Assembly (NCBI GenBank): GCA_013297925.1
Contig: JAAFJC010000003.1
Coordinates: forward strand, 1-64,000
Source of the DNA: Comamonadaceae bacterium
GTDB taxonomy: Bacteria; Pseudomonadota; Gammaproteobacteria; Burkholderiales; Burkholderiaceae_C
Reading direction: 5' to 3'
Length of the DNA: 64,000 nt
In this document: in pieces, positions 1 to 64,000 of the stretch
How the letters are laid out: every line of letters starts with the position of its first letter
Numbering within the stretch: position 1 is the first letter of the stretch
Notes under the pieces: model-generated
What the model was told of the DNA's origin: nothing
Databases searched by the model: none
The model's input: the letters and a program-made list of their open reading frames with translations, nothing else
Translations under genes and position numbers: made by a program

Positions 1-417
1 GAAGGCTTCGAGATCGAGCAAGCCATCGGCCTGCACATCCATATACGTGACTTCAAAGCCTTGGCGCTCGAGCTCACGCATGGTGTCGAGCACGGCTTTG
101 TGCTCGGTTTTCACGGTGATCAGGTGTTTGCCTTTGGTTTTGTAGAAACCGGCCGCGCCTTTGATGGCGAGGTTGTTGGATTCGGTGGCACCAGAGGTCC
201 ACACGATTTCGCGGGGGTCTGCGCCGATCAGCGCGGCCACGTGCTCCCGCGCCTTCTCCACGGCGGCCTCAGCCTCCCAGCCCCAGGCATGAGAGCGCGA
301 GGCGGGGTTGCCGAAATGCTCGCGCAACCAAGGAATGATCGCGTCCACCACCCGTGGGTCGCACGGATTGGTGGCGGAATAATCCAAGTAAATGGGGAAA
401 TGAGGGGTAGCGTCCAT
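1..417 (-). CDS. iscS: Cysteine desulfurase IscS (N-terminal part, cut by window edge)
   Basis: The reverse strand from the ATG at 417 reads open to base 1, giving 139 residues beginning [20 protein letters not shown]. It contains the PLP-binding region [14 protein letters not shown] and the H-K-A-V-L stretch typical of class V aminotransferase-fold desulfurases. IscS takes sulfur from cysteine and passes it to IscU for Fe-S cluster assembly. The catalytic lysine and the mobile-loop cysteine would lie beyond the window. It sits 46 bp downstream of iscR on the same strand, the usual isc operon order, so iscU and the hsc genes are expected to the left. The identification is firm; only the C-terminal two thirds are missing. 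Confidence 0.95.
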
Positions 418-463
418 GGCTGGCTGTTGCTCTGGCTAAGGATTAAAAATGACTTGGAAGAAC

Positions 464-1003
464 TTACTTGGCAAAGGCCGCACCACCCAGTGCAAACACT
501 GAGTTCGGTGCATTGATGCGAATCGGTTTAACAACCTGCATCGGCGCAATCGCTTTCTTGAGCATGGGCTTGGCTTCGATATGCACGCCTTTAGCGAGCT
601 GCTCGTCCACCATGTCTTGCAGGCTCACGGAGCCGAGGAATTCGCTCATGCGGGCATTGAGCTTGCTCCAGAGATCGTGCGTCATGCAGCGGCCAGCTTC
701 GCCGCCATTGCAGTTTTCTTTGCCCCCGCAGCTGGTCGCGTCCATCGCCTCATCCACCGAGGTAATGATCTCGGCAATGGTGATGCCGCCGGACTCGCGC
801 CCCAGCGTATAGCCGCCGCCTGGCCCACGGGTGGATTCCACCAAGCCATTGCGGCGCAGCTTGCCAAAAAGCTGCTCCAGATAAGACAGGGAAATTTGCT
901 GACGCTGGCTGATGGCAGCTAGCGTTACAGGGCCTGCGTTTTGACGCAAAGCCAGATCAATCATTGCCGTGACCGCAAAGCGGCCTTTTGTAGTGAGACG
1001 CAT
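464..1003 (-). CDS. iscR: Fe-S cluster-sensing regulator IscR
   Basis: This 179-residue Rrf2-family winged-helix regulator starts [19 protein letters not shown]. Cluster-ligand candidates are C92, C98, C106 and H109; the third cysteine is two residues later than in E. coli IscR (C104), so there is a small insertion in the loop. In known systems holo-IscR represses the isc operon and apo-IscR activates other targets. The C-terminal tail (about residues 145-179) is longer and Ala/Pro-rich compared with the E. coli protein of about 160 residues. It is the first gene of the isc operon and is preceded by two 25-bp sites that look like type 1 IscR operators, which suggests autorepression. Confidence 0.96.
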
Positions 1004-1173
1004 GCTTAGCTCCTAAGGTGCCGATACATTCATAAAGATCTTGAATACAACAACTTCAAGACCACGTCTCCGCCCGTTCTCGCCCCGATACAGCTGGGGC
1101 AGCCTTCCGACGATTCGTGATTTGTTAGATTTGCCGTACCGCTGTCACCTTGACACTTCGCTAGCCGGTTTTT

Positions 1174-1198
1174 AATCTTGAGCATTTCACTCAAGTAT
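1174..1198 (-). promoter_or_regulatory. Putative type 1 IscR operator, proximal copy
   Basis: On the reverse strand this 25-bp site begins ATACTTGAG and ends CTCAAGATT, with a 7-base AT-rich centre. CTTGAG and CTCAAG are perfect inverted arms. It aligns along its length with the second site 30 bp upstream. The general form (ATA, YTGA, seven bases, then a CTCRRG-like arm) resembles the type 1 IscR sites known upstream of iscR. It lies about 170 bp before the iscR start codon. No footprint evidence is available. Confidence 0.5.
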
Positions 1199-1203
1199 AA
1201 CAG

Positions 1204-1228
1204 ATACCCCACGAATTCGCTCAGGTAT
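1204..1228 (-). promoter_or_regulatory. Putative type 1 IscR operator, distal copy
   Basis: On the reverse strand the site begins ATACCTGAGCGAA and ends GGGGTAT. It matches the proximal site in the left half and matches the expected type 1 ending (GGGTAT) in the right half. The 30-bp centre-to-centre spacing is close to three helical turns, compatible with cooperative binding over the iscR promoter. Confidence 0.45.
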
Positions 1229-1290
1229 GACTATACCGCAGTTACAGGCTTTGTCCAAGACAATCTAAGTGAATGATCAAAAATAACCTA

Positions 1291-1800
1291 CTAATCGGAC
1301 AAACGGTAGTTTTCCCAACGATCTCGTAACTTCCTGACCAGCCCGTCACTCGCGGCTTCTACCAAGTCTAATACCTGCTCAAAACCCGCTTTTCCGCCGT
1401 GATACGGATCAGGCACGACCTCACCCAACTGCTCGGCAGCATCAGCAAAGCTCATAAAAAGCTTGAGCTTGTGGGCATGCTCGGGCGGGCAGTCGCCCTG
1501 TAGCAGCGCCAAATTGTCCCAATCCATCGCCAAAATCAGATCAAATTTCTCATAATCCGCCTCGCTGATCTGCCGCGCCCGAAGCTTGGAAAGATCGTAC
1601 CCCCGCCGCAGAGCATGCTCTTGGCTGCGCTCATCCGGCGGGCTACCGGGGTGGTAGTTATGCGTGCCCGCAGAGTCAATCATCACCCTGCCCCCAAGCC
1701 CCGCCTGCGCCACCTTCGCACGCAGCACGCCCTCGGCGGTGGGGCTGCGGCAGATGTTGCCCATGCAGACGAGGAGGATGTGGAGGGTTGGTTGACTCAT
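1291..1800 (-). CDS. Low-molecular-weight protein-tyrosine phosphatase
   Basis: The 169-residue protein has the family signature near its N-terminus: the CX5R phosphate loop is C12-MGNIC-R18 followed by S19, and the general-acid aspartate is D131 in the DPYH motif. It hydrolyses phosphotyrosine, or possibly phosphoarginine, in the cytoplasm; the substrate cannot be read from sequence. Length is normal for the family. It lies upstream of iscR on the same strand but is separated by nearly 300 bp that holds the iscR regulatory region, so it is probably transcribed on its own. The same neighbour is common beside iscR in Comamonadaceae. Confidence 0.93.
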   Translation of the reverse strand: MSQPTLHILLVCMGNICRSPTAEGVLRAKVAQAGLGGRVMIDSAGTHNYHPGSPPDERSQEHALRRGYDLSKLRARQISEADYEKFDLILAMDWDNLALLQGDCPPEHAHKLKLFMSFADAAEQLGEVVPDPYHGGKAGFEQVLDLVEAASDGLVRKLRDRWENYRLSD

Positions 1801-1834
1801 ATTCTGGTGATTTTATGAGGCTTTTGGCCTAGTC

Positions 1835-1875
1835 GCCGGCATAGATATTGCGCAGAGTGCTATTGAAACTATAGC
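1835..1875 (-). repeat. 41-bp dispersed element, copy 1 (intergenic)
   Basis: Starts with GCCGGC and ends with an imperfect palindrome, CTATTGAAACTATAGC, when read on the plus strand. It is one of 18 copies of the same length in the window. It directly abuts the GGGGTTAG foldback element that follows. Confidence 0.85.
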
Positions 1876-1966
1876 GAAAAATGGGGTTAGATCAAAATTC
1901 AAGACACTCAACTCCCCGGCGCGCATCCAAGCCCAGACGAAATTTTGCTCCGACCCCACTTTTCGC
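1874..1966. repeat. Foldback element with GCGAAAANTGGGG arms (REP-like), copy 1
   Basis: The left arm (1874-1900) starts GCGAAAAATGGGGTTAG. The right arm (1939-1966) is its inverted counterpart, ending CCCCACTTTTCGC. A related element lies at 6370-6460. Arms with GGGGTCAG and an AATTT core resemble extragenic palindromes associated with REP-type Y1 transposases, but no such transposase gene is in the window. Confidence 0.6.
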
Positions 1967-2031
1967 GGTACTCGCCAATCGTTTCATTTTTGCTGAGGCT
2001 TCAGAGCTCAACCGTTTCACTCCACCCGCTC

Positions 2032-2166
2032 ACCTGCGGCCTAGCGCAGGGCAGTCGTCTCGTAAACTTTTTTGAAAACACACGCGATAAAGCTCATCAC
2101 AAGCTAACCCTCTCCCCGCGCGCCTTCCAAAAAACTTTCCAATCCAACCACCCTACGCTCTCCGCT
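2032..2166 (+). repeat. 135-bp inverted repeat, left copy
   Basis: This segment reads ACCTGCGGCCTAGCGCAG at its outer end and CTACGCTCTCCGCT at its inner end. It is matched, inverted and with few mismatches outside a diverged central stretch, by 2882-3016. The pair flanks the single small gene at 2272-2670. The rest of 1967-2271 holds no gene I can support. Confidence 0.8.
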
Positions 2167-2271
2167 AGGAAACGGGTTAACTTTCGAGTTGCCCAGCGCG
2201 CAGCAAGCGCCGCGAATCGGCAACCTGCAGCCGCGTGTCCGCACCGAGCGAACTGCTATTGGGTATGCGGC

Positions 2272-2670
2272 TCACTTGCCAAATATCTTTCTTAGAATTT
2301 CCCATGGTTTTGGTTGCACTGAAGCTCTGTAGAAAACTCGCGCTTCTTGGGAGAAGAAATTTGCTACCGGAGGAAAGAAGGAGATCGGCCAACGCCCAGT
2401 TGGCACCTCCCCAATTGCATCGACGGCGGCCAGCGTCTCGACTTCGCTATGCTCGGGACTCATGCAAGTAATGCCGATTGTGTAGGTGAAGAAACCATCA
2501 GAATCCGTGCCAACCCTTTCCATAAGGCCTATGCACGCCATAAGAACATTGGGTCTATTTGAAAAATGCTTTTGGAGGGCGAGAATTACTTCCGTCGGCT
2601 CCTCTGCCGGGATTCCTATTCGAATAGAAGTTCCTGGTGGAATCTCCCCTTGTATGTTAACGTTCGACAA
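2272..2670 (-). CDS. SseB C-terminal-domain-like small protein
   Basis: A 132-residue ORF with a TTG start (an AGAGGG stretch lies just upstream). The body GTSIRIGIPAEEPTEVILAL, then YTIGITCM, then FFPPVANFFSQEARVFYRA near the C-terminus, resembles the C-terminal domain of SseB-type proteins (a GxPxxxP-type entry, an alpha helix, then a YxIGID strand). The function of that domain is not established; it is often carried by immunity-like or cassette genes. Codon use is AT-richer than in surrounding core genes, and the gene sits alone between two 135-bp inverted repeats, which suggests it was acquired as a unit. I see no signal peptide or membrane segment. The family call is tentative; that this is a real gene is likelier than not. 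Confidence 0.5.
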   Translation of the reverse strand: MSNVNIQGEIPPGTSIRIGIPAEEPTEVILALQKHFSNRPNVLMACIGLMERVGTDSDGFFTYTIGITCMSPEHSEVETLAAVDAIGEVPTGRWPISFFPPVANFFSQEARVFYRASVQPKPWEILRKIFGK

Positions 2671-2881
2671 AATGCCCTCTAACTAAATGCAAACCACAAA
2701 AGCTTCATTATAAAAATACCAAGGTAGCCTAAGCTAGGCATGAAATCGTCGACTTAGATTGATTTTTATGTTTTCGAACACAGGTATTAAAGAAACGACA
2801 AACACAGCAGTTTATAAGCCAATTCACACCCCAGTTTTCAGACAAAAAAGACGCTGAACTTAGCACTCCAACAACCCATCC

Positions 2882-3016
2882 AGCGGAGAGCGTAGGGTGG
2901 TTGGATCGGAAACTTTTTTGGAAGGCGCGCGGGGAAAGGGTTGGATTGTGAAAACCGCCATCGCGTGTGTTTTCAAAAAAGTTTACGAGACGACTACCCT
3001 GCGCTAGGCCGCAGGT
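2882..3016 (-). repeat. 135-bp inverted repeat, right copy
   Basis: Inverted counterpart of 2032-2166: it starts AGCGGAGAGCGTAGGGTGG and ends GCGCTAGGCCGCAGGT. Short ORFs across both copies share the same translated stretch only because the DNA is repeated. Between the gene at 2670 and this repeat (2671-2881) I see only AT-rich sequence. Confidence 0.8.
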
Positions 3017-3072
3017 ACAAAAGGCCGAACGCAACGCACAGAACAACAAAAATCAAAGAAGAATGCCAATTT

Positions 3073-3113
3073 TCTGGCACAGAACCTGCGCGAGGCGCTA
3101 TCTATTTTGCAGT
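3073..3113 (-). repeat. 41-bp dispersed element, copy 2 (degenerate, intergenic)
   Basis: The GCCGGC end has drifted to TCTGGC, but AGAACCTGCGCGAGGCGCTA and the terminal AGT align base for base with better copies, at the same 41-bp length. It lies 43 bp before the prmC start codon. Confidence 0.7.
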
Positions 3114-3156
3114 AAGGGTTAAGCAAAAAATATGGGGCTCCTTTAAAATCTAAACC

Positions 3157-3996
3157 ATGCCCACGATCACCTCCCTGCTCAAAGGTGCAACAGCCCAAGG
3201 CCTGCCGCGGCATGAGGCGCATTACCTGATGCTGCATGCTTGTGGCCGCGCAACGCATGATCGCGCATGGCTGCTCACGCATGAGGCAGACTTGCTCAAA
3301 GATGAGCTGGTGCAGCGCTGGCAGGATGCTGTGATGCAGCGCCAGAGCGGTGTGCCGGTGGCTTACATCGTGGGTAGCAAGGAGTTTCATGGCTTGCAGC
3401 TGAAGATCAGCCCCGCCGTGCTTGACCCGCGCGATGACACCGAGACTTTGGTGGATTGGGCACTTGAATTGATCCCGCTGGATGAACCTTTCAAAGTGCT
3501 TGATTTGGGCACGGGCAGCGGCGCAGTGGCTTTGGCTATTCGCGCCCAGCGGCCCTTGGCGCAAGTTACGGCCACGGATGCTTCTGCGCAGGCTTTGGCT
3601 ATAGCAGCGGCCAACTCCGCAGCGCTTGAGCTGCCCGTGCGTTTTGTGCAAACGAATGTGCGCGATCCGCATTGGTTTTCTGCGCTCGAAGGCCAGGTGT
3701 TTGATCTGATCGTGTCCAACCCGCCTTACATTGCGCAAGGTGATCGACACCTAGCGGCATTGAAGCACGAGCCTGCGATGGCGCTGACCAGCGGCAAAGA
3801 TGGGCTAGACGCGCTCCGCAGCATCATTACGAATGCATCTTCGCATCTGCCCTCGGGCGGCCATCTGCTGCTAGAGCATGGCTACGATCAGGCTGAGCGT
3901 GTGTGCGGTTTGTTGTCTGTTAACGGGTTTGTGGACGCCATCACTCGCCACGATTTGGGGGGATTGGATCGTTGCTCTGGCGCGAGAATACTATAA
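3157..3996 (+). CDS. prmC: Peptide chain release factor N5-glutamine methyltransferase PrmC
   Basis: This 279-residue class I SAM methyltransferase methylates the GGQ glutamine of release factors RF1 and RF2. The SAM-binding motif DLGTGSG lies at residues 116-122 and the catalytic NPPY at 188-191. The N-terminal helical domain (about 1-90) leads into DPRDDTETLVDWAL, the usual release-factor-binding hinge. In many Comamonadaceae prfA lies directly upstream; here an islet with inverted repeats is found instead and prfA is not in the window. The last two codons and the TAA stop fall inside a copy of the 41-bp element (3990-4030), so the extreme C-terminus (ARIL) may have been remodelled. Confidence 0.96.
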   Translation: MPTITSLLKGATAQGLPRHEAHYLMLHACGRATHDRAWLLTHEADLLKDELVQRWQDAVMQRQSGVPVAYIVGSKEFHGLQLKISPAVLDPRDDTETLVDWALELIPLDEPFKVLDLGTGSGAVALAIRAQRPLAQVTATDASAQALAIAAANSAALELPVRFVQTNVRDPHWFSALEGQVFDLIVSNPPYIAQGDRHLAALKHEPAMALTSGKDGLDALRSIITNASSHLPSGGHLLLEHGYDQAERVCGLLSVNGFVDAITRHDLGGLDRCSGARIL

Positions 3997-4030
3997 ATTT
4001 AATAGCGCCTTGCGCAGTCAATACGCCGGC
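3990..4030 (+). repeat. 41-bp dispersed element, copy 3 (supplies the prmC stop codon)
   Basis: Begins with the palindrome ACTATAAATTTAATAGC and ends TACGCCGGC. The TAA stop codon of prmC (3994-3996) is within the palindrome. Confidence 0.85.
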
Positions 4031-4058
4031 CATCGACCATTTTTCTTATAAAAAAGCA

Positions 4059-4535
4059 TCAATGCTGATGCCCATGCTCCCCATGCACATGGCCATGGGA
4101 GATTTCTTCTTCGCTGGCCGCTTTCACGCTGACGACTGAAATATCAAAGCGCAGCGTCTTGCCGGCATGCGGGTGATTGCCATCAAGCATCACGATGGGG
4201 CCTTTGATTTTCATCACATTGAAAATTGCCTCGCGGCCATCGGCTGTACGCCCGCGCAGCTGGCCGCCTACTTTTACACCTGGAGGGAATTCGCTCTTAG
4301 GAATCTCTTGCACCAAAGTCTCATCGCGCTCGCCGAAGGCTTGGCTCGGCGTGAGCGTGAGGCTGGTTTTGTAGCCGGCCTCCTGGCCTTCTAGCGCGGC
4401 TTCAATCGCCTCGAAGGTATTGCCATAGCCGCCATGCAGGTAGGCGGTGGGCGCTTTGCTTTGCTCCAGCAGCTTGCCAGAGGGCTCAGAGACGGTGTAG
4501 CGAATAGTGACGGCGGTGTTTTTTTCGATTTTCAT
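4059..4535 (-). CDS. SlyD-type FKBP peptidyl-prolyl isomerase with His-rich tail
   Basis: The 158-residue protein starts MKIEKNTAVTIRYTVSEPSG and carries the FKBP half-domains split by an insert-in-flap region (about residues 70-125), as in SlyD. It catalyses prolyl cis-trans isomerisation and acts as a cytoplasmic chaperone. The C-terminal tail HGHVHGEHGHQH is rich in histidine; in E. coli the metal-binding tail of SlyD delivers nickel, so a metal role is possible here too. It is convergent with prmC and divergent from grxD. The residue A-F-G-E-R segment stands where SlyD proteins have A-Y-G. Function as an isomerase is well supported; the nickel role is inferred. Confidence 0.88.
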   Translation of the reverse strand: MKIEKNTAVTIRYTVSEPSGKLLEQSKAPTAYLHGGYGNTFEAIEAALEGQEAGYKTSLTLTPSQAFGERDETLVQEIPKSEFPPGVKVGGQLRGRTADGREAIFNVMKIKGPIVMLDGNHPHAGKTLRFDISVVSVKAASEEEISHGHVHGEHGHQH

Positions 4536-4662
4536 AAAGCTCGGGGAGAAAGGTCGGAAGGAAATGTCGGTTTAAGCCTGAATTATCCCAGCAGCGCGGT
4601 ATCGCCTTCAATTTGGGATAATCTCAGCATCATATTTTTGTTTTGCGACTAGAAAGAAACCC

Positions 4663-4980
4663 ATGAGCGACACCCAAACCCGCATCGACAGCATCGTCAA
4701 AGGCAACGACATCGTGCTTTTCATGAAGGGCAGCGCCAGCTTCCCCATGTGCGGCTTCTCCGGCCGCGCCGTGCAAATCTTGAAAGCCGTGGGCGTAGAC
4801 ACCAAAGGCATCACCACGGTGAACGTGCTCGACGACGCCGAAATCCGCGCCGGCATCAAGGAATACAGCAACTGGCCTACCATCCCCCAGCTCTACGTCA
4901 AAGGCGAATTCGTCGGCGGCTCAGACATCATGATGGAGATGTATGAGAATGGGGAATTGCAGCAGGTGATTAACGGCTGA
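4663..4980 (+). CDS. grxD: Monothiol glutaredoxin, CGFS type (Grx4)
   Basis: The 105-residue protein holds the CGFS motif at residues 30-33, followed by the glutathione- and cis-Pro-region residues WPTIPQLY and the GG-SDI motif. CGFS glutaredoxins bind a [2Fe-2S] cluster with glutathione and BolA partners and hand it to target proteins. The ATG is the only good start, and an in-window terminator follows 18 bp after the stop. The prmC-grxD neighbourhood is usual for this group, here with slyD interposed on the other strand. Confidence 0.95.
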
Positions 4981-4998
4981 AGCTTCTCTGTTTCCACC

Positions 4999-5030
4999 AA
5001 AAAAAGCGCGGTTGTTACCGCGCTTTTTTG
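4999..5030. terminator. Bidirectional rho-independent terminator between grxD and exoD-like gene
   Basis: AAAAAGCGCGGT and ACCGCGCTTTTTT form a long GC stem with a TGTT loop, with A and T tracts on both sides. It can serve both grxD (plus) and the convergent gene ending at 5041 (minus). Confidence 0.92.
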
Positions 5031-5040
5031 CTTGATGAGC

Positions 5041-5688
5041 CTAGCCCATAAAGCCCGTTGCCCAACTCGGCAAATAAGGCCCCAAGTATTTGAGCACCAC
5101 GGCTGCACCCAATACAAAAATCAGGCTGAAATACAGGGCAGACACCAGATTAAACAAGTAGCCCAGCAGGATGCACAAACCATCTTTGCTCAGCATACCC
5201 ACGGCAAGAAAGATGCAAGCGAGCGCAGGCAGCGTGTTGGAAAACGGAATGATGGCCAGCGGCATCATGAGGAGAGCAGCGGCCAACACCAGCATCGCGC
5301 CATTGAAGCGCTCCATCGCAGCGCTCGTGAGCCAAGCCATGCGCGCGCGGGCGAGCTTTTCCAAGCGCTGCACCCATTTCGCACCGAGCCTCAAAATATC
5401 TTGCAGCCGCTCGCGCGTGAGCGAATAGCCCGCCACTTTGCCTGGCAGCCAAATTGGCATGCGCAGCGTCTCAGCCACACCGATAAATAAGATCAGCAGG
5501 CCGAATATCGTGCTTACGCCCGGGATCGATACAGGAAGTAAAAACGGCAAGCTCAGCACGACGCAAAGCAGGAGCAGCCCCTCGCGCCCAAGCTGCTTGA
5601 CCAGCTCGCCAACGCTCAAGCCTGTTTCAGGAAGTTGATCAGCAAAATGCGCCAGGCGCTGGCTCAGTGATTGAGTAGAAATCATCAT
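5041..5688 (-). CDS. ExoD-family membrane protein
   Basis: A 215-residue inner-membrane protein with a cytoplasmic N-terminal helix (GLSVGELVKQLGREG) and several hydrophobic segments: about 36-70, a pair near 130-165, and two near 165-205. The order matches the ExoD family, named from an exopolysaccharide mutant of rhizobia; its biochemical role is not established. It lies 13 bp upstream of no obvious partner: the next gene on the same strand is the lytic transglycosylase at 5702, whose stop is 13 bp from this start, so the two are probably co-transcribed. Confidence 0.8.
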   Translation of the reverse strand: MMISTQSLSQRLAHFADQLPETGLSVGELVKQLGREGLLLLCVVLSLPFLLPVSIPGVSTIFGLLILFIGVAETLRMPIWLPGKVAGYSLTRERLQDILRLGAKWVQRLEKLARARMAWLTSAAMERFNGAMLVLAAALLMMPLAIIPFSNTLPALACIFLAVGMLSKDGLCILLGYLFNLVSALYFSLIFVLGAAVVLKYLGPYLPSWATGFMG

Positions 5689-5701
5689 TTAAAGGGCACG
5701 C

Positions 5702-6454
5702 TCACATCTTTTCTGACCAAAGCCAATTCTTTTGCGCTGCATATACTGCATTCGGATACTGCGGTTTGCCACGACTGCCGTTGTAACGGCCCAGCGCCAT
5801 AAAGGTGTCGCCGCGTTCGCGCTCAAGATAGTGACGCAGGATGACGCAGCCGAAGCGGATGTTGGTTTGCATATGGAAGAGCTTGCTGGCATCGCCGTCG
5901 CCGATCACGCGCGCCCAGAAAGGCATGATTTGCATGTAGCCGCGTGCGCCGACCACGCTGATGGCGTGTTTGCGGAAGGCGCTTTCGACTTGAATGAGGC
6001 CGAGGACCAATGAAGTATCAAGGCCCGCTCTCTTTGATTCATACCAGACGGTTTGGAGAAATTCTTTCCTTGTTTCGAAATCGGTTTTCTTCTTTTTGAG
6101 CCGGGTGCTCATTTCGCCGAGCCAGCGCAGATATTGCAAACGGCTTTCGGTATTGTTGAACTCGGGTATGGGCGGGGCGCTGCTGGAGATGGCTGCGCTT
6201 AGGGCGCCTCGGACGGAATCGGCTAGGGGTTCTTCGAGTTGGCGGCCGGCAAACGCAACACTAGGAACAAAATTAGATGCTATTAAAAGAGTAGCGCCTC
6301 GCGCAATATTTATGCCGGCTAGGCGACGGTTTTGTTTGAAATCTTCAGACTTTTTCGCTTCGGAGGCACGCGAAAATGGGGTCAGAGCACAATTTCGGCT
6401 GTGCTCTGCCTTGCTCCGGTTAGGTTGTTGTCCTGAATTGTGATCTGACCCCAT
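5702..6454 (-). CDS. Lytic transglycosylase, SLT domain, with repeat-built N-terminus
   Basis: Residues about 130-235 form an SLT/goose-lysozyme-like domain: catalytic E157 in GLIQVESAF, then GARGYMQIMPFW and the A-L-G-R-Y-N-G-S motif. It cleaves the MurNAc-GlcNAc bond of peptidoglycan. The only in-frame start I can find is the ATG at 6454, which lies inside a foldback element (6370-6460); residues 1-30 are encoded by that repeat. Residues 46-59 (AGINIARGATLLIA) are encoded by a copy of the 41-bp element and form much of what looks like a signal peptide, ending near VAFA at 69. The whole N-terminus is therefore made of repeats. The catalytic domain looks intact. It could be functional with a new export signal or be drifting to a pseudogene. 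Confidence 0.82.
   Translation of the reverse strand: MGSDHNSGQQPNRSKAEHSRNCALTPFSRASEAKKSEDFKQNRRLAGINIARGATLLIASNFVPSVAFAGRQLEEPLADSVRGALSAAISSSAPPIPEFNNTESRLQYLRWLGEMSTRLKKKKTDFETRKEFLQTVWYESKRAGLDTSLVLGLIQVESAFRKHAISVVGARGYMQIMPFWARVIGDGDASKLFHMQTNIRFGCVILRHYLERERGDTFMALGRYNGSRGKPQYPNAVYAAQKNWLWSEKM
6279..6319 (+). repeat. 41-bp dispersed element, copy 4 (inside lytic transglycosylase gene)
   Basis: GCTATTAAAAGAGTAGC followed by CTCGCGCAATA and ATGCCGGC. It is read on the reverse strand as residues 46-59 of the transglycosylase, in the same frame as the copies in nadE, lolD, recJ, truB and dinB. Confidence 0.88.
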
Positions 6455-6460
6455 TTTCGC
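6370..6460. repeat. Foldback element with GGGGTCAG arms (REP-like), copy 2
   Basis: The left arm begins GCGAAAATGGGGTCAGAGC at 6370. The right arm ends CTGACCCCATTTTCGC at 6460. An inner hairpin GAGCAC/GTGCTC sits at 6385-6406. It lies directly after the proS stop codon and contains the start codon of the transglycosylase gene. Confidence 0.7.
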
Positions 6461-6461
6461 T

Positions 6462-8201
6462 TTAGGCTTTCAACTGGCTCACGACATGCGCCACGGCATC
6501 GGCCATAGCGATTCGGCTAGCCGCTGCGTCTCTGCGATGCTGGTATTCGATTTGCCCGTCTTTCAGGCTCTTATCGCCGACTGTGATGCGGTGAGGCACA
6601 CCGATGAGCTCCCAGTCGGCGAACATGGCGCCGGGGCGCTCGCCTCGGTCGTCTAGGATCACGTCCACGCCTTTGGCGAGCAGCTCGGTGTAGATCGCAT
6701 CACTGGCTTCTTTGACGTTGGGGAAACGGTCTGCGCCGACGGGGCAGATGACGACCGTGAAAGGCGCGAGTGCGTCTGGCCAGATGATGCCTTTGTCGTC
6801 GTGGTTTTGCTCGATGGCAGCGGCTGGCAGGCGGGTGATGCCGATGCCGTAGCAGCCCATCTCGAAGGGCTTGGGTTTGCCATCGGTGTCTAAGAACGTG
6901 GCGTTCATGGCCTTGCTGTATTTCGTGCCGAGGTAGAAGACGTGGCCGATTTCGATGCCGCGCTCTATCGCCAATGCGCCTTTGCCATCGGGCGATGGAT
7001 CGCCTTCGACGACGTTGCGGATGTCGGCGACAAGCGTTGGCTCGGGCAAATCTCTGCCCCAGTTCACGCCGGTGATGTGATAGTCCACCTCGTTCGCACC
7101 GCAGATCCAATCGGCCATGGCGGCCACTTCACGGTCGGCCACGATCTTCACGGGCTTTTTCATGTTGAGCGGACCGAGGTAGCCGGGCTTGCAGCCGAAA
7201 TGATCGACGATCTCGGCCTCAGTGGCGAAGCGGAAGGGGTTGAGGCCGGGCACTTTGTTGGCCTTGGTCTCATTCAGCGAATGATCGCCGCGCACGAGCA
7301 GGAGCCAGACTTGGCTCTTGACGACTTCGCCTTTGTCATTGAGCTCATCGGTAGCGAGCACGAGGGATTTCACGGTGGTCTGCAAAGGCACATTGAGCAA
7401 AGCAGCTACGTGTTCGCAAGTGGCTTTGCCGGGCGTGGGAATTTTGGTCATCGGCTTACTTGCAGCAGGGCGCGCGCCAGGAGCCAAGCTTTCGGCTTTC
7501 TCGATGTTGGCCGCGTAATCCGAATTAGGGCAATAAATGATCGCGTCTTCACCTGTGGCTGCAATCACTTGGAATTCTTCCGAGAGATCGCCACCAATCG
7601 CGCCGCTGTCTGCGGCCACGGCACGATAGCGCAAGCCAAAGCGATCAAAAATCTTGCGATAGGCATCGGCCATGATTTGGTAGCTGGCTTTTGCGGTGGC
7701 TTCATCACGATCAAAGGAATACGCATCCTTCATGATGAACTCGCGTCCACGCATCAAGCCAAAGCGCGGGCGGCGTTCGTCGCGGAATTTGGTTTGGATT
7801 TGGTAGAGGTTTTTGGGCAGCTGTTTGTAGCTTTTGAACTCTTGCCGCGCCACATCGGTGATCACCTCTTCGCTGGTAGGCTGCACGATGTAATCGCGAT
7901 CATGCCGATCCTTCAGGCGCAGCAGCTCAGGGCCCATTTTTTCAAAGCGGCCGCTCTCGCTCCACAGCTCCGCCGGCTGAATCACAGGCATCGTGCATTC
8001 AATCGCGCCAGCGCGATTCATCTCTTCACGCACGATAGCTTCCACCTTGCGGATCACGCGCAAGCCCATGGGCATGTAGGTGTAGATGCCCGCGCCGAGC
8101 TTTTTGATCATGCCGGCGCGCGTCATGAGTTGGTGGCTGGCGATCTCTGCATCGGCGGGCGCTTCTTTGAGGGTGGTGATGAGGAACTGGCTGGCTTTCA
8201 T
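6462..8201 (-). CDS. proS: Prolyl-tRNA synthetase (bacterial type, with editing domain)
   Basis: The 579-residue class II synthetase starts [20 protein letters not shown]. Motif 2 ([17 protein letters not shown]) and the PTSEE stretch lie in the first 170 residues. The YbaK-like editing insert spans about 225-390. Motif 3 ([16 protein letters not shown]) and the anticodon-binding domain (VGADRFPNV onward) follow. It charges tRNA-Pro and hydrolyses mischarged Ala-tRNA-Pro. Length is standard. It diverges from rppH, with about 110 bp between the two start codons. Confidence 0.97.
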
Positions 8202-8257
8202 ACGTCTTTAGGCTAATCAAAAATAAGGAGAAATTGAAACAAGAGCAGTGACAAGTC

Positions 8258-8285
8258 TTGCAAAACAAGGCAAGCCGTGCATAAT
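8258..8285 (+). promoter_or_regulatory. Likely sigma-70 promoter of rppH
   Basis: TTGCAA at 8258-8263 and CATAAT at 8280-8285 are separated by 16 bp, and the start codon follows 28 bp later with GGAG at 8304-8307. This is a reasonable vegetative promoter match, not tested. Confidence 0.45.
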
Positions 8286-8313
8286 GGTTTCAGTTTAAAA
8301 ATTGGAGTTGATT

Positions 8314-9105
8314 ATGCTTGACCGGGACGGCTTTCGCCCCAATGTCGGCATCATCTTGCTCAACCAGAAAAACCAGGTGTTTTGGGGCAAGCGGATACGC
8401 ACCCATTCCTGGCAGTTTCCGCAAGGCGGCATCGACCGGGGGGAGAACCCGGAGCAAGCGATGTTTCGCGAGCTGCACGAAGAGGTGGGCCTCAAGCCCG
8501 AGCACGTGCGGATTGTGGCGCGGACACGCGACTGGTTGCGCTATGAGGTGCCTGATCGCTTTATCAAGCGTGAAGCGCGTGGCCATTACCGTGGTCAAAA
8601 GCAAATTTGGTTTTTGCTGCAACTGGTCGGCCACGACTGGGATTTGAACCTGCGCGCAACCGATCATCCTGAGTTCGACGCTTGGCGTTGGAATGATTAT
8701 TGGGTACCGCTGGATTTGGTGGTGGAGTTCAAACGCGGCGTCTACAAAATGGCTTTGAATGAGCTTTCGCGCTATTTACCGGTAGGCGATCATCGTTGGC
8801 AGAGAGATTTTTCTCGGGATGCTGACCGAGAGGCGCGCAACAGCCAACCTGCGGATTTGGTGTTTGAGCAGCCGAGCCAGCGCCGCCGGCCCTATGGCAA
8901 TCTCAGCCCTTTTAACGGCGGCTCTGGCATGGGGCGCGAGCGCAACTCTCGCCCGATGGAGATGGAGCTGCCCCCTGGCGCAAGCTTCGATCCGCACCCT
9001 ACGGAACATTACGAGCAAGATCCGGCCCAAGCCTTTGTGCCGCATCATCCGCATGACGAGCATCACGATGCCCATGATGATCTGGGCAAGCATCACCATG
9101 AATAA
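8314..9105 (+). CDS. rppH: RNA pyrophosphohydrolase RppH with extended His/Asp-rich tail
   Basis: The Nudix box occupies residues 38-60 (GG at 38-39, REL/EE pattern at 52-57) in the context [14 protein letters not shown], characteristic of RppH. It removes pyrophosphate from 5'-triphosphorylated mRNA and so starts decay. I chose the ATG at 8314 (GGAG 7 bp upstream) over a TTG 12 bp earlier. The core ends near residue 165; a further roughly 95 residues follow, low-complexity and ending [15 protein letters not shown] plus KHHHE. E. coli RppH has 176 residues, so this tail is a clear extension; metal binding is a guess. The last 8 bp overlap the next gene. Confidence 0.95.
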
Positions 9106-9595
9106 ACGATTTTTAGCCATTGCCCTGCTCTGCTTTGCCGCCGGCTTGGCCAGCGCTCAGTTTGTTGCCGACGATCCTGATTGGAAAGAGACCGAAGTGC
9201 CACCGCCGCCAGCCTTTGATCTCAAGCGCCTCGTGCCGGTGGAAATGTCAGCACAATCGCAGCTCAAGTGGGGCGTGGATCCAGCCACGATCAAAATCAC
9301 GAATGATGGCATCGTGCGCTATGTGGTCGTGGCGCAATCGAGTAGCGGCGTGGTGAACGCGATGTATGAAGGCATCCGCTGCAACAAAGCGGAATTCCGC
9401 CGCTATGCGCGGCACAACCCCAGCAGCGGCTGGGTGAACGCCAGCGACACGAGCTGGACATCGCTTCGCCAAACAGGCGCATCGCGGCATCCAGAAACAT
9501 TGGCTCGTGGTGGCATGTGTGATGGCGCTGCGCCGCCCTCTTCTGCGGCTGATGCAGCGCGCAAGTTAAATGCTGGCGTGACGGCTCGGCAGTAA
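9098..9595 (+). CDS. CNP1-like family exported protein
   Basis: The 165-residue protein has a clear signal peptide ([20 protein letters not shown], cleavage before QF). The mature part contains [12 protein letters not shown] near the start and [16 protein letters not shown] and [15 protein letters not shown] in the middle, as in the CNP1-like family of betaproteobacteria. It has no known catalytic role. The ATG overlaps the end of rppH by 8 bp, so the two are translationally coupled. The order rppH, CNP1-like gene, convergent proB is common in Comamonadaceae. Confidence 0.85.
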
Positions 9596-9599
9596 GAAT

Positions 9600-10751
9600 T
9601 TAGCTGCTTTTAAGCACCAAGTTATCTTTGTGCACCATCTCGGCTTCAGCTGTGTAGCCGAGCAGAGCCTCAAACTCACCCGAGCTTTTTCGACAAATCA
9701 GCCTTGCTTCTGCAGCCGCATAGTTGGCCAAACCGCGCGCGATCTCAGCGCCTTGCGCATCGACAATCGCAATCACGTCGCCGCGAGAGAAATCACCTTG
9801 CACAGCAGTCATGCCCACGGGCAGCAGGCTGACCTTGCCTCCCGCTAAACGCTGAGCTGCACCCTCATCCACAATCACGCTGCCGGCCAACTGCAAATGA
9901 TCGGCCATCCATTGCTTGCGCGCTTGCTGCTTGGCCGTTTGCGCGAGCAGCAGCGTGCCGATCAGCTCGCCCTGCATCAAACGAATCAAAGCATTCGGCT
10001 CCCTTCCCCAAGCGATCACGGTGCTCGCGCCTGAGCCGGCAGCGCGCTTGGCTGCGAGGATTTTGGTGATCATGCCGCCTTTGCCAATGCTGCTTCCTGC
10101 GCCGCCGGCCATCTTCTCCAAAGCAGCATCGCCTGCTTGCGCGGTGTGTACAAATTCTGCGGCGGGATCTTTGCGCGGATCAGCGGTGTAGAGGCCTTTT
10201 TGATCGGTGAGGATCACGTAAAGGTCTGCATCCACGAGATTGGCCACGAGCGCACCCAGCGTATCGTTATCGCCAAACTTGATTTCGTCATTGACCACCG
10301 TGTCGTTCTCGTTGATGACGGGAATCACTTTGTGAGAAAGCAGCGTGAGTAGCGTAGAGCGAGCATTCAGATAGCGCTCGCGATGCGCCAAATCTTCATG
10401 GGTGAGCAACACTTGCGCACTGCCCAAGCCCTGCTGGCGCAACTTGGTTTCATACATCTGCACCAAGCCCATTTGCCCTACGGCAGCGGCGGCCTGCAGT
10501 TGAGACACATCCTTAGGCCGAGTCGCCCAGCCCAGCCGCTTCATACCTTCTGCAATCGCGCCGCTAGAGACCATCACTACTTCGCGGCCATCTTTGACCA
10601 AAGCCGCCAATTGCTCACACCATTGCGCAATCGCTTCCTCATGCAGGCCTCGGCCTTCGTTCGTCACGAGGCTCGATCCCACTTTCACCACAATGCGCCG
10701 CGCTTTGCGGAGCGTTTGCTGGGCATCGATAGAAGCGTTGATTTCGAGCAT
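9600..10751 (-). CDS. proB: Glutamate 5-kinase
   Basis: A 383-residue protein: an amino-acid-kinase domain ([16 protein letters not shown] near residue 20, NENDTV near 148, GTGGM-like G-KGGMITK near 225) followed by a C-terminal PUA domain from about 290. It phosphorylates glutamate at the gamma position, the first step of proline synthesis. It is downstream of obgE on the same strand (66 bp gap), as usual in this group. No proA is adjacent. Confidence 0.96.
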
Positions 10752-10817
10752 TTTGAATAGCTTTTGAGCAGTTTGCTGGCGCAGGATCTGCGCGGCCTGC
10801 TACTATTTTAAGAGTGT

Positions 10818-11930
<1,113 letters not shown>

Positions 11931-11936
11931 TCAACA

Positions 11937-12100
11937 CCGGACGCAGAAGACGCAGAGGTTACGCAGAAAACGCAAAAAACACCAAAAAACACCAAAAAAC
12001 ACCAAAAAACAAGAAGGATGTGAATTCAAGAGGATTGCATTCCTGCTTGCATTTTTCTTTTTTGCGTCTTTTGCGTAACCTCTGCGTCTTCTGCGTCCGG
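11937..12100. repeat. 164-bp foldback (MITE-like) element between rpmA and obgE
   Basis: The arms 11937-11979 and 12057-12100 are near-perfect inverted copies starting CCGGACGCAGAAGACGCAG. They would form a stem of over 40 bp. The loop carries three tandem copies of the 10-mer ACCAAAAAAC at 11981-12010. No ORF of note lies inside. It interrupts an otherwise tight ribosomal-protein/GTPase operon. Confidence 0.85.
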
Positions 12101-12117
12101 ACTTTTGTCTTGGTATT

Positions 12118-12145
12118 AAAAAAGCCCCGGCAAGCGGGGCTTTTT
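12118..12145 (-). terminator. Rho-independent terminator of rplU-rpmA
   Basis: AAAAAGCCCCG and CGGGGCTTTTT pair around a GCAAG loop 15 bp after the rpmA stop codon. The T-run on the reverse strand fits termination of the rplU-rpmA transcript ahead of obgE. Confidence 0.88.
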
Positions 12146-12159
12146 GGGAGCAAGGAGCT

Positions 12160-12420
12160 TTAAGCAGCTGCCGTGATGGTCACGGTGTGCTTGTTCAGAG
12201 CGCCTTTGTGGGTGAAGCCCACGTGGCCATCGACCAGAGCAAACAAGCTGTGGTCTTTGCCGATACCGACGTTCACACCGGGGTGGAACTTGGTGCCGCG
12301 CTGGCGCACGATGATGGAGCCGGCCGAGACCAGTTCGCCACCAAAGGCTTTTACGCCAAGCATTTTGGGCTGTGAATCACGCCCGTTTCGCGTCGAGCCG
12401 CCGCCTTTTTTCTGTGCCAT
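12160..12420 (-). CDS. rpmA: 50S ribosomal protein L27
   Basis: An 86-residue basic protein starting [20 protein letters not shown], the invariant L27 N-terminus reaching towards the peptidyl-transferase centre. [19 protein letters not shown] and [12 protein letters not shown] are family hallmarks. It lies 17 bp downstream of rplU and is followed by a terminator. Confidence 0.98.
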
Positions 12421-12437
12421 TTCAGTGTGCCTCCAGA

Positions 12438-12752
12438 TTAAGCACCGATGATCGAGCTGATCTCGATTTCGGTGAAGTTTTGACGATGACCTTGACGCTT
12501 TTGGTAGTGCTTACGACGACGCATCTTGAAGATGCGCACTTTATCGTGCCGACCTTGCGCCACGACTGTGGCTTTGACTGATGCACCCGCGACGACAGGT
12601 GTGCCGATCTTGAGTTGATCGCCGTTTCCGACAGCCAACACTTCGTCCAGCACAATTTCCTGACCCACGTCCGCAGCAATCTGTTCTATTTTCAATTTTT
12701 CGCCAGCAGCAACTTTGTATTGTTTGCCACCGGTTTTTACGACCGCGTACAT
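12438..12752 (-). CDS. rplU: 50S ribosomal protein L21
   Basis: The 104-residue protein starts [14 protein letters not shown], as L21 normally does. A start 12 bp upstream (MRSH) is possible, but GAGG lies 8 bp before the ATG at 12752. The C-terminal [20 protein letters not shown] binds 23S rRNA. It is the first gene of the rplU-rpmA unit, with a strong promoter about 55 bp upstream. Confidence 0.97.
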
Positions 12753-12804
12753 ATGAGACCTCATGAATTGAGTTAACTCCGCAGCGAATTCCGCAGAGCC
12801 CTAA

Positions 12805-12833
12805 ATTATAGCATGGTTAGCTGCCACTAACAA
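12805..12833 (-). promoter_or_regulatory. Extended -10 promoter of rplU-rpmA
   Basis: On the reverse strand TGCTATAAT (an exact TATAAT with the extended TG) occupies 12813-12805, with TTGTTA 17 bp upstream at 12833-12828. This near-consensus promoter suits a ribosomal-protein operon and lies back to back with the rlmB leader. Confidence 0.7.
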
Positions 12834-12885
12834 GATGCTCGCCGGCACTGGGTTTTGGGGGCCACTGGAGCGGATAATCGAGCCA

Positions 12886-13665
12886 ATGTCAAATTCCAAC
12901 AAAATTCTCTACGGCTTTCATGCCGTAGGCGTGCGCCTCAAAACCGCCGCCCCCTCCATTCTTGAGCTGCATATCGACGTGACGCGGCGCGATGCCCGGA
13001 TGAAGCAGTTTCAGGATCGCGCCAAAGAAGCCGCCAACGCCACGCCCGGCCTCAAACTCATCGAATCCGATGGCGCGCGCCTCACGCGCATGTGCGGCGG
13101 CATGATGCATCAAGGCGTGGTGGCCGTGGTGAACCCGCTGATCCAAGCCCGCTCGGTGGATGACGTGCTCGACCAGCTCGAAGCCGCACAAACCAAACAA
13201 GCGCCCCTCGTGCTCGTGCTCGATGGCGTGACCGACCCCCACAACCTCGGCGCTTGCCTGCGCGTGGCTGATGGCGCGGGCGCGCATGCTGTGATTGCCC
13301 CGAAAGATCACGCCGTGGGCATCAATGCCACCGTCGCCAAAGTGGCAAGTGGCGCAGCTGAGACCGTGCCCTATCTGATGGTGACGAACTTGGCCCGCAC
13401 ACTAGGCGAGCTCAAAGAACGCAACATTTGGGTGATTGGCACGAGTGAAGATGCCGAGAAAACCATCCACGAGATCGATCTCAAAGGGCCTGTGGCCTTG
13501 GTGCTCGGTGCAGAAGGCCCTGGCATGCGCGCTTTGACAAAAAAAACCTGCGATGAACTGGTGCGTATCCCCATGCTTGGCGCGGTCGAGAGCTTGAATG
13601 TGTCTGTGGCGAGTGCTGTTTGTTTGTATGAGGCGGTCAGGCAGCGGGCAACTGTCGCTGGTTGA
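12886..13665 (+). CDS. rlmB: 23S rRNA (guanosine-2'-O-)-methyltransferase RlmB
   Basis: A 259-residue SPOUT methyltransferase starting MSNSNKILYGFHAVGVRLK. The substrate-binding L30e-like domain (residues 1-95) precedes the knotted SpoU domain: DGVTDPHNLGACLRVADG near 118, LGAEGPGM near 209, and NVSVASAVCLYEA near the end. It methylates G2251 of 23S rRNA in E. coli. I chose the ATG at 12886; an ORF start 51 bp earlier lacks conservation and overlaps the rplU promoter region. Confidence 0.95.
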   Translation: MSNSNKILYGFHAVGVRLKTAAPSILELHIDVTRRDARMKQFQDRAKEAANATPGLKLIESDGARLTRMCGGMMHQGVVAVVNPLIQARSVDDVLDQLEAAQTKQAPLVLVLDGVTDPHNLGACLRVADGAGAHAVIAPKDHAVGINATVAKVASGAAETVPYLMVTNLARTLGELKERNIWVIGTSEDAEKTIHEIDLKGPVALVLGAEGPGMRALTKKTCDELVRIPMLGAVESLNVSVASAVCLYEAVRQRATVAG

Positions 13666-13716
13666 TGCGGCAATATCGGGGGAATTGCCGCACCCTATCT
13701 GTGGCTTGGGGTGGCC

Positions 13717-14000
13717 GCCCGTGCGATGCGGCTTTGCGTCTGGCTCCATGTCCTCCGGCGGGGATTGGCGCTGCTTTTCTTCGGTTAACTTTGTTGCCCC
13801 GCCTCCCCCTTTACTTGCGCCAGACACAAAGCCGCATCACACGGGCATGGTTCTGATATCGTGCCAACATTTTCCCTCGTGCTAAGCCCGTCAGAGTAGT
13901 CGGGGCGGATGGCGCAAGTAAAGGGGGAGGCGGCGCATTCAGCTACCCGAAAACAAAACAACCCTGAACGCCGCCGGAGGACATGGAGCCATCCGCCCCG
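13717..14000. repeat. Nested three-arm inverted-repeat element
   Basis: Three pairs of inverted arms interleave. 13717-13744 pairs with 13819-13846 (26 of 28 bases). 13799-13822 pairs with 13910-13933 (24 of 24). 13744-13761 pairs with 13971-13988 (18 of 18). The gap 13666-14042 holds no gene. A related sequence with the same TGTCCTCCG and CTCCCCCTTTA blocks occurs at 52036-52074. Confidence 0.8.
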
Positions 14001-14042
14001 GCTGCTCTGGCGGGCGTTTGACCGAAGCGAAGAAGCGGTACA

Positions 14043-15749
14043 TCAAGCCCGAAACTTCGAAGTAATCGGATATCGCCAATCCTTGCCAAAGCTCCTGTGC
14101 GTGACGCGGATGCCGGGTGGCGCTTGGCGGCGTTTGTATTCGTTGAGTTTGATGAGGCGGGTGACGCGTTCGACATCTGCTCGCGGGAAACCGGCGGCGA
14201 TGATCTCTTCGATGCTTTGGTCGTTTTCCATGTAGCGCTCGAGGATCGCGTCGAGGATGTCGTAGGGCGGCAGGCTGTCTTGGTCTTTTTGGTCGGCGCG
14301 CAGCTCGGCGCTGGGGGGGCGGGTGATGATGCGCTCAGGGATCGGGTTCGCGCGCGTGCCATACGGATCGTGCAAGTTGCGCCATTGGCAGAGTTTGAAG
14401 ACGGTGGTCTTCGCTAAATCTTTGATCACTGCGAAGCCGCCGGCCATGTCGCCATAGAGCGTGCAATAGCCGGTGGCCATTTCGCTTTTGTTGCCAGTGG
14501 TGAGCACGATCGCGCCGAATTTGTTGGAAAGCGCCATCAGCAGCGTGCCGCGTATGCGGGCTTGGATGTTTTCCTCGGTGGTGTCTTCTGCGCGGCCTTT
14601 GAATTCGCCAGCTAGCGTGGCTTTGAAGGCTTCAAACATCGGGAGGATGGAATGCTCGTCGTAGCGCACGGCTAAACGCTTGGCCATCTCGCGTGCGTCG
14701 ATCCAAGAGATGTCTGCCGTGTAGGGCGAAGGCATCATCACGGCACGCACATTGTCTTTGCCGAGGGCATCAACGGCGATGGCTAACACCAAGGCGGAAT
14801 CGATGCCGCCAGAGAGGCCAAGTAATGCGCCGGGGAAGCCGTTTTTACCCACGTAATCTCTCACGCCGAGCACCAAAGCATGCCACAGGTCTTCTTCAGC
14901 CGTGGTTTCGGGCGCAATATCTGCTACTAATTCAATAGCTGCTCGCGCAGAATCTAAGCCACCAAACTGGCTGGTTTGCTTAGAAATCTCGATGAAAAAA
15001 GAGCTCTCCACAAACGAAGCCGCCCGCCCCATCACATCGCCCTCCGCATCCAAGGCAAACGAGCGCCCTTCAAACACGATCTCATCCTGCCCGCCCACGC
15101 AATGCGCGTACACCAGCGGCAAACCAGTGGCTAGGCAACGATCGCGCATCTGAGCTTCTCGCTCAGCTCCTTTGCCCACATGCCAAGGCGAAGCATTGAT
15201 CACCACCAGCAGCTCAGCGCCCGCCTCTTTGGCCAGCTCTGCCGGCTCTTCAAACCAAGCGTCTTCGCAGATCAGCAAACCTATCGACACGTCATCAACT
15301 TGAAACACACAGCTGCCCTGCCCCGGCGCGAAATAGCGGCGCTCATCAAACACTTGGTAATTCGGCAGCTCACGCTTGGCATAGGTTTCGATCTTGCGGC
15401 CTTCGGAGATCACAGAAGCCGCGTTGTGCCGCTTTTGCACGCTCACGCTTTTGCCGCGCACGCCTGTGCCCCCAACCGGTTCGTGGGGATGCCCAACGAT
15501 CACATGCAAGCCTTCCAAATCCGCAAGCTCAGCGGCCACACGCTGCACAGCCTCATCACAACCCGCCATAAACGCCGGGCGCAACAGCAAATCCTCCGGC
15601 GGATAACCGCAGATGGAAAGCTCCGGCGTGATCACCAAGCGCGCGCCTTTGGCATAGGCCTGGCGGGCAGATGCGATGATTTTTGCGGCGTTGCCTGCAA
15701 GGTCTCCCACGGTCAGGTTTAATTGGGCAACGCAGATATTCAAGCTCAT
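14043..15749 (-). CDS. nadE: Glutamine-dependent NAD+ synthetase
   Basis: A 568-residue two-domain enzyme. The N-terminal nitrilase-type glutaminase (residues 1-255) has E43 in ITPELSICGYPPEDLL, a lysine in YAKRELPNY and the cysteine in LLICEDAWFEEP. The synthetase domain has the ATP loop SGGIDSA near 300 and TGNKSEMATGY near 425. It amidates deamido-NAD+ with ammonia from glutamine. Residues 263-276 (GGLDSARAAIELVA) in the linker between the domains are encoded by a copy of the 41-bp repeat, a permissive place for an insertion. It is convergent with rlmB across a nested-repeat element. Confidence 0.96.
   Translation of the reverse strand: MSLNICVAQLNLTVGDLAGNAAKIIASARQAYAKGARLVITPELSICGYPPEDLLLRPAFMAGCDEAVQRVAAELADLEGLHVIVGHPHEPVGGTGVRGKSVSVQKRHNAASVISEGRKIETYAKRELPNYQVFDERRYFAPGQGSCVFQVDDVSIGLLICEDAWFEEPAELAKEAGAELLVVINASPWHVGKGAEREAQMRDRCLATGLPLVYAHCVGGQDEIVFEGRSFALDAEGDVMGRAASFVESSFFIEISKQTSQFGGLDSARAAIELVADIAPETTAEEDLWHALVLGVRDYVGKNGFPGALLGLSGGIDSALVLAIAVDALGKDNVRAVMMPSPYTADISWIDAREMAKRLAVRYDEHSILPMFEAFKATLAGEFKGRAEDTTEENIQARIRGTLLMALSNKFGAIVLTTGNKSEMATGYCTLYGDMAGGFAVIKDLAKTTVFKLCQWRNLHDPYGTRANPIPERIITRPPSAELRADQKDQDSLPPYDILDAILERYMENDQSIEEIIAAGFPRADVERVTRLIKLNEYKRRQAPPGIRVTHRSFGKDWRYPITSKFRA
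14923..14963 (+). repeat. 41-bp dispersed element, copy 5 (inside nadE)
   Basis: GCTACTAATTCAATAGC then TGCTCGCGCAGAATCTA and AGCCACC; the GCCGGC end has drifted. It encodes residues 263-276 of NadE on the reverse strand. Confidence 0.82.
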
Positions 15750-15763
15750 AACAAATTAACTCA

Positions 15764-16972
15764 ATGACTACAAAGGATTATGTCACCCGCATCCACAGCT
15801 CGCTGTTAGAGATTGATGCAGCGCAGTGGAACGCTCTGCTCGCAGCCAGCGATGCGCCCACGCCTTTCATGCGCCATGAATATTTGGCTGCCATGCAGAC
15901 CTCAGGCTCAGCGGTGGTCGATGCCGGCTGGGATGCGCGCTTTGTGGCCTTGTATGCGGCAGATGGCAAAGAGCTGCTCGCCGCCTGCCCCCTGTATCTC
16001 AAAACGCATTCCTATGGCGAATATGTGTTTGACTGGGCCTGGGCAAGGGCTTATCAGGAAAATGGCCTAGCTTATTACCCGAAGGCCACGATGGCCGTGC
16101 CCTTCACACCCGTGCCTGGAACCCGCCTTTTAGGCAAAAACGGCTACTTGCTGGGATGTTTACTGCGCGAGGTGCTCTCATTTTGTGAGCAAGTAGAAGC
16201 CTCTTCTTTGCATGCACTCTTTGCCTCTGAAGCCGATCAAGCCATCGCCACCGATGAAAAGCTCATGCTGCGCGAAACGGTGCAATTCCACTGGTCGAAT
16301 GAAAACTACAAAGACTTCGATGCCTACCTCACCAGCCTCGCCCAAGACAAACGCAAAAAAATCCGCGCTGAGCGCCGAAAGGTTAGCGAAGCAGGTGTGG
16401 CGTGGCGCTGGAGTCACGGAAAAGAGATTTCCATCACGGATTGGGACTTTTTCTACATTTGCTACGAGCGCACCTATTTGGAGCATGGCAACCCGCCCTA
16501 TCTCACCCGCGAATTTTTCCAAGGCATGCGAGAGACGATGCCGGAAAATTGGCTGCTTTTCATCGCCGAGCGCGCGGGCCGCCCCATAGCATGCAGCCTG
16601 ATTGCCATTCAAGATGCTCCTGATTTGATAGCTGCTCCCGCAGATTCTATGCCGGCAAACAGCCAAAAAGCATCAAAAAAAGTCGCTTATGGCCGCTACT
16701 GGGGCGCCATCGAGCGTGTGGACAGCCTGCACTTTGAAGCTTGCTATTACCAGCCCTTGCAGTGGTGCATCGAACATGGATTTGACCGCTTCGAAGGCGG
16801 CGCACAGGGGGAGCATAAGATGGCGCGCGGCCTGCTGCCCGTCGTCACCCGCAGCGCGCATTGGCTGGCGCATCCGCAGTTTGCTGACGCCGTAAGCCGC
16901 TTTTTGGTGCGCGAGACGAATGGGATTGGGGAATATGTGCACCATCTCAAGGAACGCAGCCCATTTCGCTGA
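15764..16972 (+). CDS. DUF482 / GNAT-like (peptidogalycan biosynthesis-type) acyltransferase
   Basis: The 402-residue protein matches the COG3146/DUF482 family: DAAQWNALL near the start, TPFMRHEYLAAM near 35, YGEYVFDWAWA near 85, KDKRKKIRAERR-like basic stretch near 200, and F-E-G-G-AQGEHKMARGLLPV near 345. The family has tandem GNAT folds and is assumed to be an acyltransferase; its substrate is unknown. Residues 285-298 (APDLIAAPADSMPA) come from a copy of the 41-bp repeat, read in the other orientation from most intragenic copies. It diverges from nadE with 14 bp between start codons, so the promoters overlap the genes. Confidence 0.82.
   Translation: MTTKDYVTRIHSSLLEIDAAQWNALLAASDAPTPFMRHEYLAAMQTSGSAVVDAGWDARFVALYAADGKELLAACPLYLKTHSYGEYVFDWAWARAYQENGLAYYPKATMAVPFTPVPGTRLLGKNGYLLGCLLREVLSFCEQVEASSLHALFASEADQAIATDEKLMLRETVQFHWSNENYKDFDAYLTSLAQDKRKKIRAERRKVSEAGVAWRWSHGKEISITDWDFFYICYERTYLEHGNPPYLTREFFQGMRETMPENWLLFIAERAGRPIACSLIAIQDAPDLIAAPADSMPANSQKASKKVAYGRYWGAIERVDSLHFEACYYQPLQWCIEHGFDRFEGGAQGEHKMARGLLPVVTRSAHWLAHPQFADAVSRFLVRETNGIGEYVHHLKERSPFR
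16616..16656 (+). repeat. 41-bp dispersed element, copy 6 (inside DUF482 gene)
   Basis: GCTCCTGATTTGATAGC, then TGCTCCCGCAG and CTATGCCGGC. It encodes APDLIAAPADSMPA, the same frame and orientation as the copy in the hydrolase gene at 26973. Confidence 0.87.
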
Positions 16973-17088
16973 CAGTTTCACAGGAGAGACATCCTACCCC
17001 GTCGTAGGTGAATGCGAATTTACATTTGCTAACTCTAATTTGTCTCTCCACAATGCAATATTTATTGCTTTTGCATCAAGGATTTGCC

Positions 17089-17868
17089 ATGTTTTCCTAC
17101 CAAGCCACCCTGCCAGCCCTTCTTTTGAGTCTGGTGTGCGTTACAGCAAGCGCTGAAGAATTTCGCATTGGTATCGAGAAAAACTCTAAAACCAACCTCC
17201 CGCTCGTGATGAGCGCCTTTGAGCCCTTGGGCAATGCCATTCGCAGCAGCGGTGCCATGAAAGATGTGCGCTTGAGCGTTGACGCTGTAGATGGCCTAGT
17301 GGCTTCTTATGCGAGCCAAAATCCAGCTCTGATCTTGACCCAAACGCATGCGGCCAATGCCATCCGCGCCAGCGGCGAATACACCCCTATCGCCACCTTT
17401 GACATGACCACCAATGAGCGCTTAACCCTGCTATCAAGCAAAGGCTCGGCCATCGACACGCCCAAAGAATTGTCTGGCAAGCGCGTGATTGTTGGCAAGC
17501 AAGGCGGCTATGTGAGCGCGGCCACCAAGCTGTGGCTCAGTAAACAAGGCGTGGATGTGAGCACGGTGCAATTCAAGCACGTGCGCTATGCGGATTTGAA
17601 GCTCAGCATGCTCCAAGCCGGCCAAGCGGAAGCAGCCTTGGTTGTGGACAGAGAGACGATCAACGCTTGGAAGACAGCCGGCGGCTTGGCGACACCCGTT
17701 GGCGGCTTCCCCACAAAGCAACTGCTGGTGCACAGCTCGGTCAACGCTGAGACCAAGGCCAAGCTGAAAAAACTGTTTGATGCAGGCAACCTGAGCGCAG
17801 GCACCAAATCCGCGTTGACCAGCGCTGGCCTGCGCCCTGCAGGCAACACTGTGGCCAGCGCAGAGTAA
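17089..17868 (+). CDS. PhnD-family phosphate/phosphonate-type ABC substrate-binding protein
   Basis: The 259-residue protein starts MFSYQATLPALLLSLVCVTA, with a signal peptide cut after ASA at about 22; AAGGA lies about 8 bp before the ATG. The mature part carries the PBP type 2 pattern of PhnD-like proteins (LTQTHAANAIRASGEY, then ELSGKRVIVGKQGGYVSAA, then QAGQAEAALVVDRETINAW). No permease or ATPase genes are adjacent, so it is an orphan binding protein or acts with a remote transporter. Ligand unknown. An ORF start 81 bp earlier is not favoured because it would bury the signal peptide. Confidence 0.75.
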   Translation: MFSYQATLPALLLSLVCVTASAEEFRIGIEKNSKTNLPLVMSAFEPLGNAIRSSGAMKDVRLSVDAVDGLVASYASQNPALILTQTHAANAIRASGEYTPIATFDMTTNERLTLLSSKGSAIDTPKELSGKRVIVGKQGGYVSAATKLWLSKQGVDVSTVQFKHVRYADLKLSMLQAGQAEAALVVDRETINAWKTAGGLATPVGGFPTKQLLVHSSVNAETKAKLKKLFDAGNLSAGTKSALTSAGLRPAGNTVASAE

Positions 17869-17929
17869 TTCGGCGGGAGAGGCAGTCAGCAAGCCGCTTG
17901 CAGACTGCGCAGCAGCCACAAGGCGAGAC

Positions 17930-18412
17930 TCAAGCCGCTAGCAGCTCGCGAATCTCAAAAAGCTCGCGGCGAAGCTGGCGCAACGGCACATGAATGGTGT
18001 CGCTCGCGCCCAAATCAATGCCACGCGGCTCGCCTGCTTCATGCGCCTCTGCCGCATCAAAATCGCTCGCAGCGAATTCGCTTTCTGAATCGTCTGCAAA
18101 CTCATCCACGCCATCGAGCATCACTTCTCCGGCTTTGCGCTTATCGCGCTCTGCCTGGATGAGCTCATGGAGCTTGTTGCGTGCGCCGCTGATGGTGAAG
18201 CCCTGATCGTAGAGCAGATCGCGGATGCGGCGGATCATGAGCACTTCATGGTGCTGGTAGTAGCGGCGATTGCCGCGCCGCTTCATCGGCTTGAGCTGTG
18301 CAAATTCTTGCTCCCAATAGCGCAGCACATGCGGCTTGACGTCGCAGAGCTCGCTGACCTCACCGATCGTGAAGTAGCGTTTGGCTGGTAGAGGCGGAAG
18401 AATTTTTTCCAT
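17930..18412 (-). CDS. MerR family transcriptional regulator
   Basis: The 160-residue protein has an N-terminal MerR winged helix (YFTIGEVSELCDVKPHVLRY, then WEQEF, then RRGNRRYYQHHEV) followed by a short coiled coil and an acidic C-terminus. It lacks effector-ligand cysteines. Its sequence matches the small MerR protein that in many Burkholderiales follows ihfA at the end of the pheST operon; here ihfA is not adjacent, so the region has been rearranged. Target genes are unknown. Confidence 0.85.
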   Translation of the reverse strand: MEKILPPLPAKRYFTIGEVSELCDVKPHVLRYWEQEFAQLKPMKRRGNRRYYQHHEVLMIRRIRDLLYDQGFTISGARNKLHELIQAERDKRKAGEVMLDGVDEFADDSESEFAASDFDAAEAHEAGEPRGIDLGASDTIHVPLRQLRRELFEIRELLAA

Positions 18413-18535
18413 TCAAATCAATAGAGTTACGTGGGTTTTGTGATGCCCAGCATGAGAATTTACTCCAATCTGGGAAAACATGCAAAGTCTCATCAACTGG
18501 CCAGCGTAAGCCCGCGCCGCTGCTATGATTTTTTA

Positions 18536-18613
18536 GCTCCGAAAGTTGAAGCAGGCAATATAAGCTACAAGCCTGTTACAAGCCTTCCTAGATGTGCTCT
18601 TGGAGGCTTTTTT
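18536..18613 (+). ncRNA. Candidate small RNA between merR and lolD
   Basis: An extended -10 box, TGCTATGAT, at 18521-18529 is followed about 50 bp later by a hairpin with T-run (18580-18613). No ORF explains a plus-strand transcript here: both neighbours are on the reverse strand. The -35 region is poor and the terminator stem is only about 8 bp, so this is a weak prediction. Confidence 0.25.
18580..18613 (+). terminator. Rho-independent terminator-like hairpin on plus strand
   Basis: AAGCCTTCC pairs with GGAGGCTT (one bulge), followed by TTTTTT. It points away from lolD and merR, both on the reverse strand. Confidence 0.45.
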
Positions 18614-18647
18614 GGATGTCACATTTGTGCAACAAAGCCAATGAGAA

Positions 18648-19346
18648 TCAGCTCAAGCGCCCTGCATCCAGCCTGAGCAATCTGTTGCATTTGGCGGCCA
18701 AGCTCTCGTCGTGTGTCACGAGAATGAAGGCCGTACCCTGGGTTTGCGCCAGCTCCAGCATCAGCTCAAAGACGGTGCCTGCGCTGGATCGATCCAAGTT
18801 GCCGGTGGGCTCGTCAGCAAGCACGCAAGCCGGGCGCATCACCAAAGCCCGGGCAATCGCCACGCGCTGGCGCTCGCCGCCGGAGAGCTCAGCAGGGCGA
18901 TGGTGCAAGCGGTGCGCCAGCCCCACGTCTGCTAGCATTTTGGTAGCTGTTTGCGCAATATCTATGCCGGCGATTTGCTGTTTTTGCCTTGAAAATGCCT
19001 TAGAAATCCGCATGGGCATGGCCACGTTGTCTAAGGCGCTGAATTCAGGCAGCAGATGATGGAATTGATACACAAAGCCCAGCTGCTGATTACGCCAAGC
19101 GCCCTGCTCCGCTTGCGTCATCGCTGCGAAATCCTTGCCCATGAGCTGCACGCGGCCTGCGGTGGGCGCGTCTAGCCCGCCTAGCAAGTGCAAGAGCGTG
19201 CTTTTGCCCGAGCCGGATGCGCCGACGATGGCGAGCGTTTCGCCTTTTTTCACTTGCAGATCCACGCCTTGCAAGACGGTCACGTCCAGCGGGCCTTCTT
19301 GGAAGCGCTTGGTGATGCCCTGAGCATCGATCACTAAATCGGTCAT
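18648..19346 (-). CDS. lolD: Lipoprotein-releasing ABC transporter ATPase LolD
   Basis: The 232-residue ATPase has Walker A GASGSGKS near 42, the LolD-type Q-loop [21 protein letters not shown], signature LSGGERQR, and Walker B with [12 protein letters not shown]. With LolC/E it releases outer-membrane lipoproteins from the inner membrane to LolA. Residues 126-139 ([14 protein letters not shown]), in the helical domain just before the signature motif, are encoded by a copy of the 41-bp repeat, which makes this loop longer than in typical LolD. It lies 102 bp downstream of lolC/E on the same strand, with a GAACGG palindrome between. Confidence 0.94.
18931..18971 (+). repeat. 41-bp dispersed element, copy 7 (inside lolD)
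   Basis: GCTAGCATTTTGGTAGC, then TGTTTGCGCAATA and CTATGCCGGC. It encodes residues 126-139 of LolD. Confidence 0.87.
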
Positions 19347-19366
19347 GAAAGAGCTTCACGGTAAAA

Positions 19367-19417
19367 CCGTTCACCCTGAGCTTGTCGAAGGGGTTTCGAC
19401 AGGCTCAACCCGAACGG
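19367..19417. repeat. GAACGG-ended palindrome, copy 1
   Basis: CCGTTCACCCTGAGCTTGTC and TCGACAGGCTCAACCCGAAC form an imperfect hairpin of about 22 bp per arm. The same palindrome recurs at 53216-53275 and 61419-61471, always between genes. Confidence 0.85.
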
Positions 19418-19448
19418 AGAAGTTAAAAAATCGGTGATTTCGATGGTG

Positions 19449-20726
19449 TTACTCATAACGCAGAGCCTCCGCCGGATTCACGCGGCTCGCCCGCCAGCTC
19501 GGATACAAAGTTGCGGCAAACGCGAGCACAAGTGAGATCACGCCCACCGGCATGATGTCTGCCCACTGCGGGTCGCTCGGCATTTGGCTGATCAGATACA
19601 CATCGCGCGGCAGAAAGCTCGCGCGAAACACGCTCTCTAAAAACGGCACGATCACATCAATATTGAAAGCCACGAGCAGCCCGAGGAATAGCCCAGTGAA
19701 CGTGCCGATCACACCCACCAAAGCGCCCTGCACCACAAATATTTTCATGATGCTTGTGGGCGATGCGCCCAGCGTGCGCAAGATCGCAATATCAGCCCGC
19801 TTGTCTTGCACCGTCATCACCAGCGTGGAGATCAGGTTAAACGCCGCCACGGCCACGATCAGGGTGAGGATGATAAACATCATGCGTTTTTCCAGCTGCA
19901 CGGCGGCAAACCAAGTGCGGTTTTGCCGCGTCCAATCCCGCACCACTTCGCCGCCAGATAGCTTCACTGCGAGCTCCGAGCCCACTGATCGCGCCTCGTG
20001 CAAATCCTTGAGCTTCACGCGCACGCCGGTGGGCCCTTCCAAGCGAAACACCTTGGCCGCGTCGTCCACATGCACCATCGCCAGAGTTGCGTCGTATTCG
20101 TAATGCCCGGAATCAAACACATCCACCAGTGTGAATTGCTTCAAGCGCGGCACCACGCCCGCAGGCGTTACTTGCCCGCCCGGCGCGATCAGCGTCACCT
20201 TCTCGCCCATGCGCGCACCTAAATTGCGCGCCAGCTCAATGCCCAGCACGATGCCAAATTCACCGCTTTTCAGCTTCGATAAGCTTTGCAGCGCCTGCGT
20301 GCCCGAAGCATCTTTCTTGCTGGCCGCAATTGCCGTCACTTGCGGCTCCAAATCCGGATCAATCCCACGAATGATCGCCCCCTTCATATCCTCGCCCCGC
20401 GCCACCAGTGCCTGCGCCGCAATAAAAGGCGCAGCGCCAATCACCTGCGGATGCGCCTTGACCTCAGCCAAAGTGCGCGCCGCATCAGGAAGCGATGCCC
20501 CACCGGGCGCAAACACCTCGATATGCGAGACGACAGAAAGCATCCGATCCCGCACCTCTTTCTGAAAGCCATTCATCACCGAGAGCACAATAATCAGCGC
20601 CGCCACCCCCAGCGCAATGCCTAGCATCGACACCCCCGAGATAAAGCTGATAAACCGATTAGAGCGAGAAGACCGCCCCGCCCGCGTATAACGCAGGCCC
20701 ACTTCGAGTTCGTAAGGTAAATTCAT
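19449..20726 (-). CDS. Lipoprotein-releasing ABC transporter permease LolC/E
   Basis: A 425-residue permease starting MNLPYELEVGLRYTRAGRSS. It has one N-terminal membrane segment (FISFISGVSMLGIALGVAAL, then IIVLSV), a large periplasmic MacB-PCD-like domain (about 50-270), and three further membrane segments ending with the FtsX signature near PAEALRYE. A single LolC/E-type permease is usual in many betaproteobacteria, where it may form a homodimer; I therefore avoid choosing between lolC and lolE. The ORF extends 81 bp upstream, but the ATG at 20726 fits the family. Confidence 0.92.
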   Translation of the reverse strand: MNLPYELEVGLRYTRAGRSSRSNRFISFISGVSMLGIALGVAALIIVLSVMNGFQKEVRDRMLSVVSHIEVFAPGGASLPDAARTLAEVKAHPQVIGAAPFIAAQALVARGEDMKGAIIRGIDPDLEPQVTAIAASKKDASGTQALQSLSKLKSGEFGIVLGIELARNLGARMGEKVTLIAPGGQVTPAGVVPRLKQFTLVDVFDSGHYEYDATLAMVHVDDAAKVFRLEGPTGVRVKLKDLHEARSVGSELAVKLSGGEVVRDWTRQNRTWFAAVQLEKRMMFIILTLIVAVAAFNLISTLVMTVQDKRADIAILRTLGASPTSIMKIFVVQGALVGVIGTFTGLFLGLLVAFNIDVIVPFLESVFRASFLPRDVYLISQMPSDPQWADIMPVGVISLVLAFAATLYPSWRASRVNPAEALRYE

Positions 20727-20799
20727 GAAGTTTGGATTGTGGCATGCCACGTTAGGTTGCGGACGGCTCGCTGGCTGCCTGCGCGATAGTGCGCTGCCT

Positions 20800-20840
20800 A
20801 CTCTCAATTCAATAGCGCTCTGCGCATATTCTATGCCGGC
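20800..20840 (+). repeat. 41-bp dispersed element, copy 8 (intergenic)
   Basis: ACTCTCAATTCAATAGC, then GCTCTGCGCATAT and CTATGCCGGC. It lies upstream of the DMT exporter start. Confidence 0.87.
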
Positions 20841-20910
20841 CAGAGGGCTGAAGCGCTCATTTCAAGCGTTTGCCACATCACTAAGCAACCAAAAGCGCAG
20901 ACAATGCCTC

Positions 20911-21771
20911 ATGCCAACCCTCGGACTAGCCGCTCTCACCACCCTAGCCATGCTAGCGTTTGCGGGTAACTCGATTCTTTGCCGCATTGCGCTGAAAGAT
21001 ACCGGCATCGACGCTGCCAGCTTTACATCGATTCGACTGGCGTCTGGCGCGGCGGTGCTTTGGGCGATCACGATGGTTTTGGGGCGTGATCGGCAAGGAA
21101 GCGGCAATTGGTTGTCTGCTCTGGCTTTGTTTACCTATGCCGCTGGCTTCTCGTTTGCCTACATCAGCCTCACGGCGGCCACGGGCGCGCTGATGCTCTT
21201 TGGCGCGGTGCAGGTGACGATGATTGGCTATGGCTTGTGGGAGGGCGAGCGCCTGAAAAAGCAACAGCTTTTCGGCTTCGCGCTCGCGTTTGGCGGGCTC
21301 ATTGGCCTATTGCTTCCCGGCCTGTCTGCCCCGCCGCTCCTTGGCTCGGCCTTGATGCTGATCGCTGGAATGGCTTGGGGCGTTTATTCCATACGCGGCA
21401 GAGGAGCTGGCGATGCCACTCGCGTGACGGCTGGCAACTTCTCTAGGGCCTCGCTGCTTGCCGTGCTCTTGAGCGCCCTGATGTTTTCAGACTTCAAAGC
21501 AGACAGCGCCGGCATTGGCTATGCCGTGGCATCGGGTGCCATCACTTCCGGCTTGGGCTATGCCATTTGGTATTCAGTCGTCCCCGCGCTGAGGGCCGCC
21601 AATGCCGCAACCATTCAACTCAGCGTCCCCGTGATCGCAGCCGTGGGCGGCATCGCCCTGCTCGGCGAATCCATCACCCTGCGCTTCGCGCTAGCAACGC
21701 TGGCGATTCTTGGCGGCATCGCTTTGGTGATTCTGAGCAAGCCTCACTTGCTCACAAGAAAAAACGCTTGA
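20911..21771 (+). CDS. EamA/DMT family transporter
   Basis: A 286-residue protein with about ten hydrophobic segments in two EamA halves; the first starts GLAALTTLAMLAFAGNSILC and the second is near GSALMLIAGMAWGVYSI. The ATG at 20911 gives a normal-length protein with the first membrane segment at the N-terminus; an open frame extends back to 20725 through the 41-bp repeat but is unlikely to be coding. DMT exporters move small metabolites; the substrate is unknown. Confidence 0.85.
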   Translation: MPTLGLAALTTLAMLAFAGNSILCRIALKDTGIDAASFTSIRLASGAAVLWAITMVLGRDRQGSGNWLSALALFTYAAGFSFAYISLTAATGALMLFGAVQVTMIGYGLWEGERLKKQQLFGFALAFGGLIGLLLPGLSAPPLLGSALMLIAGMAWGVYSIRGRGAGDATRVTAGNFSRASLLAVLLSALMFSDFKADSAGIGYAVASGAITSGLGYAIWYSVVPALRAANAATIQLSVPVIAAVGGIALLGESITLRFALATLAILGGIALVILSKPHLLTRKNA

Positions 21772-21776
21772 TGCCA

Positions 21777-21789
21777 ATACGTTTCGTAT
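21777..21789. promoter_or_regulatory. Short palindrome in brnT promoter (possible BrnA operator)
   Basis: ATACG-TTT-CGTAT lies 14 bp before the brnT start, overlapping TATACAAT. BrnA antitoxins are known to repress their own operons; the position fits, but the site is short. Confidence 0.4.
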
Positions 21790-21802
21790 ATACAATTTCC
21801 AC

Positions 21803-22078
21803 ATGGAGTTTAATTGGTCAGAAACGAAACGTGCCGCAAACATCAAAGCGCACGGTCTTGATTTCTTAGACGCTGCCAGCGTTTTTGAAGGCATGACATT
21901 TACTTTCGAGGATGACCGTTTCTCCTATGGCGAGCAGCGCTTCGTGACATTGGGTTTGCTCGCTGGCATTACTGTTTCTATCGTACATACGGAGACTGAA
22001 CATGAAATCCGCGTCATCTCTTTCCGAAAAGCAACCAAGCGCGAGTCGCAAATCTACCTCAATGAAATCCAAAACTGA
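21803..22078 (+). CDS. brnT: BrnT family toxin (RNase)
   Basis: A 91-residue protein starting MEFNWSETKRAANIKAHGLD, then FLDAASVFEG and ERFV-type EQRFVTLGLLAG, and ending IRVISFRKATKRESQIY: all hallmark positions of BrnT, a RelE-fold ribonuclease that halts translation. The catalytic R-K/R-E patch in the last 20 residues is intact. It is the first gene of a toxin-antitoxin pair, 17 bp overlapping brnA. It sits directly next to an integron remnant, in a region of accessory DNA. Confidence 0.92.
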   Translation: MEFNWSETKRAANIKAHGLDFLDAASVFEGMTFTFEDDRFSYGEQRFVTLGLLAGITVSIVHTETEHEIRVISFRKATKRESQIYLNEIQN

Positions 22079-22316
22079 TTGGGCAAGCCTGAAGTCTGGC
22101 GCAGCCAAAGTAAAAACGTCGGCAGAACACCCAGAGTCCGACGTTAGGCACATTGTTCGCGGCATGGTTCGCAAGGGCCTGAAGCCCATGCCCGCCAAAG
22201 CCTCTATTTCGCTGCGTGTGGATCAAGACGTGCTCGAATGGTTCAAAACGCAAGGCGCCGGCTATCAGACGCGCATCAACACGGTATTGCGGGCGTTCCG
22301 TGATGCATCGGTTTAA
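22062..22316 (+). CDS. brnA: BrnA family antitoxin
   Basis: From the ATG at 22062 the protein has 84 residues: a basic, disordered N-terminus, then PAKASISLRVDQDVLEWFKT and GYQTRINTVLRAFRDA, the ribbon-helix-helix DNA-binding part found in BrnA. It neutralises BrnT and represses the operon. An ATG at 22002 in the same frame would add 20 residues inside brnT; I favour the later start, but the choice is uncertain. Confidence 0.88.
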   Translation: MKSKTDWASLKSGAAKVKTSAEHPESDVRHIVRGMVRKGLKPMPAKASISLRVDQDVLEWFKTQGAGYQTRINTVLRAFRDASV

Positions 22317-22366
22317 CAGCCTATAGCCGTATAGCTCAAACCATTTGCATACAAAATGTGCTTCTA

Positions 22367-22407
22367 GCCGGCATAGAATATGCGCAGAACGCTATTGAAT
22401 TGAGAGT
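22367..22407 (-). repeat. 41-bp dispersed element, copy 9 (left flank of integron remnant)
   Basis: GCCGGCATAGAATATGCGCA followed by CGCTATTGAATTGAGAGT. It is directly repeated by the copy at 23767-23807 on the other side of the integron remnant; similarity seems to continue weakly for about 70 bp beyond both copies. Confidence 0.87.
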
Positions 22408-22552
22408 AAGCCACGCCTTGACACCCGCTCGCCTGCTGCGCGACTTACCTGAAAAGCCGTGGACTTTCGTTCCTAAGGCTCTGCGTATTTCCCGTGCTGC
22501 TCAGAAGCCTTAAACGCTCAAAAGTACGGTTTTCTTACCTGTTTTAGTTTGC

Positions 22553-22801
22553 TTACTCGGGCCTTCGCACAAAAGGATTCGACTGTTTCGGTCGCATGTT
22601 GAGCGGCTGCCGCTCATGATGAAAACAAATGAGCTTTTTCATCCAATACACGTAAGCCACTTCGTTCCACAGGCTATAGTACGGGCAACGGATTTGTTTC
22701 CGCAACTGATCCAGCAGCCGAATTGACTTGGACACAGGCGTGCTGGTTTTTCTGGACTTGTTGTGACTGCTCGTGAATACAAAATATCGCTGGCTAGCCA
22801 T
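22553..22801 (-). pseudogene. Integron integrase (IntI) N-terminal remnant
   Basis: The 82-residue ORF contains SIRLLDQLRKQIRCPYYSLW and EVAYVYWMKKLICFHHERQP, which match the N-terminal SAM-like DNA-binding domain of integron integrases (pattern LLDQVR-IR-HYS-RTE-AYV-WI-RFI-FH). The reading frame stops shortly after, so the catalytic tyrosine-recombinase domain (about 240 residues) is missing. It points away from the neighbouring cassette gene, the canonical divergent arrangement of intI and cassettes. It cannot be active as a recombinase. Confidence 0.72.
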
Positions 22802-22891
22802 ATTGCAAGCCGCTTGGTGGGCGTTTTTGCTACCGATGTTACAGAGACAAAAGCCGTGATTGGTGGACAGACACCTGTCGCCCTATATTGA

Positions 22892-22898
22892 GTTAGGC
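22892..22898 (+). other. Integron recombination core site (GTTAGGC) before the cassette
   Basis: GTTAGGC fits the GTTRRRY core at which cassettes join attI or a preceding attC. It lies between the intI remnant and the cassette gene, 23 bp before the cassette start codon. Confidence 0.6.
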
Positions 22899-22920
22899 CT
22901 TCACATAGAACGTTAAAAGC

Positions 22921-23544
22921 ATGATCGACAAGTACAAATACATGTTCGGCTTGGAAGGGCAACAGCATTTTTTACGTGCCGCCATTGACGCACTTGAACC
23001 CATTGAGCGCGCTCTAAAAGATGATGATTGGGAAGAGTCTTCTGTATCTTTTAAAAATAATCCAACGCTTTATAAGCGCCAAGAGCCAACAGCAGTTTCA
23101 GGAATTGAAATTGTTGGGGGGTTGGCTTTTTTTACAGCCACATGCTTTGGTAAAAAGGTCTTTGATGAGTTCTACGACAGGCTATTGAAGCGCCCTGTGG
23201 GAGCATGCATCGATACGCTCCTCGAGAAGATTAGTTTCCAAGGTAACAAACTCCTGGAGTTTCGCGACGTGGTCTATTTCGAAGACTTGGATGTCGCAGT
23301 AGTTGTACGCATCCTGACCAGAACTCAAGGTGCCAAGGTCATTGATGAACAACTGCTTGAAGCTCATCGCCTTGCGCACGCATACCTTTCTGAAAATGGG
23401 AAGAAGGCGCCAATCCACTGCCATCGAGTTGTGGAGGGAAAAGTTGATCCAGAGCCTCAACTCTTTATTTCAATCGAAAGCATGCGCAACGAGGAAAAGG
23501 CGAAAATGAGAGCCTCGCGCAGCTATAGGCCAAATAGGATATGA
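22921..23544 (+). CDS. Integron cassette gene of unknown function
   Basis: A 207-residue protein with no family I recognise. It starts MIDKYKYMFGLEGQQHFLRA, with an amphipathic N-terminal half, a short hydrophobic stretch (GIEIVGGLAFFTATCFG near residue 60) and a basic C-terminus. It has no signal peptide or obvious catalytic motif. Base composition is AT-richer than the flanking genes. It lies between a GTTAGGC core and a well-formed attC site, so it is a gene cassette. Cassettes in chromosomal integrons often encode toxin-antitoxin, anti-phage or niche functions; nothing here selects among these. Confidence 0.75.
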   Translation: MIDKYKYMFGLEGQQHFLRAAIDALEPIERALKDDDWEESSVSFKNNPTLYKRQEPTAVSGIEIVGGLAFFTATCFGKKVFDEFYDRLLKRPVGACIDTLLEKISFQGNKLLEFRDVVYFEDLDVAVVVRILTRTQGAKVIDEQLLEAHRLAHAYLSENGKKAPIHCHRVVEGKVDPEPQLFISIESMRNEEKAKMRASRSYRPNRI

Positions 23545-23624
23545 ATACGGCCATTGCCCGAGTTTTGTGTACTCTCAATCCTTACGATTAGTCAGATGCG
23601 AAATCCCATTCGCACACACCGCTG

Positions 23625-23716
23625 GCCTAACTTTTTGTTCAAGCAGACGCCAACCTTGCGGTTGCTTCCCTCCAGTCGCTTCGTTCCATACGGCGCAGCT
23701 TAACGTAGCGTTAAGC
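23625..23716 (+). other. attC recombination site (59-base element)
   Basis: The outer R'' box is GCCTAAC (23625-23631) and the R' box is GTTAAGC (23710-23716). The inner L'' TTCAAGCAGACGCC pairs with L' GGCGCAGCTTAA, leaving an extrahelical base; a 35-base loop separates them. The arrangement and several bases match attC sites of aadA-type cassettes. It directly follows the cassette gene. The remaining sequence from 23545 to 23913 holds only this site and one 41-bp repeat. Confidence 0.85.
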
Positions 23717-23766
23717 CAATTCCAATAACTTGAACGACCGCAATTCATAAGCTAAATTGACTTTTA

Positions 23767-23807
23767 GCCGGCATAGAATCTGCGCAAGGCGCTATCAAAA
23801 TCAGAGT
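23767..23807 (-). repeat. 41-bp dispersed element, copy 10 (right flank of integron remnant)
   Basis: GCCGGCATAGAATCTGCGCA then GGCGCTATCAAAATCAGAGT; same orientation as the copy at 22367-22407, so the two flank the integron remnant as direct repeats. Confidence 0.87.
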
Positions 23808-23913
23808 AAGCAACGCGTCAACGCTCTCACCTACCGCCTGGTGAGTCTGAACAACGAAGGCTTTCACGTTCGGGCGTGGCGAGCAAGCGCCTCGGAGATG
23901 CCACAATCACCGC

Positions 23914-24837
23914 ATGTCTTTTATCCACATCATCGTGCCCGCCGCCGGTTTGCAGCCTTTTGAGATCGGCGCTCAGAGCGTGGAGGCGTTTTCGCTGCCT
24001 GCGGCTTGGCGAGAAGAGGCCGCGGAGCGCATTGAGCTGCATGAGGATTCGCTGAGCCTGCCTTGGGAAATTGCGTATGCGCGGGCGCTGGAGATTCCGA
24101 GCGACGAAGGCGCGGTGCCATGGGCGGCTTTTGAGACGCAGACCTTAGCCCAGCCCTGCGCTTGGCTGTATCCCTGCCATTTGGATGTGGGCATGACGGA
24201 TATGGTGATGCAACCCGTGGATCGCCTACGGCTCTCGGATGCTGAATCGCGCGAGCTGCATGCTTTGATTGCGCCTTATTTTGAGCAAGATGGCATCACG
24301 CTCAGATATCACAGCGCCACGCGCTGGCTGGCGCTGGGCGAGCAGTTTGCTGATTTTGAATGCGCATCGTTGGCGCGGGTGCAGGGGCGCAGCATCAATG
24401 ATTTTTTGCCTGATACGGGGGAGTTTCCGCAACAGCTCAAACTCAGCCGTTTGCAGGCGGAGATGCAGATGCTGCTTTACACGCATCCGATCAGCAATGC
24501 GCGGCAAGCGCGGGGGCTGCCGACGGTGAATTCGTTTTGGGTGGATGGGGCGGGCACTCTGGACGCGCTGCCTCAGCCAAAGGGTTCGCTCAAGCTCGAT
24601 ACGCGGCTGCAAGAAGCCCAGCATAGCGAGAGCGCGTACGCAAGCGCTTGGCGCAGCTTGCTGGCGCAGTGGCAAACAGAAGGCGAGCAGGCGATAGCGG
24701 CGGGCCGCAACTACGGTGTGACGCTTTGCGGCGACAAGGCGGCGATCACGGTTTGGGCTGCCGCGCCGAGTTTCAAACATAAATTTTTAAGTCTTTTAGG
24801 CCGGTCGCCGGCAAAGAATCTGCGCGGAGTGCTATGA
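23914..24837 (+). CDS. Phosphoglycerate-mutase-like (RpfE-type) conserved protein
   Basis: A 307-residue protein starting MSFIHIIVPAAGLQPFEIGA. It has PCHLDVGMTDMVMQPVDRL near 90 and the LQAEMQMLLYTHPISNARQA / GLPTVNSFWVDGAG blocks near 190-215. This matches a conserved Burkholderiales family annotated as cofactor-independent phosphoglycerate mutase-like or regulatory protein of the RpfE type; catalytic metal ligands of true iPGM are not evident. The last nine residues and stop codon (299-307) are encoded by a copy of the 41-bp repeat, and the stop codon overlaps the recJ ATG by 4 bp. It is normally found directly upstream of recJ in related genomes. Confidence 0.65.
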   Translation: MSFIHIIVPAAGLQPFEIGAQSVEAFSLPAAWREEAAERIELHEDSLSLPWEIAYARALEIPSDEGAVPWAAFETQTLAQPCAWLYPCHLDVGMTDMVMQPVDRLRLSDAESRELHALIAPYFEQDGITLRYHSATRWLALGEQFADFECASLARVQGRSINDFLPDTGEFPQQLKLSRLQAEMQMLLYTHPISNARQARGLPTVNSFWVDGAGTLDALPQPKGSLKLDTRLQEAQHSESAYASAWRSLLAQWQTEGEQAIAAGRNYGVTLCGDKAAITVWAAAPSFKHKFLSLLGRSPAKNLRGVL

Positions 24838-24847
24838 AATTAATAGT
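24807..24847 (-). repeat. 41-bp dispersed element, copy 11 (spans the end of one gene and the recJ start)
   Basis: GCCGGCAAAGAATCTGCGC followed by GTGCTATGAAATTAATAGT. The palindrome contains the ATGA overlap at 24834-24837, so the element supplies both the upstream stop and the recJ start. Confidence 0.88.
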
Positions 24848-26552
24848 TAGAGATGTGCCGCCTCGCAGCAGTTGGGCGTTGGAGCAAGCCGGTGTGCATC
24901 CGCTGCTCGCGCGCTTATATGCAGCGCGTGGCGTGCAAAGTTTGGAGGAATTAGACGATGGCCTCGCCAAGCTCCTGCCGCCCTCGGGGATGAAAGGCTG
25001 CTTGGAAGCTGCGAAGCTGCTCGCTGATGCGATTGCCGCAGATAAGAAGCTCTGCATCGTTGCCGATTACGACTGCGATGGCGCAACCGCTTGCGCCACT
25101 GGCGTGCGCGGCCTGAGGCTGCTGGGCGCCAAGCATGTGAATTACCTCGTGCCGGATCGCGTGGTCGATGGCTATGGCCTCACCGCTTCCATTGCCGATC
25201 GCGTGAAGGCGCAAGGCGCAGACATGCTGATCACGGTGGACAACGGCATCGCCAGTGTGGAAGGCGTGGCGCGAGCTACCGCGCTTGGCCTGCAAACCTT
25301 GATCACCGACCATCACCTGCCGGGCGACACGCTGCCGCTGGCTGATGTGATCGTGAACCCGAACCAGCCGGGCTGCACGTTTGAAAGCAAATCGATTGCG
25401 GGTGTGGGCGTGATGTTTTACGTGCTCCTCGCTCTGCGTGCCGAGCTGCGCGAACGCGGCGTGTTCACACAAGCCACGCAGCCCAAGCTCGATGCCCTGC
25501 TGCCCATCGTCGCTTTAGGCACGGTGGCCGATGTGGTCAAACTCGATGCGAACAACCGCCGCCTCGTCGCTCAAGGCATCAAGCGCCTGAGAGCCGGCAT
25601 ATCTCCTGCGGGAATAGCTAGCCTTTTTGTAGCAGCCAGCCGCAAGATGCCGATTGCCAGCACCTTTGATTTTGGCTTCGCGCTCGGCCCGCGCATCAAT
25701 GCCGCTGGCAGATTGAGTGACATGACACTCGGCATCGAATGCCTGATCTCTGACGATGCGAGCCGCACTGACGAACTCGCCAAACAGCTCGACGCGATCA
25801 ACCGCGAGCGCCGCGATATCGAATCTGGCATGCGCGAGCAAGCCGAAGCCGCGCTGCAATACATGTTTGCAGACGATGAGCCGCCCGATAGCCATCCATC
25901 AGGCGTGGCCATCTTCGATCCTGAATTCCACGAAGGCGTGGTTGGCATCGTGGCCAGCCGGATTAAAGATAAGCTGCACCGCCCCGCCTTCGTCTTCGCC
26001 GCCAGCGCCGCGCCCGGCCAAGAGCATTTGCTCAAAGGCTCAGGCCGCTCGATTGCTGGCTTTCATCTGCGCGATGCCCTCGATTGGATCGCCAAAAAGC
26101 ACCCCGGCCTCCTCATCAAATTCGGCGGCCACGCCATGGCGGCTGGCTGCACGATTGAGGAAGAGCATTTCGAGACCTTTGAAGCCGCCTTCGCCGAAGT
26201 CGCCGCCCTGTGGATCGACCAAGCCACGCTTGCTCGTCGCCTAGAGACCGATGGCCCGCTGCCCGCAGAATACCGCCGTGCCGACATGGCCGACACGCTC
26301 AATCAAACCGTCTGGGGCCAAGGCTTCGCGCCACCCATCTTCAGCGAAGAAATGGAAGTCGTCTCCCAACGCCTTGTCGCAGAAAAACACCTCGGCTTGA
26401 AGCTCAAACACCAAGGCCAACTCGTCGATGCCATCTGGTTCGGCCACACCGAGCCTCTGCCCGCCAAAGCGCATTTAGCCTACAGGCTGGAAAGCGATGA
26501 ATGGCAAGGCGTGAAAAGGGTGAAGTTTTTTATTGAAGGCATGGCAGGCTAA
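24834..26552 (+). CDS. recJ: Single-stranded-DNA-specific exonuclease RecJ
   Basis: A 572-residue DHH-family nuclease: motif I DYDCDGATA near 80, TVDNGIAS near 133, DHHLPG near 160, then the DHHA1 domain with GSGRSIAGFHLRDAL and KFGGHAMAAGCTI, then an OB-like C-terminus. It degrades single-stranded DNA 5' to 3' in recombination and mismatch repair. Two copies of the 41-bp repeat touch it: the start codon and first residues (MKLIV) are in one, and residues 254-267 (AGISPAGIASLFVA) are in another. The gene is otherwise of normal length. Its stop overlaps the convergent hydrolase gene by 4 bp. Confidence 0.96.
   Translation: MKLIVRDVPPRSSWALEQAGVHPLLARLYAARGVQSLEELDDGLAKLLPPSGMKGCLEAAKLLADAIAADKKLCIVADYDCDGATACATGVRGLRLLGAKHVNYLVPDRVVDGYGLTASIADRVKAQGADMLITVDNGIASVEGVARATALGLQTLITDHHLPGDTLPLADVIVNPNQPGCTFESKSIAGVGVMFYVLLALRAELRERGVFTQATQPKLDALLPIVALGTVADVVKLDANNRRLVAQGIKRLRAGISPAGIASLFVAASRKMPIASTFDFGFALGPRINAAGRLSDMTLGIECLISDDASRTDELAKQLDAINRERRDIESGMREQAEAALQYMFADDEPPDSHPSGVAIFDPEFHEGVVGIVASRIKDKLHRPAFVFAASAAPGQEHLLKGSGRSIAGFHLRDALDWIAKKHPGLLIKFGGHAMAAGCTIEEEHFETFEAAFAEVAALWIDQATLARRLETDGPLPAEYRRADMADTLNQTVWGQGFAPPIFSEEMEVVSQRLVAEKHLGLKLKHQGQLVDAIWFGHTEPLPAKAHLAYRLESDEWQGVKRVKFFIEGMAG
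25593..25633 (-). repeat. 41-bp dispersed element, copy 12 (inside recJ)
   Basis: GCCGGCATATCTCCTGCGGG then ATAGCTAGCCTTTTTGTAGC, more diverged than others but the same length and frame. Encodes AGISPAGIASLFVA. Confidence 0.75.
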
Positions 26553-27697
26553 ACCAAGCTGCGCAAGGGATGCGCTTCAACCGGCCATGGGCTCGCGAAA
26601 AACGGCGCAATCATCTCGAGCGTGATGTCTTCCAGTTTTTCAGGGTTCCACTTTGGAGAATGGTCTTTGTCCACTGCCAAGGCGCGGATGCCCTCGACCG
26701 TTTCACTGCTTGCGCCGCTGCGCTGCAAATGCTTGGTGTGAAAGCAGTGGCGCACCAGATCGCGCTCTAGGCGCAGATCATCGGCCAAGCTCATGCTGCG
26801 AGCGCGGCGAATCAGTTGCAAGGTGACTTCGAGCATCAAGGGCGAGCGTTTGCGCAAAGTGGCTGCTGTTTCTTTCGCCCAATCGTCGCTACGGGCTTCC
26901 AGCGCTTGCGTGATCGCCAAAGCTGTAGGGTGATTGAAAGAATCGCCGATTTTAGATAGAAAAGTGCTACTCGCCGGCATAGAATCTGCGCGAGGCGCTA
27001 CTGAATTGATAGTGATTGTTTTTAGCAAGGCGTTGCGATCAGCGTTGGCTTGCTTACCCAAACTCTCCCACAAAGCTGCCAACTGATCACTGCTGACTTG
27101 CACATCGGCCAAGCCCAGCGACACTGCCTCAGGCGCGTGCAACATATGCCCCGTGAGCGCAAGATACTCGCCCACGCCGGGCTGAGAGTTCGCGCAGCGG
27201 CTCAGAAAATAGCCACCGCCCACATCGGGAAACAGGCCAATATTCGTCTCAGGCATGGCCATCTTCGTGCGCTCTGTGACGATGCGCACGCTGTTCTTTG
27301 CCAGATGCCCAGAGATTCCCATGCCGCCGCCCATGCAGATGCCATCCATTAAGGCGATGTAGGGTTTGGGATAGGTGTGGATCAAATGATTGAGGCTGTA
27401 TTCTTCGGTGAAGAAGTCTTCCAGCGCAGGATCGCCCGCGAGCGCGGCTTGGTGGAAGAAGCGGATATCGCCGCCTGCGCAGAAGCTGCCGAAAGGCTGG
27501 AACGAGCCATCAGCGGCTTTGCCCATGCCACGAATGGCCACGAGCTGAATGTCGGCTTGATCACGCCATTTGAGTAGTGCCGCCGTGATGTCGCGCACCA
27601 TGCTAAGGCTCAGCGCATTCAGCGCCTTCGGGCGGTTCAGCGTGATCAAACCTGCGTTGCCGCGCTCTTCAGCTACGACGAAATTGTCTTCAATCAT
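26549..27697 (-). CDS. Enoyl-CoA hydratase/isomerase family, 3-hydroxyisobutyryl-CoA hydrolase type
   Basis: A 382-residue crotonase-fold protein. It has LNRPKALNALSLSMV near 20, SFCAGGDIR near 72 and MDGICMGGGMGISGH near 115 for the oxyanion hole. PETNIGLFPDVGGGYFLSR near 150 is the pattern of HIBYL-CoA hydrolases in valine catabolism rather than plain enoyl hydratases. Residues 229-242 (TINSVAPRADSMPA) are encoded by a 41-bp repeat copy. It is the last gene of a four-gene operon in which each ORF overlaps the next by 4 bp. No other valine-degradation gene is nearby, so the substrate is inferred from motifs only. Confidence 0.85.
   Translation of the reverse strand: MIEDNFVVAEERGNAGLITLNRPKALNALSLSMVRDITAALLKWRDQADIQLVAIRGMGKAADGSFQPFGSFCAGGDIRFFHQAALAGDPALEDFFTEEYSLNHLIHTYPKPYIALMDGICMGGGMGISGHLAKNSVRIVTERTKMAMPETNIGLFPDVGGGYFLSRCANSQPGVGEYLALTGHMLHAPEAVSLGLADVQVSSDQLAALWESLGKQANADRNALLKTITINSVAPRADSMPASSTFLSKIGDSFNHPTALAITQALEARSDDWAKETAATLRKRSPLMLEVTLQLIRRARSMSLADDLRLERDLVRHCFHTKHLQRSGASSETVEGIRALAVDKDHSPKWNPEKLEDITLEMIAPFFASPWPVEAHPLRSLV
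26973..27013 (-). repeat. 41-bp dispersed element, copy 13 (inside hydrolase gene)
   Basis: GCCGGCATAGAATCTGCGCG then AGGCGCTACTGAATTGATAGT, one of the best conserved copies. Encodes TINSVAPRADSMPA, the same frame as the copy in the DUF482 gene. Confidence 0.9.
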
Positions 27698-28584
27698 GAT
27701 GATTTCCAGCCTAAAAGCTCATTAGCTACCAGCGCGCCAATCACCAGCGCACCGCCGATCAACACAGCTTGCGTAGGCACTTCGCCCGCAAACACCCAAG
27801 CCCAGAGAATACCGAAAATCACTTCGAGCAAGGCCAGCAATGACACCTCTGGCGCTTTGAGTACCTTAGCGCAAATCACGGCTAAGACGCAGGGAATCGC
27901 CAATTGCACCAAACCGAGCAGCGCAAGCCAGCCGACATCGGCGCCGCTGGCTGCAAAGGGAAAAGCCAAAGGCAAAGTGATCACGCTAGAAATCACGCCA
28001 CCGATCAACACGCAAGGCACAAAATCTAGCTCTTCGCCGTGCGCATGCGCGCGCTGCACCACCGTCCAATGCACCGCTGCAGCGATTGGCACGCAAAACG
28101 CCACCGCCATGCCCAGCATCGCGCCGCTTTGATTCAAATCAAGCTGCTGGCCAAACATATACGCAATGCCTGCGCAAGCCACGGCAATCGCGCCCCAGGT
28201 GCGCGCGGGCAGCTTGTGGCCAATGAAGATGCGCGCCATCAAAGCGGTGAGCAGCGGGCCAATGGCCATCGTCACGAGCACATTGCCCACTGAGGTGAGC
28301 GTGAGCGCCACCATGAACGCGGTAAACATCACGCTCCAGCACACGCCGCTGATCCAAAACGACACGCTCTTCCAATGAAAGGTCTTGAACACGCCCTTGC
28401 CCTGCCAGATCGGCAAGATGATGAGTAGTGAAATCACCGTGAAGAAGCTGCGCCAGAAGGTGATCTCAAAGCTGCGCGCAGAATCTAATTGCCGCGTGAC
28501 GGCACCAGCAATCGACCACATCAAGGTGATGGCGATCATGAGAAAGACGGCACCTGAATGCGTCAACTTATGGGTGAGTTTCAT
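27694..28584 (-). CDS. EamA/DMT family transporter
   Basis: A 296-residue permease with ten predicted membrane segments in two EamA repeats (first GAVFLMIAITLMWSIAGAVT; later TSVGNVLVTMAIGPLLTALM). It ends GWKSS after a final hydrophobic segment. It is third in the operon, overlapping both neighbours by 4 bp (ATGA), so its synthesis is coupled to the J-domain protein. The substrate is unknown. It is unrelated in sequence detail to the DMT gene at 20911. Confidence 0.85.
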   Translation of the reverse strand: MKLTHKLTHSGAVFLMIAITLMWSIAGAVTRQLDSARSFEITFWRSFFTVISLLIILPIWQGKGVFKTFHWKSVSFWISGVCWSVMFTAFMVALTLTSVGNVLVTMAIGPLLTALMARIFIGHKLPARTWGAIAVACAGIAYMFGQQLDLNQSGAMLGMAVAFCVPIAAAVHWTVVQRAHAHGEELDFVPCVLIGGVISSVITLPLAFPFAASGADVGWLALLGLVQLAIPCVLAVICAKVLKAPEVSLLALLEVIFGILWAWVFAGEVPTQAVLIGGALVIGALVANELLGWKSS

Positions 28585-29849
28585 CGTTTCTTCTTTTGAT
28601 TGCTTCTAGGCTGGGCGCTCATCATCTGCCCCATCATGGCATCGAGCAAATCATCATCGCGCAGCGCATCACGCCGCTCTAGATCTTTGCTGTTGTCTTT
28701 CGCCCAGCGCTTAAGTTCGGCATCGTTTTTCACCAATTCCAAATCGCTGCGCATCATGTGCAGCACTTCATCGTAATCTTGCACCGCCGCTTGTAGCGAT
28801 TGCTCAATGGCTGCCGCCGAGATCACTTGCCGAGGTGGTACGCGAAACTCATGCACCATTTGCATTTGAAGCTGCGCACTCTCCATCTCCAAATCTCTGG
28901 CCTGCGCACGCAGCAACGCCACCCAGCTTTTGAGCTTGTCTTCGGCCACTGTGCTCATGGCATTGGCATCAATCTGGCTCGCTTTGAGCTGCAATTTGAG
29001 CAAAGCTAGTAAATCCTGCCGCTCATAAGCGGTATTGGCTTCGCTCATCAAATCGTGATTGAGGGCACGTTGCGTATCGTTCTCAGCACGGTCTGGATGG
29101 AGCTGGCGCGCGAGCTGGCGATAAATGTTTTTCAAAGCGTTCTGCGCATCTTGCGCGGCCTGCTCCTTTTGCGCGAGCTTGGTCTGCGCTTTCGGATCCG
29201 CTTTTGCCTTCGCTGCACGCTTTTCATCGCGCCGCGCTTTGCGTTGCGCCTCAATCTCATCCTGCTCGCGCATTTTTTCTTGAATCGCCCGCAAAGCCGC
29301 CTGCGCCGCCTCTGCCGCGCTGGCCTTGCTGCCATCCTTCTTCACGATCTCTGGCATCTCCATGCCCATTTGATCAAGCATGTCCATCACGCCGTCAAGC
29401 CCGGCCTCGTCCATCTCCTCAATCGTCTCATTGCTGTAAAGATCGTGAATCACGCGCATCTTCGCGTCGCCCTGCATCGCAAAATCCATACTGAGCGAGA
29501 CGATCAAGCGCCCAATCGCTTTGCGATTACTCGCGGTGAGCGATTTAGTTTTCCCGGTATCAGGCCGCTGCAAGCGCTCATGCAAAAACAGCACCATCTG
29601 CCGAGATAGATCATCCTGCTGCGCCTTGAGTGGCGGTAAGATTTGTCCAAACTTAGCGCGATACATGCCATGAAGGCGCTCCAACTCCTGCACTTGCGCA
29701 GCAGTCTTCTCAATCACGCCAAGCAGCCGCGCAAACTCCCTTTGCAGCGGACTACCGGCCTGAGCCTTCGCTTGCGCGACCAAATCGCCTTTGAATTCGG
29801 CTGGAATGGGCGCGTCTTCAGCGCCAAACAAGCTGTTTTGAGAAATCAT
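28581..29849 (-). CDS. J-domain (DnaJ-like) protein
   Basis: The 422-residue protein is mostly helical and highly charged. A long central coiled coil (about 180-240, rich in A, K, E, Q) leads into a J-domain-like stretch near 238-285 (LKNIYRQLARQLHPDRAEND) with the HPD motif needed to stimulate Hsp70 ATPase. There is no zinc-finger or C-terminal DnaJ substrate domain. The N-terminal part (residues 1-180) resembles nothing I recognise. It follows the nucleotidyltransferase-fold gene with a 4-bp overlap, so the two are made together. Such J-proteins recruit DnaK to a specific client; the neighbour is an obvious candidate. Confidence 0.78.
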   Translation of the reverse strand: MISQNSLFGAEDAPIPAEFKGDLVAQAKAQAGSPLQREFARLLGVIEKTAAQVQELERLHGMYRAKFGQILPPLKAQQDDLSRQMVLFLHERLQRPDTGKTKSLTASNRKAIGRLIVSLSMDFAMQGDAKMRVIHDLYSNETIEEMDEAGLDGVMDMLDQMGMEMPEIVKKDGSKASAAEAAQAALRAIQEKMREQDEIEAQRKARRDEKRAAKAKADPKAQTKLAQKEQAAQDAQNALKNIYRQLARQLHPDRAENDTQRALNHDLMSEANTAYERQDLLALLKLQLKASQIDANAMSTVAEDKLKSWVALLRAQARDLEMESAQLQMQMVHEFRVPPRQVISAAAIEQSLQAAVQDYDEVLHMMRSDLELVKNDAELKRWAKDNSKDLERRDALRDDDLLDAMMGQMMSAQPRSNQKKKR

Positions 29850-30856
29850 GATGCACCCTTTGATTCCATGGCGAGTAAACCTGCATCCAACGCCTTACGC
29901 CAAGCCGGGCCGCGTGAACGCGCATCTTGCAAAGCTAAATCAATCTCGGCTGGGGCATTATTCAAATACCAGTCAAACAACGCTGCAGCTTGCAGCACGT
30001 CTTTGTTGGCCTTGGTGCGCTGCGCAATCGGGCGCAGGCCGCTCACGATGAGCTTGTGTACAGCCATGCGCGCGGGATTGGGTACGTTCACCATGCAAGC
30101 CTGAGTACGCGTGAAAATCGCGGCGCTTTGAATGTCTTCCAGAGAAAACTCCATGAAGCGCAGCGCCTGAAATTCAGCGTTAAAAGCTTTCACATGCACC
30201 AGCTCTTTTTCCGTGCGATCCATCGGCGTGAGGAAATCCAGCACAAAACCGGGCTCTTTCGGGTGAATCCAGCGGCCACCGCGAATACCTTCTAGGCTCG
30301 AGGCAGGCACAAAGCCCATGCCCAAGGATTCGATCACATCGCCCAAATCCAGTGTGGCATCGCTGTGCAAAGCCACCTGCATGCTCTTGCCCGCATGCGC
30401 AAAATCCAAGTCTTGGGTGCGCGAGGTATCTCCCCAGCGTACACCCAGCATATTGCCCGCGCTCAAAAAAGCATGCGTGCCCACTAGCATGCCACCCGCG
30501 CGGAAAAAGCCGGCATCGCTCAAACGACGAATGATGCTCAAGTGCGGCGCACTCACCGCCATGCAGCCCAAGGTATCTGCAGATTGGGCCAGCGCCTTGA
30601 TCTGCGCATCATCAGTTTTCACCGTTTGCCGCTTAGCTATCAAGGCGCTTAGTTGCTCAGACTCTGGCCCCAGATAAGTCTGGCAGAGCTTGCCATTCAA
30701 ATCGCGATATTGGTAATACCAATAGCTCTTGCCAGCAACAGTCTTGCTATTAAACGAGCCCTGAGCATCCCCTACCCCGCGCGTCATCTCATGCGTCTGC
30801 AAAGCTTCCAAGAGCTGGGCATACGCAGTTTGGGCGGCAAGCGGCAGAGGAGTCAT
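29846..30856 (-). CDS. GSU2403-family nucleotidyltransferase-fold protein
   Basis: A 336-residue protein. GGMLVGTHAFLSAGNMLGVR near 120-140 and TQDLDFAH near 148 are the GG/S and hDhD-type signatures of the nucleotidyltransferase fold in the GSU2403 group; YWYYQYRDLNGKLCQTYLGP near 45-65 is a conserved N-terminal beta region. The fold is shared with AbiEii/MNT-type toxins, but no toxin activity is known for this group. It is the first gene of the four-gene operon. The start codon lies only 9 bp after a TATAAT box, so the mRNA is probably leaderless or nearly so. Confidence 0.75.
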   Translation of the reverse strand: MTPLPLAAQTAYAQLLEALQTHEMTRGVGDAQGSFNSKTVAGKSYWYYQYRDLNGKLCQTYLGPESEQLSALIAKRQTVKTDDAQIKALAQSADTLGCMAVSAPHLSIIRRLSDAGFFRAGGMLVGTHAFLSAGNMLGVRWGDTSRTQDLDFAHAGKSMQVALHSDATLDLGDVIESLGMGFVPASSLEGIRGGRWIHPKEPGFVLDFLTPMDRTEKELVHVKAFNAEFQALRFMEFSLEDIQSAAIFTRTQACMVNVPNPARMAVHKLIVSGLRPIAQRTKANKDVLQAAALFDWYLNNAPAEIDLALQDARSRGPAWRKALDAGLLAMESKGAS

Positions 30857-30857
30857 C

Positions 30858-30894
30858 GAAAAATTATACTACGAAAATATTTTTTGTAGTATAA
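30858..30894 (-). promoter_or_regulatory. Promoter with embedded palindrome, NTase/J-protein operon
   Basis: On the reverse strand TTATACTAC (30894-30886) and GTAGTATAA (30872-30864) are perfect 9-bp inverted arms, 13 bp apart. The downstream arm runs into TATAAT, 7-8 bp from the ATG. This places the -10 box inside a probable operator and implies a leader of a few bases at most. The region 30895-31010 has only short near-repeats (ATCATTTYGTCATCAG at about 30969 and 30998). Confidence 0.6.
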
Positions 30895-31010
30895 ATTAAC
30901 CTACTGGCTCACTACTACGAAATGACCTCGCTGCGCTTCGATGATGGCGCTGCGAGCCGATGACATTGATCATTTTGTCATCAGGCGCGATAGCGCCAAT
31001 CATTTCGTCA

Positions 31011-32834
31011 TCAGTCACGGCTAGCACGCTTGCGCTCATGCTCTTTCAGAAAACGCTTGCGCAGACGCACGCTCTTTGGCGTGATCTCGACCAACTCGTC
31101 GTCTTCGATGAATTCCACGCCGTATTCGAGCGTGAGCTGAATCGGGGGCGTGATCTTGATTGCGTCTTCCTTGCCGCTCACGCGGAAGTTGGTGAGCTGT
31201 TTGGTGCGGGTGGCGTTGACCACCAAATCGTTGTCGCGGTTGTGGATGCCAACGATCATGCCTTCATACACAGGATCGTTGGCGCGCACGAACATGCGGC
31301 CACGGTCGTCGAGTTTGCCCAGGGCGTAGGTGAAGATTTCACCATCGTCCATCGAAATCAGCACACCGTTTTTACGGCTGGCGATATCGCCTTTGTGTGG
31401 CTCATAGCTGTCGAAAATATTGGCAATCAAACCGGAGCCACGCGTCAGGTTTAAGAACTCTGTCGTGAAACCAATCAGGCCACGCGCAGGAATGCGGTAT
31501 TCAAGGCGCACACGGCCACGGCCATCGGGCTCCATGTTCACCAGCTCGCCTTTGCGCTCGCCCAGGGCTTGCATCACGCCACCTTGGTGTTGGTCTTCCA
31601 CATCGGCTGTAACGAGCTCAATGGGTTCACACTTATCGCCATTGATCTCTTGGAACACCACGCGTGGCTTGGACACAGCCATTTCATAGCCTTCGCGGCG
31701 CATGTTTTCCAGCAGAATCGTCAAGTGCAACTCACCGCGACCAGACACTTCAAAGATACCGTCTTCATCGGTCTCTTTCACGCGCAAAGCGACGTTAGAT
31801 TGCAGCTCTTTTTGCAGGCGATCCCAGATCTGGCGGCTCGTCACGTATTTGCCTTCACGGCCAGCGAGTGGCGAGGTATTCACGCAGAAATTCATCGTGA
31901 GTGTGGGCTCGTCAACCTTGAGCATCGGCAGCGGATTCGGATTCAACGGATCAGTGACTGTCACGCCAATGCCGATGTTTTCAATGCCGTTGATCAACAC
32001 GATATCGCCGGGGCCGGCGCTGGTGGCGACCACGCGATCCAAACCTTGGAATTTCAGCACTTGATTGACGCGGCCCTTGTAGGTTTTGCCGTCAGCGCCT
32101 TCCGCAATGAGCACATCCATCATTGGCTTGATCGTGCCTGCGGTGATGCGGCCTACGCCGATACGGCCCACGAACGTCGAGTAATCGAGGGAGGAGATTT
32201 GCAATTGCAGCGGCGCTGCAGGGTCGCCCTTCTGGGTTTGCACATGGCGCAGCACGGTATCAAACAGCGCCGTCATATCCTTGCCCCACTGCGCGCCAGG
32301 CTCACCCTCTTCCAAGGCGCTCCAGCCGTTCAAGCCAGAGGCGTACACCACGGGGAAATCCAGCTGCTCATCGGTGGCGCCGAGCTTGTCAAACAAATCA
32401 AAAGCTTGGTTCACCACTTTCTGGCAATCTGCGCCGGGCTTGTCCACCTTGTTGACCACAACGATGGGGCGCAGGCCGAGAGCCAATGCCTTCTTCGTCA
32501 CAAAGCGGGTCTGCGGCATCGGGCCTTCTTGTGCGTCGATGAGTAGCACTACGCCGTCAACCATGGAGAGCGCGCGCTCCACCTCGCCGCCAAAGTCCGC
32601 GTGGCCGGGGGTATCAACGATGTTAATGTGGGTGTCGTTCCACTTCACCGCGCAATTCTTCGCGAGAATCGTGATGCCACGCTCTTTTTCAATGTCGTTG
32701 TTGTCCATCACGCAGGTCTCAAGCTGCTCGTGTGCGGCAAAGGTGCCGCTTTGGCGCAGGAGCTGATCGACCAGCGTGGTTTTGCCATGGTCAACGTGGG
32801 CGATGATGGCGATGTTGCGGATTTGTTGGGTCAT
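31011..32834 (-). CDS. typA: Ribosome-associated translational GTPase TypA/BipA
   Basis: A 607-residue GTPase starting MTQQIRNIAIIAHVDHGKTT. It has G1 AHVDHGKTT, G3 DTPGHADFGGEVER, G4 NKVDKPGA, then EF-G-like domains II, III and V and the BipA-specific C-terminal domain ending near RLRKRFLKEHERKR. It acts in 50S assembly and growth at low temperature or under stress. It is the last gene of the rimP-to-typA block, 14 bp after truB. Confidence 0.97.
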   Translation of the reverse strand: MTQQIRNIAIIAHVDHGKTTLVDQLLRQSGTFAAHEQLETCVMDNNDIEKERGITILAKNCAVKWNDTHINIVDTPGHADFGGEVERALSMVDGVVLLIDAQEGPMPQTRFVTKKALALGLRPIVVVNKVDKPGADCQKVVNQAFDLFDKLGATDEQLDFPVVYASGLNGWSALEEGEPGAQWGKDMTALFDTVLRHVQTQKGDPAAPLQLQISSLDYSTFVGRIGVGRITAGTIKPMMDVLIAEGADGKTYKGRVNQVLKFQGLDRVVATSAGPGDIVLINGIENIGIGVTVTDPLNPNPLPMLKVDEPTLTMNFCVNTSPLAGREGKYVTSRQIWDRLQKELQSNVALRVKETDEDGIFEVSGRGELHLTILLENMRREGYEMAVSKPRVVFQEINGDKCEPIELVTADVEDQHQGGVMQALGERKGELVNMEPDGRGRVRLEYRIPARGLIGFTTEFLNLTRGSGLIANIFDSYEPHKGDIASRKNGVLISMDDGEIFTYALGKLDDRGRMFVRANDPVYEGMIVGIHNRDNDLVVNATRTKQLTNFRVSGKEDAIKITPPIQLTLEYGVEFIEDDELVEITPKSVRLRKRFLKEHERKRASRD

Positions 32835-32847
32835 GATGACTTCCTTT

Positions 32848-33816
32848 TCAATTCAAAACTGTTGTCACTGATTGCTGAGCCAGCGTTTGCGAAACTTCAA
32901 TGGGGGAAAGCAAACGAGTTGGGATCAACTCGCCAGCTTTGATGTGCGCACTGCCAAGCAGAGCGCGAGGTGTGTCGCCGTAGACGGCAACATGATCGTT
33001 ATCGGGCAGCTCCGTGCGGCGGCGCAGGCCACTTAAAAATCTTCCGGCATTTTCGCTATCGAGCGTGACGGCGGTGTGACCAGCCAGCAAGCTATCGACA
33101 GGCTGCAAGGCGGCTAGGCGCTCATCATCGGTCAAGGCTTCAACCTGCGCGAGCGTGAGCGATTTGCTGATCAGCAGGCCACCGGTTTCCGTGCGGCGCA
33201 GGCTGGAGAGATGTGCGCCGCATCCGAGCGCTTCGCCGATGTCTTCGCCGAGCGTGCGGATATAGGTGCCTTTGCTGACAGTTGCTATTATTCTGATAGC
33301 TGCCTGCGCAGGCTCGTAGCCGGCGAACTGTATATTGAGCTTATAAATCGTCACTTCGCGAGGCGCTCGCTCGATCTCGATACCTTCTCGGGCGTATTCG
33401 TACAAAGCCTTGCCGTCTTTCTTCAAAGCGCTGTGCATCGGTGGGATTTGTGAGATCTTGCCGGTGAACTGCGCTTGCACGCGGTCTAAATCTGCTTGCG
33501 TCACATTCACTTCGCGCTTGGAAATCACTTCGCCTTCTGCATCGCCGGTGGAAGTCTTGATGCCCAGCACAGCCGTGGCTTCATAGGTTTTCACAGCATC
33601 GAGCTGCAAAGCAGAAAACTTGGTGGCCGCGCCAAAGCACAGCGGCAACACGCCGGTGGCCAATGGATCCAGCGTGCCGGTATGCCCGGCCTTTTCAGCG
33701 CGCAGCAACCATTTGGCTTTTTGCAAAGCGTCGTTAGACGACAAACCCAGCGGCTTGTCCAATAGAAGCACCCCGTGTACAGGGCGCCTCACGACCCGTA
33801 CTCGTGGAGCATTCAT
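32848..33816 (-). CDS. truB: tRNA pseudouridine(55) synthase TruB
   Basis: A 322-residue enzyme starting near RPVHGVLLLDKPLGLSSND; the catalytic aspartate is D50 in GHTGTLDPLATG. SKGTYIRTLGEDIGEALGC near 181-199 and a C-terminal PUA-like domain follow. It makes pseudouridine 55 in the tRNA T-loop. Residues 165-178 (AGYEPAQAAIRIIA), a beta hairpin just before SKGTYIR, are encoded by a copy of the 41-bp repeat. This region varies in length among TruB proteins, so activity is probably kept. It is between rbfA (5 bp gap) and typA. Confidence 0.96.
   Translation of the reverse strand: MNAPRVRVVRRPVHGVLLLDKPLGLSSNDALQKAKWLLRAEKAGHTGTLDPLATGVLPLCFGAATKFSALQLDAVKTYEATAVLGIKTSTGDAEGEVISKREVNVTQADLDRVQAQFTGKISQIPPMHSALKKDGKALYEYAREGIEIERAPREVTIYKLNIQFAGYEPAQAAIRIIATVSKGTYIRTLGEDIGEALGCGAHLSSLRRTETGGLLISKSLTLAQVEALTDDERLAALQPVDSLLAGHTAVTLDSENAGRFLSGLRRRTELPDNDHVAVYGDTPRALLGSAHIKAGELIPTRLLSPIEVSQTLAQQSVTTVLN
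33284..33324 (+). repeat. 41-bp dispersed element, copy 14 (inside truB)
   Basis: GCTATTATTCTGATAGC, then TGCCTGCGCAG and TAGCCGGC. Encodes residues 165-178 of TruB. Confidence 0.86.
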
Positions 33817-33820
33817 GCGC

Positions 33821-34198
33821 TTAGACCTCGTTGTCTTTAGAACGAGAAGCGACCGCCTTGGCGATCAAGGCGTTCATGTCTGCGGCGCGCTCAGTGGTGC
33901 GATCAAACTGAAAGTGCAAAGTAGGCACGGTATGAATGTGCAAACGCTTAAACAAACCGTTGCGCAAGAAACCAGCCGCTTGCGTGAGCGCAGCTTGCGT
34001 CTCTTCTGGCTCGCCCGTGAGCAAACTGTAATGCACCGTGGCATGCGCGTAATCGGGCGTGACCTGCACCGCATTGATCGTGACCATGCCCACGCGAGGA
34101 TCTTTCAATTCCCGCGCGATCAGCTCCGCCAGATCGCGCTGGATCTGGTCTCCCACGCGGATACCGCGATTGGGGGCTGAGGTTTGTTTCTTGGGCAT
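33821..34198 (-). CDS. rbfA: Ribosome-binding factor A
   Basis: A 125-residue KH-like protein: [20 protein letters not shown] near the start, [15 protein letters not shown] in the middle, and a predicted late helix ending [16 protein letters not shown]. It helps mature the 16S rRNA 5' end on the 30S subunit. It lies between infB (14 bp) and truB (5 bp). Confidence 0.96.
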
Positions 34199-34212
34199 GG
34201 CTGATCTTGGCT

Positions 34213-37023
34213 TTAAAGCGTACGCGCAATTTCCTTGATCTCGAAGAACTCCAAAACATCACCTTCGACGATGTCGTTGTAGCCTTTGATGTTCAAGCCG
34301 CACTCGAAGCTTTCTTTGACTTCTTTCGCATCGTCTTTGAAGCGCTTGAGTGATTCGAGTTCGCCGGTGAAGACGACCACGTTGTTGCGCAGCAGGCGCA
34401 GGCGCGCGTTGCGGCGCACCACGCCATTGGTGACCATACAGCCCGCAATCGAGCCGACTTTGGACACGCGGAAGACTTGGCGAATTTCGGCTGTGCCGAT
34501 GACTTCTTCTTTCTTATCCGGCGTGAGCATGCCGCTCATGGCGGCTTTCAGATCGTCCACAGCGTCATAAATGATGTTGTAGTAGCGAATGTCGATGCCA
34601 TTGCCTTCGGCCGTCTTGCGCGCGCCTTGGTCGGCACGCGTGTTGAAGCCAATGATCACGGCCTTGGAAGCAATCGCTAAGTTCACATCGCTCTCGGAGA
34701 TGCCGCCCACTGCTGCATACACGATCTGCACTTTGACTTCATCGGTCGAGAGCTTGAGCAGGGATGTGGCCAGCGCTTCTTGCGAGCCTTGCACATCGGA
34801 TTTGATGATGATGGGCACCATCTTCACTTCGCCGGAAGTCATGTCGGTGAACATGTTTTCCAGCTTGGAAGCTTGCTGCTTGGCCAGCTTGGTGCTGCGA
34901 TATTTACCAGCGCGGTAGGTGGCGATTTCTCGCGCACGCTTTTCATCCTGCATCACAGTGAACTCATCGCCCGCGCCCGGCACTTCGGCCAAGCCTTGGA
35001 TTTCCACAGGAATCGATGGGCCGGCGGATTTCACAGGCTGGCCATTTTCATCAAGCATGGCGCGCACGCGGCCATAGGTTGCGCCCAGCAAAATCGCATC
35101 GCCTACATTGAGCGTGCCGGTTTGCACGAGCACGGTCGCCACAGGGCCGCGGCCTTTGTCCAAACGCGCTTCCACCACCAGGCCTTTGGCCATGGCTTGC
35201 ACCGGCGCTTTCAGCTCCAGCACTTCAGCTTGCAAGAGCACTTGCTCCAGCAAATCATCAATGCCCTGCCCTGTTTTGGCAGACACGGAAACGAAGGGCG
35301 ATTCGCCACCGAATTCTTCGGGCACGACCTCTTCCGTCACCAGCTCGCCTTTGACGCGATCTGGGTTGGCATCGGGCTTGTCGATCTTGTTCATCGCCAC
35401 AACGATAGGCACGCCAGCCGCTTTCGCATGCTTGATCGCCTCTTTGGTTTGCGGCATCACACCGTCATCCGCAGCCACGACCAAGATCACGATATCGGTA
35501 GCCTGAGCACCACGCGCACGCATCGCGGTGAACGCTTCGTGGCCGGGTGTGTCGAGGAAAGTGACCATGCCGCGCGGCGTGGTGACGTGATACGCGCCGA
35601 TATGCTGGGTGATACCGCCCGCTTCACCCGAGGCCACTTTGGCGCGGCGGATGTAGTCGAGCAGCGAGGTTTTACCATGATCGACGTGGCCCATCACTGT
35701 GACGACGGGTGCGCGCGGTAACAGCTCAGCACTGAATTCGCCAGCCTCTTCCACAGTAAACGCCTCAGGATCATCCAGCGTGGCAGCGATGGCTTTGTGG
35801 CCCAGCTCTTCCACCAAGATCATCGCAGTATCTTGATCGAGCGATTGGTTGATCGTGACCATCTGACCGAGCTTCATGAGCTTCATGATCACTTCGGAAG
35901 ATTTGACAGCCATCTTGTGAGCCAACTCGGCGACGGTGATCGTCTCGGGCACGTGAATTTCCAGCACGCGGGCTTCGACGGGTGCTGCTGGTGCCTGCTC
36001 TTCGCGCTCATCTCTGCCACGCTTGCCGCGTGGGCCGCCGCGCCAATTGTTGCGGCCTACGCCACCTGTGGCATCGCCTCGGGTTTTGATCTCGCCCTTC
36101 TTCTTGCCATCGGCATCCTTGCCCCAGCTCGACGAGAGTTTTTCCGATTTGACTTCAGTTTTCTTCGCTCCTGGGCCAGCGCTTGGCGAGCTCACAGGCG
36201 TGCCGTCGGCTTTTTTCGCGCCAGCAGCAGGCTTATGCAGCGTGCCTTTGACGCTTTCTTTAGCAACAGGCTTGGGCTCATCGGCTTTCTTGGCCACGAG
36301 CACTTTCTTGGGCGCGCTCATCATCGCGCGAATGGCTTCAGCTTCGGCCAAAGCTTTGCGGCGACGATCCGCAGAGTCAGCTGCCGCTTCTTCTGCAGAC
36401 ATGCTAGGCGCTACAACTTCAGGAGCGCTTGGCGCAGGCTCTGCAACAGCGGCAGGGCTTTTTTCTTCTGAAACTGCGGCTGCCTCTTCCTGTGGGGGTG
36501 CATCACGCTCTTGCTGCTTGCTTCGCACAGCTTCTTGCGCTTTGCGGCGCTCATCAGCCTCTTGCGCCATGCGCTGATTGAATTCCGCTTGACGGCGCGC
36601 TTCTTCATCGCGGCGAGCTTTTTCGGCATCATCAATCACCGGCGCGGAAGGCGCTGGCGGTGCAGCCACCTCGGGTGCAGGCGCAGGAGCTGCCACAGGC
36701 GGCTCGACAGCTTGTTCTTCATCGCGCTGCACAAAGGTACGCTTTTTGCGCACTTCCACCTGAATCGTGCGTGCCTTGCCTGTGGCATCGGCTTGCTTGA
36801 TCTCGGTAGTGGATTTTTTCGTGAGCGTGATCTTTTTGCGCTCGCCTGCGCCAGCCGTGCCATGGCTGATTTGCAAGAAGCTCAGCAGCTTTTGCTTGTC
36901 GCTATCCGTGAGCACATCGCCAGCGGCCGCTTTGGGCACGCCAGCACCTTTGAGCTGCTCAAGCAGTGTTTCAACCGGCTTCTTGAGCTCGCTGGCAAAT
37001 TCGGAGACAGTGGTATTTGACAT
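34213..37023 (-). CDS. infB: Translation initiation factor IF-2
   Basis: A 936-residue protein. The N-terminal IF2 domain begins [20 protein letters not shown], then a long low-complexity Ala/Glu/Lys/Pro linker (about 80-330), the second IF2_N region, and the GTPase near 440 with G1 GHVDHGKT, G3 DTPGHEAF and G4 NKIDKPDA. Domains II, III and the fMet-tRNA-binding domain IV complete it. It positions initiator tRNA on the 30S subunit. It lies 21 bp after nusA in the usual order. Confidence 0.97.
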
Positions 37024-37044
37024 ATTGGGTGGTCTCCATGATCT

Positions 37045-38583
37045 TTACTCTTTGGCTGCAGCGGGAGCAGCAGCATCTTCTTCGGCGGTGAACCAATGTT
37101 CACGTGCCTTCATGATGAGCGCCTTCGCCTCATCTTCGGATTGACCGGTAATCTCGGTGAGCTCATCAATGGCCAGATCAGCCAGATCATCGAGCGTGTT
37201 CACGCCGCCATCGGCCAATTTAGAGATCAAATCACTGGAAAGGTGCTTACCATTGAACTCAAAATCACGCAGATCTTGACTGACTTCTTCCACAGACTCT
37301 TCCTTGGCGATCGCCATGGTGAGCAGCGCATCTTTGGCGCGAGTGCGCAGCTCGTTCACGGTGTCTTCATCAAAGGACTCAATCTGCAGCATCTCTTGCA
37401 GCGGCACATAGGCCACCTCTTCGAGGCTGGTGAAGCCCTCGGTGATCAGGATATCGGCGATCTCTTCGTCTACATCCAGCTTGCTCATGAAGAGCGCACG
37501 GATCGAGCCTTGCTCGCCGGCTTGCTTTTCTGCCGACTCATTGGCATCCATGATGTTGATCTTCCAGCCTGTGAGCTCGGAAGCGAGGCGAACGTTTTGG
37601 CCGCCACGGCCAATGGCAATCGCGAGGTTTTCCTCATCGACCACCACATCCATGGCATGCTTCTCTTCGTCCACCACAATGGAGGACACGTTGGCCGGAG
37701 CCAGTGCGCCAATCACGAATTGCGCAGGATCTTCGCTCCATAGCACGATATCGACGCGCTCGCCTGCGAGCTCATTCGTCACCGCGTTCACACGCGAGCC
37801 ACGCACACCGACGCAGGTGCCGATTGGGTCAACGCGCTTGTCATTCGACAGCACAGCAATCTTCGCACGCGAGCCAGAATCACGCGCACAGCTCTTGATC
37901 TCTAGCAAGCCTTGTTCAATCTCAGGCACTTCGTTGCGGAAGAGCTCGATCATGAATTCAGGCGCGCTGCGCGAGAGAATGATCGGTGCGCCGCGCAGCT
38001 CGGTATTCACTTCCATGATCATCGCGCGCACACGGTCGCCGGTGCGTAAGTTTTCTTTGGAAATCATGTCGGAGCGCTTCAAGCGCCCTTCCACACGGCC
38101 GCTCTCCACGATCAAACCTTCTTTGTCTGCGCGCTTCACCGTGCCCACAAAAATCTTGTCTCCACGGCTCATGAAATCATTGAGCAGAATCTCGCGCTCA
38201 GCATCGCGGATTTTTTGCAAAATCACTTGTTTGGCTGCTTGTGCGCCAATGCGGCCAATCGGCACAGAATCCACTTGCTCTTCAATATAGTCGCCCGGCT
38301 CCACGTCAGTCACGCGATCCAGTGCATCCATCAGCATCTCTTCGGCATCCGGATTTTGCAAGCCCTGATCATCGGCCACCACGAGCCAGCGGCGGAAGGT
38401 TTCATAATCACCCGTCTCGCGATCCATCGTGACGCGGATTTCCACCTCACCATGGCCTTCGTTTTGATAAATCTTCTTGCTGGCCTGCGCAAGCGCCGCC
38501 TCCAGCGCACCAAATACGGTCTCGCTGTCAACGTTCTTCTCACGGGAAATGGCTTCTACAAGCATCAACATTTCGCGGTTCAT
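37045..38583 (-). CDS. nusA: Transcription termination/antitermination factor NusA
   Basis: A 512-residue protein beginning [20 protein letters not shown]. The RNA-polymerase-binding N-terminal domain is followed by S1 (about 135-200), two KH domains (around [20 protein letters not shown], then [16 protein letters not shown]), and two acidic helix-hairpin-helix repeats (about 365-500). It ends with an Ala-rich tail. Length is within the betaproteobacterial range. It is second in the rimP operon. Confidence 0.97.
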
Positions 38584-38620
38584 GGTTCTTCTCCTTCGTC
38601 CAGAGTTCTAAAAAATAAAG

Positions 38621-39205
38621 TTAAACAGTCTTAGGCCTGCGGCCCTTGAAATCCACAATCGGCGCGAGACGAGCCTCTTTGAGCTCATCCAGCGTGAAGC
38701 CCATTACCGTAGCTGGGGCTTCCAATCTTTTCTTCGACACTTTTGCACCGGGCTTGAGCGGCTTGGCCGCTTCGTTTTCCAGCTCAATCTGCCAGCCGCC
38801 TGCCGCACTTTTGCTGAGCAGACCACGAAACTTTTTGCGATTGGCGCTCACAGCGCCTGAGCCCTGTGCTGCCACATCCGCACCAATCGCCACCTTCAAA
38901 GTCACATCCACCATCTCGCCAGCGAAGCGCTCAAAATCTCCTTCATTGAGCAAAGGCCGGTCAATCCCCGGTGATGCCACTTCTAGGCGCTTGTAATCCA
39001 CATTTTCCACTTCAAGCACGTATTGCAACTGCCGCGTCACACGCTCGCAGTCTTCAACAGTTACCAAAGCTTCTTCTTGCCCAGCCTCCCAAGGATGATC
39101 AATCGTGATGCGCAGCAAGCCACCGGCTGAGCGTTCAATCTCAACCAAGACGTAGCCCAGCCCGGTAACGGTCTGGCTCACAGTGACATTTAAATTCGCT
39201 GACAT
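38621..39205 (-). CDS. rimP: Ribosome maturation factor RimP
   Basis: The 194-residue protein from the ATG at 39205 starts MSANLNVTVSQTVTGLGYVL. It has the SerxVxPGIDRPL-like EVASPGIDRPLLNEGDFERF near 90-110. The second domain has a longer insert than E. coli RimP (150 residues) around the Ala/Gly-rich stretch 125-145, as is common in this order. It is needed for 30S maturation. It is the first gene of the rimP-nusA-infB-rbfA-truB-typA block. An ORF start 36 bp earlier is not favoured. Confidence 0.94.
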   Translation of the reverse strand: MSANLNVTVSQTVTGLGYVLVEIERSAGGLLRITIDHPWEAGQEEALVTVEDCERVTRQLQYVLEVENVDYKRLEVASPGIDRPLLNEGDFERFAGEMVDVTLKVAIGADVAAQGSGAVSANRKKFRGLLSKSAAGGWQIELENEAAKPLKPGAKVSKKRLEAPATVMGFTLDELKEARLAPIVDFKGRRPKTV

Positions 39206-39290
39206 CGATCTCGCAAAAAACTCAGGCAATAAAAATCCCAACCTAAAGCAGTTTGCGAGCTGAAAACTTCAACTCAAAACCATTTAGGCA

Positions 39291-39320
39291 TAAAAAAACG
39301 GGCGTTTGCTGCGCCCGTTG
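39291..39320 (-). terminator. Rho-independent terminator of the M14 peptidase gene
   Basis: AACGGGCG (39297-39304) pairs with CGCCCGTT (39312-39319) around TTTGCTG; the A7 tract at 39292-39298 becomes a T-run on the reverse strand. It lies about 50 bp after the stop of the gene at 39369 and just upstream of the rimP leader. Confidence 0.88.
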
Positions 39321-39368
39321 GGGTGTAATGCTTTGATTATAAAGGCTTTTTACCGCAAAAGCAAACTT

Positions 39369-40295
39369 TTATTTCGCCTTCGCCTGCAGCACAAACTCGA
39401 TCCCTGCCCGCACCGCCGCCACCTGCGCTGCAATGCATTGCTCAGGCGTGGTTCGCGGGCTATCGGGGTAGACCTCGGTCGTGGTGCAGTAGCGTGCGCC
39501 TGTGATGCTGGCGCACAGGCCAAGGGCTTGCAACTCATAGGCGATCACCCCGGGCGCAATCACTGGCGAGCCGATCATCTCGCCTTGGTCATCGGCCTGC
39601 GCAATGTGCGTCACACGGCTCACAGCTGCAATGATGGCGCTTTGAAATTCGAGCTGCGGATTAGCCGCATCACACACCGCATAAAAACCATCGGGAATCT
39701 GGCCAGGCTCAAAAGGATTGCCATCTCTGGCGGCGAGCGCGGGGCGGAATTCGCTTTCATCGGTATCTGTGGTTTCATGCAAATCCAGATGCATCGCCCA
39801 TGATCCCTGCATGGGTGCGATCAAACGCATCAGAGCCGAGCATTCCTGCGCCGCGCTGCCCGCTTTGAACGAACGATTCGGATCGATCGTATCAAAATTC
39901 CAACGCTGAACGCGCTCATAAGCCCAAGGGCTCACGCAAGGGGCGACCAGTAAATTGATTTGCCCTGCAAAATCTAAAGCATGCTCGCCCAAAAAACGCA
40001 ATGCCCCTTGCACACCACTCGTCTCATAGCCATGCACACCGCCCGTGATCAACACACTCGGCAAATCAGAGCGCCAATCTCGGCTACGCGTGGCCATGAG
40101 CGGAAAGCACTCTTGGCCATAGACAACTTGCCCATAGCTGAATACATCGAAGCGATCACGCAGTAGCTCCAAGGGGCTCAGCACATCATCCGCATAACTG
40201 CGCTTGCGGATTTGCTTGGCTCGCCAAAGTTCGATTTCAGCGGCTCCCCAAGCCTGGCTAGGCGTGCCAATAGGATAGGACGTTGCAGACATCAT
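39369..40295 (-). CDS. M14-family metallopeptidase / aspartoacylase-like
   Basis: A 308-residue zinc-dependent carboxypeptidase-like protein. The zinc ligands fit H-x-x-E in GGVHGYETSG near 90 and the later histidine in HLDLHETTDTDESEF near 170; a likely catalytic glutamate lies in TTTEVYP near 275. Family members remove acyl groups (succinylglutamate desuccinylase/aspartoacylase) or trim peptides. No arginine-degradation genes are nearby to favour the first role. It is monocistronic, with a 41-bp repeat 2 bp upstream of the start codon and a terminator downstream. Confidence 0.82.
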   Translation of the reverse strand: MMSATSYPIGTPSQAWGAAEIELWRAKQIRKRSYADDVLSPLELLRDRFDVFSYGQVVYGQECFPLMATRSRDWRSDLPSVLITGGVHGYETSGVQGALRFLGEHALDFAGQINLLVAPCVSPWAYERVQRWNFDTIDPNRSFKAGSAAQECSALMRLIAPMQGSWAMHLDLHETTDTDESEFRPALAARDGNPFEPGQIPDGFYAVCDAANPQLEFQSAIIAAVSRVTHIAQADDQGEMIGSPVIAPGVIAYELQALGLCASITGARYCTTTEVYPDSPRTTPEQCIAAQVAAVRAGIEFVLQAKAK

Positions 40296-40296
40296 T

Positions 40297-40337
40297 GCTT
40301 CAAAATTGATAGCTGCTCGCGCAGTATTTATGCCGGC
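40297..40337 (+). repeat. 41-bp dispersed element, copy 15 (intergenic)
   Basis: GCTTCAAAATTGATAGC, then TGCTCGCGCAGTATTTATG and CCGGC. It lies at the 5' end of the M14 peptidase gene, in the place of its leader. Confidence 0.88.
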
Positions 40338-40360
40338 TAAATGCCATTTTTGCCATAGAA

Positions 40361-40633
40361 CTAACGGTAAAAAGCCTCTACAGCGCCTTTGATCTTGATC
40401 AGCAGCGGGCGGCCTTTGCGATCAACCGTTTTGCCAGCGGGCACTTTCACCCATGCTTCGCTGACGCAGTATTCCTCCACATCAAATCGCTCTTTCCCAT
40501 TCAAGCGGATGCCAATGGCATGCTCGAGCACAGCCGGTGCGTAATGCGGGCTACGAGAATCGATGGAAAGGTGATCAGGCAAGGCTGGGCGAGCGGCCTC
40601 TGCGCTGGAAGGGGTTAAAGTGGTGTCATTCAT
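40361..40633 (-). CDS. DUF3297 family protein
   Basis: A 90-residue protein; LPDHLSIDSRSPHYAPAVLE, then GIRLNGKERFDVEEYCVSEA and WVKVPAGKTVDRKGRPL match the DUF3297 pattern. The function is unknown. It looks cytoplasmic. It is followed 24 bp later by a 41-bp repeat copy. Confidence 0.75.
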   Translation of the reverse strand: MNDTTLTPSSAEAARPALPDHLSIDSRSPHYAPAVLEHAIGIRLNGKERFDVEEYCVSEAWVKVPAGKTVDRKGRPLLIKIKGAVEAFYR

Positions 40634-40671
40634 CCCTGTATTGTCAGGGATATAGAAGCCAAAAGAAGCGC

Positions 40672-40989
40672 TCAGTAATCGCGCTTTTTTTGGCTGCTTT
40701 TGCTTTTGTGCATCGGCCCGACCACTTTGCGCATCAATTTCAGCAGCAGAAGAATGACTACCGCGCCAGCAATTGCGAGCATTAACGAAGAGACATGAAA
40801 GCCAGTGGCCACTGCTGCACCACTGACTTGCGCCGAGACAAATTCGCCGCCGATAAACGCACCGAACATGCCAACAATGATGTTTTCAAATTGCGTACTG
40901 CGAGCAGGCGCATCCATCATGAGGCAAGCCAGCCAGCCAGCCAAAGCGCCTACGGCGCACCAGATATAAACGTTGATACATTTCCCCAA
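40672..40989 (-). CDS. GlsB/YeaQ/YmgE-type small membrane protein
   Basis: A 105-residue protein with three hydrophobic segments: VYIWCAVGALAGWLACLMMD at the N-terminus, IIVGMFGAFIGGEFV in the middle, and LMLAIAGAVVILLLLKLM near the end, followed by a basic tail KSKSSQKKRDY. The glycine pattern in the first two segments matches the transglycosylase-associated (YeaQ) family, whose role is unclear. Start choice is uncertain, because no good ribosome-binding site is visible. Confidence 0.72.
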   Translation of the reverse strand: MGKCINVYIWCAVGALAGWLACLMMDAPARSTQFENIIVGMFGAFIGGEFVSAQVSGAAVATGFHVSSLMLAIAGAVVILLLLKLMRKVVGPMHKSKSSQKKRDY

Positions 40990-41053
40990 GGCCTCGGAAT
41001 AGAGACCTCTTGATACTGACAGGTTTTGCCCAGCTTAGGGAATATATCTTTGC

Positions 41054-43303
41054 TTACAACCTGCGCGCTGATTCCACGCCTTGTACCTGCGCCACAGCAG
41101 CCAACACCTTCACCAATTGCGCTGCATCGGCAATATCCACAGTGAGCGTGATCCACGTGCTGCCCTGCGACACATTTTGCTGCACACCGCGCACCGGCAC
41201 TTTCTCTTTAGAAAACACTTCCGTCACATCGCGCAGCAAGCCATGCCGCTCGCTTCCCAAAATGCGCACATCGACGCCATAACTTGCTCCTGATTTAGAA
41301 GCGCCCCACGCAACATCCACAAGCCTTTCACCTTCTTTTGCAACTAAGCTGCGCAAGGTGGAGCAGCCCGCGCGATGAATGCTCACGCCTTTGCCGCGCG
41401 TCACATAACCAACTATGGAGTCAGGCGGCGCAGGCTTGCAACATTTGGCCAGTTGCGTGAGCAGGCTGTCCACTCCAACGACAAGCACATTGCCTGATCC
41501 TGCTTTGGATTGGATTTTTTCAGCAACGCGTTGCGTGCGCAGCAGCACTTGCTCATCTTCACTCACTACTTCAGTAGCAGCTGGCCGCAAATACTGCTCA
41601 ATCGTGCGCACAGAAAATTCATCTTTGCCCACCACTTCAAACAGGCTTTCTGCCGTTTTGAAGCCGAGCTGCGCCGCCAGATCGTCAAATTTCAAAGCCG
41701 TCTTGCCTTCGCGCTGCAAGATTTTCTCTACAGCCTCTCTACCGCGAGAGATCGTCTCTTCCAATTGCAGTGCGTTAAACCAAGCCCGCACTTTGGCTTT
41801 GGCACGAGGGCTGGCTAAATAGTGCAGCTCAGGATTGAGCCAATCCCGCGAAGGGCCGCCCTCTTTGGCCGCATTGATCTCCACGGTTTGGCCATTGGCG
41901 AGAGGCGTGTTCAATGTCACCATCTGGCCATTGACTCTCGCTCCCCGGCAGCGGTGGCCGAGATTGGTGTGCACCGCATAGGCAAAATCCACTGGCGTCG
42001 CGCCCTGCGGCAAATCCACAATCGCGGCATCGGGCGTGAGCACATAGATGCGGTCATCAAGCACGCTCGCCTGGGTTGCGTCGCCTGACACATCCTGCTG
42101 CCAAGCCAAAAGCTGGCGCAGCACGGCAATCTTCGCGTCCACGTTTTGGTTATAGGTGCCGCCCGCGCTCACGCCCGCATAGCCCTTGGTGCCCGCCTCC
42201 TTGTAAGCCCAATGCGCAGCCACGCCCGTTTCGGCATGCTGATGCATCGCCTCGGTGCGGATTTGGATTTCTAGCGGGCGCTGCGTCTTATCGCGCACCA
42301 CCGTATGCAAGCTCTGATAACCATTGGATTTCGGTTTGGCGATGTAATCATCAAACTCACCCTCTATCGGCTGATACAGCTCATGCACGCGTGACAGTGC
42401 TTCATAGCAAGCGGCAGCATCTTGCACGATCACACGCATGGCCCGCACATCGAGCACTTGATCAAAATCCAGCTGCTTGCCGCGCATCTTTTTCACGATG
42501 CTGTAAATATGCTTGGGCCTGCCCTGCACCTCGGCGCGAATGCCTTGCGCCATCAGATCTTTCTCTAGCGTCTCGCGCAATCGCTGCATGCTCGCTTCAC
42601 GCTCGGTGCGCTTCTCATCAAGCTGCTTGGCTATTGCTTTGTAGTTATCTGGCTCCAAAAAGCGAAAGGCTAAATCTTCCATTTCCCATTTGATCTGCCA
42701 GATCCCTAGGCGATTCGCCAAAGGTGCGAACACATGCAAAGCCTCTGCAGACACTGCGCGAGGCACGGCCGATTTAACAGCAGCGTAGTGCCGCAAGGTT
42801 TGCAGGCGCGAGGCCAGCCGCAGCATCACCACGCGCAGATCGCGCGAGAAAGCCAGCAGCATCTTGCGAATATTTTCAGTCTGATTCGCTGCGCCGGGCG
42901 TGATCTGCGTTGTCAAAGAAGCGGCGCGAGCTTGCCGCTGAATATGCACCAGCCGTGTGGTCTCAAGTGCCAGCGTGGCATAGCTTGCGCCAAAGGCTTT
43001 CGTGATCACGTCTTCCGGCTTGTTCAAATGCTCGCAGGCATAGACCAAATAGCTGGCCGCTTGCATCGCCTCCGAGCCGCCAATACTGCGCAGAATCGCG
43101 GCTACGGCATCGGCATGGACAAAAGTGTTTTCGCCGGTATCCAGCGTTTCGCTCGCAATCAGTGGCTCAGCAAAAGCCCGAGCACGCTCTAGCGCCTTGC
43201 CGCGCATAGCATCCAGCGCTAAATCGTCTGCCGCAAAGCTTTCTCCGGCAACTGCGACTGCAGCTACAGGTTGCAATGCCGGGCCCTGCTCAGAGTGCTT
43301 CAT
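41054..43303 (-). CDS. relA: (p)ppGpp synthetase RelA
   Basis: A 749-residue RelA/SpoT homologue. The N-terminal HD hydrolase region is degenerate: HADAVAAIL and YLVYACEHLNKPED stand where SpoT has the HD metal ligands, so hydrolase activity is probably lost. The synthetase domain is intact (VLDVRAMRVIV, then YIAKPKSNGYQSLHTVV). TGS (VLTPDAAIVDLPQGATPVDF), zinc-finger-like (CCKPAPPDSIVGY) and ACT domains follow. It is therefore the ribosome-associated RelA, not bifunctional SpoT. It is downstream of the hydrolase gene at 43300, overlapping it by 4 bp. Confidence 0.93.
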   Translation of the reverse strand: MKHSEQGPALQPVAAVAVAGESFAADDLALDAMRGKALERARAFAEPLIASETLDTGENTFVHADAVAAILRSIGGSEAMQAASYLVYACEHLNKPEDVITKAFGASYATLALETTRLVHIQRQARAASLTTQITPGAANQTENIRKMLLAFSRDLRVVMLRLASRLQTLRHYAAVKSAVPRAVSAEALHVFAPLANRLGIWQIKWEMEDLAFRFLEPDNYKAIAKQLDEKRTEREASMQRLRETLEKDLMAQGIRAEVQGRPKHIYSIVKKMRGKQLDFDQVLDVRAMRVIVQDAAACYEALSRVHELYQPIEGEFDDYIAKPKSNGYQSLHTVVRDKTQRPLEIQIRTEAMHQHAETGVAAHWAYKEAGTKGYAGVSAGGTYNQNVDAKIAVLRQLLAWQQDVSGDATQASVLDDRIYVLTPDAAIVDLPQGATPVDFAYAVHTNLGHRCRGARVNGQMVTLNTPLANGQTVEINAAKEGGPSRDWLNPELHYLASPRAKAKVRAWFNALQLEETISRGREAVEKILQREGKTALKFDDLAAQLGFKTAESLFEVVGKDEFSVRTIEQYLRPAATEVVSEDEQVLLRTQRVAEKIQSKAGSGNVLVVGVDSLLTQLAKCCKPAPPDSIVGYVTRGKGVSIHRAGCSTLRSLVAKEGERLVDVAWGASKSGASYGVDVRILGSERHGLLRDVTEVFSKEKVPVRGVQQNVSQGSTWITLTVDIADAAQLVKVLAAVAQVQGVESARRL

Positions 43304-44244
43304 GCCCCAAAGAGAAAATCTTCCACGGCCAGCGTCTGCTCCGGCTGCACCAGCATCGGCGCATGCCCCACGCCTTCAAACTGCACAAGCTTTGCTTTCG
43401 GGCCGCGAACTTGCATTTGCTGCGCCGTCTCAAGGGTGATCAAATCCGATTGCGCGCCGCGAATGAGCAGCGTCTCAGAAGTGATCGCGTCATACAGCTG
43501 CCAGAGCAGCGCTTCGGCTTGCGCCGCAGATTCGGGCGTGGTGGCACGCACGGGAACGGCCACTGCGGGGTCATAGTGCAGTTTGAAACTGATTCCAGCG
43601 CCCGTCATGTCTGGCCGAATCATCGGCCTGCATAGGGCGCGCCATTGCTCTGGCGTGTGCGGGCCAAAACTCACAGAAAGCTCAGATAAATAGTCAATGG
43701 CCTCTTGCTCACTGGCAAAGCGTTTGTCTGCACCCAAATAGCCGCTGATGCGCTGCAAAGCAGCCCACTGCACCACTGGGCCAATGTCGTTCAAAATGAG
43801 CTTGCGAGGTTTGAGGGCGGCAAGCTGGGGCTGCAATACCGTTTGCGCAGCCACGGCAATCCCGATCAAGCCACCCATGCTCGTGCCCACCCAATCAATC
43901 GTTTGCGCGCCTTGTGCTTTCAAAGTCATCAGCAGCGTAACGATGTCTGTCGCGTATTGCGGCACTTGATACAACTGAGGATCGCTCAGCCAATCGCTCA
44001 TGCCCCGCCCCGCCACATCCACACTCACCACGCGGCAGCGCTTGCCATCTTCGCCAATCAGCTTTTGAGCGAGCACATCAAAATCCAGCCCCTGCCGAGC
44101 CAGGCCATGCACACAGAGCACCACATGCTGGTGATAAGACGAGCCCCAGCTCCAATAAGCCATGCGATGCGTGCCGGGCTGAGTGCCCGCGTGGTCGCAA
44201 TCAATGCGGCTGAGTTGGGCGTTGTGTAGATCGGCGTGTTCCAT
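43300..44244 (-). CDS. Alpha/beta hydrolase
   Basis: An alpha/beta-hydrolase-fold protein of about 314 residues; the nucleophile elbow is G-T-S-M-G-G (serine) near 120, the oxyanion HGLAR near 45 and the late histidine in GVGHAPML near 300. The substrate is unknown. I prefer the ATG at 44244; the frame is open to an ATG at 44268 that would overlap the divergent aat start. It is cotranscribed with relA (4-bp overlap), an arrangement without obvious functional link. Confidence 0.82.
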   Translation of the reverse strand: MEHADLHNAQLSRIDCDHAGTQPGTHRMAYWSWGSSYHQHVVLCVHGLARQGLDFDVLAQKLIGEDGKRCRVVSVDVAGRGMSDWLSDPQLYQVPQYATDIVTLLMTLKAQGAQTIDWVGTSMGGLIGIAVAAQTVLQPQLAALKPRKLILNDIGPVVQWAALQRISGYLGADKRFASEQEAIDYLSELSVSFGPHTPEQWRALCRPMIRPDMTGAGISFKLHYDPAVAVPVRATTPESAAQAEALLWQLYDAITSETLLIRGAQSDLITLETAQQMQVRGPKAKLVQFEGVGHAPMLVQPEQTLAVEDFLFGA

Positions 44245-44266
44245 GCAAGCAATCATAATTGAGAGC

Positions 44267-45028
44267 ATGACTCGCTCGCCAACGACCCCTCAGCTGCCTT
44301 GGCTGGCACCTGGCGAGGCTTTTCCCGAGGTATCGAAGGCTTGGGGGCGAAACGATCCAGTACCGGGGCTGCTGGCCGGCGGCGGAGATTTATCGGTGGA
44401 TACGCTGCGCGAGGCTTACACCCACGGCATTTTTCCTTGGTACAGCGCTGGCCAGCCCATCCTTTGGTGGAGCCCTGATCCGCGCATGACGCTACGCGTG
44501 GCTGAATTCAAACTGCATCGCAGCTTGCGCAAAAGCTTGAACGCATTTTTGCAAACGAGTGGCTGCGAGGTACGGATCGATCATGATTTTGCGGCGGTGA
44601 TCTCAGCGTGTGCCAACACATCCAGAGATGGCCAAGCCGGCACCTGGATCCTGCCTGAGATGCAAGCGGCCTATATCGCGCTGCATCGGGCCGGCTTGGC
44701 GCACAGCTTCGAGACTTGGAAAGATGGCGAGCTCATCGGCGGCTTGTATTGCACAGCAATCGGCAGCGCAGTGTTTGGCGAATCGATGTTTGCCCGACAA
44801 ACGGATGCTTCAAAAATAGCTTTGTGTGCCTTGGTGGCTCTTTGCCGCAGCCAAGGCGTGCCGCTGATTGATTGCCAGCAAAACACGTCGCACTTAGCCT
44901 CTTTAGGCGCAGCGGAAATCTCGCGCGAAGCCTTCTGTGCACACGTCTTGTCTAGTGCAAAAAATCCGATGCAATGGCGTAGAGATTGCATAAAATGGGA
45001 ACTATTGGATGTGCGGTTGGCATCTTAG
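44267..45028 (+). CDS. aat: Leucyl/phenylalanyl-tRNA-protein transferase
   Basis: A 253-residue protein starting MTRSPTTPQLPWLAPGEAFP. It has LLAGGGDLSVDTLREAYTHG and GIFPWYSAGQPILWWSPDPR near 45-80 and FGESMFARQTDASKIAL near 180, all Aat hallmarks. It adds Leu or Phe to N-terminal Arg/Lys, creating degrons for ClpS-ClpAP. It is followed by bpt after 41 bp, giving both bacterial N-degron transferases in one unit. The ATG at 44267 is chosen over earlier in-frame codons that lack conservation. Confidence 0.96.
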   Translation: MTRSPTTPQLPWLAPGEAFPEVSKAWGRNDPVPGLLAGGGDLSVDTLREAYTHGIFPWYSAGQPILWWSPDPRMTLRVAEFKLHRSLRKSLNAFLQTSGCEVRIDHDFAAVISACANTSRDGQAGTWILPEMQAAYIALHRAGLAHSFETWKDGELIGGLYCTAIGSAVFGESMFARQTDASKIALCALVALCRSQGVPLIDCQQNTSHLASLGAAEISREAFCAHVLSSAKNPMQWRRDCIKWELLDVRLAS

Positions 45029-45069
45029 GTATCTTCCTTAAGTCTCGACATTTGCACTAGGCATCAAAC

Positions 45070-45804
45070 ATGACCCTGCTCAAGGATCTCCCGCTACAGA
45101 CCTTGCAGTTCTACGCCACGGCGCCCTATCCGTGCAGCTATTTGCCGGGCAAAGTGGCGCGCAGCCAAGTCGCCACGCCCAGCCATTTGGTGCACAACGA
45201 AGCCTATTCAGAGCTGGTGGCCAGCGGATTTCGGCGCAGCGGCATGTTCACCTACAGGCCGTATTGCGATGGCTGTAAAGCCTGCGTGCCCCTGCGCGTC
45301 AAGGCCTCAGATTTTGCGCCCACACGCAGCCAAAAGCGTGCCCAAAAGCAGCATGCCAATCTGCAAGTTCGCGTGCTCAAGCTTGGCTTTGTGCAAGAGC
45401 ATTACGAGCTGTATTTGCGCTATCAAAACGGCCGGCATGCCGGCGGCGGCATGGATCACGACAGCATTGATCAATACACCCAGTTTTTGCTGCAAAGCCG
45501 CGTGAATTCGCGCATGGTGGAGTTTCGCGAGCTGGGCGTAGATGGAGAGCTTGGCGCTCTCAAAATCGTCGCCATTTTGGATGTGCTCTCAGTAGGCATT
45601 TCAGCGGTTTATACCTTCTATGAGCCCGATGCAAAAGCGGCTTACGGCACTTACTGCATCCTCTGGCAAATAGCCCAAGCCAAAGAGCTCGGCTTGGCGC
45701 ATGTGTATCTCGGCTACTGGATCGAGCACAGCCCCAAAATGACATACAAGGCGCAGTTTGGCGCGCATGAGAAGCTTTTGGATGGCGTTTGGAAACCACA
45801 GTGA
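45070..45804 (+). CDS. bpt: Aspartate/glutamate leucyltransferase Bpt (arginyltransferase family)
   Basis: A 244-residue protein: [20 protein letters not shown] near 20-40, [20 protein letters not shown] near 54-73, and [20 protein letters not shown] near 213-232. The N-terminal cysteines ([10 protein letters not shown]) are typical of the ATE fold. Bacterial Bpt transfers leucine to N-terminal Asp or Glu, the counterpart of eukaryotic arginyltransferase. It is adjacent to aat. Confidence 0.95.
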
Positions 45805-45849
45805 TAACACGCGATAAGGTCGCTCAGGATTTCACACTGTAAAATTTAA

Positions 45850-45875
45850 GCCGTCTCATGAGATGATCAGACGGC
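45850..45875. promoter_or_regulatory. Palindrome abutting the iclR-type start codon
   Basis: GCCGTCT and AGACGGC are perfect 7-bp arms separated by 12 bp, with a smaller TCTCATGAGA palindrome inside; the ATG follows immediately at 45876. A TGTAAAAT box lies just upstream. It may be an autoregulatory operator or a hairpin in the leader. Confidence 0.5.
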
Positions 45876-46643
45876 ATGAAAAAAACACCTTCCACCACCC
45901 CCACCATCCAAGTCTTGGAGCGCATGTTTTCGCTGCTGGATGTGCTCTCCTCCCGTGAAGGAGCGATTTCGCTCAAAGAAATCAGCGAAAAAACAGGCCT
46001 GCATCCCTCCACCACGCACCGCATCCTGAATGATCTCGCGCTCGGCCGCTTCGTGGATCGCCCCGAATCGGGCAGCTATCGCCTCGGCCTGCGCCTGCTT
46101 GAGCTCGGCAATCTCGTCAAAGACCGCCTCAATGTGCGCGATGCCGCACTGCCCGCCATGCGCGAACTGCACAAGCTCACCCAGCAAACGGTGAACCTCT
46201 CCGTGCGCCAAGGCGATGAGATCGTCTACGTCGAGCGTGCCTATTCCGAGCGCAGCGGCATGCAAGTCGTCCGCGCCATCGGTGGCCGCGCGCCGCTGCA
46301 TCTCACCTCGGTGGGCAAACTCTTCCTCGCTTTCGACGAACCCCTGCGCGTGCGCCAATACGCCACCCGCACCGGCCTCGCCGGCCAAACCAAAAACAGC
46401 CTCACGCAATTGCCCAACCTAGAGCGCGAGCTCTCCAAATGCCGCCAATACGGCACAGCCAGGGATAACGAAGAGCTAGAGCTCGGCGTGCGCTGCATGG
46501 CCGCCGGCATCTACGATGATCAATCCCGCTTGGTAGCCGGCCTCTCCATCTCCGCCCCCGCAGACCGCCTAAACGAAGATTGGCTGCCGCGCCTGCAAGC
46601 CACTGCGCAGGAGATTTCAACAGCGCTCGGCTATCGAGGCTAG
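45876..46643 (+). CDS. IclR family transcriptional regulator
   Basis: A 255-residue protein with an N-terminal winged helix (VLERMFSLLDVLSSREGAIS, then SEKTGLHPSTTHRILNDLA) and a GAF-like effector domain (about 85-250, with VNLSVRQGDEIVYVERAYS and RCMAAGIYDDQSRLVAGLSI). The target and effector are unknown, since no catabolic gene is adjacent. A palindrome lies directly before the start codon. Confidence 0.9.
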   Translation: MKKTPSTTPTIQVLERMFSLLDVLSSREGAISLKEISEKTGLHPSTTHRILNDLALGRFVDRPESGSYRLGLRLLELGNLVKDRLNVRDAALPAMRELHKLTQQTVNLSVRQGDEIVYVERAYSERSGMQVVRAIGGRAPLHLTSVGKLFLAFDEPLRVRQYATRTGLAGQTKNSLTQLPNLERELSKCRQYGTARDNEELELGVRCMAAGIYDDQSRLVAGLSISAPADRLNEDWLPRLQATAQEISTALGYRG

Positions 46644-46652
46644 ATTCAGGTC

Positions 46653-46693
46653 GCTATAAATTCAGTAGCTGCTCGCGCAGTATTTATGCCGGC
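46653..46693 (+). repeat. 41-bp dispersed element, copy 16 (intergenic)
   Basis: GCTATAAATTCAGTAGC, then TGCTCGCGCAGTATTTATG and CCGGC. It lies between the convergent iclR-type and tetR-type genes. Confidence 0.88.
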
Positions 46694-46723
46694 GAAAGCC
46701 CATTTTTATTCAAAAAAAGTAAT

Positions 46724-47425
46724 TCAACGCCGTACAAAGCGCACAACAGTCTCGATCACATGCTCGCGGCGTTTGGCGGCTACGGCTTTGGAGCTCATAT
46801 CGATTTTAAAAATCGTACCAAAGGTGAAACGGTTGGAGACGTTGAAAAAACTCAGCGCGCTGATGGTGGCGTGAATATCGATCGGCAGCAGGCCGGTGCG
46901 GAAAATGCCTTCGCTCACGCCGCGCTCATAGAGATCTTTAATGGCTTTTAGCGCGGGCACATTCATGCCCTGAATGCTCTTGCTCTGGGAGAGGAATTGC
47001 GCGCGATTGATGTTTTCGTTCATCACGAGGCGGATGTAATCTTCGTTGCCGGCATGATGATCAAAGGTGAATTCCACCAAGCGGCGCAGCGCCTGCTCGG
47101 GCGGCAAATCATCCAGATTCAAATCGGCTTCTGTTTCGCGCACGCGGCGATAGGCTTCTTCGAGCACTTTGACATAGAGGCCTTCTTTGCTCTGGAAATA
47201 GTAGTAAATCATGCGCTTGCTGGTGCGCGTGCGCTCGGCGATTTCATCAATCCGCGCGCCGGCCAAGCCTTTTTGCGCAAATTCCTCCGTGGCCACTTTC
47301 AAGATCTCCGCCATCGTGCGGGCGGGATCGTTGGTGCGGCTAGGAGCAGGCACAGTTTTTTTGGCTGATGGCTTCTTCGCTGCTGCGCGTTTTGTTTTTA
47401 GAGCTAAATGTACCGTTCCGTTCAT
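46724..47425 (-). CDS. TetR family transcriptional regulator
   Basis: A 233-residue protein with a basic N-terminal extension (KTKRAAAKKPSAKKTVPAPS) and a TetR helix-turn-helix (ILKVATEEFAQKGLAGARID, then RTRTSKRMIYYYFQSKEGLY) followed by an all-helical ligand domain of the TetR_C type. The target is unknown. It starts 17 bp after the dinG-like gene on the same strand. TGTAC/GTACA arms at 47409-47413 and 47428-47432 flank the start codon and could be an operator, but this is weak. Confidence 0.88.
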   Translation of the reverse strand: MNGTVHLALKTKRAAAKKPSAKKTVPAPSRTNDPARTMAEILKVATEEFAQKGLAGARIDEIAERTRTSKRMIYYYFQSKEGLYVKVLEEAYRRVRETEADLNLDDLPPEQALRRLVEFTFDHHAGNEDYIRLVMNENINRAQFLSQSKSIQGMNVPALKAIKDLYERGVSEGIFRTGLLPIDIHATISALSFFNVSNRFTFGTIFKIDMSSKAVAAKRREHVIETVVRFVRR

Positions 47426-47441
47426 TTGTACAGTATATGCT

Positions 47442-49577
47442 TTACTGAAGCTGAATCAAAGCAGCTTGAAACTCCTCGGGTGTCGTGAGCCGCGCCATCG
47501 GCGGCAGCGCGGCCATCAGCCGGCGGCCGTAGCCCATTTGGGCCAGGCGGGTGTCGCCAATCACCAAAATGCCGCGATCAGTCTCGCGCCTGATCAAGCG
47601 ACCCGCGCCTTGTTTCAATGCGACTGCAGCTTCGGGCACAGAATAGTCAGAAAACGCGCTGCGGCCTTGGCTCTCTAGGCGCTGGCAGCGCGCTTCGACC
47701 AAAGGATCGCCCGGCGGGGGGAAAGGTAGTTTGTCGATGATCACGAGCTGCAAAGCCTCACCGGGAATATCAATGCCTTCCCAGAATGAAGCAGAAGCAA
47801 CGAGCACGCAGCCTTTGCCGCCTTGCATGTTACCAATTCTGAATCGCTCAACGAGTTCGCGTTTCGAGAGCTGGCCTTGGACGAGCACATCCAGTTGACC
47901 ATCCAGTTTTTCTTTCAAGCCCTCGCCAATCGCTTTGAGCGCGCGCAACGTAGTCGTTAGGACCATAGTGCGCCCTTGGAGCTTGAGAGCACCTTGCAGC
48001 GCGAGCTTGGCCACCTCTTCGCTGTGGGCGGGATCATTGGGCTTGGGCAGGTGGCGCGGCACATAGACGCTGGCTTGATTGGGATAATCAAATGGGCTTT
48101 GCGCCACCAAAATGCGCGCATCTTCGAGGCCACAGGGCTCGGTAAACCAGCTGAGCTTGGCATCGTCTCCCAGAGTGGCCGAAGTAAAAATCCAAGCGCG
48201 GCGGGAGGGCTCGGAGGGTATCGCATCTCGACTGGAAGGTGCGCCGCGCATCAAGGCCTCTTCATCGTCCTCCTCGGGCATCCACTCTTGCCATTGGTCA
48301 TCATGCTCAACGCGGCTTTCATCTTCAGGCGGAAAATCATTCACGCCCTGCCCCACATCGAGCTTGAGCAGCTTGGTGCGAATCGTCTGCGCAATATCCA
48401 GCGGCGCTTCCATCAGCGTGATTTGTGCGCCCACATCCAGCCAGCGCACTTGGCCTTTTTCGGGTTGCTGCAAAAAGCGCTTGGCGCGGCTGGCCATCTC
48501 TCGGGCGCGATCATGCAAGCGCACAAAATCTGGCGCGATCTCGCTGACCATATCCAGCGCTGCCATGGCCATTTGCAGCGCGTCCTCTACTCGACTTAAA
48601 CCTTCTGCCCAATCCTGCTCGTGCAGACCTTCAGGGGCGCTACCCGTCCAGCGCAGGCGCATGTCTTTGCTGTATTTGGTTTTCTCGCCCACCACGAGGC
48701 GCAAATCGCGCGCGGCCATCTCGCAGTCTCGCGCTAATTCCTGCCACTCGGCCAAGCCGCGAGCCAGCTGCAGGCCCGTGCCCAGCAAATCGCGGGTGAA
48801 ATCCAGCATTTGCGATGTGCCCAAGGCTGCGCCTAGGAACTGCACGCCCGTTTCGTTGAGCTGATGCGCCTCATCAAAAATCGCGATCCGCACGGTGGGC
48901 AACAACTCGGCCATGCCCGATTCGCGCACGGCCAGATCAGCAAAAAACAAATGATGATTCACCACCACCACATCGGAGGCCAACGCCTGCTTGCGTGCCA
49001 GCATCACATGGCAGCTTTTGTAGCTCGGGCAAGTGGAGCCTAGGCAGTTTTCTCGTGACGAGGTAACGAGTGGAATGATGCTAGAGCGCTCATCCAAGCC
49101 AGGCAGTTCGGCCAAATCCCCGCTGCTCGTCGTCACCGCCCATTTTTCAATCTTTGCCAGCGCCAACAAAGCGCTACGCTCCACATGCTCTTGCCGCGCA
49201 AGCTTCATGCGATGGATGCAGAGATAGCTGCTGCGGCCTTTGAGTAATGCAGTGCGCGCAGGCAGGCCAAGCGCTTTGAGCAAACGCGGCAAATCACGTG
49301 AAAAAAGCTGATCTTGCAAGGCTTTCGTAGCGGTAGACACCATCACCCGCTCACCCGAGAGCAGCGCGGGCACCAGGTAAGCGAAGGTCTTGCCGACGCC
49401 TGTACCCGCCTCCACCACCAGTGCGCCGCCGCTCTCAATAGTTTGAGCCACGGCCTCGGCCATCTCGCGCTGTCCAGAGCGTTGCGCAAAGGCTTCTGTG
49501 GCCTGCCCTAGCAAAGAGCCATCGTCAAAATTAGCTGCCACAGCCTCGGTGAGACTGCGGTAATTTCCCGCATTCAT
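47442..49577 (-). CDS. DinG/YoaA-type ATP-dependent DNA helicase
   Basis: A 711-residue superfamily 2 helicase of the XPD-like group: Walker A VVEAGTGVGKTFAYLVP near 55, Fe-S cysteines in NCLGSTCPSYKSCHVML near 180, DEAH box FDEAHQLNE near 235, and late motifs VLVASASFWEGIDIPGEAL and GAGRLIRRETDRG. It unwinds DNA 5' to 3' in repair and replication-transcription conflict. YoaA is distinguished from DinG by details I cannot settle. It follows the ydcH-like gene with a 19-bp gap. Confidence 0.93.
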   Translation of the reverse strand: MNAGNYRSLTEAVAANFDDGSLLGQATEAFAQRSGQREMAEAVAQTIESGGALVVEAGTGVGKTFAYLVPALLSGERVMVSTATKALQDQLFSRDLPRLLKALGLPARTALLKGRSSYLCIHRMKLARQEHVERSALLALAKIEKWAVTTSSGDLAELPGLDERSSIIPLVTSSRENCLGSTCPSYKSCHVMLARKQALASDVVVVNHHLFFADLAVRESGMAELLPTVRIAIFDEAHQLNETGVQFLGAALGTSQMLDFTRDLLGTGLQLARGLAEWQELARDCEMAARDLRLVVGEKTKYSKDMRLRWTGSAPEGLHEQDWAEGLSRVEDALQMAMAALDMVSEIAPDFVRLHDRAREMASRAKRFLQQPEKGQVRWLDVGAQITLMEAPLDIAQTIRTKLLKLDVGQGVNDFPPEDESRVEHDDQWQEWMPEEDDEEALMRGAPSSRDAIPSEPSRRAWIFTSATLGDDAKLSWFTEPCGLEDARILVAQSPFDYPNQASVYVPRHLPKPNDPAHSEEVAKLALQGALKLQGRTMVLTTTLRALKAIGEGLKEKLDGQLDVLVQGQLSKRELVERFRIGNMQGGKGCVLVASASFWEGIDIPGEALQLVIIDKLPFPPPGDPLVEARCQRLESQGRSAFSDYSVPEAAVALKQGAGRLIRRETDRGILVIGDTRLAQMGYGRRLMAALPPMARLTTPEEFQAALIQLQ

Positions 49578-49596
49578 GCTTTGCTTGCCCTCATCT

Positions 49597-49800
49597 TCAA
49601 GCGGGCTCTTTGCCGTCGATCTCGATTTCCAATCGCACGATTTGATCGCGCAAAGCCAGCCGGCGCTTCTTAAGGCGGCGCAGCATCAGCTCGTCCAAAG
49701 GCGTTTGCTCAGCCAGCCGGTCGATCATCGCATCCAGATCGGCATGCTCCATGCGTAGCTCGATCAGGTGGCGGTCGGGGGAATGTAGGTTGGAATCCAA
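49597..49800 (-). CDS. YdcH family (DUF465) protein
   Basis: A 67-residue helical-hairpin protein: HLIELRMEHADLDAMIDRL and LDELMLRRLKKRRLALRDQI are typical of YdcH/DUF465. The function is unknown. It is upstream of the helicase on the same strand. Confidence 0.85.
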   Translation of the reverse strand: MDSNLHSPDRHLIELRMEHADLDAMIDRLAEQTPLDELMLRRLKKRRLALRDQIVRLEIEIDGKEPA

Positions 49801-49893
49801 AATCTATCTCAGTGCAACAACAGTTTGCGCCAATCTCAAGCTAAATACAGTTAAATGTACATCTGGCAGCAATTGCCCTGATAATAATGCCAC

Positions 49894-50721
49894 ATGTCTA
49901 ACGGTTACAGAATCACAGCGTCCACAGGTATCCACAAAGGAGACCGCGATTATCAGCAAGATCAGATTGCGCTGCTCAATCATCCGCGCGTCAACGGTTG
50001 CATGCTGGGCGTGGTGGCTGATGGCATGGGCGGCAGAAGCGGCGGGCGCAAAGCATCGGATCAGGTCATGCTCACCGCGCAGCAGCTTTTCGAGCGCTAT
50101 TCTCCCGAGCGAGACGATCCACCTTCTATGCTGCGCCAATTGGTAGAAGAAGCGCATTTGGTGATCAAGCTCACGGCTATTTCCTCCGAGCAAGAGCCGC
50201 ACAGTACTGTAGCCGCTTTTTTGATCAACCCGAACGGCGAATGCCACTGGGTGCATGCAGGCGATTCACGGATTTATCATTATCACGGCAACAAAATGGT
50301 CAAGCGCACTTATGACCATTCCTATGTGCAGACCTTGGTCGAAAAAGGTGAGATCACCGAAGAAGAAGCCAATGTTCATCCGCAATCCAACATCTTGATG
50401 GGCTGCTTGGGCACGGAAGATGATCCACCCATGGATTTCCATTACATTCCCAGCCTTCGCCCTGGCGATGTCTTAATGTGCTGCTCGGATGGCGTATGGC
50501 ATTATTTTTCGCCCACGGAGCTCGGCTCAGTGCTCTCGGCGCTCACACCCCGCGAATCCACGGAATTCCTGATCGACAAAGCCCGCTCCCGCGCTCGCGG
50601 CACAGGTGACAATCTCTCCATTGCGGTGATCAAACTGGAGCCTTTGGTCGAAACGCGCGAATCTATTGCGGGCAAGATCGAAATTCCTTCGATTCATTCC
50701 ATCAAAACCGGCAAGGCCTGA
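49894..50721 (+). CDS. PP2C-family Ser/Thr protein phosphatase
   Basis: A 275-residue PPM phosphatase. Metal ligands fit the conserved aspartates in GDRDYQQDQ near 17-25, VVADGMGGRSGG near 41-52, CCSDGVWHYF near 190 and GTGDNLSIAVIK near 236. It dephosphorylates Ser/Thr residues. No partner kinase is adjacent. The gene ends just before the convergent dinB. The last 30 residues extend past the catalytic core. Confidence 0.92.
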   Translation: MSNGYRITASTGIHKGDRDYQQDQIALLNHPRVNGCMLGVVADGMGGRSGGRKASDQVMLTAQQLFERYSPERDDPPSMLRQLVEEAHLVIKLTAISSEQEPHSTVAAFLINPNGECHWVHAGDSRIYHYHGNKMVKRTYDHSYVQTLVEKGEITEEEANVHPQSNILMGCLGTEDDPPMDFHYIPSLRPGDVLMCCSDGVWHYFSPTELGSVLSALTPRESTEFLIDKARSRARGTGDNLSIAVIKLEPLVETRESIAGKIEIPSIHSIKTGKA

Positions 50722-50723
50722 GC

Positions 50724-51956
50724 TCAGAATAATTCTGGCTCTTTGTCATTCGCTTCGTTTTTTATAGCGCCTTGCGCAGATTCCATGCCGGCGACTCGGC
50801 CTTTTTGCTCTAAATTCTTCTGAATCAGCTTGCCCACGCGCACACCGAGCAACCGAAAGCGCTGGCTCAAATCAATGCGCTTGAGCGCAAGGCCTGCCGT
50901 GCGGCGAATGATCTTGGGATCGTCTGTGGCAGCGCCAATCGTGATGTCACGCGTGGCGACTTTGAAATTGCCCCAGCGCAGCTTGATACCAATCGTGCGC
51001 CCCAGATAGCCTTTGCGCTGTAAATCGCGCGCCACACTTTCGCACAGCTCGGTGAACACTTCGCCCAGCTCTGCTTTATCGTGCACTGCATGCAGATCGC
51101 GCTCAAAGGTGGTTTCGCGGCTCATGCTCACAGGCTCGCTCTCGGTTTCTACTGCTCGATCATCCCTCCCCCAAGCGGCCTCGTGCATCCACGCACCGTA
51201 GCTTTTGCCGAAGCGCTCCACCAGAAAATGCCGCGCTTGCGCGGCAAGCTCGCCAATCGTTGAGATGCCCAAAGCCTTGAGCTTTTCATCGGCCTTGGGC
51301 CCAATGCCATTGATCTTGCGCGCAGCCAGTGGCCAAATCTTCTCCTGCAAATCCGCTTCATAGACGATGGAAATACCGTTCGGCTTATTGAACTCGCTGG
51401 CCATTTTGGCGAGCAATTTATTCGGCGCAACGCCGATCGAGCAGGTCAGCCCTGTGGCTTCAAAAATGCTTTTCTGAATCAGCCGCGCGAGCACCCGCCC
51501 GCCTTCGCGCTGCCCGCCCGGCACATCGGTGAAATCGATATACACCTCGTCCACGCCCCGGTTTTCCATAAGCGGAGCAATTTCTAAGATGATTTCTTTG
51601 AAGCGACGCGAAAAGCGCCGGTATTCCTCAAAATCCACAGGCAGCAAGACAGCTTGCGGGCAGAGCTTGGCCGCCTTCATCGTGCCCATCGCCGAGCCTA
51701 CGCCGAAGCTACGGGCCACGTAATTCGCCGTGGTGAGCACGCCTCGGCCGGTGTAATCTTTCAGGCGAGGAAAAGCTTCTACCGGGATCTCATGCGTCTG
51801 TAATTCGCCTTGCGCTTGGCGCAGCTTCTCGCGAATCGCGCCGCCACCGCCCACCACCACCGGCTCTTTTTTGAGCTGAGGATAGCGCAGCAGCTCTACG
51901 GATGCGTAGAAGGCATCCATGTCGAGGTGGGCAATGCGGCGAATCGGCTCTGGCAT
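50724..51956 (-). CDS. dinB: DNA polymerase IV (Y family)
   Basis: A 410-residue protein starting MPEPIRRIAHLDMDAFYASV, with DMDAFYASVE near 12-21, VDEVYIDFTD near 125, and the little-finger domain in the last third. It makes translesion copies of damaged DNA. A stretch around GRGVLTTANYVARSFGVGSA near 60-80 matches the family. The C-terminal tail (residues 389-402, AGMESAQGAIKNEA) is encoded by a copy of the 41-bp repeat; the tail ends DKEPELF, where a clamp-binding motif is expected, so it deserves attention. The true start is the ATG at 51956; an upstream extension is not conserved. Confidence 0.94.
   Translation of the reverse strand: MPEPIRRIAHLDMDAFYASVELLRYPQLKKEPVVVGGGGAIREKLRQAQGELQTHEIPVEAFPRLKDYTGRGVLTTANYVARSFGVGSAMGTMKAAKLCPQAVLLPVDFEEYRRFSRRFKEIILEIAPLMENRGVDEVYIDFTDVPGGQREGGRVLARLIQKSIFEATGLTCSIGVAPNKLLAKMASEFNKPNGISIVYEADLQEKIWPLAARKINGIGPKADEKLKALGISTIGELAAQARHFLVERFGKSYGAWMHEAAWGRDDRAVETESEPVSMSRETTFERDLHAVHDKAELGEVFTELCESVARDLQRKGYLGRTIGIKLRWGNFKVATRDITIGAATDDPKIIRRTAGLALKRIDLSQRFRLLGVRVGKLIQKNLEQKGRVAGMESAQGAIKNEANDKEPELF
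50752..50792 (+). repeat. 41-bp dispersed element, copy 17 (inside dinB C-terminus)
   Basis: GCTTCGTTTTTTATAGC, then GCCTTGCGCAG and CATGCCGGC. Encodes residues 389-402 of DNA polymerase IV. Confidence 0.84.
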
Positions 51957-52035
51957 GCTTTGATTTTGCCTTGGTATCTTGCATTCAGCGGTATCGCTTA
52001 GCCCGCCATCATCGAGGCGCACCCACCTCCGTGAA

Positions 52036-52074
52036 TGTCCTCCGCCGGCTGCGCCGTCTCCCCCTTTATTTCAC
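52036..52074 (+). repeat. Partial relative of the nested inverted-repeat element
   Basis: TGTCCTCCGCCGGCTGCGCC and CTCCCCCTTTATTTC resemble blocks of the element at 13717-14000. It lies between dinB and the cysB-type gene. Confidence 0.5.
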
Positions 52075-52159
52075 TTCAGTAGATGCACCACGCTGACGGC
52101 TACTATTTAGTCATTCCACACTATAAATCGACTCGTTTTGACAGTCTTTTAGCCATCTC

Positions 52160-52200
52160 GCCGGCATGGAACCTGCGAGAGTAGCTATTAAATTAATAGC
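52160..52200 (-). repeat. 41-bp dispersed element, copy 18 (intergenic)
   Basis: GCCGGCATGGAACCTGCGAG then GTAGCTATTAAATTAATAGC; the palindrome is nearly perfect. It lies 56 bp before the cysB-type start codon. Confidence 0.9.
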
Positions 52201-52256
52201 AAATCACATTACTTAAGAAAAGGCATAATAAACCCATTCTTTAGCTGTTTTTTGAT

Positions 52257-53198
52257 ATGAACCTCCACCAATTCCGCTTCGTGCAAGAAGCTGCGCGACG
52301 CAACCTCAATCTCACCGAAGCCGCCAAAGCGCTACACACCTCTCAGCCCGGCGTGTCTAAAGCCATCATTGAATTTGAAGAAGAGCTGGGCATTGAAGTG
52401 TTTGCGCGGCATGGCAAGCGCCTCAAGCGCATCACCGAGCCCGGCGCGCAAGTGCTCAAAAGCATCGACATCATCTTGCGCGAAGTGGGCAATTTAAAGC
52501 GCATTGGCGAGCAATACAGCCTGCAAGACAGCGGCACGCTCAGCATCGCCTCCACCCACACCCAAGCGCGCTACGTGCTCCCCGGCCCGATTGCCAAGCT
52601 GCGCGAGGCCTTCCCAAAGGTGAACATCAGCCTGCACCAAGGCTCGCCCGATCAAGTGGCCAAAATGCTGATCGACGAAGTGGCCGAAATCGGCATCGCC
52701 ACCGAGAGCTTGGCGGATTACGCCGAGCTCGTGACGCTCCCCTGCTACGAATGGCAACACGTGCTCGTGATGCCCCAAGATCACAAGCTCGCCAAGGTGA
52801 GCGAAGTCACCCTACAAGATTTAGCCAGCGAGCCGCTCGTGAGCTACCATCCCACTTTCACAGGCCGCACTAAGATAGATGCCGCATTCGCCGCTAAAAA
52901 ACTAGAGCCCAGAATGGCGATTGAGGCCATCGACTCCGACGTGATCAAAACCTATGTGCGCGCTGGCCTGGGCGTCGGCATCGTGGCTGAGATGGCCGTC
53001 AACGCCGATCACGAGAAAGACCTCATCGTCAAACCCGCCGGCCACCTCTTCGGCAAAAACACCGCCAGAGTCGCCTTCAAACGCAGCGCGTATCTGCGCA
53101 ACTTCATCTACACCTTCACCGAGCTCATCTCGCCGCGCTTAACCAGAGATTTGGTGAGCAAAGCGCTGTCAGGTTATAGCGATGATTTTTCTCTTTAG
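52257..53198 (+). CDS. cysB: CysB-type LysR family regulator
   Basis: A 313-residue LysR regulator with the N-terminal helix-turn-helix MNLHQFRFVQEAARRNLNLT, then EAAKALHTSQPGVSKAIIEF, as in CysB. The effector domain has SIASTHTQARYVLPGPIAKL near 97-116 and TGRTKIDAAFAAKKLEPRM near 200, features of the CysB/Cbl subgroup that binds N-acetylserine. It activates sulfur-assimilation genes, none of which are in the window. No autoregulatory site is assigned. Confidence 0.92.
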   Translation: MNLHQFRFVQEAARRNLNLTEAAKALHTSQPGVSKAIIEFEEELGIEVFARHGKRLKRITEPGAQVLKSIDIILREVGNLKRIGEQYSLQDSGTLSIASTHTQARYVLPGPIAKLREAFPKVNISLHQGSPDQVAKMLIDEVAEIGIATESLADYAELVTLPCYEWQHVLVMPQDHKLAKVSEVTLQDLASEPLVSYHPTFTGRTKIDAAFAAKKLEPRMAIEAIDSDVIKTYVRAGLGVGIVAEMAVNADHEKDLIVKPAGHLFGKNTARVAFKRSAYLRNFIYTFTELISPRLTRDLVSKALSGYSDDFSL

Positions 53199-53215
53199 TG
53201 ATGAACTAGCCACCT

Positions 53216-53275
53216 CCGTTCGCCCTGAGCTTGTCGAAGGGCTCGCCAAGGCTTCGACAAGCTCAGCCCGAACGG
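53216..53275. repeat. GAACGG-ended palindrome, copy 2
   Basis: CCGTTCGCCCTGAGCTTGTC and CGACAAGCTCAGCCCGAACG form a nearly perfect hairpin of about 24 bp per arm with a short loop. It lies between cysB and the aminotransferase and could act as a terminator-like barrier, though no T-run follows. Confidence 0.88.
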
Positions 53276-53319
53276 TCTTTAGTTTTTAGTTATCCTTGAT
53301 CGTTTTCTGGTCTTCCAAA

Positions 53320-54483
53320 ATGCAAGTTTTAGAACGCACTCCAACTCTTCAAACCAAACTCCCCGCCGTCGGCACAACGATTTTCACCGTCATGTCGCAG
53401 CTCGCCTTCGACAAAGGCGCGGTGAATCTCGGTCAAGGCTTTCCTGATTTCGCATGTGATCCTGCTTTGGTCAACTTTGTTACCAGCGCCATGCAAAGCG
53501 GTCACAACCAATACCCGCCGATGACAGGCGTGCCAGCCCTGCGCAACGCCGTTGCTACAAAAATAGAAGCACTTCACGCACGCAAATACTCGGCAGACAC
53601 CGAAATCACCATCACAGCCGGTGCTACGCAAGCCATCATCACAGCCATTCTTGCCGTCGTGCGCGCAGGCGATGAAGTGATCGTGCTGGAGCCTTGCTAC
53701 GACAGCTATGTGCCCAATATCGAGCTCGCAGGCGGCACAGTCGTGCGCGTGCCACTCACACCCAAAACCTTCCGCCCAGATTTCGACAAAATCTCCGCCG
53801 CGATCACCCCAAAAACCAAAGCCATCCTCATCAACAGCCCGCACAACCCCAGCGCCACGATCTGGAGCGAAGCGGAGATGCTGCGCCTGCAAGAGATCCT
53901 CGCGCCCACCGATATCTTGCTCATCAGCGATGAAGTCTACGAACACATGGTGTTTGACAGCGCGCAACACCAAAGTGCCGCCCGCTTCCCAGGCCTCGCC
54001 GCCCGCGCCTTCATCGTCAGCAGCTTCGGCAAGACCTATCACGTCACCGGCTGGAAAGTCGGCTACGTGGCCGCACCAGCCAGCATGACGGCAGAATTCC
54101 GCAAAGTCCACCAATTCAACGTGTTCACGGTCAACACCCCTGTACAACACGCCCTCGCCGCCTACATGGCCAACCCCGCCCCCTACCAAGAGCTCCCCGC
54201 CTTCTACCAACGCAAACGCGACCTCTTCTTGGATGGCATCAAAAAAACCCGCCTCAAACCTCTGCACACACAAGGCAGCTATTTCCAATGCGTCGATATC
54301 TCCGCCATCTCGGATTTAGGTGAAGCCGATTTCTGCAAATGGCTCACCACAGAAATCGGCGTAGCCGCCATCCCGCTCTCAGCCTTCTACGGCAATGGCT
54401 TTGATCAACGTGTGGTGCGGTTTTGCTTTGCGAAGAAGGATGAGACGCTACAGCTTGCGTTAGATCGATTAGCTAAGCTTTAA
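53320..54483 (+). CDS. Pyridoxal-phosphate aminotransferase (methionine aminotransferase type)
   Basis: A 387-residue class I/II aminotransferase: VNLGQGFPDF near 34, NQYPPMTGVPALRNAV near 62, SPHNPSATIWSEAEM near 168, and the PLP lysine in SSFGKTYHVTGWKVGY near 231. The pattern is that of YbdL-type methionine/aromatic aminotransferases. I chose the ATG at 53320 over a TTG at 53296. It is isolated, with cysB upstream on the same strand. Confidence 0.87.
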   Translation: MQVLERTPTLQTKLPAVGTTIFTVMSQLAFDKGAVNLGQGFPDFACDPALVNFVTSAMQSGHNQYPPMTGVPALRNAVATKIEALHARKYSADTEITITAGATQAIITAILAVVRAGDEVIVLEPCYDSYVPNIELAGGTVVRVPLTPKTFRPDFDKISAAITPKTKAILINSPHNPSATIWSEAEMLRLQEILAPTDILLISDEVYEHMVFDSAQHQSAARFPGLAARAFIVSSFGKTYHVTGWKVGYVAAPASMTAEFRKVHQFNVFTVNTPVQHALAAYMANPAPYQELPAFYQRKRDLFLDGIKKTRLKPLHTQGSYFQCVDISAISDLGEADFCKWLTTEIGVAAIPLSAFYGNGFDQRVVRFCFAKKDETLQLALDRLAKL

Positions 54484-54529
54484 GTGCGTCTACTTCAAAA
54501 TAGATGGCCTACAAACAGAAGCCCCAGAC

Positions 54530-55597
54530 ATGAGCGACGATAAACCCGTGCAACTCACACCTGCTCCGCAAGGCTATACCGATTTGCTCAGCGAGCTAAA
54601 GACAAAAATTCACGAGGCGCAACAGCGCGCCGCGCAGGCCGTTAACTTAGAGCTGGTTTCTTTGTATTGGAAGATAGGCCACACCATTTTGATTCGGCAA
54701 AGCGACCAAGGCTGGGGCTCAAAAGTAGTGGATCGCTTAGCGCATGATCTGCGCGCTGCCTTTCCCGATATGCAAGGTTTTTCGGTGCGCAACCTGAAAT
54801 ACATGCGAGCTTTTGCCCAAAGCTGGACTGATCTTCAGTTTGTGCAACAGCTGTTGCACAAATTGCCTTGGGGGCACAACTTGGTGCTGCTGGAAAAGCT
54901 GAGTACGCCAGAAGAGCGCCGCTGGTATGCCACCCAAGCCATAGAACATAACTGGTCTCGCAATGTATTGACCATGCAAATTGAAACACGTTTGCTGAAG
55001 CGCAGCGGCAAAACGATCACTAATTTTGATCTCACATTGCCCAAGCCGCAATCGGATTTGGCACGTGAATCGCTGAAGGACCCTTACCGCTTCGATTTCC
55101 TAGGCTTGACCGACGAAGCGCAGGAGCGCGAGATAGAAAATGCGTTGGTCAAGCATGTGACAGAGTTTTTACTGGAACTCGGCGCGGGCTTTGCCTTTGT
55201 AGGAAGACAGGTACTGTTGGATGTAGGCGGCGACGAATTCTTCATTGATCTACTGTTTTATCACCTGAAGCTGCGCTGCTATGTGGTGGTTGAGCTCAAA
55301 GGCGGTAAATTCAAGCCCGAGCATCTGGGTCAACTGAGTTTTTACTTGACAGCGGTGGATCGGCAAGTCAAGCACGAAAGCGATGCACCCACCATCGGCC
55401 TGCTGCTTTGCAAAAGCAAAAATAAAGTGGTAGCGGAATATGCTTTGGGCGATAAAAATCAGCCGATGGGCGTGGCTGAATACAAACTCATGGAGTCTTT
55501 GCCCGCCGAGCTACAGACCAGTTTGCCGAGCATTGAGCAGATTGAACGTGAGCTCACGGGGATTGACGACAGCAATACCGACCAGAGCAATGAGTGA
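54530..55597 (+). CDS. DUF1016/YhcG-type PD-(D/E)XK nuclease
   Basis: A 355-residue protein. The N-terminal DUF1016 domain (about 15-175: NLELVSLYWKIGHTILIRQS, then FSVRNLKYMRAFAQSW and LPWGHNLVLLEKL) is followed by a PD-(D/E)XK nuclease fold: DEFFIDLLFYHLKLRCYVVV then E-L-K-G-G near 235-265. The active-site D and E-x-K are present. Family members are nucleases of unknown target that often accompany type I restriction loci or sit alone in accessory regions; here it stands alone next to a broken DUF4279 gene. It is presumably accessory DNA, possibly linked to defence. Confidence 0.85.
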   Translation: MSDDKPVQLTPAPQGYTDLLSELKTKIHEAQQRAAQAVNLELVSLYWKIGHTILIRQSDQGWGSKVVDRLAHDLRAAFPDMQGFSVRNLKYMRAFAQSWTDLQFVQQLLHKLPWGHNLVLLEKLSTPEERRWYATQAIEHNWSRNVLTMQIETRLLKRSGKTITNFDLTLPKPQSDLARESLKDPYRFDFLGLTDEAQEREIENALVKHVTEFLLELGAGFAFVGRQVLLDVGGDEFFIDLLFYHLKLRCYVVVELKGGKFKPEHLGQLSFYLTAVDRQVKHESDAPTIGLLLCKSKNKVVAEYALGDKNQPMGVAEYKLMESLPAELQTSLPSIEQIERELTGIDDSNTDQSNE

Positions 55598-55661
55598 GAT
55601 TAGACGCTTTTGCATTCATTTGATCGACTAACCAAGTTATAGAACCATTACTACCAATACT

Positions 55662-56096
55662 ATGCAGAATTTTTCGTACGCTATTAACCTTCGGATATGG
55701 CATCCGAATATTGATCCTGCAATCATTACTGCCAAGCTAGGGCTCAAGCCTATTGTTCAGAGTTAAGCGGGAAAGCCACGCACTACCCCTAAAGGACGTG
55801 AGCTTGGTGGCGTTTACTCCGAGAGCCACTGGAATGCTGATCCGTTTGAACGAGGCGAATATAAATCTACTGAAGACTACGTCGAAGATGTGCTGATGAG
55901 CATAGTGGATTTGCTGAAACCGCATAGCGCTTTCCTACAACTTCTGAAGGCGCAAGGTGCAAGGCTCCATCTTCAGGTGAGCACACACAGCAATAAAAAC
56001 TACGCTATTGTCTTCGACCCTGATTTGCTCACTGGTTGCGTAAACATTGGTCTATGCCTAGTCCATGACACCTATCCTTACCAGCAAAACTGGTAG
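55662..56096 (+). pseudogene. DUF4279-type gene with a single premature stop codon
   Basis: From the ATG at 55662 one frame runs 144 codons to the TAG at 56094, interrupted only by a TAA at 55764-55766 (codon 35). The protein on both sides is continuous in sense: MQNFSYAINLRIWHPNIDPA, then after the stop AGKPRTTPKGRELGGVYSES followed by HW. This matches the DUF4279 pattern GxPRxTPKGxxLxGxYxESYW. The stop stands where a tryptophan or similar residue is expected. A start at 55890 could yield only a 68-residue C-terminal part. The simplest reading is a recent pseudogene in AT-richer accessory DNA. Confidence 0.75.
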
Positions 56097-56120
56097 GCAT
56101 CAATTTCTGCGGATCATCGT

Positions 56121-59100
56121 TCACGATACTCCAAAACCACCACCGCCCGGCGTGTGAATTTCAAACACATCACCGGCTTGCATCGGCGCACTACCGATGT
56201 GGCCTAGCTCCTCAATTCTGCCATCGCTGCGCACCACCCGATTGATGCCAGTTGCGCCACTCTTGCCGCCGTTCATGCCGAAAGCTGGGTGGATGCGGCC
56301 GTTGCTGAGAATGCTGGCAGTCATGGGCTCTAGGAATTTCACTTTTCGGATGCCACCGTTGCCGCCTTTGAATTGTCCTTCGCCGCCGGAGCCGCTTCGG
56401 ATTTCGTAGCTTTCTAGGCGCACGGGGAAGCGGAATTCTAGGACTTCGGGGTCGGTGAGGCGGGAGTTGGTCATGTGGGTTTGCACGACGCTGGTGCCAT
56501 TGAAGCCGCCGACCAATTGGCCATGGCTATCGAACACGCCGCCTGCGCCGCTGCCGCCGGAGATGGTTTCGTAATACTGGTGACGCTCGTTGCCGAAGGT
56601 GAAGTTGTTCATCGTGGGCTGACTGCCTGCCATGAGACCGAGTGCGCCGTAGAGGGCGTTGGTGATGCAGGTGGAGGTTTCGACGTTGCCGGCCACCACG
56701 CTCGCGGGCGGGTTGGGGTTGAGCATGCAGCCTGCGGGAATCGTCACTTTCAAAGGCTTGAGGCAACCCGCATTGAGAGGAATATCGTCATCCACCAAGG
56801 TGCGGAAGACGTAGAGCACAGCGGCCATGCACACGGCTTTGGGGGCATTGAAGTTGTTGGTTTGCTGCGGTGATGTGCCGGTGAAATCAATCTCGGCGCT
56901 GCGATTCTTGCCATCGACGCGAATCGCCACTTTGATTTGTGCGCCATTGTCGAGCGGCAGTGTGAACGAGCTGTCTTTGAGGCGCGATGAGAGCGTCACC
57001 AAAGCGCGGCGCACCGATTCTTCTGCGTTATCTTGCACATGCCCCATGTAAGCCTGCACCACGTCAAGGCCAAACTGCAGGGCCATCTTGCGCAGCTCTT
57101 GCACGCCTTTTTCATTGGCGGCGATTTGCGCTTTCAAATCGGCCATGTTTTGATAAGGATTGCGGCTCGGGTATTCGCCGCTCTCCAGCAGCGCGATCAT
57201 TTCTTTCTCGCGCAATACACCGCGCTCGACCAGCAAGAAATTATTGATCTGCACGCCCTCTTCTTCAATGCGCGTGGAAAACGGTGGCATAGAGCCGGGC
57301 GTGGTGCCGCCAATATCGGCTTGGTGGCCGCGTGAACCAACATAGAACAGCGGGGATTTTGAATCACCGACGTAAACCGGCGTGATCACCGTCACATCGG
57401 GCAAATGCGTGCCGCCGTGATACGGATCGTTGAGCACATACACATTGCCCGGCTGCATACTGGCGCGATTCTCTTGCACCACGGTTTTGATGCTCTCGCC
57501 CATTGAGCCGAGGTGTACGGGCATGTGTGGCGCATTGGCAATCAAGTTGCCTTCTGCATCAAACAAAGCGCAACTGAAATCCAAACGCTCTTTGATGTTG
57601 ACCGAGTAGGCGGTGTTTTGCAACTGCAAACCCATTTGCTCAGCGATGTTCATGAAGAGGTTGTTGAACACTTCGAGCAAGACGGGATCAACCGTTGTGC
57701 CTGCTGCGAATTTGATCGCACGCTGCGCACGTCGCTCAAGCACCAAATGATCTAAAGCTGTGAGATTAGCCTCCCAGCCGGGCTCCACAATCGTGGTGGC
57801 ATTTTTCTCGGCAATGATGGCTGGGCCGGGGATCACATCACCGGGCTGCAAGTCTTCGCGCACCACGAGCAAGGCTTCATGCCACTGACCGCCGGAGAAC
57901 ATTTTGACCGTCTCACGCGAAGGCACAGCGCGCGGCTCGTGCAGGGCGTGGCGCTTCTCAGCGGGCGCATCGCCACTGATCACTGCTTCTACCGATACAG
58001 CTTCCACGACGAACGCCTTGCCTTGCATGAGGAAAGCAAAGCGCTGCTTGTAGGCTTTCTCAAATGCCGCTTCAATGCTCGCCAAATCTCCGAAGGGCAC
58101 GACCAAGGCGGTATCTGTGCCTTGGTATTTCACATGCACGCGCCGATGAACTTGCACTGCATCCTGCCCCCCACCCGTATTCATTCCTTGGCTCTTGAGT
58201 TCTTTGCTCGCTGTATGTGCCAGAGCATCTAACTTGTTGGATACTTCCGCCAGCGCTTCGTGAGCAAGCAACAATTCCACCGCCTGCTCACGAATCACGC
58301 TTTGATCGGCCAAGCCCATGCCATACGCGGAGAGCACGCCCGCATACGGGTGCACAAACACGCGCGTCATGCCTAAAGCATCGGCCACGAGGCAAGCATG
58401 CTGGCCGCCCGCGCCGCCGAAGCATTGCAGCGTGTAGCGCGTCACGTCATAGCCGCGAGCCACCGAGATCTTCTTGATCGCATTGGCCATCTGCTGCACA
58501 GCGATGTTGATAAAGCCTTCGGCCACCACCTCGGGCTGCCGCCCAGTTTGCACAGAGATCGCATTGAATTTCTCCAAAGCCGCTTCATAGCTCAGCGCTT
58601 CATTCGCAGCTGCGCCAAACACTTTCGGAAAATGGCGCGGCTGGATCTTGCCGACCATCACATTCGCATCCGTCACAGCCAATGGCCCGCCACGACGGTA
58701 ACTCGCAGGCCCCGGATTCGCACCCGCGCTTTGCGGGCCTACGCGAAAGCGCGAGCCGTCAAATTCCAAAATCGATCCACCGCCCGCTGCCACCGTATGA
58801 ATGCTCATCATCGGCGCGCGCATGCGCACACCAGCCACCTGCGTTTCAAACTCGCGCTCGAATTCGCCAGCGAAATGGCTCACATCGGTGGATGTGCCGC
58901 CCATATCAAAGCCAATCACTTTGTCGAAATCTGCGATTTTTGCCGTGCGTGCCATGCCCACAATGCCGCCTGCGGGGCCCGAGAGAATCGCGTCTTTACC
59001 TTGAAAGGCTCTCGCATCGGTGAGTCCACCCGAAGACTGCATAAAAAACAATTTCACGCCCGGCAGCTCGCTGGCCACCTGGCTCACATAGCGACTCAGA

Positions 59101-59753
59101 ATCGGCGAGAGATAAGCATCCACCACCGTGGTATCGCCACGGCTCACAAACTTCATCATCGGTGAAGTCTTGTGGCTTACGCTGATTTGCGTGAAGCCGA
59201 CTTCTTTGGCGATTTTTTCTGCAGCCAGCTCATGCGCTGTGTAGCGATAGCCGTGCATAAACACAATAGAAACTGATCGCAGACCATAAGAATACTGCGC
59301 AAGCAGCTCCTTTTTTAATAGCAATTCATCCAAGGGCGTGACAATGCTTCCATCAGCCCCCACACGCTCCTGCGCCTCAATCACGGCGCTATACAGCAGC
59401 TCGGGCAAGATGATGTTGCGATCAAACAAACGTGGGCGATTTTGATACGCAATGCGCAGGGCATCCCGAAAGCCACGCGTCGTCACCAGCAGCGTCGGCT
59501 CGCCTTTGCGCTCCAGCAGCGCGTTGGTCGCCACCGTTGTGCCCATTTTCACGCATTCGACCAACTCCGAGCGCACCAGCTCGCCCGGCTTCAAGCCGAG
59601 CAGGTGGCGAATGCCAGCGACGGCCGCATCTTTGTATTGCTCAGGATTCTCCGAGAGCAGCTTATGCGTCACCAGCGAACCATCTGGCCGCTTGCCCACA
59701 ATATCGGTGAATGTGCCGCCACGGTCGATCCAGAATTGCCATTTTTGATTCAT
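56121..59753 (-). CDS. oplAH: 5-oxoprolinase (fused hydantoinase A/B type)
   Basis: A protein of about 1210 residues. The N-terminal HyuA-like half has the ATP-binding motifs [19 protein letters not shown] and [20 protein letters not shown] (near 290). The HyuB-like half begins near 690 with [20 protein letters not shown] and contains [20 protein letters not shown] near 810. The fused form cleaves 5-oxoproline to glutamate using ATP; N-methylhydantoinase or acetophenone-carboxylase-like roles cannot be excluded. I give the ATG at 59753; a GTG at 59765 overlapping the marR stop (GTGA) is equally possible. It is coupled to marR and diverges from a TRAP transporter. Confidence 0.9.
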
Positions 59754-59761
59754 AAATTCAC

Positions 59762-60313
59762 TCACAGAGACGCCGCAGCACGCGCTGCTTGGTCGTACAC
59801 ACCAGACAAAACCCGCAGCAAGCGCGCCAATTCACCAATATCGCGATTGAGCGATGCGTCAGCATGCAGTGCCTCGATCAAACATTTCTCGCGCACCTCG
59901 CGATAGCGCTTCACATGCTCCATGCCCAAGGAGGTCGATGCATAAGTCACTTCTTTACCGCTTTTATTGGACTGCACCACTTCCATGCCTTGCAGCTTCT
60001 TCAGCGAGTAATTCACCAAATGCGTGTCTTCGATATTCATGATGAAGCAAATGTCCGCCAAGCGCTTATCTCTGGCGCGGTGCGTGACGTGATGCAACAC
60101 CAGCACGTCTAAAGGCGTTAAATCGCGCAGCCCAGCCGCCGTCATGCAATGCACGATCCAGCGGTGAAATGCGTTGCCAGAGACGATCAAGCCAAACTCA
60201 AACTCGCTCATCTCCGCGCTGTGCTCCGAGACAAGATGCGCAGACGACACAATCGGCGCGGCTTTGCTGGCGGGCTTTTTAGCCGCCGCTTTTTGGTGCG
60301 TTGAATCTTTCAT
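59762..60313 (-). CDS. MarR/winged-helix DNA-binding regulator of the oplAH-TRAP locus
   Basis: A 183-residue protein: a basic N-terminal extension, then [40 protein letters not shown] and [20 protein letters not shown], a MarR-type winged helix, and a C-terminal helix used for dimerisation. It overlaps the oplAH start (GTGA) and diverges from the TRAP operon. A palindrome inside its own promoter suggests autoregulation and control of both operons by the transported ligand. Confidence 0.85.
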
Positions 60314-60329
60314 GGAGTCAATTAGACAT

Positions 60330-60347
60330 CAATTTGTCGATAAATTG
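60330..60347. promoter_or_regulatory. Palindromic operator in the marR / TRAP intergenic region
   Basis: CAATTTGTCGATAAATTG is an 18-bp palindrome with one mismatched pair. On the reverse strand TTGACA (60350-60345) is followed, 17-19 bp on, by a TCTAAT-like -10, so the palindrome fills the marR promoter spacer. It is well placed for autoregulation and for control of the divergent TRAP genes. Confidence 0.6.
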
Positions 60348-60433
60348 TCAACACTTAGGGCAAATACCAATGCGTAGAACTCATTGATGGCGCTACAGTG
60401 CATTCATCAACAACCCTTGCCATTGGAGCATTC

Positions 60434-61408
60434 ATGAAGCGCCGTTTATTTACCGCCATTGCTGCAGCCGCCACCTTGCTGGCCGGCTCATTCGCTCACG
60501 CTCAAACCAAATGGGATTTGCCCTCGGCCTACCCCGCGGCGAACTTCCACACCGAGAACTTAGTTCAGTTTGCCAACGACGTCGACAAAGCTACCGCTGG
60601 CAAGCTCAAGATCACGGTGCATCCCGGTGCATCGCTGTTCAAAGCGCCCGAGATCAAGCGCGCCGTGCAGACGAATCAAGCGCAAGCTGGCGAGATCTTG
60701 CTGGCTAATTTCCAGAATGAATGGCAAATCTTCGGCGCTGATGGCCTGCCCTTCTTGGCTGACAGCTACGACGAAGCAGCAAAGCTCTGGCGCGTGCAAA
60801 AGCCCATGCTTGAGAAAAAGCTTAATGAGCAAGGCATGAGCGTGCTCTATTCTGTGCCATGGCCACCGCAGGGCTTGTATTCCAAGAAACCGATCAACTC
60901 CGGCGCAGATTTGAAGGGCTACAAGTGGCGTGCCTACAGCCCCGCCACGTCTCGCATGGCCGAATTGCTGGGCGCACAGCCTGTGACGGTGCAAGCGGCT
61001 GAAGTGAGCCAAGCCTTCGCCACTGGCGTGACCGACAGCATGATGAGCTCGGGCTCCACCGGCTGGGATGCCAAACTTCACGAGACCGTGAAGCAATGGT
61101 ATGACCTGCAAGCTTGGCTGCCCAAGAATGCCGTGATCGTGAACAAAGCGGCCTTTGATGCGCTTGATGCACCCACCAAAGCCGCCGTGATGAAAGCCGC
61201 TGCAGATGCTGAAGTTCGTGGCTTTGCTGCCAGCCGCAAGGCCAATGGCGAGACACTTGAAAAGCTCAAAGGCGGCGGCATGGCCATCTTGCCTCCGAGC
61301 GCTGCGCTTAAAGCCGATATGAAAAAAGTGGGTGACACCATGCTCAAAGAATGGCTTGAAAAAGCTGGGCCAGAGGGCAAGCAGCTCGTTGATGCTTTCT
61401 TGAAGTAA
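60434..61408 (+). CDS. TRAP transporter substrate-binding protein (DctP family)
   Basis: The 324-residue protein from the ATG at 60434 has a signal peptide MKRRLFTAIAAAATLLAGSF ending AHA. The mature domain has the DctP pattern: KLKITVHPGASLFKAPEIKR near 60, then PINSGADLKGYKWRAYSPAT near 155 with the conserved arginine that binds a carboxylate. It delivers a carboxylate-bearing ligand to the membrane subunits that follow. With oplAH opposite, 5-oxoproline or a related cyclic amide acid is the likely ligand (inference). An earlier in-frame ATG at 60398 is less likely. Confidence 0.92.
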   Translation: MKRRLFTAIAAAATLLAGSFAHAQTKWDLPSAYPAANFHTENLVQFANDVDKATAGKLKITVHPGASLFKAPEIKRAVQTNQAQAGEILLANFQNEWQIFGADGLPFLADSYDEAAKLWRVQKPMLEKKLNEQGMSVLYSVPWPPQGLYSKKPINSGADLKGYKWRAYSPATSRMAELLGAQPVTVQAAEVSQAFATGVTDSMMSSGSTGWDAKLHETVKQWYDLQAWLPKNAVIVNKAAFDALDAPTKAAVMKAAADAEVRGFAASRKANGETLEKLKGGGMAILPPSAALKADMKKVGDTMLKEWLEKAGPEGKQLVDAFLK

Positions 61409-61418
61409 CCCCTTAGTA

Positions 61419-61471
61419 CGTTCGGCCTGAGCCTGTCGAAGGCTTGCATTTCGACAAGCTCAATGCGAACG
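61419..61471. repeat. GAACGG-ended palindrome, copy 3
   Basis: CGTTCGGCCTGAGCCTGTCG and CGACAAGCTCAATGCGAACG form an imperfect hairpin between dctP and dctQ. In this position it may lower read-through so that binding protein is made in excess over membrane subunits. Confidence 0.85.
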
Positions 61472-61497
61472 GTATCAAACAAAACACTAAAGTTTCT

Positions 61498-62007
61498 ATG
61501 CGCAAATTCCTCAATGCGCTCTATGACGGGGCGGCCGCTTTGGCCGCTCTTTTCATGGTGCTGATGCTGATCATGGTCTTGCTCTCCATTCTGGGGCGCG
61601 AGCTGGGTTTTCATGTGCGCGGCACGGATGCTTATGCGGGCTATTTCATGGCTGCGGCTGGCTTCCTCGCTCTAGCCCACACGCTGAAAAAAGGCGAGCA
61701 TATTCGCGTGACGCTGCTCGTCTCCAAGCTCAAAGGCTTGCCACAAAAGGCGCTTGAAGTTTGGGCTTTGTTTGTTTCCACAGCATTGGCCTGCGTGGCT
61801 GCTTTTTACAGCGGCAAGCTCGCTTGGCAAAGCTACAAGTTCAATGACATGTCCACCGGCAACGACGCCACGCCGCTGTGGATTCCGCAGCTTTCCATGG
61901 CAGTGGGGACCTTGGTATTAGCCATTGCCTTTTTGGATGAGTTTGTGATGGAGCTGCGCGGCAAGCGCGTGCAAGCCACATCTTCCGAATCACTTCACAA
62001 CGAGTAA
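61498..62007 (+). CDS. TRAP transporter small permease (DctQ family)
   Basis: A 169-residue protein with four membrane segments (AALAALFMVLMLIMVLLSIL, then YAGYFMAAAGFLALAH, then VWALFVSTALACVAAFYSG, and AVGTLVLAIAFLDEFVME), as in DctQ. It pairs with DctM. The ATG at 61498 is chosen; the frame is open further back through the palindrome. Confidence 0.9.
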   Translation: MRKFLNALYDGAAALAALFMVLMLIMVLLSILGRELGFHVRGTDAYAGYFMAAAGFLALAHTLKKGEHIRVTLLVSKLKGLPQKALEVWALFVSTALACVAAFYSGKLAWQSYKFNDMSTGNDATPLWIPQLSMAVGTLVLAIAFLDEFVMELRGKRVQATSSESLHNE

Positions 62008-62018
62008 GAAGAACCAGC

Positions 62019-63320
62019 ATGAGTGATATTGGCATTTCCATTCTCTTGGTCGTTTCGCTGTTCCTCATCCTCGGCAGCGGCGTGTGGATCGGCCTCGCGC
62101 TCTCTGGCGTAGCGTGGATCGGCATGAGCCTATTTTCTGCACGACCTGCGGGCGATGCGATGGTCACCACCATCTGGGGATCATCGAGCAGTTGGACTTT
62201 GACGGCTTTGCCACTTTTTATCTGGATGGGCGAAATCCTGTTTCGCACGCGTATCTCGCAAGACATGTTTCGCGGCTTGGCGCCGTGGATGCAAGCCCTG
62301 CCCGGTCGTTTGCTGCATACCAATGTGGCTGGTTGTACGATTTTTGCTGCCGTCTCCGGCTCATCGGCAGCCACCTGCGCCACGATCGGCAAGATGACTT
62401 TGCCGGAGCTCAAAAAACGTGGCTACCCTGATGACATCGTGATCGGCACGCTAGCAGGCGCGGGCACGCTCGGCCTTCTCATTCCACCATCGATCATCAT
62501 GATCGTCTATGGCGTGACGGCGGAAGTGTCCATCTCGCAGCTTTTCATTGCTGGCGTGATTCCCGGCCTCATGCTGGCCAGCCTTTTTTCAGGTTACATC
62601 ATTTTCTGGGCGCTACGCAATCCCACCCTCGTGCCGCCGCGCGACCCTGTGATGAGCTTTGCGCAAAAGCTCAAAGAATCGAGCAGTTTGATCCCGGTGA
62701 TTTTGCTGATCATTGCGGTGCTCGGCTCGATTTACGCTGGCATCGCCACAGCCACTGAGGCGGCTGGCGTGGGCGTGGTGGGCTCCTTTGTTCTCGCCGC
62801 AGTGCAGCGCAGCCTCAATTGGCAAACTTTCAAGGATTCGCTGATGGGCGCAACGCGCTTGTATTGCATGATCGCGCTGATTCTCGCCGGCGCATCTTTC
62901 CTCACCCTCGCCATGGGTTACATCGGCCTTCCGCGCCATTTGGCGGAATGGATCAGCAGCTTAGGTCTCTCGCAATTCCAGCTGCTGATGGCGCTCATGG
63001 TTTTCTACATCATTCTTGGCTGCTTCCTCGATGGCATCAGCATGGTTGTGCTCACCATGGGCGTGATCTTGCCGACGATTGTGAAAGCCGGGATTGATCC
63101 GCTTTGGTTTGGCATCTTTATCGTTGTGGTTGTGGAGATGGCGCAAATCACGCCTCCCGTAGGCTTCAATCTTTTTGTGCTGCAAGGCATGACGGGGCGG
63201 CAGCTGCCCTATATCGCAAAAGTCACGCTGCCGATGTTCTTCATGATGGTGGTCGCCGTGATTTTGCTCTATGTGTTTCCCGGCTTGATCACTTGGTTGC
63301 CTCAGCAGATGAAGCTCTGA
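62019..63320 (+). CDS. TRAP transporter large permease (DctM family)
   Basis: A 433-residue protein with about 12 hydrophobic segments. Conserved DctM features are GCTIFAAVSGSSAATCATIG near 105-125, LAGAGTLGLLIPPSIIMIVYG near 148 and VVEMAQITPPVGFNLFVLQG near 370. It forms the ion-coupled transport channel with DctQ. It starts 11 bp after dctQ. No terminator is visible before the convergent DUF1993 gene. Confidence 0.94.
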   Translation: MSDIGISILLVVSLFLILGSGVWIGLALSGVAWIGMSLFSARPAGDAMVTTIWGSSSSWTLTALPLFIWMGEILFRTRISQDMFRGLAPWMQALPGRLLHTNVAGCTIFAAVSGSSAATCATIGKMTLPELKKRGYPDDIVIGTLAGAGTLGLLIPPSIIMIVYGVTAEVSISQLFIAGVIPGLMLASLFSGYIIFWALRNPTLVPPRDPVMSFAQKLKESSSLIPVILLIIAVLGSIYAGIATATEAAGVGVVGSFVLAAVQRSLNWQTFKDSLMGATRLYCMIALILAGASFLTLAMGYIGLPRHLAEWISSLGLSQFQLLMALMVFYIILGCFLDGISMVVLTMGVILPTIVKAGIDPLWFGIFIVVVVEMAQITPPVGFNLFVLQGMTGRQLPYIAKVTLPMFFMMVVAVILLYVFPGLITWLPQQMKL

Positions 63321-63346
63321 GGCAGCCTCATTGGACATGGCGCAGA

Positions 63347-63859
63347 TCAAGCGCCTTGTCTTGCGCCTAACAAATAATCCGTTTTGCCCAGCTCAACGCC
63401 GTTGTGGCGCAGCAGTGCATACGCCGTGGTCACATGGAAAAACATATTTGGCAGCACCCAGTGCTTGAGATACGCCTCGCCTTTCATGGTGCGCGTCGTG
63501 CCATCGCGGCCAACCGGAAAGGTGATGTCTTTGTCTTCCGTGCCATCAAGCTTGTCCGCCGCCACACTATCGATAAATGCAATCGTTTTGGCAATTCGCT
63601 CGCGCAGTTGCTCAATCGTGGATTCGGTATCGTCAAATTTTGGCGCATCCACGCTGGCTAAGCGGCTGATGCCAAATTTGCTCGCATCGCAAGCAATCAG
63701 CACCTGACGCGTGAACGGCAGCATATCGGGGGCAAGCCTCGCTGAAAGCAAATTAGCAGGATCAAATTTCTTCGCCTCGGCATGTGCAGCCGCTTTAACA
63801 AGAAAATAGTCCAGATTGCTGAGCATAGATTTGAAAATCGGTGTGCTGGCTGAAGACAT
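63347..63859 (-). CDS. DUF1993 family protein
   Basis: The 170-residue protein from the ATG at 63859 has FDPANLLSARLAPDMLPFTR near 40-60, then IDSVAADKLDGTEDKDITF and LKHWVLPNMFFHVTTAYALL, matching DUF1993 (a DinB-like four-helix bundle). The function is unknown. The ORF extends upstream without conservation. It is convergent with dctM and divergent from the hydroxyacid dehydrogenase. Confidence 0.8.
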   Translation of the reverse strand: MSSASTPIFKSMLSNLDYFLVKAAAHAEAKKFDPANLLSARLAPDMLPFTRQVLIACDASKFGISRLASVDAPKFDDTESTIEQLRERIAKTIAFIDSVAADKLDGTEDKDITFPVGRDGTTRTMKGEAYLKHWVLPNMFFHVTTAYALLRHNGVELGKTDYLLGARQGA

Positions 63860-63946
63860 AGAAATACTCACAAATTTCTCCTGTGGATACGTTGAAACCC
63901 TGATCGTATCTGGAAACACATTCAGATGCAGGCACAATTGCCTCAT

Positions 63947-64000
63947 ATGAATATCGTGATCCTAGACGACTACCAAGATGCTGTGCGAAAACTGCCCTGC
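63947..64000 (+). CDS. Start of a D-2-hydroxyacid dehydrogenase-like gene (cut by window edge)
   Basis: Eighteen codons beginning MNIVILDDYQDAVRKLPC are visible. MNIVILDDYQDAVRKL is the typical N-terminus of D-isomer-specific 2-hydroxyacid dehydrogenases in Burkholderiales. The rest lies outside the window, so this is a call from 18 residues only. Confidence 0.5.
   Translation, partial: MNIVILDDYQDAVRKLPC

What the first reader, a model, noticed from the sequence alone, without database searches (positions are those of the whole stretch)
2032..3016. Single small gene between 135-bp inverted repeats, inserted upstream of prmC
2032-2166 and 2882-3016 are inverted copies that enclose one AT-rich gene (SseB C-terminal-like). 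prfA, which usually precedes prmC in this family, is not found. The inverted copies have no transposase between them, so the unit resembles a gene-carrying MITE or a cassette mobilised in trans.
Basis: partly seen in the sequence, partly recalled or inferred. Interest (0 to 1): 0.55.

Follow-up and report, generated by a model that had tools for sequence, protein, structure and literature searches.

The report
Gene cassettes between paired DNA hairpins
A small foreign-looking gene sits between two mirror-image hairpin-forming repeats, and the same genome and a related species carry about a dozen such packages, nearly all holding different genes, which points to a little-known way of moving single genes into bacterial chromosomes.

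Summary
The inverted repeat is real: 2032-2166 and 2882-3016, 135 nt, 91%. It is one of 23 copies in the genome; 19 lie at nine loci as inverted pairs (one with a third copy), four are single. Eight of the nine pairs enclose genes, all unrelated: DUF6988, a desaturase, toxin-antitoxin modules, unknowns, here SseB_C. Congeners G001 and G002 (Variovorax sp. PCZ-1) lack the insertion at this locus. At two sites occupied in both G000 and G002 the cargo differs. The repeat is itself a ~190-nt imperfect palindrome with compensatory changes, folding best on the strand that reads out of the cassette. Hairpins with the same apical motif and other stems occur in two more genera of the family. No target duplication, no attC boxes, no integron integrase over cut-off in carriers.

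Best reading: a new variant of non-autonomous inverted-repeat cassettes, probably mobilised in trans by an unidentified enzyme, with D-D recombination swapping cargo and moving chromosome segments. The prfA argument fails: prfA and prmC are apart in G002 too. Mobility is inferred from comparison.

The parts
2005..2187 (+). Left hairpin repeat D (core 2032-2166), outer end to the left
   Evidence: palindrome
2272..2670 (-). Cargo gene, 132 aa, SseB_C domain
   Evidence: Pfam PF14581 27.9 bits, cut-off 22.5; 2 of 399 family genomes have a match, one of them this genome itself, the other G343 at 45% identity
2857..3051 (-). Right hairpin repeat D' (core 2882-3016), inverted, outer end to the right
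1864..1999 (+). Repeat A: GGGGTCAGA hairpin whose ends resemble the sequences flanking the genome's RAYT gene; by eye it adjoins D at a near-fixed distance in 7 of 23 copies of G000
1812..1875 (+). Repeat B, left copy (very common intergenic repeat)
   Evidence: 19 hits at E <= 0.01 in the 64-kb window
3064..3112 (+). Repeat B, right copy, same direction; by eye the nearer match to the single B at the G002 empty site

Best explanation
The unit is one member of a family of non-autonomous gene cassettes. Each usually carries one gene (or a toxin-antitoxin pair) between two inverted copies of a structured element, D (about 190 nt). D is a long imperfect hairpin kept by selection; the more stable fold is on the strand that reads from the cargo outward, so each strand of a cassette ends 3' in a strong hairpin. 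Shown: copies, pairing, orientation, covariation, strand bias, different cargo in different pairs and at shared sites, congeners without the insertion. Inferred: an enzyme supplied in trans recognises the folded D ends and inserts the cassette between genes, often next to the abundant B repeat; afterwards D-D recombination swaps cargo and moves chromosome segments. The cargo itself (SseB_C here) is passenger DNA.
For: 23 copies in G000, 8 plus one truncated in G002. Among neighbouring copies under 4 kb apart in the loci read, 14 have outer ends out, 2 point the same way (L017, L145) and 0 face each other (the L145 members of this count include weak and partial hits, and one facing neighbour pair there is 4.3 kb apart). 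Cargo proteins are unrelated: among 15 compared all against all only matches of 19-42 residues at E 0.004-0.01 appeared (annotation). Cargo GC averages 46.6% (13 units, 40.0-53.5) against 55.0-60.5% for 11 neighbouring genes. The stop codon lies within 36 nt of the inner edge of D in 7 of 11 units measured. The window locus is empty in G002 and G001; L012 and L014 sites are empty in G002, and the D profile finds no remnant at those G002 sites or at G002's prmC. At L010/L037 and L017/L035 the flanks and D align but the cargo does not. Partners of the 9 G000 pairs are more alike than re-dealt partners (0.837 against 0.791; 144 of 20000). Covariation 0.123 against shuffled 0.046, 0 of 500. The outward strand folds better in 31 of 31 D copies, and in 5 of 5 and 3 of 4 copies of the other two genera. 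Same apical motif with different stems in G090, G146 and G369, reversed-pattern control 0.
Against: No enzyme found. No target duplication (mean shared word 4.45 against 4.54 for re-dealt flanks, 11 pairs). The L012 and L014 empty sites in G002 hold 55 and 74 bp of other sequence instead of a clean join. In G369 and G146 all five copies read are single, without a partner within about 5 kb either side; G000 has four and G002 three single copies too. Part of the strand bias is composition: shuffled copies give -11.7 against -27.3 kcal/mol observed, and 391 of 620 shuffles reach the smallest observed gap. On the inward strand the left copy of the window folds no better than shuffles (z -1.5). One covariation measure, further pair types, is not above shuffles (8 against 7.8, 346 of 500). 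In the window itself the stop codon is 85 nt from D. L011 has two convergent units.
Confidence: 0.6

Rival explanations
1. D is a solitary transcribed hairpin MITE (ERIC/NEMIS-like). Two copies that land either side of a gene act as a composite element, as TIMEs do; there is no dedicated cassette system.
For: Single copies exist: L015, L018, L019, L020 in G000, L036, L038, L040 in G002, and all five copies read in G369 and G146. RNA-like fold with G-U pairs. TIME-COMP elements are a precedent (passages of PMC4133298).
Against: TIME composites occur in either orientation, whereas 14 of 16 close neighbours here are outer-ends-out. The stop codon often abuts D. L014 and the G090 L144 pair are paired with little or nothing between them.
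Confidence: 0.25
2. Homologous recombination alone: D copies are docking sequences, and foreign genes enter by transformation through crossing over in flanking D copies.
For: Same sites with different cargo (L010/L037, L017/L035). Neighbours split between loci with D at the breaks: panC next to a bmp gene in G002 but in two D loci in G000; L016-left next to L011-right in G002 (gene names by eye).
Against: Does not explain occupied against empty sites, nor why the hairpin fold is conserved across genera with different stem sequences.
Confidence: 0.1
3. The cassettes are scattered integron cassettes and D is a derived attC.
For: Single-gene cargo with toxin-antitoxin pairs, stop codon often close to the hairpin, strand-biased fold. 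The window holds what looks like a decayed integron: intI remnant, one cassette, one attC.
Against: No RYYYAAC/GTTRRRY box pair in 31 of 31 D copies with 40-nt flanks, even with 4 of 7 matching positions allowed, while the same scan finds the one attC of the window. Pairs are mostly inverted, not in direct arrays. No integron integrase over cut-off in G000, G002, G090, G146 or G369 (matches below it reach 108 bits in G146; cut-off 265); the four tested genomes with one (G001, G004, G005, G006) gave no D in the searches that covered them.
Confidence: 0.03

Closest known systems
TIMEs and TIME-COMP elements (Tn3-derived inverted-repeat miniature elements), PMC4133298, passages seen
   Same: No transposase; inverted repeats; mobilise enclosed DNA; can carry a toxin-antitoxin module; predicted RNA fold
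   Different: TIMEs have 38-bp Tn3 IRs, direct repeats on transposition (5 bp for TIME-RES), are usually single-copy, and their composites occur in both orientations; D is a ~190-nt conserved hairpin, 23 copies in G000 and 8 in G002, mostly outer ends out, no duplication seen. Tn3-type ends were not tested for
Mobile insertion cassettes of TnXax1 in Xanthomonas, PMC6304161, passages seen
   Same: Passenger genes between long inverted repeats, no transposition enzyme, presumed mobilised in trans
   Different: There the parent Tn3-family transposon is known; here no parent element was found
Integron gene cassettes and attC sites, PMC2727003, passages seen
   Same: Single-gene units (recalled), hairpin site with a preferred strand and unpaired bases at set places
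   Different: Two inverted sites per unit, no attC box pair, no integrase over cut-off in carriers
ERIC, NEMIS/Correia and REPIN repeats (PMC2267715, PMC2649163, PMC3116915: search listing only)
   Same: Dispersed intergenic palindromes able to fold
   Different: As far as I recall these do not bracket a series of different genes in fixed orientation; the RAYT of this genome is flanked by A-type ends, not D

Membership tests
Non-autonomous inverted-repeat cassette (MITE with cargo, MIC, TIME-COMP) | Inverted repeats enclosing passenger DNA without a transposase | tested here: met
   none of 15 cargo proteins hits a transposase or recombinase model
Non-autonomous inverted-repeat cassette (MITE with cargo, MIC, TIME-COMP) | Multiple copies at different sites, and relatives without the insertion | tested here: met
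   L012 and L014 empty sites hold 55 and 74 bp of other sequence
Non-autonomous inverted-repeat cassette (MITE with cargo, MIC, TIME-COMP) | Target-site duplication | tested here: not met
   11 pairs, no excess over re-dealt flanks; insertions may be too old to show it
Non-autonomous inverted-repeat cassette (MITE with cargo, MIC, TIME-COMP) | Ends match an autonomous transposon in the genome | tested here: inconclusive
   no transposase between D copies; the transposases of the genome were not surveyed
Integron cassette | attC core boxes RYYYAAC and GTTRRRY (recalled) | tested here: not met
   0 of 31 D copies at 6, 5 or 4 of 7 matching positions; the scan finds the attC at window 23625-23716
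Integron cassette | Integron integrase in the carrier | tested here: not met
   no TIGR02249 match over cut-off in 5 of 5 D carriers (best 108 bits, G146); over cut-off in 4 of 7 others
REPIN (RAYT-dispersed palindrome) | Copies flank the RAYT gene | tested here: not met
   the RAYT locus L151 of G000 has A-type ends and no D; RAYT-type genes occur in 12 of 12 genomes searched, with and without D
ERIC/NEMIS-type RNA hairpin repeat | Dispersed palindrome with compensatory changes | tested here: met
ERIC/NEMIS-type RNA hairpin repeat | Transcribed and processed by RNase III | not testable with these tools
   needs RNA data
SseB_C protein (cargo) | Match to PF14581 over the curated cut-off | tested here: met
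   27.9 bits, cut-off 22.5

The most novel reading that the evidence does not exclude
A separate cassette system: paired hairpin sites that act as folded single strands (or through their RNA) and are moved by an enzyme not yet described. It captures genes with little more than their own promoter and stop codon, brackets them with outward-facing hairpins, and swaps cargo at fixed sites, as integrons do but without an attC or an integrase.
Probability: 0.22. Interest if true: 0.85.

Novelty: new variant of a known kind. Interest (0 to 1): 0.6.

Why it matters
Scattered small genes of unknown origin are common in bacterial chromosomes and usually cannot be traced to a carrier. Here a recognisable end structure marks about a dozen such loci in two species, shows that the same site can hold different genes, and gives concrete sequences with which to look for the enzyme. 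If D is acted on as a folded strand, it would be a second instance of hairpin-directed gene capture beside the integron.

Tried and rejected
prfA displaced by the insertion: rejected, the split is present in G002 without the insertion. Integron origin: weak, as above. My first attC scan of D loci used a stricter threshold than the one that found the window's attC and covered 8 loci; I repeated it for all 31 copies at equal and looser thresholds. RAYT as the mover of D: not supported. Target duplications: none. Rfam: no match at gathering threshold in 1000-4000 or in the whole window; at E <= 1 only a microRNA precursor family far below its cut-off (31 against 105 bits), taken as chance resemblance to a long hairpin. 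Exact 19-nt core word over genome contigs: 11 stretches; 4 are from Variovorax sp. PCZ-1 and hold full D copies, the other 7, from other phyla, match the D profile over 23-52 positions only and are taken as chance. The SseB_C protein scan of genome contigs gave nothing. Viral contigs (pattern) and plasmids (blastn): 0. The covariance-model search scored 10 candidates per genome with strict filters, so its negatives are weak. Papers: searches found 0; some searches gave listings in which I recognised no description of this element; the library lacks most subscription journals. The cargo relative in G343 has no D-like hit or long inverted repeat around it. In one search three of 31 D copies were skipped in the mismatch count because the motif used to split the arms was altered.

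Full report
OBSERVATION. The two arms are as described, and the 135-nt arm matches 23 places in the 3.53-Mb draft genome G000. Fetching 12 regions and aligning all copies showed nine loci with an inverted pair, same end outward (window, L009-L014, L016, L017; L017 has a third copy), and four single copies (L015, L018, L019, L020). Conservation runs further out and in than the stated ends, giving an element D of about 190 nt. D matches itself in reverse, so each arm of the reported inverted repeat is itself an imperfect palindrome.

CARGO. Pairs on different contigs enclose unrelated genes: DUF6988 (L009), a fatty-acid desaturase (L010), an unknown gene plus a ParE-type toxin with its antitoxin (L011), a UPF0158-like protein below cut-off (L012), proteins without a Pfam match over cut-off (L013, L016, L017), SseB_C (window); in G002 an SLFN/AlbA_2 protein (L035) and unknowns (L037, L039). 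L017 has a further MNT/HepT pair beside its third D. All against all, 15 cargo proteins share only short weak matches (19-42 residues, E 0.004-0.01). L014 has only about 100 bp between its two D copies. Cargo GC averages 46.6%; eleven neighbouring genes have 55.0-60.5%. Stop codons lie -4 to 36 nt from D in 7 of 11 units; the others are 78 (L039), 85 (window) and the two convergent units of L011.

SITES IN RELATIVES. Between the LMW phosphatase-like gene (named by eye) and prmC it has one B repeat where the window has about 1.2 kb of D cassette with A and a second B; in G001 the aligned parts of the same two genes end about 95 nt apart. L012 and L014 sites are also empty in G002, with 55 and 74 bp of other sequence in place of the cassette, and the D profile finds nothing there. 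L010, L017, L018 and the right side of L013 are occupied in both species; where both cargoes could be read (L010/L037, L017/L035) they differ. For the remaining loci only one flank or none was found in G002. In G002 panC and the bmp gene (named by eye) are contiguous, whereas in G000 each borders a different D cassette; likewise L016-left and L011-right are neighbours in G002. This looks like rearrangement through D copies; which species is derived was not tested.

STRUCTURE. On 31 copies and 23 pairs, 98.0% of cells pair, four pairs show changes on both sides, and the covariation score is 0.123 against 0.046 (sd 0.007) for shuffles and at most 0.052 for slid structures; the count of further pair types is not above shuffles. 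The structure came from RNAalifold on the same alignment, which favours it. The outward strand folds better in 31 of 31 copies (-64.7 against -37.4 kcal/mol as RNA); opposed transition mismatches are A.C on the inward strand, hence G.U or G.T on the outward one, 178 against 9 (28 of 31 copies), 34 against 12 in the G369/G146 type and 20 against 0 in the G090 type. Without G-U pairs the strands are nearly equal (-36.0 and -40.2), and composition alone gives -11.7 of the -27.3 difference. DNA and RNA function cannot be separated by this.

DISTRIBUTION. BLAST with D: 2 of 60 genomes, G000 being one. Covariance model: 4 of 299 family genomes, G000 included. Apical pattern: 5 of 399 family genomes (G000 20, G002 5, G090 2, G146 1, G369 4), control 0, and 1 of 399 across the order, G000 itself. 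G090 has a back-to-back inverted pair (L144) and a row D+ (weak), D+ (partial), D- with six listed ORFs between (L145). G369 and G146 have single copies whose stem differs while the apical motif is shared. Pattern searches are exact, so diverged copies are missed.

PARTNERS OF D. B is an intergenic repeat with 19 hits in the window. A resembles the ends around the genome's RAYT gene. By eye, A adjoins D in 7 of 23 copies and the CCGTTCACCCTGAGCTTGTCGAAGGG repeat in 8; these look like mosaics of independent repeats and their link to D is unexplained.

MECHANISM AND STATUS. The evidence supports a cassette unit bounded by structured ends. Insertion by a trans-acting enzyme is inference; the pair orientation, the frequent close fit to the gene and the strand bias argue for end recognition, the lack of duplications and of any enzyme argue for caution. 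Known analogues are TIME composites and TnXax1 cassettes and, in the use of a folded strand, attC.

Noticed in passing
window 22553-23716: Looks like a decayed chromosomal integron: intI remnant on the minus strand (weak TIGR02249 match, 21.4 bits, positions 1-51), one cassette ORF 22921-23544 and a 92-bp attC-like site at 23625-23716.
   Followed up: partly
window 21803-22316: Two small ORFs that look by eye like a BrnT/BrnA toxin-antitoxin pair, just beside the integron remnant.
   Followed up: no
whole window, e.g. 1812-1875, 3064-3112, 24784-24847: Repeat B, an intergenic repeat with 19 hits in 64 kb, at several loci just after a stop codon and next to D (by eye).
   Followed up: partly
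L151 (G000 C71:12406): RAYT-type gene flanked by inverted GGGGTCAGATCACATTT ends, like repeat A, so A is probably its REPIN.
   Followed up: partly
L013, L016, L011 against G002: Gene neighbours contiguous in G002 are split between different D cassettes in G000, suggesting chromosome rearrangement through D.
   Followed up: partly
L145 (G090 C12): Row of two same-direction D-like hits (one weak, one partial) and one inverted copy with six small ORFs between, like a short array.
   Followed up: partly
A2 alignment, loop columns about 64-92: D copies fall by eye into two loop types; some pairs carry one of each (L012, L016, L017, L039).
   Followed up: no
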